A stretch of 46,232 nt of DNA, taken from positions 1 to 46,232 of the IMG/VR virus record IMGVR_UViG_3300046536_000197; one strand, written 5' to 3'. The notes beneath the pieces are model-generated. The model saw only the letters and a program-made list of their open reading frames with translations. It ran no database searches and had not been told where the DNA came from. Numbering within the stretch: the first letter of the stretch is position 1; the number at the start of each line of letters is the position of its first letter. Below, piece by piece: positions 1 to 46,232 of this stretch. Source of the stretch: a virus. The translations under genes and the position numbers were made by a program.

Positions 1-2
1 AG

Positions 3-254
3 GTCTTCGTCCAGGCCCAGTTGCCCGACCCGGCCGCCCAGCGCGCCATCGGCGTCGACCCGGCCACCCACAACGCCGGTCTGGTCGTCGTGACCCCGGA
101 GGAGGCCGCCAAGCACCCCGGTGGCCCGGAGGCCGACGACCGCCTCGCCGGTACCGCTGTCTACGAGGGCACCCGCAACGCTGGCACCGCGACGGCTCCA
201 GGCGCCACCAACGCCCCAGCCATCGCCTCCACGGTCGAGAACGTCCCGGCCTGA
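3..254 (+). CDS. C-terminal part of an unknown protein (5' end outside window)
   Basis: An open frame runs from the left edge to a TGA at 252-254, so only the last 83 residues are visible. The segment begins VFVQAQLPD, continues through a mixed polar stretch with GLVVVTPEEAAKHPGG, and ends in an Ala/Thr/Pro/Asn-rich low-complexity tail. No motif is recognisable. A hairpin terminator follows directly, so this is the last gene of a transcription unit entering from the left. The alanine/threonine-rich tail could be a flexible extension of a structural or surface protein, but that is only a guess. Confidence 0.55.
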   Translation, partial: VFVQAQLPDPAAQRAIGVDPATHNAGLVVVTPEEAAKHPGGPEADDRLAGTAVYEGTRNAGTATAPGATNAPAIASTVENVPA

Positions 255-269
255 TCCAAGCAGCCCCAA

Positions 270-301
270 AGCCCCTGCTTCCCGTCACCGGGGCAGGGGC
301 T
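270..301 (+). terminator. Hairpin terminator after the left-edge gene
   Basis: A 9-bp perfect stem AGCCCCTGC (270-278) / GCAGGGGCT (293-301) encloses a 14-base loop. No T-run follows, which is common in high-GC actinobacterial terminators. It lies between a stop codon and the ribosome binding site of the next gene. Confidence 0.55.
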
Positions 302-321
302 GCTGCATATAAGGAGACACA

Positions 322-765
322 GTGGCAAGACGAGGCCCACGCGGGCCCAACAAGCGCAGCAGCGACTTCGAACAACTCAGCCTGTTCTCGATGTCCTCCG
401 ATCCCGAGCCGCCCCGCACAACCCCCACACCCCGGCCGGGATCCCGACGGGTGATGTCCGAGGAACTGGCCGACGCAATTCAGTTGGCCAAGGACGGCGA
501 CGACACGGACCTCCTCCCATACCAGCCGACCCCCTCTATCAATCCGCCGCGCCCGAGAACTCTTGCCGCTGGTTACGACAGGGATTCTCAGACGCTACGG
601 GTCCGATTCAGGAATGGGCAGGTCTACGGCTACTACAACGTCCCACCGAATGTCTGGCGGAACTTCAAGCGAGTGAAGAGTCCCGGCCGTGCGATCAACC
701 GGACACTGAACAACTTCCCCTACGCGCCGGAGCACGATCTCGACGAACCCACAGGCGTGAACTGA
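322..765 (+). CDS. KTSC-domain protein
   Basis: 147 aa, GTG start with an AAGGAG ribosome binding site at 311-316. The N-terminal half is basic and proline-rich (RRGPRGPNKRSS, then PRTTPTPRPGS) and looks disordered. Residues about 80-140 match the KTSC family: a short beta-rich module with a GYDRDSQTLRVRF strand, NGQVYGYYNVPP and a C-terminal helix with SPGRAINRTL. KTSC domains occur alone or at the ends of phage and bacterial proteins and are proposed to bind nucleic acid, without firm biochemical proof. The gene follows a terminator and precedes a hairpin-covered start, so it may be transcribed separately. Confidence 0.7.
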   Translation: MARRGPRGPNKRSSDFEQLSLFSMSSDPEPPRTTPTPRPGSRRVMSEELADAIQLAKDGDDTDLLPYQPTPSINPPRPRTLAAGYDRDSQTLRVRFRNGQVYGYYNVPPNVWRNFKRVKSPGRAINRTLNNFPYAPEHDLDEPTGVN

Positions 766-793
766 TTTACCATTTCCGGCCGCCCGCGCAATA

Positions 794-830
794 GGCTCCA
801 TGTCATGCCTGAAACCCGTGACATGGGGCC
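794..830 (+). repeat. Inverted repeat over the start of the 805 gene
   Basis: GGCTCCATGTCA (794-805) pairs with TGACATGGGGCC (819-830) at 11 of 12 positions around a 13-base loop. The first possible start codon (805) is at the edge of the left arm and the second (823) lies in the right arm. It belongs to a set of start-codon hairpins in this window. Confidence 0.55.
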
Positions 831-1110
831 TTTCTTCGCCCACACCGTAAACCTCACGCCGGAGGCGCCCCTCATTCACCGGGCCCCTACCGACGAGATC
901 GAGCCGCCATACCGGCGCTCCAATTCCGTGATCATCAAGATATGGCCAGGAAAGGGAATCGTCCTCGGCCGCTGGCGCCACACCTGGCGCAATGAGAGCG
1001 ACGCCCTTTACACCGCCCTCCAGGGATACGGAAACGCGCTGTCGACCGACGACATCCGCGACCACGCCCACAGATTCGACGAGGGAGCAGACGATGCCCT
1101 CCTCACCTGA
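805..1110 (+). CDS. Hypothetical protein with start codon in an inverted repeat
   Basis: 101 aa if started at ATG 805; a second in-frame ATG at 823 would give 95 aa. No family is recognised. The sequence has a hydrophobic beta pattern (NSVIIKIWPGKGIVLGRWRH) followed by helices, so a small globular cytoplasmic protein is likely. There is no convincing Shine-Dalgarno before either start. The first ATG sits about 8 bases after a TAGGCT that could serve as a -10 element, so a leaderless mRNA is possible. Both ATGs fall inside the inverted repeat 794-830. The next gene overlaps its 3' end. Confidence 0.55.
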   Translation: MPETRDMGPFFAHTVNLTPEAPLIHRAPTDEIEPPYRRSNSVIIKIWPGKGIVLGRWRHTWRNESDALYTALQGYGNALSTDDIRDHAHRFDEGADDALLT

Positions 1111-1213
1111 CAACACCGAGGACGAGAAGGCAGCGGCCCGACGGGTCGTGGCCAGCCGGACAGAAGACACGGAAGAGGAGTTCGAGGTCCTGTGCGCTCT
1201 TGGGCTGATGTGA
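1094..1213 (+). CDS. Small acidic hypothetical protein
   Basis: 39 aa, ATG start, overlapping the 3' end of the preceding gene by 17 bases, with GAGGGAG at 1081-1087 as ribosome binding site. The product is rich in Glu and Asp (EDEKAAARR, EDTEEEFEVLCALG) and probably one helix. No family is recognised. The tight overlaps on both sides argue for a real translationally coupled gene. Confidence 0.45.
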   Translation: MPSSPDNTEDEKAAARRVVASRTEDTEEEFEVLCALGLM

Positions 1214-1452
1214 AGCGCGCCCTGCGGGGTGGCGAGGAGAAGATCGACCCGGTCCGGGAGAAGGTGGCCAAGAGGCTCGACCGGCTGCCGACCGGGGACG
1301 TACTCAACTGGGCGGACGAGGTCGGTAGCGGGATGGCGCGGGCCCTGGACGACTACCGCAAGCAGGCCACCCCGGAGAGTCTGCTGGAGGCCCACCGTGG
1401 TGCACAGTCCCTGCTCGGCGTCCTGGACGTCCTCAGCAAGCGCGAGGCATGA
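1192..1452 (+). CDS. Small hypothetical helical protein
   Basis: 86 aa from GTG 1192; GTG 1210, which overlaps the preceding stop as ATGTGA, is an alternative giving 80 aa. The sequence is mostly helical and charged, with VREKVAKRLDRL and a C-terminal QSLLGVLDVLSKREA. No known domain is recognised. It is the last gene of the left + strand cluster and is followed at once by a strong hairpin shared with the convergent serine recombinase gene. Confidence 0.5.
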   Translation: MRSWADVKRALRGGEEKIDPVREKVAKRLDRLPTGDVLNWADEVGSGMARALDDYRKQATPESLLEAHRGAQSLLGVLDVLSKREA

Positions 1453-1454
1453 AA

Positions 1455-1490
1455 AAGGCCCCTCAGTCCCTGTAGCGGGAGAGGGGCCTT
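1455..1490 (+). terminator. Bidirectional terminator between convergent genes
   Basis: A 10-bp perfect stem AAGGCCCCTC (1455-1464) / GAGGGGCCTT (1481-1490) has an inner CCC/GGG extension and is bordered by A-rich sequence on the left and T-containing sequence on the right. It lies between the + strand gene ending at 1452 and the - strand recombinase ending at 1506, so it can stop transcription both ways. Confidence 0.75.
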
Positions 1491-1505
1491 CGTCGTTTCC
1501 GCAGG

Positions 1506-3533
1506 TCAGGCGGCCAATGCCTGCAACTTACTTTCAGCGTCGCAGCCGTACCGAATCCAAGAAGTCGGTGCCGCCAACTCGCTGACGGTAAGTGGCTCCG
1601 CCAGAGCGAGCCGGATGTCCAGCGCAGGCAGCCGCGCCGGGTCTCCGAGCGGGCTCCCCGGGTAGTCCCCGAGCAGGCTGACCGCCTTCTCCAGGTAGCC
1701 CTCGTCCACCATCTTCACGGCCATCTGCTTCAGGTTCGCCACCGTCGTCGGCAGGACCTCCTGCGGCAGCTCGTTCCACCGCAGAGCGTGCCGGGCCTTG
1801 TAGAACAGAGCCTCCAGCACCAGCCTCCGCGACACCCACCGCTTCGCGTCACGCGGCTCCGGCTGCGGGAAGATGTACGCGATCTGCTCCCACTGCTCAT
1901 CGGTCAAGGTGTCGGGGACCAGCCTCTCGTGGTCCATGAACCACTTCTCCACGACGCTCGGGCGCAGCACTCCAGTATTGGCCGACTCCTTGACGATCAC
2001 CTTGACGTCGAACAGCTCGATCACGTCTCGGCGCTGCCTCTCGGTCAGTTCCTCCAGGCGAGGGGAAATCTGGTCGGCCAGGGCCAAGACGTCCGCCACG
2101 CGCTGTTCCTCTTCCTCCGCCTTGACGAGCCAGCCCTGGACGGTCTTCAGCTCCTTTTCGAGGTCCTGCTCCTGCTTCACCAGGGTTGCTTTCACCTCCG
2201 CCACCATCTCCTGGTCGACCTTTCCGTCATCGTCGGTGAAGGCGTCGGAGGCAAGGAGGTTGAGCAGCTTCGTCTTTCGGGTCTTCCGCTTCTTCTCGAT
2301 GGCTGCTTCCAGCTCGTCGATACGGATCCGGTAGTTCTCCGAGCGCTCGGGAATCCCTCCGAGCCACTGGTCCGCGAGTGCCCGCAGGTTCTCGCGGTCC
2401 TTCAGGCCGATTGCGACGGCGTCCCACACGAATTTCTCGACGGCCTCGGCGTAGATCTGCGAGCAGCCGCACTTCTGCTTTCCACGGGTGCCGTGGCCGA
2501 CGGAGCCGTTGCAGCGGTAGACGGCAGAGCGTTCGTCTGCATGGTTCTGGGCTCCGGTGTAGCTGGATCCGCAGCGGGAGATGAGGCGCTTCGACAGGAG
2601 GTATTTGCGGTCGGTCGGGTTCGTCTTGGTCCACGACAGCCGCTTGACGGCCGCGCGGGCGGCGTTGACGCGCTCCTTGGGGAGGATCTGCGGCAGCTTG
2701 ATTTCGTGGGTCTCGCCGTGGACGAAGTTGCCGTCCTCGTCGACCTCGGCCTCGGACAGGCCACTCTCGGGGTCGCGGACGCGGACGTAGCCGAGCAGGG
2801 CGTTGCCCATGATGATCCTGCGGAGGGAGGTGGAGTTCCAGGGGCCTCCCATACGGGTGGGCCGGTTGAGTGCCATCAGCTTGTCGCAGGTCTCTGCGAG
2901 GTTCAGGCCCTCGTCGACCAGGCCCTCTACGGCGATCTCGATGGTGCGCTGCTCGTCCGTGTTCAGGACGGGGGTGGCGTCGCGACCCTTGCCTTCCAGC
3001 TTGATGCCGAACGGCGGGACGCCGAGGCCCCACTTGCCTTCGGCCAGCTTCGCTTCACGGCCGGACATGGTGCGTTCCTTGATCAGGACGTGTTCCATGT
3101 CTGCCATCCAGGACAGGATGGAGAGCATCAGCTTGAACATGTCGTCGTCGCTGTCGAGGCGACCGTCGGCGGACATGACGCGGACCTTGTGGGTCTTGGT
3201 GGTGTCGAACACCCACTGGTGGATGTCCTCCATGGTGCGTCCGATGCGGTCCAGCTTGGCGACCACGACGACGTCGATCAGTCCGGCCGCGATCATCGCG
3301 TTCATCTTGTCGAACTCGGGGCGGCTGGCCAGCTTGCCGGAGACGCCCCCGTCGGTGAAGACCTCGACGATCTCGTAGGGCTGGTTGGCGAACTTCAGGC
3401 CGATGAGGGCCCGGCTCATCTCGTCCTGCGTAGAGAGGCCGTAGCCCTCAAGCTGCTTGATGGTTGAAACGCGCAGGTAAATGGCGATACGCAGAGTTGC
3501 GCGACGCTGCCTGGGCAGGGTTGACTTACGCAC
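1506..3533 (-). CDS. Large serine recombinase (integrase) with IS5-transposase-like C-terminal domain
   Basis: 675 aa, GTG start with AAAGGAG six bases upstream. It should catalyse site-specific integration/excision. The N-terminal resolvase domain shows IAIYLRVSTIKQ with the catalytic serine at residue 23, and later DVVVVAKLDRIGRTMEDI with its conserved DRIGR. The recombinase domain follows (about 170-290). A zinc-ribbon-like segment (about 320-360, SRCGSSY ... YRCNG ... QKCGCSQ) lacks one cysteine of the usual first CxxC. A charged coiled coil lies at about 385-475. Unusually, residues about 540-590 (TLTDEQWEQIAYIFP ... LVLEALFYKARHALRWNELP) resemble the N-terminal domain of IS5-family transposases (DUF4096), without the DDE catalytic part. 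It is longer than phiC31-type integrases (roughly 600-615 aa). Confidence 0.9.
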   Translation of the reverse strand: MRKSTLPRQRRATLRIAIYLRVSTIKQLEGYGLSTQDEMSRALIGLKFANQPYEIVEVFTDGGVSGKLASRPEFDKMNAMIAAGLIDVVVVAKLDRIGRTMEDIHQWVFDTTKTHKVRVMSADGRLDSDDDMFKLMLSILSWMADMEHVLIKERTMSGREAKLAEGKWGLGVPPFGIKLEGKGRDATPVLNTDEQRTIEIAVEGLVDEGLNLAETCDKLMALNRPTRMGGPWNSTSLRRIIMGNALLGYVRVRDPESGLSEAEVDEDGNFVHGETHEIKLPQILPKERVNAARAAVKRLSWTKTNPTDRKYLLSKRLISRCGSSYTGAQNHADERSAVYRCNGSVGHGTRGKQKCGCSQIYAEAVEKFVWDAVAIGLKDRENLRALADQWLGGIPERSENYRIRIDELEAAIEKKRKTRKTKLLNLLASDAFTDDDGKVDQEMVAEVKATLVKQEQDLEKELKTVQGWLVKAEEEEQRVADVLALADQISPRLEELTERQRRDVIELFDVKVIVKESANTGVLRPSVVEKWFMDHERLVPDTLTDEQWEQIAYIFPQPEPRDAKRWVSRRLVLEALFYKARHALRWNELPQEVLPTTVANLKQMAVKMVDEGYLEKAVSLLGDYPGSPLGDPARLPALDIRLALAEPLTVSELAAPTSWIRYGCDAESKLQALAA

Positions 3534-3561
3534 GGCGGTCTCCTTTACAGACTGCTACTTA

Positions 3562-3597
3562 GAGACCCCGGCTGGCTCCTATCCCAGCCGGGGTCTC
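3562..3597 (-). terminator. Strong terminator between the 55-aa gene and the serine recombinase
   Basis: A 14-bp perfect stem, GAGACCCCGGCTGG (3562-3575) / CCAGCCGGGGTCTC (3584-3597), has an 8-base loop. It lies between the stop of the - strand gene at 3646 and the start of the serine recombinase at 3533, so the recombinase probably has its own promoter or depends on read-through. Confidence 0.75.
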
Positions 3598-3645
3598 GTG
3601 CTGTCTGGGAGACTACCTGATGTCAAGAGGTTTCTTCAGGGCCTT

Positions 3646-3813
3646 TTACGCAGCGGTCTCCTCCCCGGGACGGGGTCCGAAGAGGATGTGGGCCAGGCGC
3701 TGACGCTCCTCGTTGCTCCAGTGGCGCCGGGTGATCGTCAGGGTGCTCTTGGGCTGCTCCGCGCGGGAGCTGGTATTAAGCGGCGTGAGGTCGATGACCG
3801 TGACGTTGTCCAT
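3646..3813 (-). CDS. Small hypothetical protein carrying the CTTAATACC motif
   Basis: 55 aa on the - strand, ATG at 3813-3811, TAA at 3648-3646. It begins MDNVTVIDLTPLNTSS and contains the basic segment TLTITRRHWSNEERQRLAHILFG, a possible helix pair. No family is recognised. Support for a real gene: an upstream promoter candidate facing left, a strong terminator just downstream, GC-biased third positions, and the only - strand copy of the dispersed CTTAATAYC word in the coding orientation. Its place between two integrases and beside divergent promoters would suit a recombination directionality factor or regulator, but nothing in the sequence proves either. Confidence 0.6.
   Translation of the reverse strand: MDNVTVIDLTPLNTSSRAEQPKSTLTITRRHWSNEERQRLAHILFGPRPGEETAA
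3772..3780 (-). repeat. CTTAATAYC copy (-)
   Basis: CTTAATACC on the - strand, in frame (LNT) inside the 55-aa gene. It is the only copy on this strand and still follows the coding direction. Confidence 0.75.
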
Positions 3814-3837
3814 GCCGAGGACCGTACTACGGCTTAC

Positions 3838-3866
3838 GGATTACGTCTACGCAAGTGCATTGCCAA
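3838..3866 (-). promoter_or_regulatory. Leftward promoter candidate for the 55-aa gene
   Basis: On the - strand TTGGCA (3866-3861) and TAATCC (3843-3838) are spaced by 17 bases. The -10 is imperfect at its last base. Its -35 overlaps the -35 of the rightward integrase promoter, and two copies of or near the AAGNCGTART word (3826-3836 and 3840-3850, both - strand) lie over and after the -10. Confidence 0.4.
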
Positions 3867-3888
3867 ATGTGCTTGACGTCGGTACGAT
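3860..3888 (+). promoter_or_regulatory. Promoter of the tyrosine recombinase gene
   Basis: TTGCCA (3860-3865), 17-base spacer, TACGAT (3883-3888), which fits the actinobacterial housekeeping sigma consensus. The start point would fall near 3895, leaving a leader of about 27 bases with an AGGAGG ribosome binding site at 3912-3917. It overlaps the leftward promoter at the -35. Confidence 0.6.
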
Positions 3889-3921
3889 CGAGCGCAGCAG
3901 CACCCCGCAACAGGAGGAAGC

Positions 3922-4995
3922 GTGAACATCGCACTGCGCAGCGCCATCGACGAGTACCTGGGCAACCGGCGGGCCGGTAAGGCCGACAACACGATGCGCG
4001 CGGACGACAACCTGCTGCCCCGCTTCGCCGACCACGTCGGCAACCCCGAGTTCTCCGACCTCACCCCTGAGCAGGTCCGGGACTTCTTCTACGGCGACGG
4101 CGGCCTGATGGACATCCACGTCACCCGCATCAAGGGCCAGCAGCTCCGGGCGGCCGTGGGCCCGAGCACGCACAACCACTACCGCAAGCGGCTCGCCCTG
4201 TTCTTCGGCTACTCCCACGCCCGGGGCCTGGCGCCTCGCAACGACTACCTGTGCCTGGTCGACCCGCTGCCCGAGGTGCGCAAGCAGCGCATGCAGCCCG
4301 CGCCGGGCATCCTGCTCCAGCTCCTGGACCAGGCCGAGTGCGCCATGCACCGCGCGTACCTGGCTACGGCGGTGAACACCGCGTGCCGCGCGAGCGAGCT
4401 GGTGAACCTGCGCGTCGGCGACGTCGACTTCGCGGCCTCCGAGGTCTTCGTGACCGTGATCAAGACCAAGGAGGAGGACGAGATGCCACTGACCGCCGAC
4501 CTGGAGAGGGAGCTGCGCATCTGGTTCGAGGAGTACGCGGCACTGCTCGGGCGCCCGCTGCGGGCAGACGACTACCTCTTCCCGGCGCGCTCGGGCAACC
4601 AGATCAAGACGCACTACCTGGACCCGGCCACGGGGAAGCGTGTGTACGAGCGGACCCCGTTCGTCTACCACGCCGACCGGCCGGTGGAGCGTACGGAGAA
4701 GATCGTCAAGGGTGCGCTGGCCAAGCTGGGCCTGCCGACCCGGTACGAGGGCACGCACACGGTGCGCAGGGCGGTGGCTCGCGCGTACTTCGACCAGCTC
4801 GCCGAGGACGCGGGATACGACGCGGCACTGCGTACGGTCTCCGCGCTGCTGCACCACTCGTCCATGACGACCACGGAGCGGTACCTGGGGCTGTCGAGCG
4901 AGAAGCGGCGCCGGGACGAGACGATGAAGGGCCGGGCGTTCCTGACCGCGATGGTCTCCCAGGAGAACGTCGTACCGCTGCGCTCGGTGCGATGA
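3922..4995 (+). CDS. Tyrosine recombinase (phage integrase family)
   Basis: 357 aa, GTG start with AGGAGG five bases upstream. It should cut and rejoin DNA through a 3'-phosphotyrosine, here probably for integration, excision or resolution. The N-terminal SAM-like core-binding domain spans about 1-110 (IDEYLGNRRAGKADNTMRADDNL). The catalytic domain carries R156 (CRASELVNLRVGD), H279 and R282 (HTVRR), H311/H312 (LLHHSSMTTT) and nucleophile Y321 (ERYLG), so the active site looks complete. There is no obvious N-terminal arm-type domain, which makes it closer to XerC/D-like enzymes than to lambda Int. A terminator follows. Having this and a serine integrase within 3.5 kb is unusual; which one integrates the phage cannot be told from sequence alone. 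Confidence 0.9.
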   Translation: MNIALRSAIDEYLGNRRAGKADNTMRADDNLLPRFADHVGNPEFSDLTPEQVRDFFYGDGGLMDIHVTRIKGQQLRAAVGPSTHNHYRKRLALFFGYSHARGLAPRNDYLCLVDPLPEVRKQRMQPAPGILLQLLDQAECAMHRAYLATAVNTACRASELVNLRVGDVDFAASEVFVTVIKTKEEDEMPLTADLERELRIWFEEYAALLGRPLRADDYLFPARSGNQIKTHYLDPATGKRVYERTPFVYHADRPVERTEKIVKGALAKLGLPTRYEGTHTVRRAVARAYFDQLAEDAGYDAALRTVSALLHHSSMTTTERYLGLSSEKRRRDETMKGRAFLTAMVSQENVVPLRSVR

Positions 4996-5002
4996 CATGA
5001 CG

Positions 5003-5032
5003 AAGGCCCCTGCCGAACCCGACAGGGGCCTT
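5003..5032 (+). terminator. Bidirectional terminator after the tyrosine recombinase
   Basis: A 10-bp perfect stem AAGGCCCCTG (5003-5012) / CAGGGGCCTT (5023-5032) with a 10-base loop lies 8 bases after the integrase stop and upstream (in + coordinates) of the convergent gene ending at 5053. Confidence 0.75.
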
Positions 5033-5052
5033 ACGTGTGTCTGCGGGCTGCG

Positions 5053-5307
5053 TCAGACGATGTACTTGAAGAACAGGCCGAGGACGAGGATGACGGCGAC
5101 GGCGAACGCGGCCTGCTTGATGCCCTGCCAGGAGAGGTCACCGTCGCCCGCAGGAGCGCCGTACTGCTGCTGGGTGTAGAAGTCGTGCTGCTCGCGCATC
5201 AACTGGTGCTGCTGCGCGTCCAGGGTGGGGTCGTAGCCCTCCGGCGGTGCCGGGTTGACCGCGTTGCCCACCTGGTGGCTTATCGACTCCAGTCCGAACC
5301 TATCCAT
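5053..5307 (-). CDS. Small tail-anchored membrane protein
   Basis: 84 aa on the - strand from ATG 5307 (MDRFGLESISHQ). A polar, Gln- and Pro-rich region with PPEGYDPTLDAQQHQLMREQHDFYTQQQYG is followed by one C-terminal membrane segment, AAFAVAVILVLGLFFKYIV, ending at the last residue. The layout is that of a C-tail-anchored inner-membrane protein with its N-terminus in the cytoplasm. Its ATG overlaps the stop of the upstream gene (ATGGATAG), so the two are translationally coupled. Function is unknown; superinfection exclusion or envelope alteration during lysogeny would fit a small membrane protein next to the integrases, but this is inference. Confidence 0.65.
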   Translation of the reverse strand: MDRFGLESISHQVGNAVNPAPPEGYDPTLDAQQHQLMREQHDFYTQQQYGAPAGDGDLSWQGIKQAAFAVAVILVLGLFFKYIV

Positions 5308-5518
5308 GGTCTTCTCCGTCCACGTAACGCTGTGCTCGGCTCCGCAGCGGAGAGGTGCGGTCCCACACGTGCCAGCGCCCCCCACAGACCGGATCAAGTC
5401 CGTAGGCTACCTCCTGGGGAAATCCGGGCACACTGGGGCGCTCGGTTTTAGGTTCTTCGGAGAGGTCCCGACCGCACTTAGGGCAGGTCTCCGGGTCTCG
5501 CATCGGCCACATGCCCAT
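5300..5518 (-). CDS. Small zinc-finger-like protein
   Basis: 72 aa on the - strand, ATG 5518 with AAGGAG six bases upstream. Residues 12-15 form a CPKCGRDL knuckle, and a later CGGRWHVW supplies a third cysteine and a histidine, so one zinc could be bound (C-x2-C ... C-x4-H). The rest is polar with several Pro. The gene overlaps the following membrane-protein gene by 8 bases and is driven by the leftward member of the divergent promoter pair at 5546-5598. It may be a small DNA- or protein-binding regulator; no family is recognised. Confidence 0.6.
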   Translation of the reverse strand: MGMWPMRDPETCPKCGRDLSEEPKTERPSVPGFPQEVAYGLDPVCGGRWHVWDRTSPLRSRAQRYVDGEDHG

Positions 5519-5545
5519 TGCAGTCTCCTTCTTCCGTTGATCTCC

Positions 5546-5575
5546 ACTCTACGCGCTCGTCAAGCGGGTTGTCGA
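5546..5575 (-). promoter_or_regulatory. Leftward promoter of the 5518-5053 operon
   Basis: On the - strand TCGACA (5575-5570) and TAGAGT (5551-5546) are 18 bases apart. The -35 overlaps the -35 of the rightward promoter for the 5629 operon, so the two promoters probably compete or share control. Confidence 0.45.
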
Positions 5576-5598
5576 GACCGCTTGCATAGGTGTAGCCT
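5569..5598 (+). promoter_or_regulatory. Rightward promoter of the 5629 operon
   Basis: TTGTCG (5569-5574), 18-base spacer, TAGCCT (5593-5598). A ribosome binding site GGAGGA precedes ATG 5629. It would start transcription of the pre-terminase genes and possibly the head genes. Confidence 0.5.
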
Positions 5599-5628
5599 CG
5601 TAGATCAGTAAAGGTCTAGGAGGACGGT

Positions 5629-5910
5629 ATGGACGAGCTGGCAGAGGGACGCACGGTACACGCGCGGATCCCCTACATCCACGACAAGGAGATCCACATC
5701 TCCACCGTCCAGAGCCCCCAGGACGGCCTGTTCGTGGACGCCCGGGAGTTCATCCCGAGCAAGGAGTTCTACGGCCGAGGTCTCACGTTCCCGATCGGGA
5801 TGCTGGACGACGTCCTGAAGGGCTTCGAGAGTGCCTGGCACGAGAACGGCGGCGGTGACTTCGGCGAGGAGAACGAGACCGAGGACCGCCTGAAGGGCGT
5901 GGCCGGATGA
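5629..5910 (+). CDS. Hypothetical protein before the terminase genes
   Basis: 93 aa, ATG with AGGAGGA just upstream. The core is beta-rich (ARIPYIHDKEIHISTVQSPQ, GLFVDAREFIP) and ends in a helix (IGMLDDVLKGFESAWHENG) plus an acidic tail. The FVDAREF ... GRGLTFPIGMLDDVLKGF pattern is reminiscent of the PC4/p15 single-strand-DNA-binding fold, but the match is loose and I do not assign it. The stop overlaps the next start (ATGA), so it forms an operon with the zinc/HTH protein. Position suggests a role in DNA packaging or regulation. Confidence 0.6.
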   Translation: MDELAEGRTVHARIPYIHDKEIHISTVQSPQDGLFVDAREFIPSKEFYGRGLTFPIGMLDDVLKGFESAWHENGGGDFGEENETEDRLKGVAG

Positions 5911-6173
5911 GCGCAGACGAGAAGGTTGTGGAGGTCCGGTGCCGGGGGTGCTGGCGCCTGCTCGGCGTGGCCAAGAAGGATGCCCCGGTCTACTGCGACG
6001 AGATGTGCTACCGGGACTTCCCGGCCGTGTCCACCGAGGCGCGCGACGCGCTCGTGGAGGCCGTCTACTACAAGGGCCGGTACACCTACGACCGCCTGGG
6101 AGACATGTTCGGCTTCACCCGCCAGCGGGCGCAGCAGATCGTGAGTAAGAGGGACATCCGCAAGGCATCCTGA
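5907..6173 (+). CDS. Zinc-finger plus helix-turn-helix DNA-binding protein
   Basis: 88 aa, ATG overlapping the preceding stop by 4 bases. Residues about 11-35 hold CRGC ... CDEMC, a four-cysteine zinc site; residues about 58-85 (YTYDRLGDMFGFTRQRAQQIVSKRDI) form a helix-turn-helix like sigma-factor region 4, with GFTRQRAQQI as recognition helix. The gene sits immediately upstream of the large terminase gene, where a small terminase is usually found. It could be that, or a transcription regulator of late genes. It is smaller than most small terminases (120-180 aa), so the regulator reading is equally likely. Confidence 0.7.
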   Translation: MSADEKVVEVRCRGCWRLLGVAKKDAPVYCDEMCYRDFPAVSTEARDALVEAVYYKGRYTYDRLGDMFGFTRQRAQQIVSKRDIRKAS

Positions 6174-6196
6174 AGGGGTTGTCAACCCATAATTAC

Positions 6197-6207
6197 AAAG
6201 CCGTAGT
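6197..6207 (+). promoter_or_regulatory. AAGNCGTART motif copy upstream of the terminase
   Basis: AAAGCCGTAGT lies between the HTH gene and the terminase hairpin, 10 bases upstream of a TAATCT that could be a -10. It is one of seven intergenic copies of AAGNCGTART in this window. Confidence 0.4.
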
Positions 6208-6212
6208 CAGGA

Positions 6213-6258
6213 ACGCCTAATCTCGAATCCGTAATAGAAACGGATTGGGGTTAGGCGT
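6213..6258 (+). repeat. Start-codon hairpin of the terminase gene
   Basis: ACGCCTAA (6213-6220) pairs with TTAGGCGT (6251-6258), and AATCCGT (6226-6232) with ACGGATT (6240-6246) around a 7-base loop. Between them TCTC can face GGGG by alternating G-U and G-C pairs in RNA, giving about 19 pairs with one bulged base. The right arm contains the GGGG ribosome binding site and the first two bases of the GTG start. Confidence 0.6.
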
Positions 6259-7834
6259 GTCTGCTGTTACGGAGGAAGTCGAGTTCGACGACGCGATAAG
6301 CGACGAGACCGAGGCGGAACATCAAGCCCGGCTCGACACCGAGGTGGTCCTCGACCAGACCTCGCAGCAGTTCGTTGACGAGCTGGTCTCCAAGTTGCTC
6401 GTCATCGTCGATGAAGTCTCCGGCCACCCGCTGCGCCCATACCAGCGCCCCTTCGCGGCCCGCCTGATCGAGTCCCTGATCATCGACGACGGCGCCACCA
6501 TCACCGCGCTGTTCTCCCGCCAGTCCGGCAAGTCCGAGACCGTGGCCAACTGCGTCGCCGCCTGCATGATCATGCTGCCTAGGCTGGCGAAGATCTTCCC
6601 CGACCTCCTGGGCAAGTTCAAGGAGGGCCTGTGGGTGGGCGCCTTCGCGCCGGTCGAGGAGCAGGCCGACAACCTCTACGGCCGTATCGTGGCCCGCCTC
6701 ACCAGTGAGCATGCCCTGGAAATCATGGCGGACCCGGAAATCGACGAGACCGTGCAGGGCAAGGGCCGCTCGATCACTCTCAAGCGCTCCGGCTCCCTCG
6801 TCCGAAAGCAGACCTGTCACCCTCGCGCCACCATTGAAGGCCGCACCTATCACCTCATTCTCATTGACGAGTGCCAGGGCGCCGACGCCAAGATGGTGAA
6901 CAAGTCGATCGGCCCGATGGGTGCCTCGACCAACGCGACCATGGTGTTTACGGGAACGCCCACCTATGAGAAGGGCGTCTTCTACAACCAGATCCAGATC
7001 AATCGCCGAACAGCCACCAGACGCGGAGCCCGGCAGAACCATTTCGAGGCGGACTGGAAAGAAGTCTCGCGCTGGTCCGACTACTACCGGAAGTTCGTCA
7101 AGAAGGAACTCCTGCGCATCGGCGAGGACTCCGACGAATTCAAGTTGTCCTACAGGCTGATCTGGCTGCTCGACAAGGGTATGTTCACCACCTCCGAGCG
7201 GCTTGATGAACTTGGCGACACCTCGATGCAGATCGTCCCGGCCTACCACTCCAGCCCGATCGTGATAGGAATCGACCCGGCCCGAAAGCAGGACTCCACG
7301 ATCGTCACGGCCGTCTGGGTCCGGTGGGAGCAGCCCGACGAGTACGGGTATTTCGAACACCGGATCCTGAACTGGCTCGACCTCGCGGGAATGGACTGGG
7401 AAGCCCAGTACTTCAGGATCGTCGAATTCGTCCAGAACTACAACGTGATGGCCATCGCGGTCGACGAGGGCGGTGTCGGTGACGTCGTCATATCCCGGCT
7501 CAAGGTCCTGCTCCCGCATATCGACATCGTCCCCATGTCCTCCCAGCGCCCCGAGCAGTCCAAGCGCTGGAAGCACCTCATGGAACTGATGGACCGAGGG
7601 CACATTTCCTGGCCCTCGCACGCCTACACCCGGCGCCTGAAGTCCTACAAGCGGTTCCGCCAGCAGATGGAAGACCTGGAGAAGAAGTTCGAGGGCCCCT
7701 ACGTGCTCGCCGAGGCTCCTCGCGCGGCCGACGCCCACGACGACTACGCGGATTCCCTGGCGCTCGCCTGCGTCCTCACCAAGGACTACACGATGCCCGA
7801 GGTCGAGGTTTCCAATTCTCCCTTCCAGCGCTAA
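6257..7834 (+). CDS. terL: Terminase large subunit
   Basis: 525 aa from GTG 6257; an in-frame TTG at 6245 would add four residues but lies in the hairpin arm. It packages DNA into the prohead using an ATPase motor and a nuclease. The ATPase shows Walker A SRQSGKS (about residue 94), Walker B HLILIDECQ (about 205) and the coupling motif MVFTGTP (about 232). The C-terminal RNase H-like nuclease has IGIDPARKQDST, MAIAVDEGGVGD and a terminal HDDYADSLALA, which supply the metal-binding acidic residues. Length is normal. It begins the head operon; the upstream hairpin probably lowers translation of read-through mRNA. Confidence 0.95.
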   Translation: MSAVTEEVEFDDAISDETEAEHQARLDTEVVLDQTSQQFVDELVSKLLVIVDEVSGHPLRPYQRPFAARLIESLIIDDGATITALFSRQSGKSETVANCVAACMIMLPRLAKIFPDLLGKFKEGLWVGAFAPVEEQADNLYGRIVARLTSEHALEIMADPEIDETVQGKGRSITLKRSGSLVRKQTCHPRATIEGRTYHLILIDECQGADAKMVNKSIGPMGASTNATMVFTGTPTYEKGVFYNQIQINRRTATRRGARQNHFEADWKEVSRWSDYYRKFVKKELLRIGEDSDEFKLSYRLIWLLDKGMFTTSERLDELGDTSMQIVPAYHSSPIVIGIDPARKQDSTIVTAVWVRWEQPDEYGYFEHRILNWLDLAGMDWEAQYFRIVEFVQNYNVMAIAVDEGGVGDVVISRLKVLLPHIDIVPMSSQRPEQSKRWKHLMELMDRGHISWPSHAYTRRLKSYKRFRQQMEDLEKKFEGPYVLAEAPRAADAHDDYADSLALACVLTKDYTMPEVEVSNSPFQR

Positions 7835-7842
7835 GGAACGAC

Positions 7843-8262
7843 ATGGCTGACGACTACTACGGCGACGAATGGGGCACCCCCGGCTGGACGGCACAGCAGC
7901 CTTCCACCGTGGCCTCTCCGCAGACGACCGCCACACCTCTCCCGGCGAACTTCACGGCGGTCACCGTCACTGCCAAGTACGTCGACAACGAGGGAAACGC
8001 CCTGAACGGCTCCCTGGTGCGTTTCCGGCCGTCCGTACGCCGAGTCACCGATGGGGACACCGTGGTGTGGCTCCGTGAGGTGCACGCCTGGATAGATAAC
8101 GGCGCCCTTAGCATTGATCTCCTGGCGACCGACGTATCCGGCGTGACTCCGGCATTCACCTGGCACGTGCAGGAGTGCTTCCCGGGCGGCGAGGAGTACG
8201 ACATCAGCCTTCCGTCCGCCACGGTTTCCCCGGTCAGTCTGTTCTCTCTTCCCCGGGTGTAG
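7843..8262 (+). CDS. Beta-sandwich virion protein (fibre/decoration-like)
   Basis: 139 aa, ATG with AAGGAA upstream, 8 bases after terL. After a polar N-terminus, residues about 35-139 form a beta pattern: FTAVTVTAKYVDNEGNALNGSLVRFRPS, then HAWIDNGALSIDLLATD, TWHVQECFPGGEEYDISLPSA and VSLFSLPRV. This arrangement is common in actinophage fibre and head-decoration proteins, where a single sandwich domain is attached to a virion surface. No enzymatic motif is seen. It probably decorates the head or neck. Confidence in the structural class is moderate. Confidence 0.6.
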   Translation: MADDYYGDEWGTPGWTAQQPSTVASPQTTATPLPANFTAVTVTAKYVDNEGNALNGSLVRFRPSVRRVTDGDTVVWLREVHAWIDNGALSIDLLATDVSGVTPAFTWHVQECFPGGEEYDISLPSATVSPVSLFSLPRV

Positions 8263-8286
8263 CCGGAAAGCGTCATTAACAATGCC

Positions 8287-8344
8287 TTCCGTAATCCTCC
8301 TACGCTTGAGGGTGTTCCCTCGCTATCGGAAGAGGATTACGGAA
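8287..8344 (+). repeat. Start-codon hairpin of the 8344 gene
   Basis: TTCCGTAATCCTC (8287-8299) is perfectly repeated inverted at 8332-8344 and can extend with TGCC (8283-8286) / GGCA (8346-8349), bulging one start-codon base. An inner hairpin GAGGG (8308-8312) / CCCTC (8317-8321) sits in the loop. The right arm holds the GAGGA ribosome binding site and the A of ATG 8344. It follows the stop at 8262 and could also act as a terminator. Confidence 0.7.
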
Positions 8345-8745
8345 TGGCAGGAAATCTCGCACCCGACCCGCAGTTCCAGGAGCGCGTCGGCACGGTCTAC
8401 GAGCGAAAGTTCGGTGACAACCCCTCCCGGCGCGGTCCTCTCCGCTTCGAGGAGGGAGTGGCCACCGACACCGACGTCCCGAACGAGTTCACCAAGGGCG
8501 CCATGCAGGGGTATATCACTGCCCCGGGTCGGCCGAACCACAACGCGAACGTCTACGAGAAGTCTCCCCAGGAGACCATGGCGGAGCGCGTCCACGTCGG
8601 CTCTGCCGCGTGGGTCGAGGCCCCGACCTACCTCGGTGAGTTCTCGCACGGTTCGTTCTCCGACTACGCGGCCGTCTCCTACGAGGAAGTCGTGCGCAAC
8701 GGTCGGCGCTACGAGCGGCTTTCCCCGGCGGTAGTGGACGACTGA
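8344..8745 (+). CDS. Hypothetical virion-module protein
   Basis: 133 aa, ATG with GAGGA seven bases upstream, both inside an inverted repeat. The sequence is polar, with FGDNPSRRGPLRFEEGV and repeated short aromatic motifs (YERKF, YEEVV, YERLS), and no transmembrane or enzyme motif. Located between terminase and portal, it may be a head or packaging accessory. The start-codon hairpin suggests its translation is controlled separately from terL. Confidence 0.55.
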   Translation: MAGNLAPDPQFQERVGTVYERKFGDNPSRRGPLRFEEGVATDTDVPNEFTKGAMQGYITAPGRPNHNANVYEKSPQETMAERVHVGSAAWVEAPTYLGEFSHGSFSDYAAVSYEEVVRNGRRYERLSPAVVDD

Positions 8746-8748
8746 CCC

Positions 8749-9042
8749 ATGGTTGCGTTCCACGACCGCCGCAGGGCACCCAAGGCGACCGTCGATGAGG
8801 TGCTTCCCAAGCTGCCCCTCTCCAAGGGGGACACGGTTGGGAAGCACCTGATCGACGATCGCTACCTGGTGCGTGGCATTCCCGTAGAGGCCGAGGACGG
8901 CTCCAAGAGCCGCCAGTACTTCCTGCACGAGGTCCTGCCCAACGGCAACGTCGTGCAGCGCAGCGATGAGCCCTTTGAGAGTCGCCGGGCGGCGAAGAAG
9001 ACCGCCCGTTCCCTCGCGCCCACGCGCGTCGTCGAGATCTAA
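8749..9042 (+). CDS. Hypothetical basic protein before the portal
   Basis: 97 aa, ATG three bases after the preceding stop (the second base after GACTGACCC), so probably coupled. The product is basic with VDEVLPKLPLSKGDTVGKHL, a beta-rich middle and the C-terminal helix SRRAAKKTARSL. No family is recognised. Position suggests a head-assembly accessory. Confidence 0.55.
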   Translation: MVAFHDRRRAPKATVDEVLPKLPLSKGDTVGKHLIDDRYLVRGIPVEAEDGSKSRQYFLHEVLPNGNVVQRSDEPFESRRAAKKTARSLAPTRVVEI

Positions 9043-9060
9043 AGTCGGAGTCGTTTACCC

Positions 9061-10782
9061 ATGAGCGGTGCAATCTCATTCGCGAGCCCCAGCATGCGGG
9101 CTTCGGGGTCGGACCTTACGGTGTCGATCTCTCCTCTCGGCCTGGTCGAATTGGCCGACGAGGAGTTTGAGGTGCACGGCCCTCGCCTGAATAGGTACTC
9201 CCAGAACTTCGCATATTACCTGGGTCACCACTGGGGATACCGGAGAGAAGCGGGCGAGGCTCAGATCACGTTCAACTACGTGAAGGCGTTCGCCGACTAC
9301 ATCAACAACTTCACGTTCGGACGCGGCGTCCACTTCAAGAGCGTGAAGCAGTACGAGCACATCATTCCGGGCCTGCTCAAGAGGGCCTGGGAGGTCGACA
9401 ACCGCAAGGAGCAGTTGCTGTGGGAGATGGGCCAGCAAGGCGGCATCTCCGGCGACTCCTTCGTGAAGGTCGCGTACGAGCCTGGATTCGTAGATAACCA
9501 GGGACAGCCACACGCCGGGCGCGTTCGTATCCTTCCCCTGAATTCCTCCTTCTGTTTCCCGGAGTGGCACCCCCACGACCGGGACCGTCTGATCCGCTTC
9601 AAACTGAAGTACCGCTTCTGGGCGACCGGCGAAGATGGGACGCGCTCCGTATACACCTATGTCGAGGTGCTGACGGACGACACGATCGAGGAATATCTCA
9701 ATGACGAGTTGATCGACTCCCGGCCGAACCCTCTCGGCACCATTCCGGTCGTGCACATCGCCAACTCTCAGGTATCCGGTTCCCCGTGGGGCCTGTCGGA
9801 CATCGCCGACATCATCTCGCTGAACCGTGAGTACAACGAGAAGGCGACCGACATCAGCGACATCATCAATTACCACGCAGCCCCGGTGACCATCATTTCC
9901 GGTGCGAAAGCGAGCAACCTGGAGAAGGGCCCACGCAAGGTGTGGGGTGGCCTTCCCAAAGACGCCCAAGTGTACAACCTGGAGAATGGCGTCGATCTCG
10001 CTGGACCGCTTCAGTACCTGGAGATGATCAAGCGCTCGATGCACGAGATCACAGGTGTTCCGGAAACGGCCCTGGGTCAGATGCAGCCAGCGTCGAATAC
10101 CTCGGGCGTGGCCCTGGCCATCATGTACCGGCCGATGATGTCCCGTTACGACCAGAAGAAGATGCAGTACTCCGTCGGTCTCCAGAAGATCAACGAACTC
10201 ATCCTCAAGACGCTGTTCACCTTCGAGCCCGAGACGCGGCTTTACGACCCGTCCACCGAGGGCATCATGAAGGACGACCAGCCGCCGATGGTCGACGTTC
10301 TCGACCCCATGGCCTACTTCACCGAGTGCGAATGGCCAGCCCCTCTCCCGGTCGACACCCTCATCAAGTTGAACGAGATCCAGGCGAAGATGTCCATGGG
10401 CCTTGAGTCCATGCGCGGCGCCCTCCACGACTTGGGCGAGGAGTTCCCGGACGAGAAGGTGCGGGAGATATTCGAGGAGCAGGTCGAGGACGCCAAGCAG
10501 CAGGGCGCTCTGCGAATGCTAAAGGCTCAGATAGATTCGAGTATTCTCCAGTTGACGGGAATGCCGCCCGATGGGGCGGAGGCGCCTGCACCCCAGACTG
10601 ATGCAGATGGGAATCCCGTCGGCCCGCAGCCTGGTGGTCCGAATCCGGTGACGCTTCCCGGTGGTGTCGAACTCGGCAACATCACAGCGCCCGAGATTCA
10701 GAAGATGACTAACGAAATCGTGACACAGGCATACGGCCCACGCGCTGGGCTCCGCCGCGACCCGGACAAAAGTACCGACTAG
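9061..10782 (+). CDS. Portal protein
   Basis: 573 aa, ATG. Twelve copies are expected to form the ring through which DNA enters the head and to which the neck attaches. Typical portal features are visible: an N-terminal alpha/beta part with NRYSQNFAYYLGHHWGY, a central beta wing (VRILPLNSSFCFPEW ... FKLKYRFWATG), the DI ISLNREYNEKATDISD stem helix region, the sequence GVPETALGQMQPASNTSGVALAIMYRPMM that is shared by SPP1 gp6-like portals, and a Gln/Pro/Gly-rich C-terminus. Length is in the usual 450-600 range. It is followed after 13 bases by the scaffold gene. Confidence 0.9.
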   Translation: MSGAISFASPSMRASGSDLTVSISPLGLVELADEEFEVHGPRLNRYSQNFAYYLGHHWGYRREAGEAQITFNYVKAFADYINNFTFGRGVHFKSVKQYEHIIPGLLKRAWEVDNRKEQLLWEMGQQGGISGDSFVKVAYEPGFVDNQGQPHAGRVRILPLNSSFCFPEWHPHDRDRLIRFKLKYRFWATGEDGTRSVYTYVEVLTDDTIEEYLNDELIDSRPNPLGTIPVVHIANSQVSGSPWGLSDIADIISLNREYNEKATDISDIINYHAAPVTIISGAKASNLEKGPRKVWGGLPKDAQVYNLENGVDLAGPLQYLEMIKRSMHEITGVPETALGQMQPASNTSGVALAIMYRPMMSRYDQKKMQYSVGLQKINELILKTLFTFEPETRLYDPSTEGIMKDDQPPMVDVLDPMAYFTECEWPAPLPVDTLIKLNEIQAKMSMGLESMRGALHDLGEEFPDEKVREIFEEQVEDAKQQGALRMLKAQIDSSILQLTGMPPDGAEAPAPQTDADGNPVGPQPGGPNPVTLPGGVELGNITAPEIQKMTNEIVTQAYGPRAGLRRDPDKSTD

Positions 10783-10795
10783 GAGTTCGTCGCTC

Positions 10796-11659
10796 ATGAC
10801 GCTTAATACCTCGGGCATCTCGGTGCCCGCCGCCACGGTCCTCGGTTACCGCAAGGACGGCCGCCCGATCCACCCCATCGCAGGTGGTGCTCCGCAGCCC
10901 GGCGAGGGTGGCGAACCCGTCATCACCGTTCCGGCCGCTGTCGTCGAGCCGCCTGCCCCTCCGGCCCCTGCTGAGCCCCGGTTCACCGCCGAGGACATCC
11001 AGAAGGCGCGGCAGGAGGAGAAGGACAAGTTGTACAAGCGCCTCCAGACCGTGGAGGAGCAGAACAAGAAGTTCCTGGACGAGATCGAGGCCCAGCGCAA
11101 GGCGCGCGAGGAGGCCCAGGCCGAGGCGGAGCGCAAGCGCCAGGAGGCTGCGGCCGAGGCCAAGCGCAAGGCGGAGGAGGACCTGTCCGCCAAGGACCTG
11201 CTCCAGCAGAAGGAGCAGGAGTGGACGTCCCGCTTCGAGCAGATCGAGCGGCAGCGCGAGGAGGAGCGCCTTCTGTTCCAGAAGGAGCAGGAGTTCAACA
11301 ACCTCCAGTCCTACATTCAGCGTCGCGTCGGTGAGGAAACCAACGAGATCGCTCCCGAACTTCTCGACTTCGTCGGCGGTAATTCGCCGGAAGAGGTCGA
11401 GGCTTCCATCGCTACAGTCAAGGCCAAGACCCAGGCTATTCTGGAATCGGTCCAGCAGGCCGCTATTCAGCAGCGTGCTTCCATGCGTGGTGTGAGCCCC
11501 ACGGGCTATTCCACCACGGGACCGATGGACACCGATCCGGGCACTAAGTCGTACTCCCTTTCTGACCTCCGCGACATGCCGATGTCGGAGTACGCCAAGA
11601 TTCGGGGCCAGTTGGGCGTCGGACAGGCAGCCCAGAACCAGCGTGGACTGTACTCGTAA
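10796..11659 (+). CDS. Capsid scaffolding protein
   Basis: 287 aa, ATG with CTAGGAG upstream. Residues about 60-190 are an almost uninterrupted coiled coil rich in Glu, Lys, Arg and Gln (KARQEEKDKLYKRLQTVEEQ, EAERKRQEAAAEAKRKAEED), as expected of a scaffold that guides coat assembly and then leaves or is cut. A Pro/Ala-rich linker precedes it (VVEPPAPPAPAEPR). The gene lies between portal and major capsid protein, the classic position. Codons 3-5 carry a CTTAATACC copy. A 7-bp inverted repeat (11650-11656 / 11666-11672) overlaps its stop. Confidence 0.85.
   Translation: MTLNTSGISVPAATVLGYRKDGRPIHPIAGGAPQPGEGGEPVITVPAAVVEPPAPPAPAEPRFTAEDIQKARQEEKDKLYKRLQTVEEQNKKFLDEIEAQRKAREEAQAEAERKRQEAAAEAKRKAEEDLSAKDLLQQKEQEWTSRFEQIERQREEERLLFQKEQEFNNLQSYIQRRVGEETNEIAPELLDFVGGNSPEEVEASIATVKAKTQAILESVQQAAIQQRASMRGVSPTGYSTTGPMDTDPGTKSYSLSDLRDMPMSEYAKIRGQLGVGQAAQNQRGLYS
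10802..10810 (+). repeat. CTTAATAYC copy in the scaffold gene
   Basis: CTTAATACC, codons 3-5 of the scaffold gene, read as LNT. Confidence 0.75.
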
Positions 11660-11694
11660 TTCGGTCGAGTACCCGTAACTAAGGAAATCCAAGT

Positions 11695-12681
11695 ATGCCA
11701 AGCGCGATCACTGGTACCCCGAACCTGTCGGCTTCCCCGACGAACTACTCGGGCGCCAACAGCACTCTCGGTGCGGCCATTCAGACCATCTGGAGCAAGG
11801 AGATTTTGTTCCAGTCCATGCCGATTCTCCGCTTCGAGCAGTTCGCGGTGAAGAAGACCGAATTGGGCGTTCAGCCCGGTCTGACGATCAACTTCATGCG
11901 GTACAACAACCTGGGCTCCGCCAGCCAGTTGGTTGAAGGCGTCCGCATGCAGACCAACGCCCTGTCGGCCAGCCAGTTCAGCATCACCGTCGCGGAGCAC
12001 GGCTACGCCGTGGCCGTCTCGGAACTCCTGCTCAACGCCTCGTTCGACGACGTCATGGCGAGCGCATCGCGCCTGCTCGGACGCAACATGGCTCTGTACC
12101 TGGACCAGTCCGCGAGGGACACCCTGCTCCAGGCGTCCAGCAAGATCTGGGGCTACAACAAGTACGCCACCACGTCGCCGATGAGCGGCCTGGGCGTCTA
12201 CTCCCACGGCACGGCGGCCACCTCCACCGACGGCCTGGACGGCACCTTCGACTTCACCACCGCGCTCGTCAAGGACGCGGTCGAGACGTTGGCCACCAAG
12301 AACGTCCCGCGCTTGGGCGAGACCTACGTCTGCTTCGTCCACCCGCACCAGTCCCGCAAGTTGCGTGATGACCCTGAGTTCATCGAGGTCACCAAGTATG
12401 CGGCCCCGGGGAACTTCCTTTTGGGTGAGATCGGCCGCCTGAACGACGTGGTCTTCATCGAGACCACGCAGGTCAAGCAGATCACCAACGCGGGTGGGAA
12501 GACGGTTTACCAGTCCATCTTCCTGGGTGACAACGCCTTCGGCCACGCGATTTCGCTGCCGGTCGAACTGCGCGATGGCGGCATTCTCGACTTCGGACGA
12601 GAGCACGCCCTGGCCTGGTACGCGATTTGGGGTCTCGGCCTCATCACCGACCAGGCGGTCCTCATCGCGGAGACCAACTGA
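11695..12681 (+). CDS. Major capsid protein (N4 gp56-like)
   Basis: 328 aa, ATG with AAGGAAA upstream. It forms the icosahedral shell. The pattern TIWSKEILFQSMPILRFEQF, GLTINFMRYNNLGSASQLVEGV, SQFSITVAEHGYAVAVSELLL and LGRNMALYLDQSARD is that of the N4-gp56 family of HK97-fold coat proteins, and the late segment TYVCFVHPHQSRKLRDDPEFIEV is also typical. Length agrees with the family. A strong terminator follows at 12747-12784, so coat mRNA can be made in excess over the neck and tail genes. Confidence 0.92.
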   Translation: MPSAITGTPNLSASPTNYSGANSTLGAAIQTIWSKEILFQSMPILRFEQFAVKKTELGVQPGLTINFMRYNNLGSASQLVEGVRMQTNALSASQFSITVAEHGYAVAVSELLLNASFDDVMASASRLLGRNMALYLDQSARDTLLQASSKIWGYNKYATTSPMSGLGVYSHGTAATSTDGLDGTFDFTTALVKDAVETLATKNVPRLGETYVCFVHPHQSRKLRDDPEFIEVTKYAAPGNFLLGEIGRLNDVVFIETTQVKQITNAGGKTVYQSIFLGDNAFGHAISLPVELRDGGILDFGREHALAWYAIWGLGLITDQAVLIAETN

Positions 12682-12746
12682 GCCTGCGATTCCGAAAGGA
12701 ATCCAAGTTGAGTTGGTAGTCGCGGTAACCGGCTAGTCCACGGGTT

Positions 12747-12784
12747 AGGGGAGCGGTTTTCTGGATTACCAGGACCGCTCCCCT
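12747..12784 (+). terminator. Terminator after the major capsid gene
   Basis: A 10-bp perfect stem AGGGGAGCGG (12747-12756) / CCGCTCCCCT (12775-12784) with an inner CTGG/CCAG (12761-12764 / 12769-12772) is followed by TCC and later TT. It lies in the 160-base gap after the capsid gene; the rest of the gap holds the leader of the next gene and no clear promoter. Confidence 0.75.
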
Positions 12785-12841
12785 TCCTCGTTAAAGTAGT
12801 ACCGCTTCACATACACGAGTCCCGAACACGGAGAAACAACA

Positions 12842-13219
12842 ATGGCTGCACGTAACGTTGCCCGTCCCGGCGACCTGACCGGCCGCACCAAGGCCGCCCT
12901 CGCCAAGGAGCACGCCGAGGAACTGAAGCAGCGCGAAGGCGAGATCGCTCTCATCAACGCCGCTGCGGCCGAGGAGAAGGAGAACACCGTCGTCGAGGTC
13001 AAGCCCCGCGACCTCTCCGCCCCTCCGGCTCCGGCCCCCATCGAGGTAGCCGACGCCGTCGAGGTCGAGACGCCGACGCGTGAGTTCCGCGTGAACACCG
13101 CGCTGGAGAACATGACCTTCGGCCACGGCAACCACTACGACTTCGAGGAGGGCGTGCGCTACAAGGCACCGAAGGCCCTGTACGACCACCTCGACTCCCT
13201 CGGCTACATCTGGCACTGA
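12842..13219 (+). CDS. Head accessory protein
   Basis: 125 aa, ATG with GGAGAAA upstream. The N-terminal half is helical and charged (ALAKEHAEELKQREGEIALI) and Ala/Pro-rich in the linker; the C-terminal part (FRVNTALENMTFGHGNHYDFEEGVRYKAPKALYDHLDSLGYIWH) is a conserved-looking module found after coat genes in many actinophages. It probably takes part in head completion or decoration. No enzyme motif is seen. Confidence 0.6.
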   Translation: MAARNVARPGDLTGRTKAALAKEHAEELKQREGEIALINAAAAEEKENTVVEVKPRDLSAPPAPAPIEVADAVEVETPTREFRVNTALENMTFGHGNHYDFEEGVRYKAPKALYDHLDSLGYIWH

Positions 13220-13239
13220 TCGGCTCAAGGAGAGCACTG

Positions 13240-13536
13240 ATGACTACTCCCGCCCCCTCCCCGTCCATGGGTGAGGCGTACGTGCTGGAGAACGCCGAGG
13301 GCCACGGAGCCGGACTGGGCCACCTGCCCACCGGCTCCACGGTTGTCGTGGTCGACGTACACCCGGCGGGCACCGCTGGCATCGGCCACGCGGGCGAGGA
13401 CTCCGTCCTGCTTGCCCACGAGTTCGACACCCACGTCCTCACCGACAGCGGTGACCACGCGCCGGGCAAGGCGCTCCGGCAGTTCACCCTGCACCTGTCC
13501 GACTTCACGCGCCTGTTCAAGAAGGTTGATGCCTGA
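13240..13536 (+). CDS. Hypothetical beta-rich head-module protein
   Basis: 98 aa, ATG with AAGGAG nine bases upstream. Beta-strand patterning (GSTVVVVDVHPAG, SVLLAHEFDTHVL, LRQFTLHLSDFTRLF) suggests a compact beta fold, possibly a head decoration protein. Its stop overlaps the next ATG (TGATG), so expression is coupled to the following gene. No family is recognised. Confidence 0.55.
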   Translation: MTTPAPSPSMGEAYVLENAEGHGAGLGHLPTGSTVVVVDVHPAGTAGIGHAGEDSVLLAHEFDTHVLTDSGDHAPGKALRQFTLHLSDFTRLFKKVDA

Positions 13537-13955
13537 TGGCCGGTACGAACCCGACCTACGCCGGTTACGCGCTCGACTTCCTCACCGGCCGGGCCGTCGC
13601 CTACACCGCTCCGCGCTCCACCTACCTGGCGCTGCTGATCGCCGACCCGACCCAGGAGGACGGCACCTACAGCATGACCTCCCTGGCGGAGGTCTCCACC
13701 CCCGGCTACGCGCGGCAGCAGGTCGTATGGACCGCCCCGTCGGGCGCCCCGATGACAACGGCCAACAACGCGCTGCTGTTCTACGGCCCGTTCACCGCAG
13801 ACATGACCGACGCGGCCACCTTCGCGGCCCTGGTCACCTCGGCGTCCGGCACGACTGGCTCCGTCATCTACGCGTGGCCGATCGACAGCCCGCTCCAGGC
13901 GGCGACGAACGAGTCCCTTCAGATCGCCGCTGGCGCGCTGACCCTTAATACCTGA
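13536..13955 (+). CDS. Minor virion structural protein
   Basis: 139 aa, ATG overlapping the preceding stop by one base. It starts YAGYALDFLTGRAVAYTAPRSTYLALLIADPT and continues with beta strands, a pattern seen in small actinophage minor structural proteins that bind heads or tails. The last codons are CTT AAT ACC TGA, so a copy of the dispersed CTTAATAYC word ends the gene. Precise role is unknown. Confidence 0.55.
   Translation: MAGTNPTYAGYALDFLTGRAVAYTAPRSTYLALLIADPTQEDGTYSMTSLAEVSTPGYARQQVVWTAPSGAPMTTANNALLFYGPFTADMTDAATFAALVTSASGTTGSVIYAWPIDSPLQAATNESLQIAAGALTLNT
13944..13952 (+). repeat. CTTAATAYC copy at the end of the 13536 gene
   Basis: CTTAATACC, last three sense codons before the TGA at 13953-13955, read as LNT. 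Confidence 0.75.
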
Positions 13956-13968
13956 TCGGAGTCGCGGA

Positions 13969-14778
13969 ATGGCCACTCTTGAGGACCTGCGGTCGCGGGT
14001 GCGCAGCGAGCTGGGCGACCGGCTCACGCCGTTCCGCGACACCATCCGGGGAACCGGGGACGTCGCCGAGTACGAACTGAGCGCGAACAACGTCACCGGC
14101 CTGGAGGCCGTGCAGGTGGTCGGCACCACGCAGACCGTACTCACCACCAGCGACTACGTCCTGGACGCGCTGAACGGCATCCTCACCCTTAATACCCCCC
14201 TGCCCCTGGACGCGCTCCTGCTTGTGTCCGGGCAGTCCTACAGCCTGTTCGCCGACGACGAGCTGGACGTCTACCTCAACGACGCGTTCGCCCAGCACAA
14301 CCGGGGCCGGACGGTCTCCACCCGGTACCGAGACCCCAACGGGTTCATCAGGTACGCCGAGGAGCCGGTCGAGTTCGCCTCCCTCCCGCCGGAGGAGGAC
14401 GTCATGGTCGTCATGCTGGCGTGCACGGAGGCGATGTGGGCGCTGGCCACGGACGCAGCGACGGACATCAACGTGCAGACCGCCGATGGCACGTCGGTCG
14501 ACCGGGGCCAGCGGTTCGCGCAGATCCAGAAGCAGATCGAACTGCTCACCGACCGGTACAAGATGCTGTGCGAGAAGATGGGCGTCGGCCTGTACGCGAT
14601 CGAGGTCACCAACCTCCGCCGTGTCTCCCGTACGACCAACCGCCTCGTGCCGATCTTCCGTGAGCGCGAGTACGACGACTACTCGCTGCCGCAGCGGATC
14701 CTCCCGCCGATCGGACCGGGCCACCAGAACGACGACGAGTCCGGCATCCCCTCGCAGACGTGGGGCGGGTACTTCTGA
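13969..14778 (+). CDS. Head-tail connector protein
   Basis: 269 aa, ATG with GGAGTC upstream. The N-terminus (TLEDLRSRVRSELGD) and the middle, with YELSANNVTGLEAVQVVG and LDVYLNDAFAQHNRGRTV, look like phage adaptor proteins that dock under the portal. A helix pair follows (VMVVMLACTEAMWALATDAAT; FAQIQKQIELLTDRYKMLCEKM). Codons for LTLNTPL contain a CTTAATACC copy, only 236 bases after the previous one. The stop overlaps the next ATG. Assigned by position and fold pattern. Confidence 0.6.
   Translation: MATLEDLRSRVRSELGDRLTPFRDTIRGTGDVAEYELSANNVTGLEAVQVVGTTQTVLTTSDYVLDALNGILTLNTPLPLDALLLVSGQSYSLFADDELDVYLNDAFAQHNRGRTVSTRYRDPNGFIRYAEEPVEFASLPPEEDVMVVMLACTEAMWALATDAATDINVQTADGTSVDRGQRFAQIQKQIELLTDRYKMLCEKMGVGLYAIEVTNLRRVSRTTNRLVPIFREREYDDYSLPQRILPPIGPGHQNDDESGIPSQTWGGYF
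14188..14196 (+). repeat. CTTAATAYC copy in the connector gene
   Basis: CTTAATACC, read as LNT inside the connector gene; 236 bases after the previous copy, the closest pair. Confidence 0.75.
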
Positions 14779-15290
14779 TGGGCCGCCTGGACTGGAAGCG
14801 TCAAGGTCGGTTCAACGCCAACTACGAGACCACCGAGATCATGGCCTCCCTGCGGGGGCGTCAGCACGAGATCGGCGAGATGGTCCAGTACTACCGCTAC
14901 TCCCACACCGACCCTGCCGGGGACGACCTCTACGACGAGGCGACCGGGCAGGGAAAGGTGTACGTAGGTCCCTACCGGATCCCGGCCCTGCACGTCATTC
15001 ACAGCCAGGGCGCCTCGCAGGACACCCCGCAGGGCCTGTACGCCGTGGACAACCTCTCCATCACCGCGTCGTTCGATTCGCTTCGGAAGATGGGGTTCAC
15101 CGACCAGGACATCGACCACGGGAAGTACCTGGTCGACAGGCTCGTCTACGACAACGCGGTTTTCCGGGTCACGTCCATTTCCGTGCTGGGTCAGATTCAG
15201 AACCGAGACATCATCGTCAGCATCGAGGGCGTGCAGGTGAAGCCTGACGAGTTGGTAAACGACGCCCAGTTCCGGCACTGGTCCCAGTAG
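14778..15290 (+). CDS. Head-tail closure/stopper protein
   Basis: 170 aa from ATG 14778, which overlaps the previous stop as TGATG. Beta-rich with YVGPYRIPALHVIHSQGA, a mid-region GLYAVDNLSITASFDSL and VTSISVLGQIQNRDIIVSIEGVQV, consistent with a small beta-barrel stopper that closes the portal after packaging. Position between connector and the next neck gene supports this, but no family signature is certain. Confidence 0.55.
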   Translation: MGRLDWKRQGRFNANYETTEIMASLRGRQHEIGEMVQYYRYSHTDPAGDDLYDEATGQGKVYVGPYRIPALHVIHSQGASQDTPQGLYAVDNLSITASFDSLRKMGFTDQDIDHGKYLVDRLVYDNAVFRVTSISVLGQIQNRDIIVSIEGVQVKPDELVNDAQFRHWSQ

Positions 15291-15358
15291 CGATTTACAA
15301 ACTTCCACGTCTTTCTTGGGATCCTGATTGGCGGAAGACTTCTGTTATTCGAGATCCC

Positions 15359-16006
15359 GTGAGGCTCGCTTTGCCATGGCTCATCAACGAGGACCGCGCC
15401 GTTAAGGCGAAACTCCAGGGCCTCTCTGTCACTGACGCGAATGCACCGGACGGCCGGACCGTACCGGTGCGTTACCGCATTCCCGAGGTGGAGCTGGCGA
15501 CGCAGACCTTCCCCCTGATCGTCATCGAGCACGCAGGGATCGAGAAGGCCGACGAGCGGGAGCACCGTGGCCCCGTCTACCTGCCGTACGCCCCGGAGGG
15601 CACGACCGGCTGGTGGGCGGATGGAGACACCTCCTACGACGTCACGCAGTCCCCGTACCTCATGGAATACCCGATCCCCTTCGACCTGCGGTACCGCGTC
15701 ATGGTCTTCACCCGACTCGCGGAGCACGACATCGCGCTGGCGTCTTCGATGATGCAGCGAGACCGGCTCCCTGCCCGATTCGGTTTCCTGGAGATTCCCG
15801 AGGACGGAACGGTACGGCGCCTGGATCTTCTCGGCGGCCCCGAGCTGGCCGACACCCGCGACGAGAACGGAAAGCGTCTGTTCCGTCGCGAATACCTCAT
15901 CTCTGTCTCCAGCGAAATGCTTCCGTCCGTCGCCGACGCATACATCAAGGCGACCAGCGTGGCGCTGGACTTCGAGTACTTCACGGACCACGTAATCCGC
16001 CCATGA
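15359..16006 (+). CDS. Tail terminator/neck protein
   Basis: 215 aa from GTG 15359. No good ribosome binding site is seen; a weak hairpin (GGGATC 15318-15323 / GATCCC 15353-15358) ends directly before the start. Beta strands such as TVPVRYRIPEVELATQTFPLIVIEHAG, LMEYPIPFDLRYRVMVFTRL and REYLISVSSEML, plus position before the sheath, fit a protein that caps the tail. Family assignment is inferred from context. Confidence 0.55.
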   Translation: MRLALPWLINEDRAVKAKLQGLSVTDANAPDGRTVPVRYRIPEVELATQTFPLIVIEHAGIEKADEREHRGPVYLPYAPEGTTGWWADGDTSYDVTQSPYLMEYPIPFDLRYRVMVFTRLAEHDIALASSMMQRDRLPARFGFLEIPEDGTVRRLDLLGGPELADTRDENGKRLFRREYLISVSSEMLPSVADAYIKATSVALDFEYFTDHVIRP

Positions 16007-16059
16007 TCCGGACCCAGGATTCGTAACCCCAGGAATTCACCCTTACCCAGGAGAAACAG

Positions 16060-17604
16060 ATGACTGTCTACAAGCGGCCTGGTGTCTACATCAGTGAGAC
16101 CTTGACCCCGCTCAGCCAGACCGTGGACACGCCCGGCGAGTCCGTGGCGGCCTTCGTCGGCACGAACAAGCAGGGCGGCCCGCTGGCCCCGACGCTGGTG
16201 TCCTCGTGGTCGCAGTACGTGGCCACCTTCGGCGGCTTCGGCGACACGAGCGAGTACCTGCCGTTCGCGGTGTACTCCTACTTCAACAACGGCGGCAACG
16301 CGGCGTACATCGTGCGTGCGGCAGCCTCCGACGCGGTCGCGGCTCACGTCAGCCTGGACGACACCGAGGCGACTCCCGAGCCGACCCTGAAGATCACCGC
16401 GATCTCTCCGGGCACCTGGGGCAACAAGGTCTACGTGGACGTCGCTGCGGCCTCGTCCGGTGGCGGTCGCTTCGACCTGTACGTCTACGTCGGCGGTGAC
16501 ACGGCGGCCTTCCTCAAGGAGCGCTTCACCGACGTCTCCCTGGACCCGGCCGACTCCCGCAACGCCACCGCGCTGATCAACTCCCCGGTCACCGGCTCGT
16601 CCTTCATCCAGGTCCAGAGCCTGCTTAATACCGCGTGGGACGCGACCCACGCCCCGGCCATACAGACCGGCATCGCCCTCACGGGTGGCTCGGACGGTAC
16701 GGCGGCCGTCGACCTGGCGACCGCGACGCAGCGGCTGGAGGTCGTCGAGGAGAACCTGATCCTCAACATCCCAGGTGTCACCGACGCGACCGTCCTCAAC
16801 CCGGTCATCGCGTGGGCCGAGGACCAGGGCAGCGTGTTCGTCGTCGTGGACGGTGTGAAGTCGACCTCGGCCGACAACGCCCACTCCTACGCGCTGTCGC
16901 TCCAGAACATGTCCACGGGTGGCTCCGCGCTGACCGCGTCCTCGTACGCGGCCGTCTACGGCCCGTGGCTGATCGTCAACGACCCGGCGACCGCTGCGTC
17001 CGGCTCGGCCCGTCTGCTGCCGCCTGGCGGAGCGGTCCTGGGCCAGTACTCCCGTACGGACGCCTCGCGCGGTGTGCAGAAGCCTCCGGCCGGTATCGAC
17101 ACCGTCCTCAAGGGCGTGCTCGATGTGGAGTTCCGTTTCTCCAACGACGACCAGGACGCCCTGAACGTCGCGGGCATCAACGTGATCAAGTCGCTGCCTG
17201 GCACCGGCTTCGTCATCTACGGCGCCCGGACCCTGTCGACGGGCATGCCCGACCGGTACGTCTCCATCCGCCGCTCGCTGATGCTGATCAAGAAGGGCAT
17301 CCTCGACGCGACCCGCTTCGCGGTCTTCGAGCCCAACGACCAGATCCTGTGGGACCAGGTCAACGCGGTCATCTCGCAGTACCTGCTCACCCTCATGCAG
17401 ACCGGGGTGCTGGCCGGGTCCACCCCGGACCAGGCGTACTTCGTGACCTGCGACTCCTCCAACAACACCGCCGCTTCGGTGGCCAACGGCGTCGTGAACA
17501 TCTCCGTCGGCGTGGCGCTCCAGACCCCGGCCGAATTCATCGTGATCGAGATCGGCCAGTACTCGGGTTCGTCCACCGCGACGGACTCGACGGCCACTTC
17601 CTGA
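16060..17604 (+). CDS. Contractile tail sheath protein
   Basis: 514 aa, ATG with CAGGAG upstream. The sheath surrounds the tube and contracts on infection. The N-terminus YKRPGVYISETLTPL and the SVAAFVGTNKQGGPLAPTLV block are hallmark sheath sequences, followed by a variable protruding domain (about 90-270) and the conserved C-terminal core (RYVSIRRSLMLIKKGILDATRFAVFEPND ... WDQVNAVISQYL ... PAEFIVIEIGQ). Length is normal. This gene establishes myovirus morphology. A CTTAATACC copy encodes LNT near residue 190. The tube gene follows 14 bases later. Confidence 0.95.
   Translation: MTVYKRPGVYISETLTPLSQTVDTPGESVAAFVGTNKQGGPLAPTLVSSWSQYVATFGGFGDTSEYLPFAVYSYFNNGGNAAYIVRAAASDAVAAHVSLDDTEATPEPTLKITAISPGTWGNKVYVDVAAASSGGGRFDLYVYVGGDTAAFLKERFTDVSLDPADSRNATALINSPVTGSSFIQVQSLLNTAWDATHAPAIQTGIALTGGSDGTAAVDLATATQRLEVVEENLILNIPGVTDATVLNPVIAWAEDQGSVFVVVDGVKSTSADNAHSYALSLQNMSTGGSALTASSYAAVYGPWLIVNDPATAASGSARLLPPGGAVLGQYSRTDASRGVQKPPAGIDTVLKGVLDVEFRFSNDDQDALNVAGINVIKSLPGTGFVIYGARTLSTGMPDRYVSIRRSLMLIKKGILDATRFAVFEPNDQILWDQVNAVISQYLLTLMQTGVLAGSTPDQAYFVTCDSSNNTAASVANGVVNISVGVALQTPAEFIVIEIGQYSGSSTATDSTATS
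16624..16632 (+). repeat. CTTAATAYC copy in the sheath gene
   Basis: CTTAATACC, read as LNT at about residue 190. An LNI about 45 residues later in the same protein uses ordinary codons (CTC AAC ATC), so the word is not forced by amino-acid choice. Confidence 0.75.
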
Positions 17605-17618
17605 GAGGTAACTGACTG

Positions 17619-18170
17619 ATGGCTACGACCACTTCGACCGTGGGGCACATCGCCACGGACCCGCTTCGGAACTTCAAGTTCCAGGTCCAGATCCAGCACC
17701 CGGGCATCAAGGGCTTCGCCCGCATGGGCTTCATGTCCGTTTCGGGTCTGAACGTCACGACTGAGGTCATTCCATACCGTGAGGGCGGTATGAACACAAC
17801 GACCCAGAAGATGCCGGGGCAGAGCGACTTCGCCCCCATCACCCTCTCCAAGGGCCTCGCGGTCGGTGACTCGCAGATGATGGACTGGATGCGCCAGTTG
17901 TTCACCGTCATCCAGGGCACCGGCTCCGGAAAGGCCGGGCAGGAATTCCGGCACATGGTCGACATCAAGGTGCTCGACCACCCGGTGACTTCCGGCAACA
18001 CTCCGGCCAAGGCGGCATTCCGCGTCTACAACGCCTGGCCCACGGCGGTCGCATTCTCGGACCTCGACGCTGGCGCCAACGCGATCATCGTCCAGCAGAT
18101 GACCCTCGCTCACGAGGGCTTCGAGTTCAAGTTGGCTAACAGTGTCGGGTCGTCTTCCGTTAGTTTCTAA
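17619..18170 (+). CDS. Tail tube protein (gp19-like)
   Basis: 183 aa, ATG with GAGAGG upstream. Hexameric rings form the inner tube. FKFQVQIQHPGIKGFARMGFMSVSGLNVTTEVIPYREGG is the signature of the T4 gp19/phage tail tube family, as are PITLSKGLAVGDSQMMDWM and the C-terminal strand MTLAHEGFEFKLA. It is co-transcribed with the sheath gene; length is typical. Confidence 0.93.
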   Translation: MATTTSTVGHIATDPLRNFKFQVQIQHPGIKGFARMGFMSVSGLNVTTEVIPYREGGMNTTTQKMPGQSDFAPITLSKGLAVGDSQMMDWMRQLFTVIQGTGSGKAGQEFRHMVDIKVLDHPVTSGNTPAKAAFRVYNAWPTAVAFSDLDAGANAIIVQQMTLAHEGFEFKLANSVGSSSVSF

Positions 18171-18207
18171 TAGCGGAATTCCCGAGACTCGACTAGGAGC
18201 ATAACCA

Positions 18208-19074
18208 GTGGCTACCGACCTTAATACCGAGGGGTACACCAACCCCCTTGCGAACCCTGGTGCCGCCAATGCGCAGATCGCTGCGCTTCTGGCCGACGCC
18301 GGGGCTCCGGTCGCCAAGCCCGAGATCGCCCTCCCGGCAGGTGGCAATTTCAGCCTGCCGGGAGGCTACGTTCTGGGCAGCGACTACGCCTCCGTCCGCT
18401 ACGACGCCGAGGTCCGCGAACTGACCGGCGCCGACGAGGAAGCCCTCACCAAGGCCCGCCAGGCGGGTATCGGCAAGTACATCTCCACCCTGCTGTCGGC
18501 AGGCGCCGTCTCCGTCGGCAACGAGAGCGCCAGCCCCCTCCTGCTGTCCAACCTCCTGCTCGGCGACCGCGACATGCTCCTGATGGAGATCCGGCGTGCG
18601 ACCTACGGCGACGAGATCGTGTGGGACCAGTACTCCTGTCCCTGGTGCGGCGAGGAGTTCCGGCTGTCCGTCACCCTGGACGAGATCCCCGTGCGGCGCC
18701 TGGACAACCCGGCCGACCGCATCTTCGAGGTGGAACTGCGCAAGGGCCGCAAGGCTCACGTCCGGCTGCCCGTCGGAAGCGACCAGGAGGCCATCCTCGC
18801 CGTCGCCGACCGCCTCAGCGAGCCCGAGCAGAACACCCTCCTGCTTTCCCGGGTTCTGATTTCCGTGGTCGAGGCCGACGGGACCGAGAACGCCGTCACG
18901 GGTAATCCAGACTTCGCCCGCGCGCTCGGTGTCGTGGACCGCAAGTCGATCCTCGACGCGATTGAGAATAAGCAGCCCGGCCCCCAATACAATGGGGTGA
19001 AGTTCACGCACGATTCGTGCGGGAAGGAGGTCCCCGTCTTCATCCAGGCAGGGGACCTGTTTCAGGGTCTGTAA
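18208..19074 (+). CDS. Tail assembly chaperone, short form (zinc-containing)
   Basis: 288 aa, GTG with TAGGAG upstream. It lies between tube and tape measure, where phages encode the G/GT-type chaperones. Residues about 143-152 hold CPWCGEEF and the C-terminus has HDSCGKEVPVF, together offering up to three cysteines and a histidine for zinc. A helical mid-section (RELTGADEEALTKARQAGIGKYI) and LLLSNLLLGDRDMLLMEIRRATYGDEI resemble T4-type chaperone/gp51-like proteins. The gene ends GDLFQGL-stop and the next open frame is in +1 register without a start codon, so a +1 frameshift product is likely. Codons 5-7 carry CTTAATACC. Confidence 0.8.
   Translation: MATDLNTEGYTNPLANPGAANAQIAALLADAGAPVAKPEIALPAGGNFSLPGGYVLGSDYASVRYDAEVRELTGADEEALTKARQAGIGKYISTLLSAGAVSVGNESASPLLLSNLLLGDRDMLLMEIRRATYGDEIVWDQYSCPWCGEEFRLSVTLDEIPVRRLDNPADRIFEVELRKGRKAHVRLPVGSDQEAILAVADRLSEPEQNTLLLSRVLISVVEADGTENAVTGNPDFARALGVVDRKSILDAIENKQPGPQYNGVKFTHDSCGKEVPVFIQAGDLFQGL
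18220..18228 (+). repeat. CTTAATAYC copy at the start of the chaperone gene
   Basis: CTTAATACC, codons 5-7, read as LNT. Confidence 0.75.
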
Positions 19075-19228
19075 CTACTTCGACACGTACTTCGAATACG
19101 AGCAACTAGTCGAGCTATCCCCGGCTTGGAGCCTCAGCGAAATTCGCCGGTTGACCGTACGTGAGCGCCTGCACTGGGTGAAGTGGTTCACGGCGCAACG
19201 CAATAGGCGAGTGGCTGAGGCGGAGTAA
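19064..19228 (+). CDS. Frameshift extension of the tail assembly chaperone (GT-like)
   Basis: An open +1 frame covers 19001-19228 and contains no ATG or GTG, and a TTG only at 19151. Its conserved-looking content starts NYFDTYFEYEQLVEL and includes WSLSEIRRLTVRERLHWVKWF, a helical pattern like the downstream part of tail chaperones. The TAA overlaps the tape-measure ATG (TAATG). If ribosomes slip +1 at TTT-C (19060-19063) the fusion would be 339 aa. Other slip candidates are GGG-G (19051-19054) and the CTG TAA stop context (19069-19074). This is inferred from frame structure, not shown directly. Confidence 0.7.
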   Translation, partial: RVCNYFDTYFEYEQLVELSPAWSLSEIRRLTVRERLHWVKWFTAQRNRRVAEAE

Positions 19229-22200
19229 TGGCTAACGAAAGTACGGTGGCAGGTCAGGGGTCGCTCCTCGGTGTCAACAAGGCACAGGACGCAATCTCTG
19301 ACCTGACGAAGAGCATCGCGTCGCTGAGCAAGGAACTGAAGGACGCTGCGTCCAAGTTCAAGTCGGTCGGCACAGGTGCAGCCGGTCTCTGGCAGGGCTG
19401 GCACAGCGGAGGCTCCGGGTCCACGAGTGGCGCCCGGGGCTTCGGCATGCTCGCCAACGACATCTGGAACGGCACCAGCAACTACGCCCACGGCCGTCCC
19501 AACGGTGGCGCAGGCGCCCCGGCTACCGCTCCCCGGGCCAACGTCCCTCAGCAGCCCATGACGCGCGCTGCCAACGGCGGTGGGGCCACGTTCTCCGGCC
19601 AGACCAACCAGGGCGGCGGGGCGGCCAACAACGGCGGGCAGGGCGGTTCTGGTGGCTCCGGCGGTTCCGGTGGCACAGGCACCCCGCGTATGGGCGGAGG
19701 CTCGTCGAACAACGGCGGCCGGAGGAGCCCCTACACGTTCAAGTCCGGTCTGAAGGACTTCCACGCCTGGGCCACCAAGCAGATGCCCGACCAGGTCGTC
19801 ATGGAGACCACGGCCTACCAGACCGGGCTGATCTCCTCGCAGTCCAAGAGCGCGAGCCTGTACCAGGGCTTCCACAACAACCTCAACGCACAGAGCACGT
19901 CCGACGCCGCGTCGGCCTACGGAACGCTGGCCAACTCCACGGCCGGTTCCCCCGGCTCCGCGTCGTTCAGCAACGCCTGGAACTACACCAAGTCCTCCGG
20001 CTACCTCACCCCCGGCATATCCGAGGCCCAGCGGGCCCAGGCCGCGACCGGCGCGTGGACCGCCTCCTCGTACTACGCCAACCAGGCCATCGGCATTCAG
20101 ACGATCAAGGGCGGCACGCGGCAGACCCCTCGGCAGATCGCCCAGCAGGTCATGCAGCGCTGGCCGCAGTTGAAGAGCATCAAGAACGCCGACCAGATCC
20201 ACGACACCCTCAGCGACGGCTCGGCCGTCATGCAGTCGCTGGCGCGCACCCTGCCCTCCGACACCCTCCAGGCCGTCAAGGCCGAACTGACCGGCATGCT
20301 CAACGCCCAGATCCGGGGCGCCTCGCAGCAGCAGTACGTCTCCACGATGAACAAGGCCGCGAGCGGCAACAAGGACGCCCGCAACCAGTTGAAGAAGTGG
20401 AACATCGGCGACTCGACGGCCCAGTCCGTCATGGACCGCGCCGGGACACTGCGCAACCAGGACGTCAACACCAACGAGGCGTTCGCCGACGGCCTGAAGA
20501 CCGCCACCCGCTACCTCGACGACTTCTCCACGGCCCTCCAGAAGGTCCTGAAGGTCACGGGCGCGGACAGCGTCATCGGCTGGGCGGGCGGTGCAGGGTC
20601 CATGGTGGGCTCCGCTGTCGGCTCCGGCCTGGGCACCATCGGCATGATGCGCGGCCTCGGCTCCATCGGCCGTCTCGGCGGCTTCGGTGGCAGCGGTGGC
20701 GGTGGCCTGCTCGGTGCCGCTCGCAGCGCGCTCGGGGGCGGTACAGGCCCGGCGGCAGGCTTCGGTGCGGCGGGCGGCATGCTCGACCTGTCCGGGGCCG
20801 CCCTGGGCGCTGCTGGCGGCTTCGGCATCGGTGCCTACCTCACCCACCACTTCGGCTCGCAGTTGGCCGACAAGTACACGAAGAAGGGCTCGAAGGGCAA
20901 CAAACTCGCGCACGTCGGTGTGGATGCGGCTACCGGCGCCCTGACGGGTGCTGCTGTCGGCTCCATCGTCCCGGTCATCGGTACCGGTGTCGGTGCGGCC
21001 GTCGGCGGTCTGATCGGTGCGGGTGTCGGCATCTTCGGTGGCGCGGGCGACAGCAACGCCTCGGCCGCCACCGGCTCGGGCAAGTCCGGAGCGGTCGCCA
21101 CCGGCACGCAGGGCGCGGGCAAGACGGCAGCGGCCGTCATCAAGGTCGCCATGAAGTACCTCGGCGTGAAGTACGTCTGGGGTGGCTCGACGCCGAAGGG
21201 CTTCGACTGCTCCGGCCTGATGCAGTACTCGTTCCGGCAGATCGGTGTCTCCCTCCCGCGTACGGCCGCCCAGCAGCAGAAGGCGGGCAAGAAGGTCAAG
21301 CTCGGCTCCGAGCGCGCGGGCGACCTGCTGTTCAACGGCGACCCCGCGCACCACGTCGTCATGTGCATCGGCAACGGCAGGATCATCGAGGCGCCGCACA
21401 CCGGGTCCGTGGTCCGCATCCGCGCCTACCGCTCCGGCGAGTTCACCAACGCGGTGCGCATCCTCGGTGCGGTCGGCAGCATGGACGACCTCGCCACCGA
21501 CGGTACGGACACCGCAGGTTCGAGCGACAACCGCCTGTCCTCCATGGGCTTCGGCGGTGACGTCGGCTCGTACGGCTCGATCGAGGAGGCCGACGCCCTC
21601 GCGGCCGGTATCGCCTCGGCCGGTGCGGCCAACGTCGGCTCCGGCTTGGGTGCCGGTCAGGGTGCGACGAAGAGCAACGACGACAACGGCTCGGTGCCCG
21701 GCTCGATGCCGACCGGCAACCTCAAGGGCTGGATCAAGTCGGCCCTCGGAATCCTGCACCAGGACACCACGTCGAACGAGAAGTACGTCAACACCATCGC
21801 AATGCACGAGTCCGGTGGAAATCCGCACGCCCAGAATAACTGGGACAGCAATGCCAAGGCGGGACACCCGTCGAAGGGCATTATGCAGACCATCGACTCG
21901 ACGTTCAACGCTTATGCGATGGCCGGTCACAAGAACATCTGGAACCCGGTCGACAACATCATTGCCGGAGTCCGATACGCGGAATCCCGATACGGGTCTC
22001 TGGCCAAGGTTCCCGGAATCAAGTCGATGGCCAACGGCGGCTCCTACAAGGGATACGCAGTCGGCTCGACGAATATCGACGTCGACCAGACCGCCCGCGT
22101 TCACAAGGGCGAGATGATCATCCCGGCGCACCAGGCAGACGCGATCCGAAAGGCGCTGGCAAGCAACACCCCGCTCGCGAGCGGCCTCGGCGGCCTTAAT

Positions 22201-22359
22201 ACCAAGGGTGGTGCGGCCACCCTCCACTTCCACACCGGGGCCATCACGGTGCAGGTGCAGGGAGCCATGGACCAGACGTCGGCACGGGACGCGGCCAAGC
22301 AGTTCATGAATGCACTGGCAGAGGACAACCGGATCAATCTCATCGCGGCAGGAAACTAA
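19228..22359 (+). CDS. Tape measure protein with NlpC/P60 and lytic transglycosylase domains
   Basis: 1043 aa, ATG overlapping the frameshift-frame stop. It sets tail length and is injected. After a Gly/Asn-rich region (about 95-175), residues about 440-615 are Gly/Ala-rich hydrophobic stretches suited to membrane insertion. Residues about 634-735 form an NlpC/P60 endopeptidase: YVWGGSTPKGFDCSGL with C661, then PAHHVVM and EAPHTGS. Residues about 845-935 form an SLT-type lytic transglycosylase: IAMHESGGNPHAQNNWD with E861, GIMQTIDSTF and YAESRYG. Two wall-cutting activities in one protein suit the thick Gram-positive wall. A CTTAATACC copy encodes LNT near residue 990. Confidence 0.93.
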   Translation: MANESTVAGQGSLLGVNKAQDAISDLTKSIASLSKELKDAASKFKSVGTGAAGLWQGWHSGGSGSTSGARGFGMLANDIWNGTSNYAHGRPNGGAGAPATAPRANVPQQPMTRAANGGGATFSGQTNQGGGAANNGGQGGSGGSGGSGGTGTPRMGGGSSNNGGRRSPYTFKSGLKDFHAWATKQMPDQVVMETTAYQTGLISSQSKSASLYQGFHNNLNAQSTSDAASAYGTLANSTAGSPGSASFSNAWNYTKSSGYLTPGISEAQRAQAATGAWTASSYYANQAIGIQTIKGGTRQTPRQIAQQVMQRWPQLKSIKNADQIHDTLSDGSAVMQSLARTLPSDTLQAVKAELTGMLNAQIRGASQQQYVSTMNKAASGNKDARNQLKKWNIGDSTAQSVMDRAGTLRNQDVNTNEAFADGLKTATRYLDDFSTALQKVLKVTGADSVIGWAGGAGSMVGSAVGSGLGTIGMMRGLGSIGRLGGFGGSGGGGLLGAARSALGGGTGPAAGFGAAGGMLDLSGAALGAAGGFGIGAYLTHHFGSQLADKYTKKGSKGNKLAHVGVDAATGALTGAAVGSIVPVIGTGVGAAVGGLIGAGVGIFGGAGDSNASAATGSGKSGAVATGTQGAGKTAAAVIKVAMKYLGVKYVWGGSTPKGFDCSGLMQYSFRQIGVSLPRTAAQQQKAGKKVKLGSERAGDLLFNGDPAHHVVMCIGNGRIIEAPHTGSVVRIRAYRSGEFTNAVRILGAVGSMDDLATDGTDTAGSSDNRLSSMGFGGDVGSYGSIEEADALAAGIASAGAANVGSGLGAGQGATKSNDDNGSVPGSMPTGNLKGWIKSALGILHQDTTSNEKYVNTIAMHESGGNPHAQNNWDSNAKAGHPSKGIMQTIDSTFNAYAMAGHKNIWNPVDNIIAGVRYAESRYGSLAKVPGIKSMANGGSYKGYAVGSTNIDVDQTARVHKGEMIIPAHQADAIRKALASNTPLASGLGGLNTKGGAATLHFHTGAITVQVQGAMDQTSARDAAKQFMNALAEDNRINLIAAGN
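22195..22203 (+). repeat. CTTAATAYC copy in the tape-measure gene
   Basis: CTTAATACC, read as LNT close to the C-terminus, about 160 bases before the stop. Confidence 0.75.
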
Positions 22360-23141
22360 TGGCAGCCAGCAAGATCGAAGACAACGGGCCTTTCGACCCC
22401 CGGATACTGAGCATCCCGTTTCTCCAGAAGGACGGGAGTAGTTTCGACACCACCAAGAGGCTGACGCGCGGTTTCATCATCATGGAGAAGCCGATCAATG
22501 GTGTCCGCTACCGGACTAACTTCCTGTACAACCCGAGCGCTATCAGCCTTACGCATTCCATCGACTCAGGAGTCCTCGCCGACCAGAATTCACAGTTGAA
22601 GAACGACGTCACCGCCGGAGACTTCATTCTTCCGCTCCAGCAGACGCTTTCCTTCAGCCTGCTGTTCGACCGGACCTACGAACTGTGGGACTCCAGCAAG
22701 TTGTACGGAGACGCCCTCACGTGGGTTCCGCTGTTCGGCGCGGCCTACGACGTCCTGTCCCTGTACAAGATGACCGGCATCGCCACCGCGATGAACGTCT
22801 CGGGTGACAACAACACCGACGTGCAGGGAGCGATCGACAACTTCAAGAAGGGCGAGTTCGCCCACGGCCCGGTCGGCCCGATGATCTACACCCCGGTGTT
22901 CATCGTCATCGGCTCGACCCTGTCGTACTACGGCGTCATCCAGGAACTGGACGTCCAGTACACCCACTGGACCCAGCAGATGATCCCCTCCCGCTGCCAG
23001 GTCTCCATCAACGTGACGCTGCTCCCGGCGCCGAAGGGCGGCAACAAGTACCAGCCGATCATCGGCCCCCGCGCATCGAACTGGGGAGACCCGCTGTCGA
23101 CGTCCGAGCAGTTGGGTACGACCGGGAAGGCCGGACGATGA
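22359..23141 (+). CDS. Tube-initiator/baseplate hub protein
   Basis: 260 aa, ATG overlapping the tape-measure stop by one base. Features: FIIMEKPINGVRYRTNFLYNPSAISLTHSID, LPLQQTLSFSLLFDRTYELW and VFIVIGSTLSYYGVIQELDVQYTHW, matching the N-terminal part of contractile-injection-system tube-base proteins (the family containing T4 gp53/54-like and eCIS LysM hub proteins). It lies directly before a LysM-like gene with a 4-base overlap, as if one longer protein had been split. It probably starts tube polymerisation on the baseplate. Confidence 0.7.
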   Translation: MAASKIEDNGPFDPRILSIPFLQKDGSSFDTTKRLTRGFIIMEKPINGVRYRTNFLYNPSAISLTHSIDSGVLADQNSQLKNDVTAGDFILPLQQTLSFSLLFDRTYELWDSSKLYGDALTWVPLFGAAYDVLSLYKMTGIATAMNVSGDNNTDVQGAIDNFKKGEFAHGPVGPMIYTPVFIVIGSTLSYYGVIQELDVQYTHWTQQMIPSRCQVSINVTLLPAPKGGNKYQPIIGPRASNWGDPLSTSEQLGTTGKAGR

Positions 23142-23410
23142 TCACCTCGAACTCCCGCTACGCCAACTCCAACCTCGCGCTCGTCTCCTCCGGCCGTGGC
23201 ACGAACCTCACCGTGGTTCCCGGCCAGCAGCGCGAGTGGTCGTTCAACTTCACCTACCACCAGATCAACGGTGCAGAGCGCATGGACCTGCTCGCCGAGC
23301 AGTACTACGGCGACGCCCGGCTGTGGTGGCACATCGCCGACGCCAACCCCGAGGTCATGGACTGGACCGTCCTGACCCCGGGCCAGATCATCAGGATCCC
23401 CAGTGTCTGA
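23138..23410 (+). CDS. LysM-like baseplate protein
   Basis: 90 aa, ATG overlapping the previous stop (ATGA). The C-terminal part (MDLLAEQYYGDARLWWHIADANPEVMDWTVLTPGQIIRIPSV) matches the tail protein X/LysM pattern of phage baseplates: a small domain that in virions bridges tube and hub rather than cutting the wall. The stop lies inside the next gene (GTG 23403). Function by homology and position. Confidence 0.8.
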   Translation: MITSNSRYANSNLALVSSGRGTNLTVVPGQQREWSFNFTYHQINGAERMDLLAEQYYGDARLWWHIADANPEVMDWTVLTPGQIIRIPSV

Positions 23411-24554
23411 ACAAGCACCCGTCACCCGCCTGGCGATGGGCACCGACAAGGTCAGCGACCTGATCTCCCGGGTGGAAGTACGCGAGGGGTACGGCGTGCA
23501 CTCGATGGCCATCATCGACGTCACCGCCCCGCCCGCGTCCAGGAGCCCCTACGGCGAGCTGACGCCCGTCGTGCTCGACTACGGCCGCGCCCCGAACGAC
23601 CTGGTCCGCTGGTACGGCTACGTGCACCACTCCAGCGCCCTCGCATCCGCCGACACCCGCAACGTCACCGTGCGGTACATCTGCATCGGCACCACCCTGC
23701 CGATGAACACCCAGCGCACCCGGTCGTGGAAGAACGTCTCGCCCACGTCGATCGTCCGGCAGGTGGGCCGGGAGAACGGCCTGCGCACCATCATCTCCCC
23801 GTCCGCACGCCGCCTGACCTACTGGGCCCAGTCCGGTCATTCGGATTTCAAGCTGGTCAACGACCTCGCGTCCGAGACCGGATTCCGCTTCTGGGTGGAG
23901 GGATCCACCCTGTACTTCCTCGATCCGCGAATTCTCCTCCTCGGGCAGAAGGCGCAGGACATCCCGGTGTACTACAAGAACCAGACGCCGGGCTCGTACG
24001 ACACCCTGCGCAGCCTTTCCATCCTCACCGGAACGATGATCCCCCGCAGCAATGGGGCGACCAGCACCTCGGTTATCTCCGGCCTGGATGCGAAGACCGG
24101 AAAGGTCATCAAGGCATCCGCTACCTCGGATACCGGGATCGGGACGTTCCTGAATTCCATCAGCACAACTCGGGCGGTCGACAACTACGCCGACGCGCAG
24201 GCCCTCATGGAAGCGCGCACGCTCGCGTCCCGTGGGTGGATCACGATGCAGTCCGAGATTTACGGCACCGCGAAAGTCGCGCCGGGAACGCTCATCGGAA
24301 TCTCCGGCAGTTCCGTTGCGGCGGAGAACAAGGGCCGATGGATGGTGACGGGTACCAAGCACGTCATCAACCGCGACAAGAGCAACAAGGGCCTGATGTT
24401 CACGACGACCGTCGATGCGGAAAGGGACCAGCCCTACGCGGTAACATTCCGGAGCGATGCGAACAAGAGATTCAAGTTCGACACCGTCCCGGCTGTGCTG
24501 AGGAATAAGCAGTTCTGGGAATCGAGTCTTCTGGAGGACATCAATGTCGGCTGA
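23403..24554 (+). CDS. Baseplate hub protein (late control gene D / VgrG-like)
   Basis: 383 aa, GTG overlapping the previous gene by 8 bases. This protein forms the hub (T4 gp27-like) that joins tube to spike. Visible features: EVREGYGVHSMAIIDV with strand pattern, RWYGYVHHSSAL, then SPTSIVRQVGRENGLRTII followed by LVNDLASETGFRFWVEGSTLYFLDPR, characteristic of gpD-type proteins, and a C-terminal beta section. The ATG of the spike gene lies 11 bases before its stop, so hub and spike are coupled. Confidence 0.85.
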   Translation: MSEQAPVTRLAMGTDKVSDLISRVEVREGYGVHSMAIIDVTAPPASRSPYGELTPVVLDYGRAPNDLVRWYGYVHHSSALASADTRNVTVRYICIGTTLPMNTQRTRSWKNVSPTSIVRQVGRENGLRTIISPSARRLTYWAQSGHSDFKLVNDLASETGFRFWVEGSTLYFLDPRILLLGQKAQDIPVYYKNQTPGSYDTLRSLSILTGTMIPRSNGATSTSVISGLDAKTGKVIKASATSDTGIGTFLNSISTTRAVDNYADAQALMEARTLASRGWITMQSEIYGTAKVAPGTLIGISGSSVAAENKGRWMVTGTKHVINRDKSNKGLMFTTTVDAERDQPYAVTFRSDANKRFKFDTVPAVLRNKQFWESSLLEDINVG

Positions 24555-27500
24555 TCCGGTGCTGGGAATGTACCGGGCGAGCGTTGCCAATAACCAGGAC
24601 CCGCTGAACGAGGCTCGCGTCACGCTGCTCATTCCGCAGGTCCTCGGAAACGCCGAAAGCGCCTGGGCCGTACCCGCTTCCCCGACCAACACGATCCCGC
24701 CGGTCGGGCAGACGCTGTGGGTGCAGTTCTCCGGCGGAGACATCACCAAGCCGGTCTACAGCCCGCTCGGCATCAAGGACGTCCAGGACCAGGTCGACCA
24801 GATCGGTACCGGGGGCGGTTCCCTGGATGCACTGCCGCCCAAGGAGCCGACCGCCCTGACCCTGTCGACGGTGCAGTACGTCACCGACGAGGGCGCCACC
24901 CTGGCCCGCGTGACGGCGAGCTGGACCCCGCCCACGGAGAACCAGGACGGCACCGCCCTCACCGACCTCTCGCACTACCTGCTCCAGGCGTCCTACGACA
25001 ACACCAACTGGAACGGGGGCTTCGTCACCACCGAGGACCTGGTCCTCCTCGACGGGCTTAATACCGGCGTGACCTTCTACGTGAGGGTCGCGGCCATCGA
25101 CACCAGCAACAACATCTCCCTGTGGGCGACCGCCAACCTCACCACGGCGTCCTCGTCCACCCCGCCTCCGGTGCCATCCGCGCCGGGGGTCGTCGGCGTG
25201 CTCGGCGGCCTGCGCGTCACCTGGGACGGCAACGACTCCACCGGCACCGCCATGCCCGCGATCTTCTCCCACGTGCAGGTGCAGCGGGACACCACCTCGA
25301 ACTTCTCCAACCCGGTCGTCGTCGGCACCCTGCCCGGCCCGGACTTCCTGTATGACCCCATCCAGAACTACGCCAGCGCCTACTACTACCGGCTGGTCGC
25401 CTACTCCAAGGTCGGCATCGCCTCGGCCCCGTCCGCCTCGAACAGCGACACGCCCAAGCAGGCTGTCGCACAGGACATCCTCGACGCCTCCCTGACGTCC
25501 GCGAAGATCGCCGTCGGTGCCATTGACTCAACCAAGCTGGCCGCAGGCGCGGTCAACACACAGGCGGTGGCAGACGGAGCCATCGCGGCCGGGAAGTTGG
25601 CTGCCCAGGCCGTCGCCACCACCAACATCGCTGATGGCGCCGTCACCGGCACCCAGCTCGCGGACGCCACGATCGGCTCCGCGAAGATCATCAACGGCGC
25701 TATCGGCAATGCCCAGATCGCTGACGCGGCGATCAACAACGCGAAGATCTCCGACCTGGACGCAGGCAAGATCAACGTCGGCACGCTCAACGCCGCCCGG
25801 ATCGCAACCGGCTCGCTGGACGCTTCGAAGATCACCTCCGGGACGCTGACCTCCACCCAGATCCAGGCCGGGTCCATCACCGGAGACCGGCTGGCCGCGA
25901 ACACCGTCACAGCCAACCAGATCGCGGCGAACACCATCACGGCCAACCAGATGGCAGCCGGGACGATCACCGCTCAGTCCGGCGTCATCGCATCCATCGA
26001 CGCGTCCAAGATCACGGTCGGGAAGGTCAGCGCCTCCCAGATTGACGCAACCAACCTCGTGGTCTCCGGCGCGAACGTCTCCGGGCAGGTCTCCTCCGCA
26101 GCCACGGCAGGTTCGGCGACGACGGCAGGTTCGGCGTCCTCGGCGACCACGGTCACCGGCTCCATCGGCGCAGGCGTCAGCATCCCGGCCAACCAGTTGA
26201 ACAACAGCACCATCCCGACCACCACGACGATCAACGGTGGCTCGATCACCACCGGCACCATCAGCGCATCCGTGATCGGGGCCCGGTCCATCACGACGGA
26301 CAAGATGGTCATCGGCGATACGTCGAACATCCTCCTGGACCCCCAGTTCACGAATAACAGCAGCGCCTGGAACTGGAGCGGCAACGTCGTACGGACGGCC
26401 TCCAGCGACCCCAGCGTGCCCACGAGCGCCCCGGCTGCGTGGGTCGCCAAACTCATCAACCAGACCAGCGTCAACACCGACCTCACGTGGAAGCACACGA
26501 ACACCACGACGACCGGCATGCCGGTGACCCCGGGTGAGTCGTACTACGTGGAGGCGTGGGTCGCGGCCTCTGCCGACTGCAATGCCAGCCTGCGGTTCTT
26601 CCTCACCGTCTGGGATGCCAGCGGCGGCAATGTCACCTGGCCGAGCGTGGGTACCACCCTGCCGTCGGCAGCGCAGACCTGGACCAAGATCTCCGGCCAG
26701 ATCACCATCCCGGCCGGTAAGTACCTGGCGACCTTCGGTGTCGGCTCCAACCTGACCTCTCCCACGACGGCCGCAGGTTCCTGGTTCGTCACCAACGTCA
26801 AGATGCGCAAGGCCGTCGACAACGCACTGGTGGTGGACGGATCGCTCACCGCCAGCAAGATCACGGCTGGCACGCTGTCCGTCGACAAACTCAACGCCGG
26901 ACTCCAGGCCACCGTCGGCCAGAAGTTCTACGACTTCGGCATGGACGCCAGCAAGTGGAGCAACGGCTCCACCGGCACCATGACCACGGTCAGCGTGCCC
27001 GACGCAGCGTCCGGCGGCTCCGTCATGCGGTGCACCGGGTACGTCAGTGGTGCCTACCGGCCGGACATCCTCATACCCTTCGACCCGGGCGTCACCTACC
27101 GCGTCACCGCGCGCATCCGGCAGACCGTCGCCAACTCCACGCCAGGCACCAACCAGTCCTGCTACGTCGGCGTCACCGGCATCGCGGCGGACGGCGTGAC
27201 CCTCGTCAACATCAGCGGCTCGAACTCGCGCGGCAGCCAGGCATACGCGGCGGCCCGGCAGGTCGTGCTGACCGCAGGAAGCGGCTGGCAGGTCTTCACC
27301 GGCTACATCAAGGGCACCGCCGCGACCGGCGACGCAGGTACCAACACCAACCCAACCAACCCCATGCGGCTGCACCAGAACGTGCGGTACATCAGCCCCT
27401 GCCTGTACGTGAACTACACCAGCGGCGACGGCACGGCCGAGGTCGACATGTTCACCATCGAGGTCGTCGAGACCGGCTCTGTCAACTCCGCCAACATCAA

Positions 27501-29364
27501 CCTGGGCAACGTCAACGCCTCGCACCTCTCCCTGGGCACGGTGAGCGGAAACCTGGTCACCAACCCGGGCTTCGAGGACGCCTCCCGAGTCGGCTGGACC
27601 CTGACGCAGAGCGACACCTCCGGGACCACCACCCAGGCCAAGATCGAAATCGCCCAGGGCAGCTACCCGGCCCGCTCCGGCCAGGGCAAGGCTGCACTGG
27701 GAGTGAACAACACCGGAACCGCGACCGTGACCAGCGACCCCTTCCCGGTCGTCGCCGGATCGACGTACATGTTCCGGTACTGGTACTACGGCTACGGCCA
27801 CCTGCACATCACCTTCGAGACCAGCCCGGACAAGATCACCTGGACCGACCAGATGGCCGGGGCCAACGACGTCACCTACCAGTCAGCGGCGTACACCGAG
27901 GACATCTTCGAGATGACCGCGCCCACCGGGGCACTGTGGGGCCGGGTCACCTTCCAGCAGTTGAACCCCGGGTCCTACGGCCTGTCCACGTCGTCGTTCT
28001 CCTACATCTGCGTGGACGACGTCCTCGTCATGCGCGAGGGCTACGGCGCCACGGACATCTCGGCAGCCGGTGTCCGCCTGTTCGGCCCGGACGGGACGCT
28101 CGGCACAGAACTGACCACCTCCAACGCCTACGCCACCTTCGCGGGCGGCGCAGCAAGCATCGACCCCAACGGCGTGGGCACCTTCAAGTCGATCTTCACC
28201 CCGCAGCGCCCGTCAGGTGCTTCCTCTGACGACCCGACCGGGCAGATCTGGTACCAGGGCCAGGAACTCGGCTCCCTGCTGTGGAACATGCCGTGGGGAA
28301 TGGTCACCTACGAACGCGGCTGGACCAACAAGCCGACCTCGACGACCTACTACAACACGGACACCGGACTCATCGAGCTGGCCTTCACGGCCGTCGAGGG
28401 CCGTATGTACCGCATCGTGGCCCGCTCCCAGTTCGACTTCAACGGCGGTACGGGAAACCAGGTCCTGGAGAACCGCATAGCCGTCGCGGCCACGGCCACG
28501 TCCCTGAACGGCTGCACGATCTGGAGCCCGACCGGCGCCAGCCCGAAGACTACCGACCCGATCATGGCTCGCTGCTTCGGCTTGTACTACGACGGCGGAG
28601 GCACCGATGGCACCACTGTGGTGGAGGGCATCATCGTCTGCTCCTCCGACGCAGGCGGCCTGTACAGCAGCACCACGGCGCTGGCGCCGGGCGACCACCG
28701 GATCCTGTGGATCGCTACGCAGCACGCGGGTAACGCGACCGGCTGGGGCCTTCGTAACTACTCGCCCGCGCAGTCCTCGGACTTCTACGTCGAGGACATC
28801 GGCCCGGCCGTCCCCGAGGGCGGTGTGTACAACACGGGCGGCGCGGCCGTTACGGCGACGAAGACGTACACCAAGACGTACAACGCGTCGTGGTCCCGCC
28901 GATACGGCAACGCCGGATACACCGACGGCACCGTGTACCAGGGGTACTACTCCAGCACCTGGGGCACGCAGAAGTCGATGATCTACTTCGGCACCCAGCC
29001 GTACACGGACATGGGATCCACGGCGAAGGTCTCCAAGGTCGAGGTCTACCTCTACAACAACCACTGGTACTACAACGGTGGCGGTACCGCGCATATCGGC
29101 GTGTTCACCGGAACCAGTCAGCCTACGACATTCTCCGGAGCCGTCTCCGGCCTTAACCAGACGGTGACTTCATGGCCGGTGGGCGCTGGAAAGTGGGTAA
29201 CGCTCCCGTCGTCCTGGAATTCTGGTTGGAACGGAGGTACACCGTATCGTGGAATCACGCTGGGTGGAGACCTCGGATCCAGCACAGATAAAACCTACTA
29301 CGGCTACTTTGCCGGTGTCGGGGACACCCATCCCCCGCAGTTGCGTATTACCTACACCAAGTGA
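24544..29364 (+). CDS. Spike/fibre fusion protein with gp5/V-like N-terminus
   Basis: 1606 aa, ATG with GGAGGA nine bases upstream. The first 80 residues (YRASVANNQDPLNEARVTLLIPQVLG ... QTLWVQFSGGDITKPVYSPLG) are the OB-fold of gp5/gpV spike proteins. Two fibronectin-III-like domains follow (about 95-300). Residues about 310-580 are dozens of short imperfect repeats of the form SAKI-GAI/KLAAGAV/QIA, likely a trimeric shaft. Carbohydrate-binding-like beta domains come next (about 590-720; 800-970; NLVTNPGFEDASRVGW at about 1005-1150), then a C-terminal beta-rich region from about 1220 with YTKTYNASWSRRYGNAGY near residue 1440. So one chain may carry spike and receptor-binding fibre. A CTTAATACC copy lies at residue 172. 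Confidence 0.8.
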   Translation: MSADPVLGMYRASVANNQDPLNEARVTLLIPQVLGNAESAWAVPASPTNTIPPVGQTLWVQFSGGDITKPVYSPLGIKDVQDQVDQIGTGGGSLDALPPKEPTALTLSTVQYVTDEGATLARVTASWTPPTENQDGTALTDLSHYLLQASYDNTNWNGGFVTTEDLVLLDGLNTGVTFYVRVAAIDTSNNISLWATANLTTASSSTPPPVPSAPGVVGVLGGLRVTWDGNDSTGTAMPAIFSHVQVQRDTTSNFSNPVVVGTLPGPDFLYDPIQNYASAYYYRLVAYSKVGIASAPSASNSDTPKQAVAQDILDASLTSAKIAVGAIDSTKLAAGAVNTQAVADGAIAAGKLAAQAVATTNIADGAVTGTQLADATIGSAKIINGAIGNAQIADAAINNAKISDLDAGKINVGTLNAARIATGSLDASKITSGTLTSTQIQAGSITGDRLAANTVTANQIAANTITANQMAAGTITAQSGVIASIDASKITVGKVSASQIDATNLVVSGANVSGQVSSAATAGSATTAGSASSATTVTGSIGAGVSIPANQLNNSTIPTTTTINGGSITTGTISASVIGARSITTDKMVIGDTSNILLDPQFTNNSSAWNWSGNVVRTASSDPSVPTSAPAAWVAKLINQTSVNTDLTWKHTNTTTTGMPVTPGESYYVEAWVAASADCNASLRFFLTVWDASGGNVTWPSVGTTLPSAAQTWTKISGQITIPAGKYLATFGVGSNLTSPTTAAGSWFVTNVKMRKAVDNALVVDGSLTASKITAGTLSVDKLNAGLQATVGQKFYDFGMDASKWSNGSTGTMTTVSVPDAASGGSVMRCTGYVSGAYRPDILIPFDPGVTYRVTARIRQTVANSTPGTNQSCYVGVTGIAADGVTLVNISGSNSRGSQAYAAARQVVLTAGSGWQVFTGYIKGTAATGDAGTNTNPTNPMRLHQNVRYISPCLYVNYTSGDGTAEVDMFTIEVVETGSVNSANINLGNVNASHLSLGTVSGNLVTNPGFEDASRVGWTLTQSDTSGTTTQAKIEIAQGSYPARSGQGKAALGVNNTGTATVTSDPFPVVAGSTYMFRYWYYGYGHLHITFETSPDKITWTDQMAGANDVTYQSAAYTEDIFEMTAPTGALWGRVTFQQLNPGSYGLSTSSFSYICVDDVLVMREGYGATDISAAGVRLFGPDGTLGTELTTSNAYATFAGGAASIDPNGVGTFKSIFTPQRPSGASSDDPTGQIWYQGQELGSLLWNMPWGMVTYERGWTNKPTSTTYYNTDTGLIELAFTAVEGRMYRIVARSQFDFNGGTGNQVLENRIAVAATATSLNGCTIWSPTGASPKTTDPIMARCFGLYYDGGGTDGTTVVEGIIVCSSDAGGLYSSTTALAPGDHRILWIATQHAGNATGWGLRNYSPAQSSDFYVEDIGPAVPEGGVYNTGGAAVTATKTYTKTYNASWSRRYGNAGYTDGTVYQGYYSSTWGTQKSMIYFGTQPYTDMGSTAKVSKVEVYLYNNHWYYNGGGTAHIGVFTGTSQPTTFSGAVSGLNQTVTSWPVGAGKWVTLPSSWNSGWNGGTPYRGITLGGDLGSSTDKTYYGYFAGVGDTHPPQLRITYTK
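25057..25065 (+). repeat. CTTAATAYC copy in the spike gene
   Basis: CTTAATACC, read as LNT. After it no copy occurs for more than 10 kb. Confidence 0.75.
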
Positions 29365-29373
29365 GGACATTTA

Positions 29374-29676
29374 ATGGCTGACATCACCGTCACCATTCCC
29401 GACGAAATCTATGCGGAGGTGGCCGCCGCCTACCACGCCACCTGGCCGGATCAGACGGACACTCCGGATGACGTGCTCATCCAGAAGGCGCTCGTCTACA
29501 GCGTCAAGGACACGTGGTTCGCCTACACGTCCGGAGGCATCCAGAACTCGGCCGGACCGCGCTACAACGAGGCGGCGCAGGAGTACAACACCGCCCGTAC
29601 GGCGATCGACTCCGACATCCAGGCACAGTTGCAGGCGGCCCAGGCCCACGCCGACGAGGTCTTCCCCGGCTTCTGA
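29374..29676 (+). CDS. Small tail protein, helical
   Basis: 100 aa, ATG with TGAGGA eight bases upstream. A beta start (ITVTIPDEIYAEVAAAY) is followed by helices (DVLIQKALVYSVKDTWFAYT; AAQEYNTARTAIDSDIQAQLQAAQAHADEVF). No family is recognised. It lies between spike and gp25 and is probably a baseplate or fibre accessory. The next gene begins after a long inverted repeat. Confidence 0.55.
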   Translation: MADITVTIPDEIYAEVAAAYHATWPDQTDTPDDVLIQKALVYSVKDTWFAYTSGGIQNSAGPRYNEAAQEYNTARTAIDSDIQAQLQAAQAHADEVFPGF

Positions 29677-29690
29677 CGCAGAACCGTAAG

Positions 29691-29744
29691 TGCAATCTCG
29701 GTAGGCATTCCTGGGAGAATGCAAGCATGCCTACCGAGATTGCA
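29691..29744 (+). repeat. 18-bp perfect inverted repeat at the gp25 start
   Basis: TGCAATCTCGGTAGGCAT (29691-29708) is exactly repeated inverted at 29727-29744. The 18-base loop holds the GGGAGA ribosome binding site, and the right arm starts with the ATG of the gp25 gene and includes its first six codons. It is the longest perfect member of the start-codon hairpin set. Confidence 0.8.
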
Positions 29745-30146
29745 TTTCCGTTTCGCCTAGCGTCCGACGGGACTATCGCCGTCGAGACAAATCCGGACAG
29801 GCAGATCGCCCAGCATGTGAATGCGCTCATCGGCACGCAGCCGGGGGAGCGGGTCATGCTCCCGGATTACGGGGTTCCCGTGGCTGATCTGCTGTTCGAC
29901 CCTGACGCGTCCTTTGTCGCGCAGGAGATCAGCCGTGCCGTAACCACGGCTTTCAATACGTACGAGCCCGGTGTGGTCCTCCAGAAGGCGACCCCTATCC
30001 CGGACTCCACGCAGATGTCCCTCGCTCGTATCGAGGTCGACTACATCCGCCGCGAGGACGGGGCGTCCCCTTCCAGCCTGGCTCTCCAGTCCAACACAGC
30101 AGTCGTCCGGGTCGGCGGCACCGTAAGCGAGGTCATCAGTGGCTGA
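29727..30146 (+). CDS. Baseplate wedge protein gp25-like
   Basis: 139 aa, ATG inside the inverted repeat 29691-29744. This is the T4 gp25/gpW family: DRQIAQHVNALIGTQPGERVMLPDYGVPVADLLFD, ISRAVTTAFNTYEPGVVL (the family's EPR-like motif) and a final strand pair. It is essential for sheath polymerisation and the baseplate core in contractile systems. The last 8 bases overlap the J gene. Translation from long upstream transcripts would be hindered by the hairpin, implying regulated dosage. Confidence 0.88.
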   Translation: MPTEIAFPFRLASDGTIAVETNPDRQIAQHVNALIGTQPGERVMLPDYGVPVADLLFDPDASFVAQEISRAVTTAFNTYEPGVVLQKATPIPDSTQMSLARIEVDYIRREDGASPSSLALQSNTAVVRVGGTVSEVISG

Positions 30147-31611
30147 CGTTCCCGCGATCGACTACACCTCACGCGACTACGAGGGCTTCAAGTCGTCCCT
30201 GCTCGACTTCGCCTCGCGCGCCTTCCCCCAGTGGGTGCCCTCCTCCGAGGGCGACTTCGGCGTGCTCCTGGTCGAGCTGTTCTCCTACCTCGGGGACAGC
30301 CTCTCCTACTACGGCGACCGGCTCCAGCAGGAGTCCTTCCTGCCCACCGCGACGCAGCGGCTGTCCCTGCTCCAGATCTCCGACCTGCTCGGCTACCAGC
30401 CGTCCAACGGCGTACCGGCTACCGGAACTGTCACCTTCCAGACGTCCAACCCGGGCCCGGCCGTCACCGTGCCTGCGGGCACCCAGGTCGTCACCGACTA
30501 CATCGACACCATCGACTCGCCGATCACGTACGAGACCGACACGGACGTCACCGTGCCCAAGAACGGTGGCACCGCGACCGTCTCCGTCACCCAGGGAGTC
30601 ACCCGCACCCAGGTCAACGTCGGCACCAGCTCGGGCCTGCCGGTGCAGGAGTTCCGGCTGCCCGACGTGCCTGTCATCGGCGGCACGGTCCGCGTGTACG
30701 TGGACGACGTCGACACCCTCACCGAGTGGACGTACATCGACTACATCGTGGACGCCGACCCGAGCGACCGCGTCTTCAGCACCTACCTGGACGAGGCGGG
30801 TGCCACGTGGATCCGCTTCGGCGACAACATCAACGGCGCCATCCCGACCACCAACCTGACCATCTACGCCACCTACCGAGTGGGCGGCGGGACGGTCGGC
30901 AACGTGAACGCGGGCGTGGTCAACGCCATCGCGGACTCCACCCTGCCCGGTGTCACCTTCTCGCAGGACTCCAGCGGCAATGCGATCTCTTCCGTCATGA
31001 CCGGCGGGGCTGACCCGGAGACCAACGACCAGATCCGCGCCAACGCCCCGCGCATCTTCCGCACCCAGGACCGCTGCGTCACCCTGGCCGACTTCTCCGA
31101 CCTCGCGCTGACCACCCCCGGCATCGTCCGGGCCAACGCCATCGCGTCGACCTACACCTCGATCTCGGTGTTCGTCATCGGCTCCGCCGGAGGAACCCCG
31201 AGCACGACCACCCTCCAGAACGTGCAGACCAGCCTCCAGGCCAAGGCCCTGGCAGGCACCACGGTCACTGTGTCCGGCCCGACCACGGTCAAGGTGAACG
31301 TGGGCAACTCCTCGAACCCGATCACCGTCGAGTGCTGGCCCCGCTACTCCCGGGCCTCCGTCCTCTACGACGTGCAGCAGGCGCTGAAGACGATGCTCTC
31401 CTTCGCGAACGTCGACTTCGGCATGCGCCTGACCCTCTCCGACTTCTACAAAACGATCCTGGACGTGGAGGGAGTCCGCTACGTCGACATCCCCCTGATT
31501 GCCCGCGCCGACGCGGCCCAGACCGGGACCGCCGACATCGTCATGCGCGCCTGGGAAATCCCCACGGTCGGCAACATCGCCAACATCACCATGACCGGAG
31601 GTATCGGCTGA
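30139..31611 (+). CDS. Baseplate J-like wedge protein
   Basis: 490 aa, GTG overlapping gp25. It begins VPAIDYTSRDYEGFKSSLLDF and continues FGVLLVELFSYLGDSLSYYGDRLQQESFLPTATQR, typical of baseplate J/gp6-like proteins; the middle IRFGDNINGAIPT and the later DFSDLALTTPGIVRANAIA are also family features. It forms the wedge ring with gp25. The stop overlaps the next ATG. Confidence 0.92.
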   Translation: MADVPAIDYTSRDYEGFKSSLLDFASRAFPQWVPSSEGDFGVLLVELFSYLGDSLSYYGDRLQQESFLPTATQRLSLLQISDLLGYQPSNGVPATGTVTFQTSNPGPAVTVPAGTQVVTDYIDTIDSPITYETDTDVTVPKNGGTATVSVTQGVTRTQVNVGTSSGLPVQEFRLPDVPVIGGTVRVYVDDVDTLTEWTYIDYIVDADPSDRVFSTYLDEAGATWIRFGDNINGAIPTTNLTIYATYRVGGGTVGNVNAGVVNAIADSTLPGVTFSQDSSGNAISSVMTGGADPETNDQIRANAPRIFRTQDRCVTLADFSDLALTTPGIVRANAIASTYTSISVFVIGSAGGTPSTTTLQNVQTSLQAKALAGTTVTVSGPTTVKVNVGNSSNPITVECWPRYSRASVLYDVQQALKTMLSFANVDFGMRLTLSDFYKTILDVEGVRYVDIPLIARADAAQTGTADIVMRAWEIPTVGNIANITMTGGIG

Positions 31612-32246
31612 TGGCCGCCGTCTACCCGAAGCAGTACAAGTCCTTCACCGTGCACAAGAACCTGGTGGAGGACATCGACGCGTCGCACGTCAACAACCTC
31701 CAGGACGAGGTGCTGGCCCTTCAGCAGACCCTGGGCATCAACCCGCACCAGGACACCGGCCTGAAGATGAAGACCAACACCTACGCCTCCGTTGCGGCCC
31801 GGCTCGACGCCATCCAGCGAGGCAAGGGCATACCTGCCTGCTACGTGTCCAAGACGTCCGACTCCGTCAAGGGCGGCGCGACCAAGACGCTGTCCTTCTC
31901 CCGGCCGACAACGGCCCAGGACCCCGAGGCACTGTTCAACGGGCACTCGATCACCGCCAACCGCACCGGCTGGTGGGTGGTCTTCGGCCGCGTCATGTGG
32001 GTCAACGCCACCGGCTCCCTCGCCACGGGCGCGGACCGGCAGATCTCCCTCGCGGTCGGTGGATCCCAGGTGATGACGCAGGACCTGCCGCCGATCTCCG
32101 ACGGCAACTCCCACATGCACATCGGCTGGCAGGGGTGGGTCACGGCAGGCAAGGCCATCGACCTTCAGGTCTACCACCCGCTGTCCACCAAGACCCTGCA
32201 ACTCCAGAACCTGCACCTGAGCGCGGTCATGATCCGGGAGGCGTGA
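31611..32246 (+). CDS. Baseplate/tail protein of unknown role
   Basis: 211 aa from ATG 31611, overlapping the J stop by one base. The N-terminus (VYPKQYKSFTVHKNLVEDIDASHVNNLQDEVLALQQTLG) is a helical anchoring motif common at the start of actinophage fibre proteins; the C-terminal 120 residues are a beta sandwich (TKTLSFSRPTT, GWWVVFGRVMWVNATG, LQLQNLHLSAVMI). It therefore looks like a short fibre or a cap on the baseplate periphery. Confidence 0.6.
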   Translation: MAAVYPKQYKSFTVHKNLVEDIDASHVNNLQDEVLALQQTLGINPHQDTGLKMKTNTYASVAARLDAIQRGKGIPACYVSKTSDSVKGGATKTLSFSRPTTAQDPEALFNGHSITANRTGWWVVFGRVMWVNATGSLATGADRQISLAVGGSQVMTQDLPPISDGNSHMHIGWQGWVTAGKAIDLQVYHPLSTKTLQLQNLHLSAVMIREA

Positions 32247-32247
32247 G

Positions 32248-34230
32248 GTGGGAACCTACGGCGTCTCCATCTACGGGCTGTCGCAGTACGGGACGGACGT
32301 CCATCCCGAATTCGACGTCAGCCCGTTCACAGCCACGCCCGTGGACTACGCCACGGTGCTACTGGACTGGAAGGCTCCGGCCGGTACCTGGGACCGACTG
32401 CGGCTGCTCCGCAACCGCTACGGCTGGGCCGTCAACGAGAACGACGGCGAGGTACTGCTCGACCAGGGCCACGCCGCTACCCAGTTCTCCGACACGGGTG
32501 TAGTGGGCGGTCACTGGCTGTACTACACGATCTTCATCTCCGCTTCCGGCCAGTGGTCCCGGGCAGGCACCGTGTCCTGCCTGATGCCGAAGAACAACGG
32601 CTACACCGACCTGCTGTACAGCCTGATCCCCGAGCACTACAAGGTCGACGTCCAGCCAGGCAACAACGTCACCGACGACTCCAACACGATCAACCCGTAC
32701 CTGAACCCGTTCCTGTCGATCTTCGGGTTCGGGTTCGACATCGTGAAGAGCTACTACGACTCCAACCGCTACACCAACGACGCGATGCGGACCCGGTTCG
32801 ACAACATCGCCCAGTTGGCCAGCCAGTTCGGGATCCAGTACGAGGCGTCGGCGCCTGCCTATCTCTTCCGGCAGCGGGTGCGTGACGCGGCCACCCTCGG
32901 CCGACAGAAGGGCACCCTGGAGCAGATCCGCTCGATCATCTCCGAGACCACCGGCTACGACTCGGACCTGAGCATCGGTGACAACCTGATGCTCTCCGAC
33001 GACCAGGCCGACTTCGACCACCCGACGTTCCCCCAGTGGGACTCGGGTGTGAACTACGCCTCCGGGGAGAAGGTGGAGTTCGGCTCGTACCTGTACCAGG
33101 CGGGCTCCTCCGGCGCGTACGGGCAGGCGCAGGCACCTACGGGCACCAACGCCTCCAACGCGTACTGGACCGTCGTCTCGTACGGCACCGACTCCACCCT
33201 GGTCGACGCCAACGGGCACGTCGCGGGCTGGGAGGAGATCTCCTTCACCGCAGGCGTCACCCCGGGCACGGGCGGCGTCCTGGTAGGCATCGGGGTGCAG
33301 AACCCCACCAACCCCGACGACAAGGCGGGCAACGCGCTGTGGGTGCGCAACACCAACTCCGGTGGATCGGTCGCCACGATGGGCGTGCGCTCCGTCGGCC
33401 GCCTCTCCGGCCAGTCGACGATGGACCCGCAGCAGCCGGTCCTGTTCGGCATCCCCGTGCCGTACACCTGGCAGGTGTGGGACAACGACACCGAGTACGT
33501 GCCCGGAGACATGGTCATCTACCACGGCCGGGTCTACCAGGCGCTGACCGCGTCCCTGAACGTCACCCCGCCGGACACCCCGACGGCGAACGCACAGTGG
33601 ACCCCGCTGGGCTACGACGACCGCGTGCAGATGTGCCTGTCCGGCTACGCGCAGGCGTACTCCGGCGAGCAGGTCCACGTGTACCCGTTCGTCGAGTACT
33701 ACGACAGCCACGGCTCGCTGATCACCGCCCTGTACTCGGACACGGTCCCGGCCTACCAGGTCCTGGACTCCTTCAGTCAGGGCTGGGCCGACTGGACCAC
33801 CCGCACCACCGACCTGGGCGGCGCCTCCTGGACCGAGACACTGGGCCAGTGGACCTCCGGCGGCTACTCGGGGGGCTCGGCCTACCCGGTCGGCACCACG
33901 GCGTCCATCGCGACCATCCCCGGCCACGCCGACGGCACGGTCTCGGGCACGTTCCTGACCAACCCCGGCAACACCCTCAAGCAGGGTGTCGTCTTCCGTC
34001 TCCAGGACTCCAGCAACTACTGGCGGGCCGGGCGCACGGCTCTGCACCTGATCCAGTCGGGCTCGGTAGCCGGAACGTTCAACTACTCGACCACCTTCTC
34101 GGACGGTGACCGGATCACGGCCGCCTTCTCCGGCAGCAACATCACGATCTACCGAAACGGAACTCAGGTGCTCACCATCACCAACTCGGCGCTCAGCACC
34201 GCCACCAAGGTCGGGCTGGCGGTGACCTGA
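32248..34230 (+). CDS. Tail protein I-like wedge protein with chitin-binding-type modules
   Basis: 660 aa, GTG 2 bases after the preceding stop, ribosome binding site GGGAGG. Residues about 115-250 (LLYSLIPEHYKVDV ... NPFLSIFGFGFDIVKSYYDSNRYTNDAMRTRFDNIAQLASQFG) match phage tail protein I. Two modules, about 260-310 (WDSGVNYASGEKVEFGSYLYQAG) and 408-455 (WDNDTEYVPGDMVIYHGRVYQA), have the aromatic spacing of CBM5/12 chitin-binding domains. The last 150 residues are a jellyroll-like domain (WRAGRTALHLIQSGS ... ITIYRNGTQVLTI). Binding of surface polysaccharide is inferred. Confidence 0.75.
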   Translation: MGTYGVSIYGLSQYGTDVHPEFDVSPFTATPVDYATVLLDWKAPAGTWDRLRLLRNRYGWAVNENDGEVLLDQGHAATQFSDTGVVGGHWLYYTIFISASGQWSRAGTVSCLMPKNNGYTDLLYSLIPEHYKVDVQPGNNVTDDSNTINPYLNPFLSIFGFGFDIVKSYYDSNRYTNDAMRTRFDNIAQLASQFGIQYEASAPAYLFRQRVRDAATLGRQKGTLEQIRSIISETTGYDSDLSIGDNLMLSDDQADFDHPTFPQWDSGVNYASGEKVEFGSYLYQAGSSGAYGQAQAPTGTNASNAYWTVVSYGTDSTLVDANGHVAGWEEISFTAGVTPGTGGVLVGIGVQNPTNPDDKAGNALWVRNTNSGGSVATMGVRSVGRLSGQSTMDPQQPVLFGIPVPYTWQVWDNDTEYVPGDMVIYHGRVYQALTASLNVTPPDTPTANAQWTPLGYDDRVQMCLSGYAQAYSGEQVHVYPFVEYYDSHGSLITALYSDTVPAYQVLDSFSQGWADWTTRTTDLGGASWTETLGQWTSGGYSGGSAYPVGTTASIATIPGHADGTVSGTFLTNPGNTLKQGVVFRLQDSSNYWRAGRTALHLIQSGSVAGTFNYSTTFSDGDRITAAFSGSNITIYRNGTQVLTITNSALSTATKVGLAVT

Positions 34231-35456
34231 TGACGACGCACAACATCACCTTCATCAACGACGACGACTGGTCGCCGACCGTCTCCTTCTCCGGCAGCAT
34301 CGTCGGCCGACGCTTCCGGGTGATCGGCCCGGAGATCGGTGGACAGGTCACCTTCGACGGCACCCTGGCCATCAAGATCCCGCGCCCGCAGCCGCTCGAA
34401 CCCGAGGCCGGGCAGATCTCCTTCCAGGGTCACCTCTCTGCCGGAGTGAAGGCGCCCGCCGCAGCGTTCAAGGACTTCTCCCACTACCCCTACGCGGGCG
34501 TGGACCCGGCCATGGCGTGGATCGGCATCAACTCCGGCACCCTCATGTCGGCGCCCGCTGGCTCCTACAACCGCGCCTACGCCGCGTTCACCGGCCCGGT
34601 GGACTACCCCGTCTCCGGTGGCGGCTACGCCTGGAAGCGGGCCGCGTACGCCTCGGTGGGGTTCAAGTTCGCGAGCATGTCGGCGAACAAGCACCAGATC
34701 CTCGACGCCGTCCAGTTCGAGGCGCTGCCGGTGGGATCGACCGGCCCGAGCGCGTACCAGAACGCCCGCGAGATCCAGGCCACCATCAAGCCGACCCGAC
34801 TGAACTACTGCTCGAACCCGAACTTCGAGAGTGGGCTCACCGGCTACAGCCCGACCGGCCAGGCCACGCACGCGGTGGACTCCTTCAACTGGCAGGGCAC
34901 CCAGGCTCTGAAGGTAACCGTGCCCTCCACGGCCACTGCCGACAGCGGGCTGTCCCTCCTGGTGTCCGGCCTGATCCCGGGGCGCACGTACACCATGAGC
35001 GCCCGCGTGGCCATCGCCCAGGGATGCGGGGACATCGCCCCCTGGTCTGGGGCGGGCTCGACGCAGTTGGGCTCGGTGAAGTGGACACAGGCGGCCAACC
35101 GCACGGACCCGACCAACAAGCGCTGGCGCACGATGTACGTCACCTTCACGACCCCGGCGTCCTCGATGTCCGTGGGCATGAACGTGCTCAAGTCGACGAT
35201 GCCCTCGGGTACGGCCAGCATCTTCTGGGTCGACGGCGTCCTGGTCGAGGAAGGCACCGCCATCCGAGGCTACTTCGACGGCTCGATGGGTGACGACTAC
35301 CTGTGGGAGCAGGGCGGCAGCCCCAACCTGGCCCGCTCGTACTTCTACGAGAACTACGTCGAGCGCAGTTACCTCATCCGCACGCTGCTCGAAGAGAATG
35401 TTCCCCTGGGAATCACTTCCGCCGTGCCCCAATATGCCGTACTGCCTACCCAGTAA
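34230..35456 (+). CDS. Tail fibre/baseplate protein with carbohydrate-binding-like domain
   Basis: 408 aa, ATG overlapping the preceding stop (TGATG). The N-terminus has two short beta repeats (SPTVSFSGSIVGRRFRVIG; QVTFDGTLAIKIP), then a region of unknown fold, then residues about 190-350 with NYCSNPNFESGLTGYSPTG, ALKVTVPS and SLLVSGLIPGRTYTMSARVAI, a CBM4/9-like jellyroll pattern also present in the spike protein. The C-terminus is helical (RSYFYENYVERSYLIRTLLEENVPLG). Likely a receptor-binding component. Confidence 0.65.
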   Translation: MTTHNITFINDDDWSPTVSFSGSIVGRRFRVIGPEIGGQVTFDGTLAIKIPRPQPLEPEAGQISFQGHLSAGVKAPAAAFKDFSHYPYAGVDPAMAWIGINSGTLMSAPAGSYNRAYAAFTGPVDYPVSGGGYAWKRAAYASVGFKFASMSANKHQILDAVQFEALPVGSTGPSAYQNAREIQATIKPTRLNYCSNPNFESGLTGYSPTGQATHAVDSFNWQGTQALKVTVPSTATADSGLSLLVSGLIPGRTYTMSARVAIAQGCGDIAPWSGAGSTQLGSVKWTQAANRTDPTNKRWRTMYVTFTTPASSMSVGMNVLKSTMPSGTASIFWVDGVLVEEGTAIRGYFDGSMGDDYLWEQGGSPNLARSYFYENYVERSYLIRTLLEENVPLGITSAVPQYAVLPTQ

Positions 35457-35479
35457 TCCTGAACCCGTAAAGGAACACC

Positions 35480-36112
35480 ATGCTCTCCAACTACGCCGAC
35501 GCGGGTGCGCTCGTCGTCGGACTGGTCCTGCCCGCCGTCGTGGCGGTCTTCACCAAGCCGTCGACCAACTCCACCGTCAAGGGCCTCGCGCACGCCGTCC
35601 TGGCCGTCGCCACCGGCTCCCTGGCCGTCTACAAGCAGGACCCCTCGAACTTCGTATGGGCGCCCGCCGTCATCGCATCGTTCCTGGCCTGGCTGTCCGG
35701 CACCGCGTTCTACCACTCCTTGCTGAAGAAGTACTCCTGGTTCCAGGCCGTCCAGAACCTGTTCGTGAAGGAGGCAGAGATCGTCGTCGAGAGGACGCTT
35801 AATATCTCCGACACCGGCCAGATCGCCCAGTACTTCGCGGCGGCCCAGGAGGCCGAGGCGGCCGAGGACGCGGCGGGCATCGTCAACGACTTCCCCCTGA
35901 GCACCGACGTGATCGAGTCCGGCGTGGAGGAGGTCGTCAAGGCGGCCGAGAAGATCCCGGTGGTCGGCACGGTCGTGCAGTCCTTGGAGCCTGTCGCCGT
36001 CCCGGCCGTCGTCTCCGTCGCCGAGACCATCGCGGCGCCTGTCATCGAGAACTCCACCCCGGCCGCTCCCGTCGCTCCGGTGACCGGTGGCCTGGGCCCG
36101 AGGGCGATCTGA
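35480..36112 (+). CDS. Holin-like membrane protein
   Basis: 210 aa, ATG with AAAGGAA upstream. Three membrane segments are visible: ALVVGLVLPAVVAVF (10-24), AHAVLAVATGSLAVY (38-52) and VWAPAVIASFLAWLSGTAF (58-76), followed by a long Ala/Glu/Val-rich tail. This is the layout of several actinophage holins. The position after the tail genes and before a second membrane protein supports a lysis role. CTTAATATC encodes LNI at residue 107. No endolysin gene adjoins it. Confidence 0.65.
   Translation: MLSNYADAGALVVGLVLPAVVAVFTKPSTNSTVKGLAHAVLAVATGSLAVYKQDPSNFVWAPAVIASFLAWLSGTAFYHSLLKKYSWFQAVQNLFVKEAEIVVERTLNISDTGQIAQYFAAAQEAEAAEDAAGIVNDFPLSTDVIESGVEEVVKAAEKIPVVGTVVQSLEPVAVPAVVSVAETIAAPVIENSTPAAPVAPVTGGLGPRAI
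35798..35806 (+). repeat. CTTAATAYC copy in the holin-like gene
   Basis: CTTAATATC, read as LNI; first copy with T at the eighth position. Confidence 0.75.
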
Positions 36113-36114
36113 CC

Positions 36115-36402
36115 ATGGACTGGTTCCGGCTGCTGCTGATCGCATTCGCCACCTTCACCGCGTGGGAGTGGCTGCGCGACGTACTGCCCTTCGCCATCCC
36201 GGCCGCCCTCCAGCCGCTCGTGGTGGTGGGCCTGGCCTACGAGGCGCAGCGTCTGCCCGGCCCGTGGCTGGCCGCTGTAGCGGCTGCCGGAGTCGTGGCG
36301 GTGCTGCATGTCCAGGTACGGGGCGGCGGGGCCGAGACGACCTCTCTGCGCCTGCCCCGCAGGCATCCGGCCACAGGGCGGAGAGTCCCCGACCTGCCCT
36401 GA
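36115..36402 (+). CDS. Second small membrane protein of the lysis cassette
   Basis: 95 aa, ATG 3 bases after the preceding stop. Hydrophobic segments FRLLLIAFATFTAWEW, LPFAIPAALQPLVVVGLAY and WLAAVAAAGVVAVLHV give two or three membrane passes, followed by a basic C-terminus (RLPRRHPATGRRVPDLP). It may be a second holin, antiholin or spanin-like factor. A bidirectional terminator follows. Confidence 0.6.
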   Translation: MDWFRLLLIAFATFTAWEWLRDVLPFAIPAALQPLVVVGLAYEAQRLPGPWLAAVAAAGVVAVLHVQVRGGGAETTSLRLPRRHPATGRRVPDLP

Positions 36403-36417
36403 TTGTCAAGCGCAAGC

Positions 36418-36444
36418 AAAACCCAGCTAGACAAGCTGGGTTTT
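36418..36444 (+). terminator. Strong terminator closing the late region
   Basis: An 11-bp perfect stem AAAACCCAGCT (36418-36428) / AGCTGGGTTTT (36434-36444) with a 5-base loop and flanking A/T-runs works in both directions. It separates late genes from the early region. Confidence 0.85.
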
Positions 36445-36454
36445 CTTGCTTTTA

Positions 36455-36465
36455 GAAGCCGTAAT
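36455..36465 (+). promoter_or_regulatory. AAGNCGTART motif before the AT-hook operon
   Basis: GAAGCCGTAAT overlaps the ATG of the leader ORF at 36464. The placement, just after the terminator, suggests control of the following operon. Confidence 0.4.
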
Positions 36466-36526
36466 GGCTAAGGTCTTCCTTGTTGCCGATCACGGCAGCG
36501 CCACCACGAACCTGGAGCAGACTTGA
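36464..36526 (+). CDS. 20-residue leader ORF overlapping the AT-hook gene
   Basis: ATG to TGA encodes MAKVFLVADHG followed by SATTNLEQT. Its stop overlaps the TTG start of the next gene (ACTTGAGC), a layout of translational coupling. No ribosome binding site is seen, so it could be leaderless. It might instead be a non-coding leader. Confidence is low because it is so short. Confidence 0.35.
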   Translation: MAKVFLVADHGSATTNLEQT

Positions 36527-37761
36527 GCAAGCAGCCCATCACCCTGGCCTTCGCTGGTTCCGCCGACACCTCCCCGGAGAACGTCCAGGCCCTGCTGAAC
36601 GACTGGCTCGGCTTCGGCGACGAGGACAAGGACGGCTTCTTCGAGCCCAGCGACCGCGAGATCAACCTGATCTTCCCGATCACCCGCGAGCACCTGTCCG
36701 ACGGCCTGGAGGCGGTTCTCGCCTGGGCCGAGAAGGCGGACCTGCCGTACGTCGCGGTCGCCGACAACAAGCGCAGCCGGGCCACCGAGTCCTTCCTCTC
36801 GGACGCGGAGGAGGTCATCCACGCCGCCAACGTCACCGCCGGGGTCGTCGACCTGCTCAAGAAGGCCGACAGCGTCGGCGACGAGGTCCACCTGATCCTG
36901 CTGTGGGGCGACGAGGGCAGCGAGCAGGCGGAACTCCTCCTGGACGCCGCCGAGCAGGCGGGCATCAAGGCCAAGGACCTGACGGCCGGGCTGGACGACA
37001 TCTCGTTCGGTGAGCAGCCGCAGGCCGAGGAGCCGGAGGAGGAGCCCGAGCCGGAGCCCGAGCCGGAGGAGCAGCCGAAGCGCGGTCGCCGTCGCGGCCG
37101 TCGGCAGGAGCCCGTCGAGGTCGAGCCGGAGGAGGAGCCGCTGACCGAGGACGAGCCCGAGGAGCCGAAGCAGGAGGAGGAGCCGAAGCGCGGCCGTCGC
37201 GGTCGCAAGGCCGACCCCGAGCCGGAGCCGGAGGAGCACCCGGTCGAGCAGGACATCCGCGAGCAGAAGGAAGACGAGGACCTGGAGCAGCAGATCAACC
37301 GCGCTGCGCAGAAGGTCCAGCGCGAGACCACGCCGGTCTCCGACAAGGAGATCGACCTCATCCTCATCGGCAACGCTTTGGAGGGTGCCTACAACGCCTT
37401 CCGGCTGGAGGACGAGCGCAACGCGGTCATCAACCAGGCCGAGGTCCGCCACCGGCCGCTGACCGAACTGCTGGCCAAGGCGCTTAATATCGTGGCCGAC
37501 GCGGTCCACGACGCCGAGGCCGAGAAGCAGGACGCCCCGGCCGCCAAGGCCGAGGAGCAGAGCGAGGAGCCGGAGGAGCAGACCTCCGGGCGCCGTCGCC
37601 GTGGCCGTCCGCGCGACGAGTCCAAGACGTTCGCCTTCCTGGTCGACGACGAGGGCAACTACAGCCGTCGCGGCCGTGGCCGTATCCCGGCCGGACAGAA
37701 GGTCGTACACCTGACCCGGGCGGAGATCGAGGAGAAGGGCCTCGAACTCGACTCGGAGTGA
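36523..37761 (+). CDS. AT-hook-containing DNA-binding protein
   Basis: 412 aa, TTG start overlapping the leader stop. Residues 1-160 form an alpha/beta domain (ITLAFAGSADTSPENVQALLNDWLGFG; EVHLILLWGDEGSEQAELLLDAA). Residues about 165-250 are Glu/Pro-rich with basic patches GRRRGRR (about 188) and RGRRGRK (about 224). A helical domain follows (ISDKEIDLILIGNALEGAYNAF region, about 275-335), then GRRRRGRPRD (about 356), a classic AT-hook core. It resembles nucleoid-shaping proteins: acidic linkers with several minor-groove-binding hooks. CTTAATATC encodes LNI at about residue 322. It may organise phage DNA or displace a host silencer such as Lsr2; that is inference. Confidence 0.7.
   Translation: MSKQPITLAFAGSADTSPENVQALLNDWLGFGDEDKDGFFEPSDREINLIFPITREHLSDGLEAVLAWAEKADLPYVAVADNKRSRATESFLSDAEEVIHAANVTAGVVDLLKKADSVGDEVHLILLWGDEGSEQAELLLDAAEQAGIKAKDLTAGLDDISFGEQPQAEEPEEEPEPEPEPEEQPKRGRRRGRRQEPVEVEPEEEPLTEDEPEEPKQEEEPKRGRRGRKADPEPEPEEHPVEQDIREQKEDEDLEQQINRAAQKVQRETTPVSDKEIDLILIGNALEGAYNAFRLEDERNAVINQAEVRHRPLTELLAKALNIVADAVHDAEAEKQDAPAAKAEEQSEEPEEQTSGRRRRGRPRDESKTFAFLVDDEGNYSRRGRGRIPAGQKVVHLTRAEIEEKGLELDSE
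37483..37491 (+). repeat. CTTAATAYC copy in the AT-hook gene
   Basis: CTTAATATC, read as LNI, 278 bases before the gene end. Confidence 0.75.
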
Positions 37762-37766
37762 GCAAC

Positions 37767-37825
37767 GCAAAAGCCCCCGGCGCTGAAGAGGTTCGAGACC
37801 TCGATTCACTGCCGGGGGCTTTTGC
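37767..37825 (+). terminator. Terminator after the AT-hook gene
   Basis: A 15-bp perfect stem GCAAAAGCCCCCGGC (37767-37781) / GCCGGGGGCTTTTGC (37811-37825) carries an inner hairpin GAGGT/ACCTC (37788-37802) and ends in a TTTT run. Confidence 0.85.
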
Positions 37826-37875
37826 CCACCACACCCCGAGGCCCACCACAAACCCCGAGATGGGAAGAACCTAAC

Positions 37876-37923
37876 ATGTCGAGCCGACTTAATATCAACG
37901 GCGGACGGGGAGCCGCCGAGTGA
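37876..37923 (+). CDS. 15-residue leader ORF carrying CTTAATATC
   Basis: ATG to TGA encodes MSSRLNINGGRGAAE. Codons 5-7 are CTT AAT ATC, a copy of the dispersed word. The stop overlaps the GTG start of the initiator gene (GTGA), so translation would be coupled. It stands in a gap that would otherwise be non-coding. Short length limits confidence, but the same design recurs at 42840. Confidence 0.5.
   Translation: MSSRLNINGGRGAAE
37888..37896 (+). repeat. CTTAATAYC copy in the 15-residue leader
   Basis: CTTAATATC preceded by CGA, read as RLNI, in the otherwise non-coding gap before the initiator. Confidence 0.75.
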
Positions 37924-38921
37924 GCATCCTGATCATGTCGGAGGTGTTCACGCAGTCCGACACCCGCCTGGCCACGCGCCTCGTTCTGCTCGCGCTGGCG
38001 GACGCGGCAAACGACTCCCACCGCATGTGCTGGGAGTCCGCCGACACCATCGCGGCCAAGGCGCGCGTCTCCAAGAGGCAGGCGTACGTCTCCCTGGCCG
38101 CGCTGGAGAAGGACGGCATCGTCGAGCACGTACCCGACGACGAGGTACCGCTGGAAGCCCTGCGGTACAAGTCCGTGGTCCGGCGTATCAAGCCGGTATC
38201 GGAATGGCCCACGAGTGCAGAATCTGCACCCCCTGAAAGTGCAGAATCTGCACCCCCTGTGTCGAAGTTTTCACCCAACCCCAATAACCAACTGGAAGTT
38301 AGAGATATAGAAGAAACTACGTTTCTTCCACCGCGCCGGTCGGCACGGTCAGATCCCGGCGGAGCCGAGGAGATCCCTTCGAGGCCGGGTGCTCGTGGCT
38401 GGGGTGCGGTCGTGGCTCCCAAGCGTGGCGGCCGGAAGAAGACCAAGAAGCAGCAGGCCGAGGAAGCCGCCCTGGCGGAGAAGGAACTCGACCCGGCGTA
38501 CGTCGTGGCCCAGGCCCTCGGCGGGGATGACTCGGAAACGGGCCAGGATGGCCGTCTCCCGGCTTCGGACGACGACCTGGTCCCTCCGGTCCGGCGACCT
38601 CGTGAGAAGCGCTCCAGGAGGCCGTCGGAGGAACTGGCGGAGTTCTTCGGGAAGCGGGCCGAGGAGGTAGGTCACCCGGTCCCCGGCGCCACCAACCTCA
38701 GAGCCCTCACCGGACAGTTCGGCCGGTGGATGGCGCAGGGCCTGGAACGGGAAACCATCCGGCAGATGATCATCACCTACTGGTCGTCCTCCTGGAACCG
38801 CTCGGAGAACCACCCGGCCTGGAAGGACTTCCTCGGGGCCCGGGGGCTGTTGACCGAGCGGCTGGGCAAGGCCGAGAACACGATGGAGAAGCACCGGCAC
38901 GACGAGTCCTTCTGGGACTGA
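37920..38921 (+). CDS. Replication initiator protein (helix-turn-helix)
   Basis: 333 aa, GTG overlapping the leader stop. The N-terminal winged-helix part (VFTQSDTRLATRLVLLALADAAN ... CWESADTIAAKARVSKRQAYVSLAALEKDGIVEHV) resembles replisome-organiser and O-type initiators. A linker encoded by repeated palindromes follows (about 98-115, WPTSAESAPPESAESAPP), then a basic segment (RGGRKKTKKQQAEE) and a C-terminal domain (LAEFFGKRAEEVGHPVPGATNLRALTGQFGRWMAQGLERETIRQMI) that may contact the helicase loader. It begins the replication operon. The repeats inside the gene and the AT-rich stretch after them look like an origin. Confidence 0.75.
   Translation: MSILIMSEVFTQSDTRLATRLVLLALADAANDSHRMCWESADTIAAKARVSKRQAYVSLAALEKDGIVEHVPDDEVPLEALRYKSVVRRIKPVSEWPTSAESAPPESAESAPPVSKFSPNPNNQLEVRDIEETTFLPPRRSARSDPGGAEEIPSRPGARGWGAVVAPKRGGRKKTKKQQAEEAALAEKELDPAYVVAQALGGDDSETGQDGRLPASDDDLVPPVRRPREKRSRRPSEELAEFFGKRAEEVGHPVPGATNLRALTGQFGRWMAQGLERETIRQMIITYWSSSWNRSENHPAWKDFLGARGLLTERLGKAENTMEKHRHDESFWD
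38214..38332 (+). repeat. Candidate replication origin: two iterons and an AT-rich stretch
   Basis: A 22-bp unit occurs twice, at 38214-38235 and 38238-38259. Each contains the palindrome GTGCAGAATCTGCAC (7-bp arms around one A). Immediately after comes an unusually AT-rich stretch (about 38262-38332, with CCAATAACCAACTGG, TTAGAGATATAGAAG and AAACTACGTTTC) in an otherwise GC-rich genome. Iterons plus a melting region inside an initiator gene is the lambda O arrangement. Function is inferred. Confidence 0.65.
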
Positions 38922-38929
38922 TGCCAACC

Positions 38930-38959
38930 AGGGGCGGGCTGCTACGGCGGTCCGCCCCT
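38930..38959 (+). terminator. Hairpin after the initiator gene
   Basis: AGGGGCGG (38930-38937) pairs with CCGCCCCT (38952-38959) over a 14-base loop, followed by T and TTCC. Moderate terminator candidate in the 123-base gap before the helicase loader. Confidence 0.5.
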
Positions 38960-38984
38960 TACGGCTTCCTGGATACGTCTTCCG

Positions 38985-39007
38985 AAAGGCGTAATCTGTG
39001 GTAGCCT
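38985..39007 (+). promoter_or_regulatory. AAGNCGTART motif and TAGCCT -10 candidate before the helicase loader
   Basis: AAAGGCGTAAT (38985-38995) is followed by TAGCCT (39002-39007), a plausible -10; no good -35 lies 17 bases upstream, so an activator may be needed. The leader contains CGAGGAGG before ATG 39045. Confidence 0.45.
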
Positions 39008-39044
39008 CCTGAGCGTTGAACCACCACCACACGAGGAGGCCACG

Positions 39045-39701
39045 ATGGCGACCGACCCCCGGGTCCACGCCCTGCGGCTCAAGGAGTACGGCATCCCCGC
39101 CCACTACCGTCACCTGCGGCTTAATACCGTGGCGGACACCGAAGAGTCCGCCGCCTGCCGTACCTGGCTCGACAACCTGCGGGACCACTACGTCACCGAC
39201 AAGCGGCCCCTGACGGAGTACCCCGAGGACTGGTCCCAGATCGGCAAGGGCCTGCTGCTGGTCGGCCCGCCCGGCACCGGCAAGACCACCCTCGCCACGG
39301 CCACGCTGCTGGAGGTCTACTACGTCCACCGGCTCCCGGTGCACTGGCTGGCCTACGCCGACTTCGTGAAGGACTCCATCGAGAAGATGGGCCTCCAGGA
39401 CCGCAGCGAGCCCGAGGCCGTCGCCCGGTGGTGGGAGATCCAGGACAAGATCGTGGCGGCCGAGAAGGCCCCCGTCCTCGTGCTGGACGACGTCGGCAAG
39501 GAGCACCGGACCAAGACCGGCTACGCCGAGGGACTGCTGGACACCCTGCTGCGCCAGCGGCACCGCGAGGCCCGGCCCACGATCGTCACCTCGAACCTCC
39601 CGCCCAGGGAGTGGGGCGCGGTCTACAACCCCACGATGGGTTCCTTCATCCAGCAGGCATTCACGCACGTCAAGTTGATCGGGAAGGACCGCCGTGGCTG
39701 A
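39045..39701 (+). CDS. DnaC/IstB-like helicase loader ATPase
   Basis: 218 aa, ATG with GAGGAGG upstream. AAA+ protein that loads the replicative helicase. Walker A is LLLVGPPGTGKTTLATA (about 71-87), Walker B VLVLDDVGKEH (about 145-155), sensor region TIVTSNLPPREW (about 183-194). Codons for RLNT at about residue 25 contain CTTAATACC. It overlaps the next gene by 8 bases and lies between initiator and helicase, as expected. Confidence 0.88.
   Translation: MATDPRVHALRLKEYGIPAHYRHLRLNTVADTEESAACRTWLDNLRDHYVTDKRPLTEYPEDWSQIGKGLLLVGPPGTGKTTLATATLLEVYYVHRLPVHWLAYADFVKDSIEKMGLQDRSEPEAVARWWEIQDKIVAAEKAPVLVLDDVGKEHRTKTGYAEGLLDTLLRQRHREARPTIVTSNLPPREWGAVYNPTMGSFIQQAFTHVKLIGKDRRG
39120..39128 (+). repeat. 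CTTAATAYC copy in the helicase-loader gene
   Basis: CTTAATACC preceded by CGG, read as RLNT. Confidence 0.75.
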
Positions 39702-39918
39702 GCAACTGACCCTTCCGTTCGAGGACGAGGTTTTGGTGATTCTCTACAAACGCGAGGCCGAGTCCCGGGCCCTCCCGGCGTACTGGGACGCGCTGGAGTA
39801 CACCGTCCGCGTCCGCGCCAAGTCCCTCGGCTTCGTGATCAAGCGCTCCCGGAGGGACGCCTGGTACGAGGACGGGCGACTTAATATCCAGCTCCGCGCA
39901 GAGGCGGAGCGCACCTGA
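39694..39918 (+). CDS. Small hypothetical protein of the replication operon
   Basis: 74 aa, GTG overlapping the loader gene. Contains YKREAESRALPAYWDALEYTVRVRAKSLGFVIKRSRRDAW, mixed helix and strand with a basic surface. CTTAATATC encodes RLNI near the C-terminus. Its stop overlaps the next ATG (TGATG). No family is recognised; the operon suggests a DNA-metabolism role. Confidence 0.6.
   Translation: MAEQLTLPFEDEVLVILYKREAESRALPAYWDALEYTVRVRAKSLGFVIKRSRRDAWYEDGRLNIQLRAEAERT
39880..39888 (+). repeat. CTTAATAYC copy in the 39694 gene
   Basis: CTTAATATC preceded by CGA, read as RLNI near the gene end. Confidence 0.75.
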
Positions 39919-40376
39919 TGGAACGGGGCGACATCTCCAACGAGGTCGTCCCCCGCCTGGTCATCGCGTACGAAGGCATGCTCGGCGTCCTGCCGGAGAA
40001 GCCCGAGAAGTACGTCACCGAGCTGGTCGCCCGCAAGTTCGGGCGCCGCGCTCGGCAGGCCAAGCGGACCGTGGACGCGTACGAGATCAACGACGCCCTG
40101 GCCCGGGTCATCTGGGACACCGTCTGGCGCTTCAAGTACTCGGTCGACGTCGTCACCTACCTCGGAGACGACGCTGTCGAGCCCCTGGAGGCCCGACTGG
40201 ACGCCGAGGGACTTCCCATCGGCCGGGTGTGGGCCACGACCCCTGAGCGGCTGGCCAGGCGCCTGCCCTACATGCCGGACGTCGCCGCGATCTTCGACAA
40301 CGAACACCACCTGATCTACGGCAGCAAGGGCCGCGCCCTGCCCGCCAACCCCACCACGCTGATCGGAGCACTGTAA
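39918..40376 (+). CDS. Hypothetical replication-operon protein
   Basis: 152 aa, ATG overlapping the preceding stop. The first half is helical (VVPRLVIAYEGMLGVLPEKPEKYVTELVARKFGRRARQAKRTVDAYE); the second half (FKYSVDVVTYLGDDAVEPLEARLDAEGLPIGRVWATTPERLARRLPYMPDVAAIFDNEHHLIYGSKGRAL) has an alpha/beta pattern somewhat like HAD-fold C-terminal halves, but key catalytic motifs are not evident. Directly followed by the helicase gene. Function unknown. Confidence 0.6.
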   Translation: MERGDISNEVVPRLVIAYEGMLGVLPEKPEKYVTELVARKFGRRARQAKRTVDAYEINDALARVIWDTVWRFKYSVDVVTYLGDDAVEPLEARLDAEGLPIGRVWATTPERLARRLPYMPDVAAIFDNEHHLIYGSKGRALPANPTTLIGAL

Positions 40377-41645
40377 GTGGCTGACTTCGAGCGCTTGCTC
40401 GTGTCCCGCGTCATCCAGGACAAGGACCTGACTGACGTCGCGGAAGCGGGCATCACCGCCGAGTTCTTCGGCGACCCGGACAACAAGGCCGTCTTCAAGG
40501 CGATCCTGCGGCACAAGGCCACCTACGGCGAGGTCCCCAGCCTCGCCACCATCAAGACCGACTTCCCCACCTACAAGTTCGTCAAGGTCGAGGACAGCAT
40601 GAACGTGCTGACCGACCGGCTGCGCGAGCAGCACACCCTCGACCTGCTGGAGCAGGGCCTGGCCGACTCGGTCGACGCCCACGAGGAGGGCAACGCGCTG
40701 GCCGCCATGGCCGCGCTGCACAAGACCCTCGCGGACATCGCCTCGGCCGTGCCCAACGCCCGCGACACCGACCTGACCGAGACCGGCCAGGCCCGTCTCG
40801 CGCGGTACCTCACGCTCAAGGACCTGCCCGACGGGCTCCGGGGCATACCCACCGGCTTCAACACGATCGACCGGGCCACCCAGGGCCTCCAGAAGGAGCA
40901 GTTGGTCACCTTCGTCGGCCCGCCGAAGGCCGGTAAGTCCACGCTGCTCCTGCTGGCCGCCATGGCCGCGCACCTGCACGGGGAGCGCCCGCTGTTCATC
41001 GGCTTCGAGATGAGCAACGAGGAGCAGGAGGAACGTTTCGACGCCATCCGCGCGGGGATTTCCCACGCCCGGCTGAGGAACGGAACGCTCAAGAAGTCCG
41101 AGTGGGACAAACTCGAAAGGGCTCTGAGAGAACTGGAGGCCATGCCTTCATTCTTCCTGTCCTCGGACTCCATGAATGCGACCACGCTGACCGGTGTGCA
41201 GTCGAAGATCGACCACATCCGGCCGACGATCGTATTCGTGGACGGCATCTACATGATGCAGGACGAACTCGGCGAGGCTCAGGGATCCAGCCAGGCGCTT
41301 ACGAACCTCACCCGAGGATTCAAGCGGATGGCGAAGAACCTGCAACTCCCGATCGTCATTTCCACGCAGGTCCTGGAATGGAAGATGAACAAGAAGAAGG
41401 GCATCACCTCCGACTCGATCGGATATTCGTCCTCCTTCGCCCAGGACTCCGACGTGATCCTCGGTGTCGAATCCACGGACGACGCGAACATCAACAAGAT
41501 CAAGGTCGTCCTGGCCCGTAACTGCCCGCCCCTGGAGACCTACTGCCAGTGGGACTGGGAGACCGGCAAGTTCGAGGAACTGAACGAGGACCCGTTCGCC
41601 ATGGACGAGGTGAACGACGATGGCTATGTCGGCGCCTCCTTCTGA
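40377..41645 (+). CDS. DnaB-like replicative helicase
   Basis: 422 aa, GTG immediately after the preceding stop. The N-terminal helical domain (about 1-130) resembles DnaB (VIQDKDLTDVAEAGITAEFFGDPDNKAVFKAIL). The RecA-like domain shows Walker A VGPPKAGKSTLLLLA (about 179-193), GFEMSNEEQEER, and Walker B IVFVDGIYMM (about 282-291), followed by LPIVISTQVLEWK and the C-terminal DSDVILGVEST. It unwinds DNA at the phage fork with the loader and the primase encoded nearby. Confidence 0.88.
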   Translation: MADFERLLVSRVIQDKDLTDVAEAGITAEFFGDPDNKAVFKAILRHKATYGEVPSLATIKTDFPTYKFVKVEDSMNVLTDRLREQHTLDLLEQGLADSVDAHEEGNALAAMAALHKTLADIASAVPNARDTDLTETGQARLARYLTLKDLPDGLRGIPTGFNTIDRATQGLQKEQLVTFVGPPKAGKSTLLLLAAMAAHLHGERPLFIGFEMSNEEQEERFDAIRAGISHARLRNGTLKKSEWDKLERALRELEAMPSFFLSSDSMNATTLTGVQSKIDHIRPTIVFVDGIYMMQDELGEAQGSSQALTNLTRGFKRMAKNLQLPIVISTQVLEWKMNKKKGITSDSIGYSSSFAQDSDVILGVESTDDANINKIKVVLARNCPPLETYCQWDWETGKFEELNEDPFAMDEVNDDGYVGASF

Positions 41646-41922
41646 GCCACGGCTGGTGGTACTCGCAGGGAACTACCGAGAGTTCCTGTTCTGGTGCCGG
41701 GAGAACGAACGCAATCCCCGTGACCGGTCCCTCATATTCCCGAGCGACTGGTGGCGGCTAAGGGGCCTAGGTCCTATCCGGGTAATCCGATATGGCACCT
41801 GGTACATGCGCCGTGACCTCGCCCAGATCGAAGACACCCTTTACGTCCTGGAAAGGAGATACCAGTGCCCCGAGCAAAAGCCGGATGGGACGCAATCGGA
41901 AACCCCATCCCTGGAAACGTGA
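41620..41922 (+). CDS. Small hypothetical protein between helicase and primase
   Basis: 100 aa from ATG 41620 (ATG 41626 is an alternative), overlapping the helicase 3' end by 26 bases and the primase 5' end by 58 bases. Central strands (RLVVLAGNYREFLFWCRENERNPRDRSLIFPSDWWRLRGLGPIRVIRYGTW) suggest a compact alpha/beta protein similar to short phage proteins of unknown role. The double overlap supports an operon, but part of the frame could be a shadow. Confidence 0.5.
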   Translation: MAMSAPPSEPRLVVLAGNYREFLFWCRENERNPRDRSLIFPSDWWRLRGLGPIRVIRYGTWYMRRDLAQIEDTLYVLERRYQCPEQKPDGTQSETPSLET

Positions 41923-42830
41923 CCGCGTGCCTGGACACGCTCGGCCTTGACTACAAGGTTCAGGGCGATGAGATTCACATGCCGTGCCCCATGCACGAGG
42001 CGCGCACCGGAAAGAAAGACTCGCACCCATCCTTCTCTATAAACTTCGACGAAGGCTATTTCAACTGCTTCTCCTGCGGATACCGGGGGGCCTTCTGGGT
42101 CCTCGTGCGGGACGTCCAGGACACCACCGAGGCCGACGCCAAGAACTGGGTCCGGCGCCGGGGCGGAGCGGAGCGGGTGCGGAAGTACCTGGAGAAGAAG
42201 AAGGAGCAGCGCGCCGACAAGGTCGACACGACCAAGCAGATCAATGAGGCGTCGCTGGCCCTGTTCACCACGCCGCCGCTGACCCCGTGCTCCGACCGGC
42301 TCTTCCTGCCGGAGGACGCCGAGGCGTGCGGGGTGCTGTGGGATCCGGCCAGGGACATGTGGATCATCCCGGTGCGCGACCCGGACACCGGGATGCTGTG
42401 GGGCTGGCAGGAGAAGAACGCTCGGTACTTCCGCAACCGGCCGCCGGGCATGGCCAAGTCCAAGACGCTCTTCGGGCTGCACACCTACGACGACGACGTG
42501 GCCGTGCTGGTCGAGTCGCCGCTGGACGTGGTCCGGCTGTGGACGTGCGGGATCAAGGGGGGCCTGGCCTCCTACGGCGCCGGAGTCTCCGACGCGCAGA
42601 TGTCCCTGATCCGCGACCACTTCGACACCGTGATCATCGCCCTCGACAACGACGACGCCGGGGCCGAGGCGTGCAAGCGGCTGCTCAAGGAGTGGACCGG
42701 CCGGGGCCTGACCCTGAAGTTCCTCGACTACTCCGTGGCCCCCAAGGCCAAGGACCCCGGCGACATGACCGCCGACCAGATCAAGGCCGCCGTGCGCGGC
42801 GCCTACTCGTCCATCCTCGCTCGCTTCTAG
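41865..42830 (+). CDS. DNA primase (CHC2 zinc finger and Toprim)
   Basis: 321 aa, GTG with AAAGGAG upstream. It makes RNA primers. Zinc ligands C41, H44 (HMPCPMH), C68 and C71 (CFSCGYRG) form a CHC2-type finger with ISINFDEGYFNCFSCG. The Toprim domain has VAVLVESPLDVVRLW (catalytic Glu), GGLASYGAG and VIIALDNDDAGAEAC (the DxD pair). There is no fused helicase, so the DnaB-like gene upstream supplies that function. The length is short for bacterial DnaG but normal for phage primases. Confidence 0.88.
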   Translation: MPRAKAGWDAIGNPIPGNVTACLDTLGLDYKVQGDEIHMPCPMHEARTGKKDSHPSFSINFDEGYFNCFSCGYRGAFWVLVRDVQDTTEADAKNWVRRRGGAERVRKYLEKKKEQRADKVDTTKQINEASLALFTTPPLTPCSDRLFLPEDAEACGVLWDPARDMWIIPVRDPDTGMLWGWQEKNARYFRNRPPGMAKSKTLFGLHTYDDDVAVLVESPLDVVRLWTCGIKGGLASYGAGVSDAQMSLIRDHFDTVIIALDNDDAGAEACKRLLKEWTGRGLTLKFLDYSVAPKAKDPGDMTADQIKAAVRGAYSSILARF

Positions 42831-42839
42831 GAGATCACC

Positions 42840-42884
42840 ATGACCCGGCTTAATACCTGCCCCCGCAAGGGGGACCACCGATGA
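42840..42884 (+). CDS. 14-residue leader ORF carrying CTTAATACC
   Basis: ATG with TAGGAG nine bases upstream, encoding MTRLNTCPRKGDHR, stop overlapping the next start as ATGA. Codons 4-6 are CTT AAT ACC. A good ribosome binding site and coupling to the HNH-like gene make it a likely translated leader, the second of its kind after 37876. Confidence 0.6.
   Translation: MTRLNTCPRKGDHR
42849..42857 (+). repeat. CTTAATAYC copy in the 14-residue leader
   Basis: CTTAATACC preceded by CGG, read as RLNT, between primase and HNH-like genes. Confidence 0.75.
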
Positions 42885-43177
42885 AGGCACCCGAGGGCTA
42901 CGAGCACCTGGGCGAGGAGTTCTGGGCTCGCGTCGAGCCGGACCCGGACAGCGACTGCCTCATCTTCCAGTCCACCGCGACGCGGCCGTACTACCAGGGC
43001 AAGACCCTGCTGTCCTTCCTGACCGGCGGGGACGGGCGCCAGAAGCACCGCGCGTGCAGGCGCCGGATGTGTGCCAACCCGGACCACATCCAGGACGGGC
43101 ACTTCGACATGGGGACGCCGTACGCCCGGCGCCCCCGGTCGCGGTCGCAGTTCTCCCGTCAGTACTCGCAGTGCTGA
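42881..43177 (+). CDS. HNH-like endonuclease, small
   Basis: 98 aa, ATG overlapping the leader stop. The C-terminal half holds HRACRRRMCANPDHIQDGHF, the C-x-NP-x-H motif of HNH nucleases (finger Cys and final metal-binding His). The first conserved His of the motif is not obvious, so activity is uncertain. It could act in recombination, DNA processing or as a relic homing enzyme. Overlaps the helicase gene by 7 bases. Confidence 0.55.
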   Translation: MKAPEGYEHLGEEFWARVEPDPDSDCLIFQSTATRPYYQGKTLLSFLTGGDGRQKHRACRRRMCANPDHIQDGHFDMGTPYARRPRSRSQFSRQYSQC

Positions 43178-44811
43178 CGGTCGACCTGCACGGCTATCAG
43201 GAGTCGGCGGTCGACCGTGCAGTAGAGCGCGGCTCGCTCCTGATCGCGTACGAGATGGGCCTGGGCAAGACCGTCATCGCCCTGGCCGCCATTGAGGAGC
43301 TGCTGGAGAAGGGGGAGGTCGAGACCGCCGTCATCGTGGTCCCGGCCAACCTGAAGTACCAGTGGGCCAAGTCCATCGCCCGCCTCACCGACGTGCCGAC
43401 CCGCGTGGTCACGGTGCGCGAGGACGGGCTGAAGCAGGAGATCACCGTCCCGACGGAGGAGTACTGCGTCCTGATCGACGGCGACGCCAAGAAGCGCGCC
43501 GGGCTGTACGCCAAGGTCAAGACGCTCCGGCCGGACTACGTGATCCTCGGCTACGAGAACGTCGTCAACGACTGGAACTACGTCAGGAGGATCAAGCCGG
43601 AGTGCATCGTCCTCGACGAGTGCACGGCCATCAAGACCTTCCGGGCCCAGCGCACGCGGAAGATCAAGAGGCTCACCGCGCCGTACCGATTCGGCATGAC
43701 CGGCACCCCGGTCGAGAACGGGAAGCCCGAGGAACTGTTCTCGATCATGCAGTGGGTCGACGACCAGGTCCTCGGCCGGTTCGACCTGTTCGACAAGACG
43801 TACATCGTGCGCAACAAGTTCGGCGGCGTGCAGAACTACAAGAACCTGCCCGTCCTGCACGCCAAGCTGGCCGAGGTCATGGTCCGCAAGACGCGGCTGG
43901 ACGACGACGTACGGCCGTACCTGCCGGAGGTCCAGGAGTCCATCATCCCGGTCGCCATGGACGGCAAGACGAAGAAGGCGTACCGGGCCATCGCGGCCGA
44001 CCTGCTGGCCGAGCTGCACGCGGCCGGGCCAACGATGGGCGACTTCGATCTGTTCGCGCACTACCACGGAGGAGAGGCCGCCAACGAGAACAGCCAGCAG
44101 GGCAAGATCATGAGTCGCATGCAGGCGCTCGACATGCTGCTGAACCACCCGGACCTGATCGTCATGTCCGGGCAGCAGTACGAGGAGAGCCAGGAGGCCC
44201 GCTCGCGCGGCGCCGAGAAGAAGGTGTGGCCGGGCTCGAAGTACGCCTACGAGGTGTGGCAGTCCGGCCTGCTCGATGACGTCACCACGGCCCCGAAACT
44301 GGACGCCGTGGCGGCAGCGATCGAGGACATACTGGCGGTGCCCGGCAACAAGATCATCGTGTTCAGCGTCAACCCCGACATGCTGGACCTGATCGGGGAC
44401 CGGCTGCCGGAGGACTGCTTCGTCACCTACACCGGGCGCATGTCGAGCGCAGCCAAGGCATATGCCGCCCAGCGGTTCGAGACCGACGAACAGTGTCGGG
44501 TGTTCCTGTCCAGCCACGCGGGCGCCTTCGGCACCGACCTGTACATGGCCAACTACCTGATCAACTACGACCTAGCCTGGTCGGCCGGTAAGCAGGATCA
44601 GATCAACGCCCGGCACAACCGCGCGAGCAGTCAGTTCAAGGACATCTACATCCTGAACGCCATCACCTCGGGCACCACCGAGCCGCGCAAGCTGGCGATG
44701 CTGGCGCACAAGCGGAGGGTGGGCAGCGCCATCACAGACGGGCGCGGAGCCGACGAGAAGGGTCGGATCGAGAACGACGTTCAGACCCTGACGCAGTGCC
44801 TGGAGGCGTAA
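43171..44811 (+). CDS. SNF2-family DNA helicase/translocase
   Basis: 546 aa from GTG 43171, overlapping the HNH-like gene. Motif Q/I region LHGYQESAVDRAVERGSLLIAYEMGLGKT (Walker A at about 27-34), motif II VLDECTAIK (DEAH-like variant), motif III GMTGTPVENG, then the second RecA lobe with IIVFSVNPDMLDL, RVFLSSHAGAFGTDLYMANYLINYDLAW and HNRASSQFKDIYIL. It probably moves along double-stranded DNA during replication, recombination or transcription control. Length typical of phage SNF2 proteins. Confidence 0.88.
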   Translation: MLTVDLHGYQESAVDRAVERGSLLIAYEMGLGKTVIALAAIEELLEKGEVETAVIVVPANLKYQWAKSIARLTDVPTRVVTVREDGLKQEITVPTEEYCVLIDGDAKKRAGLYAKVKTLRPDYVILGYENVVNDWNYVRRIKPECIVLDECTAIKTFRAQRTRKIKRLTAPYRFGMTGTPVENGKPEELFSIMQWVDDQVLGRFDLFDKTYIVRNKFGGVQNYKNLPVLHAKLAEVMVRKTRLDDDVRPYLPEVQESIIPVAMDGKTKKAYRAIAADLLAELHAAGPTMGDFDLFAHYHGGEAANENSQQGKIMSRMQALDMLLNHPDLIVMSGQQYEESQEARSRGAEKKVWPGSKYAYEVWQSGLLDDVTTAPKLDAVAAAIEDILAVPGNKIIVFSVNPDMLDLIGDRLPEDCFVTYTGRMSSAAKAYAAQRFETDEQCRVFLSSHAGAFGTDLYMANYLINYDLAWSAGKQDQINARHNRASSQFKDIYILNAITSGTTEPRKLAMLAHKRRVGSAITDGRGADEKGRIENDVQTLTQCLEA

Positions 44812-44832
44812 CTTCCAGGATCTCACGAGGGG

Positions 44833-44898
44833 CGTCGAGTGGTTCTAAAGCCGTAATCGCATGGCACCATCAAGGCATGCGAGAAGAACCACTCGACG
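44833..44898 (+). repeat. Start-codon hairpin of the 44877 gene
   Basis: CGTCGAGTGGTTCT (44833-44846) is repeated inverted without mismatch at 44885-44898. The 38-base loop includes an AAGCCGTAAT motif (44848-44857) and the ATG (44877-44879); the right arm covers codons 4-7. Confidence 0.75.
44847..44857 (+). promoter_or_regulatory. AAGNCGTART motif in the hairpin loop
   Basis: AAAGCCGTAAT lies in the loop of the inverted repeat 44833-44898, so transcription starting near here would omit the left arm. Confidence 0.4.
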
Positions 44899-45011
44899 TC
44901 CTGCTCCGTGAGGGGATTGAGGACGTCATACGCCCGCCGGAGGAGCAGGAGGACTGGGATCTGACCCCCGTCCGCCTGGCGCTCCGGGGTGCCCCGGCCG
45001 ACCGATGGTGA
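44877..45011 (+). CDS. Small acidic protein with hairpin-covered start
   Basis: 44 aa, ATG with AAGG upstream. Sequence MREEPLDVLLREGIED followed by an acidic middle (PPEEQEDWDLTPVRLALRG). Short, single helix plus tail; no family is recognised. The inverted repeat over its first codons and the motif in the loop suggest controlled expression. Confidence 0.55.
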   Translation: MREEPLDVLLREGIEDVIRPPEEQEDWDLTPVRLALRGAPADRW

Positions 45012-45038
45012 GCTTGTAAAGTCACCTGGTGAAAGCCG

Positions 45039-45067
45039 TTGACATTGGCATATGCCGAACGTAGTGT
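45039..45067 (+). promoter_or_regulatory. Strong promoter before the DUF4258-like gene
   Basis: TTGACA (45039-45044), 17-base spacer, TAGTGT (45062-45067), the best consensus promoter in the window. A partial AAGNCGTART copy (AAAGCCGTTGA, 45032-45042) overlaps the -35, which suggests repression by whatever binds that motif. Confidence 0.75.
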
Positions 45068-45123
45068 CGTCCTCACAACGCGGGAAATCGAACGAAGGAT
45101 CGAACAGCACGCAGGAGGACAGC

Positions 45124-45474
45124 ATGACCACCATCGCGGAAGCACTCGGCATCAACTGGGGCAACGGCATAACGGACGCCCCCGAGTACCGGCTGACCTA
45201 CCACGCGCAGAAGCAGGCCGCCCTGAAGGGCTGGAGCAGCGCGCAGGTCCTGGAGGCCGCCAACCGCCCGCAGCACACCTCTCCGTCCAGCCGGTTCCCC
45301 GGCCAGTGGCGCCACGTCCGAGGCGAGATCGTCGCCGTCGTCGACCCGGCCGACCACAGAGTGATCACCGTCTACCAGGACGTGGCGGAGACCAACCTCC
45401 GCGCCGACCAGACGGACCGCGACGCCCAGCAGTACGCCAAGCGCCACTTCGGCCGCGACCTGGGCTGCAAGTAA
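45124..45474 (+). CDS. DUF4258-like small protein
   Basis: 116 aa, ATG with CAGGAGG upstream. Residues about 20-80 (YRLTYHAQKQAALKGWSSAQVLEAANRPQHTSPS ... RHVRGEIVAVVDPADHRVITVYQD) match the HAxxxxxxRG-V ... VVVD-ITVY pattern of DUF4258/RelE-like small folds, sometimes toxin-related. As a phage early gene under a strong promoter it may act on host RNA or translation, but no antitoxin partner is apparent. Confidence 0.65.
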   Translation: MTTIAEALGINWGNGITDAPEYRLTYHAQKQAALKGWSSAQVLEAANRPQHTSPSSRFPGQWRHVRGEIVAVVDPADHRVITVYQDVAETNLRADQTDRDAQQYAKRHFGRDLGCK

Positions 45475-45483
45475 CGGCATCAA

Positions 45484-45494
45484 GAAGACGTAAT
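45484..45494 (+). promoter_or_regulatory. AAGNCGTART motif
   Basis: GAAGACGTAAT, first of two copies (second at 45512-45522) 28 bases apart, bordering an imperfect hairpin CCGAT/ATCGG. Confidence 0.4.
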
Positions 45495-45500
45495 CCGATA

Positions 45501-45529
45501 TGGACAATCGGAAAGACGTAATGTAGAGT
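45501..45529 (+). promoter_or_regulatory. Promoter before the 45580 gene
   Basis: TGGACA (45501-45506), 17-base spacer, TAGAGT (45524-45529). The second AAGNCGTART copy (45512-45522) lies in the spacer, so a bound protein would block or assist polymerase. A downstream imperfect stem (GTAG-A-GTCGG/CCGACCTAC) occupies the leader. Confidence 0.6.
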
Positions 45530-45579
45530 CGGACCTGCTCAACCGACCTACTACTCCGGCAGAAAGAGAGCCCCGCTCT

Positions 45580-46056
45580 ATGGCTACCGTGCAGCGACGA
45601 ACCACCCGCCGCGTCGAGCGCCCCATCTCCCTCGACCAGGCCGCGCCCTGGGAGAAGACCCGCCAGTTCCTGGCTCTGAAGTTCCAGGAGACCGACATCG
45701 TCACCCGCAAGAACAAGTTGCGCGACGAGGTCAGCATCCACGTGGACGCCAACGGCGAGGTCGACGAGAAGGGCAGCAAGTTCTGGAAGTTGGACCCGCC
45801 CATCGAGGTCAACGGCCAGAAGTTCACTGAGGTCAAGCGCGAGCGCCGCGTCAGCGTGAACCTGGACGAGGAGGCCGTCGAGACCCTGGTCACCGCCAAG
45901 GGGATCCGCGACCGGGTCTTCAAGCAGGTCACCCAGGAGGTCCTGGACCAGGACGAGTTGTACGTCCTCAACCAGGAAGGCGTCATCTCCGACGAGGAAC
46001 TGGACGGCCTGTTCACCGAGACCGAGTCCTTCGCGTTCAAGCCCATCCGTGGCTGA
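45580..46056 (+). CDS. Hypothetical early protein
   Basis: 158 aa, ATG with AAGAGAG upstream. N-terminus basic (TVQRRTTRRVERPISLD), then mixed alpha/beta: FLALKFQETDIVTRKNKLRDEVSIHVDANGEVDEKGSKFWKLDPPIEVNGQKFTEVKRERRVSVNLDEEAVE. Acidic helical C-terminus. No family is recognised; early position and basic N-terminus suggest a nucleic-acid-related role. Confidence 0.6.
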   Translation: MATVQRRTTRRVERPISLDQAAPWEKTRQFLALKFQETDIVTRKNKLRDEVSIHVDANGEVDEKGSKFWKLDPPIEVNGQKFTEVKRERRVSVNLDEEAVETLVTAKGIRDRVFKQVTQEVLDQDELYVLNQEGVISDEELDGLFTETESFAFKPIRG

Positions 46057-46073
46057 TAGGAGTCCCCACCACA

Positions 46074-46232
46074 TGAGCACCATCGCCGACAGCATCGACC
46101 AGGCATTCGCCGAGATCGGTGAGCAGTTCTACCCCGGATCGACGCGCCCCCTGGTACGTCACCGCAACCGGCTTAATACCGAGGCCGCCCCGTCGGCGGC
46201 CGACCCCGGAGCATGGGACGCCAAGCCCCGTA
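46074..46232 (+). CDS. N-terminal part of an unknown protein (cut by right edge)
   Basis: 53 codons visible from ATG 46074 with TAGGAG 12 bases upstream. Begins MSTIADSIDQAFAEIGEQFY and includes RHRNRLNTEAAPSAADPG, where LNT is encoded by CTTAATACC (46172-46180). Too short to identify. Confidence 0.6.
46172..46180 (+). repeat. CTTAATAYC copy in the right-edge gene
   Basis: CTTAATACC preceded by CGG, read as RLNT. Confidence 0.75.

Follow-up and report, generated by a model that had tools for sequence, protein, structure and literature searches.

The locus analysed here raises the question of how a domain resembling part of a transposase came to lie in a serine integrase, and what it does there. 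The window, by which we mean the whole stretch of DNA analysed, is an entire IMG/VR virus record of 46,232 bases and belongs to a virus of soil bacteria. A preliminary description had read the open reading frame at 1506-3533 on the minus strand as a serine recombinase with a transposase-like tail, and the coordinates and sequence that it gave for the frame were correct (675 aa, GTG start). The Pfam families in the protein appear in the usual order of Resolvase, Recombinase and Zn_ribbon_recom, followed by DUF4096. Ser23, in the motif YLRVST, is invariant in our alignment A2, and we take it to be the nucleophile of the window integrase. The features of the gene are as follows.

1506..3533, minus strand: large serine integrase gene (int), GTG start, 675 aa plus stop
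3030..3488, minus strand: Resolvase catalytic domain, residues 16-168 (Pfam PF00239, E 2.9e-31)
2646..2957, minus strand: Recombinase domain, residues 193-296 (Pfam PF07508, E 2.4e-5, over the cut-off)
2415..2600, minus strand: zinc ribbon, residues 312-373 (Pfam Zn_ribbon_recom PF13408, E 1.9e-9, over the cut-off)
2073..2354, minus strand: coiled coil, residues 394-487 (AF2: two long helices, 394-428 and 441-487)
1992..2003, minus strand: beta13, strand 1 of the terminal hairpin, residues 511-514 (AF2; aligned to LLEVRVKV of tail-less L165)
1623..1991, minus strand: inserted segment, residues 515-637, 123 aa (comparison with tail-less sisters)
1671..1907, minus strand: DUF4096-like IS5 transposase N-terminal domain, residues 543-621 (Pfam 543-595; hhalign, whole domain; AF2)
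1611..1622, minus strand: beta14, strand 2 of the terminal hairpin, residues 638-641 (AF2; VIA alignments reach 642-646)
1523..1596, minus strand: predicted attP within the int 3' end, centre 1559/1560 (dyad; same centre in L009)

A tyrosine recombinase gene (PF00589, E 1.3e-15) lies at 3922-4995 on the plus strand, divergent from the serine integrase and about 390 bp from it, and the related virus L009/L031 keeps the same recombinase pair (L009: 1942-3018, minus strand, and 3414-5444, plus strand). On the other side of int, a GC-rich inverted repeat seen by eye at about 1452-1490, in the gap separating two convergent genes whose ends are at 1452 and 1506, is probably a shared terminator.

The zinc ribbon had been described as one Cys short, and this is correct: residue 324, where the usual CxxC motif has its second Cys, is Ser. 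The candidate zinc ligands in the window are C321, C341, C355 and C357. Among 27 representative integrases, Cys is present at 321 and 341 in all and at 357 in 26; residue 355 is Cys or His in 23, and the other four have His at 324. This distribution suggests that the window integrase probably retains four zinc ligands, one of them at a shifted position, where Cys355 may serve.

The match to DUF4096 (PF13340) falls at residues 543-595 with an E-value of 2.3e-10 and 41 bits against a curated cut-off of 34.3, so that the likeness to IS5 transposases noted at the outset is significant; it spans 55 of the 76 profile positions. When the window tail was searched by itself, DUF4096 was the sole Pfam family at E<=10, and a PF13340 search across the whole window record matched a single place, the int locus. 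The NCBIfam model of IS5 transposases (NF033580) matches residues 542-594 with an E-value of 4.3e-10, below the model's own cut-off. The DDE catalytic domain, reported as absent in the preliminary description, is indeed missing from the Pfam matches of the window integrase at E<=10. In the wider family, every one of the 24 tails in alignment A4 scores against DUF4096 with E<=0.01 (5.7e-17 at best), and the tails share invariant Pro, Trp, Arg, Lys and Leu-Pro residues. The profile-profile comparison that had been proposed, run on these 24 tails against 21 IS5 N-termini, bore the likeness out over the whole domain (hhalign probability 99.4%, E 4e-21, 78 columns). Conversely, an HMM built from 27 integrase tails recovered the DUF4096 region at E<=0.01 in 35 of 35 IS5 loci, 30 from the family of G001 and five from plasmids, all preselected by PF13340 or by the window tail. 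Six phage integrases (Haizum, Sentinel, phiHau3, Triumph, Spernnie and Andris) have DUF4096 in the same place, below the curated cut-off (E 2.3e-5 to 2.5e-7 in five, 4.1e-3 in one). Other relatives lie much nearer to IS5: L163 matches profile positions 1-75 at 1e-23, and L160, L143, L158 and L091 match at 1e-16 to 1e-20. A PDB sequence search with the window tail returned one match (E 0.62), one with the DUF4096 profile found no solved structure, and a fold search with the domain alone gave weak matches, the best (Z 3.0) being the end-binding subdomain of Mu transposase.

Could small helical domains have converged on this likeness, with no capture from IS5 at all? The partial coverage of the profile by the window match would suit such an explanation, as would a tree of the domain (below) that mixes integrase and IS5 rows at two places. 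Against it stand the nearly full-length match of L163 and the strong ones of the other four IS5-nearer relatives, the whole-domain hhalign result and the recovery of all 35 IS5 loci by the tail HMM. We consider convergence very improbable and rejected it. Because the A4 tails, the hhalign comparison and the IS5-nearer relatives all match, we conclude from sequence comparison that the likeness is homology, and the view that an IS-derived domain was captured is upheld.

The position of the domain is clear from the tail-less sisters with the most similar body (L165-L169; body HMM 192-262 bits), whose C-termini form a short hairpin such as LLEVRVKVINNTS-SPRLEITGTVP. Both strands are also present in the fused proteins, about 120 residues apart (LLDVRVTVTGP...LPPLRVEGRVDPR). 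The pattern is VRVKV, a short turn and PRLEITG in L165, L166, L168 and L169, and VRVTV, about 120 aa and LPPLRVEG in the fused proteins; L167 has a longer turn than the other tail-less sisters, still without a DUF4096 domain. Across all 27 representatives the length of the insert ranges from 118 to 124 aa. In an AF2 model of the window integrase (built on 33 sequences; mean pLDDT 75, pTM 0.42), strands 511-514 and 638-641 flank the insert, within which helices are predicted at 545-554, 569-582, 598-610 and 613-621. Structural alignment reaches model residue 642-646, opposite the final residues of solved serine integrases (LI, 452; Bxb1, 476-483; YokA, 532-535; phiC31, 587-588), with a large whole-model rmsd in this comparison because the domains are placed differently. 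The zinc domain of LI integrase is described as ending in a beta13-beta14 hairpin that extends the sheet (Rutherford et al., PMC3783163). From the short-turn sisters, the AF2 strands, the structural alignment, the LI hairpin and the constant insert length we therefore conclude that the DUF4096 domain is nested in the beta13-beta14 turn of the zinc domain, with the integrase fold complete on either side. A C-terminal tail was rejected, since the short turn of the sisters and the structural alignment put a native strand, 638-641, after the domain; the "tail" of the preliminary description is an internal insertion. Its alternative, that the region aligns to ordinary serine-integrase C-termini, holds for the two flanking strands only and fails for the rest.

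The fused architecture is widespread. A2 matched at E<=1e-60 in 42 of 392 Streptomyces genomes (the genus of G001), in a search whose ranking favours tailed integrases, as the A2 profile contains the tail; the tail HMM matched in 30 of 30 fetched Streptomyces loci, out of 46 places listed. With a body-only profile at E<=1e-30, matches were found in 12 of 396 genomes of the phylum and 26 of 394 of the class, and the class search added 27 new loci, of which 5 have the domain and 22 lack it, some of them truncated. The tail HMM scored at most 2.3 bits against the C31, TG1, R4, BT1, SV1 and Joe integrases, none of which carries the domain. In a body tree of 66 rows, a single branch (SH-aLRT 94) separates the 40 integrases with the domain from the 26 without it. 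The rows of this tree were hand-picked (18 of the 27 representatives, 18 of the 30 loci L082-L111 and 4 of the 5 loci L160-L164, with the tail-less rows also selected), row N_L145 was dropped after the profile missed the chosen frame, and the outgroup is not one clade. The tree of the domain itself (57 integrase and 33 IS5 domains, 95 columns; IS5 rows L132 and L141, integrase rows with fewer than 70 domain residues and identical rows left out) is less clear on the origin than the body tree: it needs two label changes, a single change occurring in only 4% of bootstrap trees, and the integrase domains of L098, L101, L102 and L110 sit by IS5 while two alphaproteobacterial IS5 domains sit by integrases. 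These data suggest that the domain was probably acquired once and then inherited in integrases carried by phages, prophages and small integrated elements of Streptomyces.

The same fusion thus exists in other integrases (phiHau3, Haizum, Sentinel and those of many Streptomyces genomes), so the fusion first noted in the window stands but is not a one-off. A private, recent fusion was rejected on the same ground, the architecture being present in phages and many Streptomyces genomes; what the window contains is an old insertion of an IS5 transposase domain into a serine integrase, shared by a sizeable Streptomyces family. A viral-contig scan with the whole window protein gave no match, and a DNA search of window positions 1-24000 against phage records gave no near match. 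Searches of the open-access literature found no description of the DUF4096-serine integrase architecture, and among the papers naming DUF4096, judging by titles, none is on integrases.

An old insertion might also be a tolerated relic with no present role. The sequence has diverged, and the six phage integrases all fall below the DUF4096 cut-off, as a relic might. However, the narrow range of insert length in all 27 representatives, the invariant positions in the 24 tails and the retention of the domain in all 30 fetched loci argue otherwise, as does a dN/dS of 0.43 for the domain between the window and L031, which indicates purifying selection in the one pair measured. We regard a relic as improbable.

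The 3' end of int is itself unusual in relatives. Over the final 10-40 codons, prophage copies of int diverge from phage copies and continue into host genes. Prophage L018 is documented by both of its junctions and by four empty sites: beyond int the sequence continues as host DNA starting at L188:1494, the other flank corresponds to L188:14-1513, and the two junctions have 20 bp in common, TCCACCAAGGGGATCACCGG. Because the host gene is read in the frame of int at the junction, integration of L018, with its attP within the final codons of int, exchanges the C-termini of the integrase and the host protein. In five further elements (L091, L092, L160, L161 and L163), int runs in frame into the 3' part of a dprA-like gene; the far ends of these dprA-type elements lie in L206, L207, L211, L212 and L214, giving an element size of about 12-21 kb. 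Host targets are also shared within each of two groups (L015, L016, L017, L019, L027 and L036; L010-L014), L036 being cut at the gene end and grouped by its int end only. One group targets an ABC-2 type permease-like gene and another a dihydropyrimidinase-like gene; these names, like that of dprA, are our readings by eye and are presumptive.

If the window integrase resembles these relatives, attP probably encodes its last ~30 residues, which would account for the poor conservation and low pLDDT there. The window protein ends in LQALAA (window 1506-1520), its relative in SQLLAA, phiC31 in DVAA and TG1 in TAAA. The first two endings resemble, in our reading, an ssrA-type degradation tag, and integration would change such a tag because attP in relatives falls at the int 3' end. 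The phiScoe1 (OQ672741) integrase is 38% identical to that of the window. For the phiScoe phages, a published study (PMC10276819) reports no attP except in Joe-like ones, after a search restricted to intergenic DNA around the integrase. The attP of phiScoe1 may lie within the int 3' end, and an attP inside the coding end of int may help explain why that intergenic search missed the attP of some phages.

A canonical attP half-site is 25 bp long, and DUF4096 serves in binding IS ends. Several attP sites of the family carry inverted repeats that extend to ±32 to 37. In Sentinel-type phages the attB and attP dyads have a common centre, TCCA^CCAAGG, and with the centre fixed by the attB dyad the attP shows 11-12 of 14 matches at ±19-32 in eight of eight phages, which are related to each other; 0.024% of all window centres reach 11 of 14 over the same positions. 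The window dyad centred at 1559/1560 matches at 21 of 32 positions, a value reached by 4 of 46,160 window centres, itself included (P about 0.009 under a best-of-120 null), and L009, whose integrase is 80% identical, has the same dyad centre. At ±26-37 the matches out of 12, at a background rate of 0.273 per position, number 9 in the window, 10 in L009, 10 in L033, 7 in L004, 7 in L057, 6 in L003 and 6 in L039, compared with 1 in Joe, 5 in BT1, 4 in C31 and 4 in R4 among the tail-less integrases (BT1 and Joe attP taken from record annotation, phiC31 and R4 attP at presumed positions). Two dprA-type elements, G1151 and G1107, reach 30 and 29 of 44 matches, with a null maximum of 27 in 5000 samples. 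A significant long repeat was absent from the other three of five dprA-type elements (G033, G365 and G1052) and from phages L034, L005 and L061. When the centre was picked from the inner arm alone, that of the window shifted to -64, where the outer arm matched at just 3 of 12 positions, and L009 (P 0.002) and L057 (P 0.036) alone among 16 phage regions fell under 0.05. The P'-arm pattern was found in neither of two genomes. The domain carries almost no net charge in the 27 representatives, versus a mean of +2.8 in 35 IS5 domains. The proposal that the domain may supply DNA binding and change integrase specificity is thus favoured by the extended attP repeats but not by the near-neutral charge or by the part of the family in which the repeats are missing; an added contact of the integrase on the outer att arm has moderate support.

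The charge bears on another explanation, in which the domain is a protein-interaction module for directionality near the dock of the recombination directionality factor (RDF), gating the coiled coil or recruiting a cognate RDF without contacting DNA. In phiC31, I582, needed for binding of the RDF gp3 (PMC5814800), is in the last strand, RASITW, directly after the insertion point. We retain this explanation on account of that location, and the loss of the net positive charge of the IS5 relatives also agrees with it, but it leaves the extended attP repeats of several members unexplained, and we judge it rather unlikely.

We favour, with moderate confidence and partly by inference, the reading that the captured IS5 domain in the hairpin turn is an added DNA-contact module reading the outer attP. 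The zinc domain is the outermost DNA-binding domain of a canonical serine integrase. The IS5-type N-terminal (DUF4096) domain built into its hairpin turn would form a small helical DNA-contact module at its outer edge, with which each subunit would read about 7-12 bp past the usual 25-bp attP half-site; the extra contact would strengthen or re-specify attP recognition, and the catalytic chemistry would match that of any serine integrase. More tentatively, capture of an IS5 DNA-binding domain may have given rise to an integrase lineage with a third DNA-reading domain, an attP of ~65-75 bp that is also the coding 3' end of int, and C-termini swapped with a host protein. Serine integrases are standard genome-engineering tools whose site specificity is hard to alter. 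The hairpin turn is a permissive insertion point for a foreign domain of ~120 residues, close to the outer arm of the DNA and also to the part of the protein implicated in RDF docking, and if the domain does read DNA, it would be a natural example of integrase site recognition altered through domain insertion and a precedent for adding specificity to these enzymes.

Among known systems, the integrases of phiHau3, Haizum, Tefunt, Sentinel, Spernnie, Triumph, Andris and phiScoe1 carry the same insertion in the same place as the window; the six examined phage integrases are 661-673 aa long and 36-40% identical to that of the window over the whole protein. The examined insertion-bearing phages belong to Arquatrovirinae, whereas the window comes from a different virus group. 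The integrases of LI/A118, Bxb1, SPbeta (YokA), phiC31, TG1, R4, BT1, SV1 and Joe have the catalytic, recombinase, zinc, coiled-coil and terminal hairpin parts as in the window. With IS5-family transposases (PF13340; NCBIfam NF033580) the window integrase has the N-terminal helical domain in common over its whole length; unlike them, it has no DDE catalytic domain, and its DUF4096 domain is internal in another enzyme. The DUF4368 clade of large serine recombinases, described as multi-targeting and TndX-like (Durrant et al. 2022, PMC10083194), is likewise distinguished by an additional domain of unknown function, from a different Pfam family.
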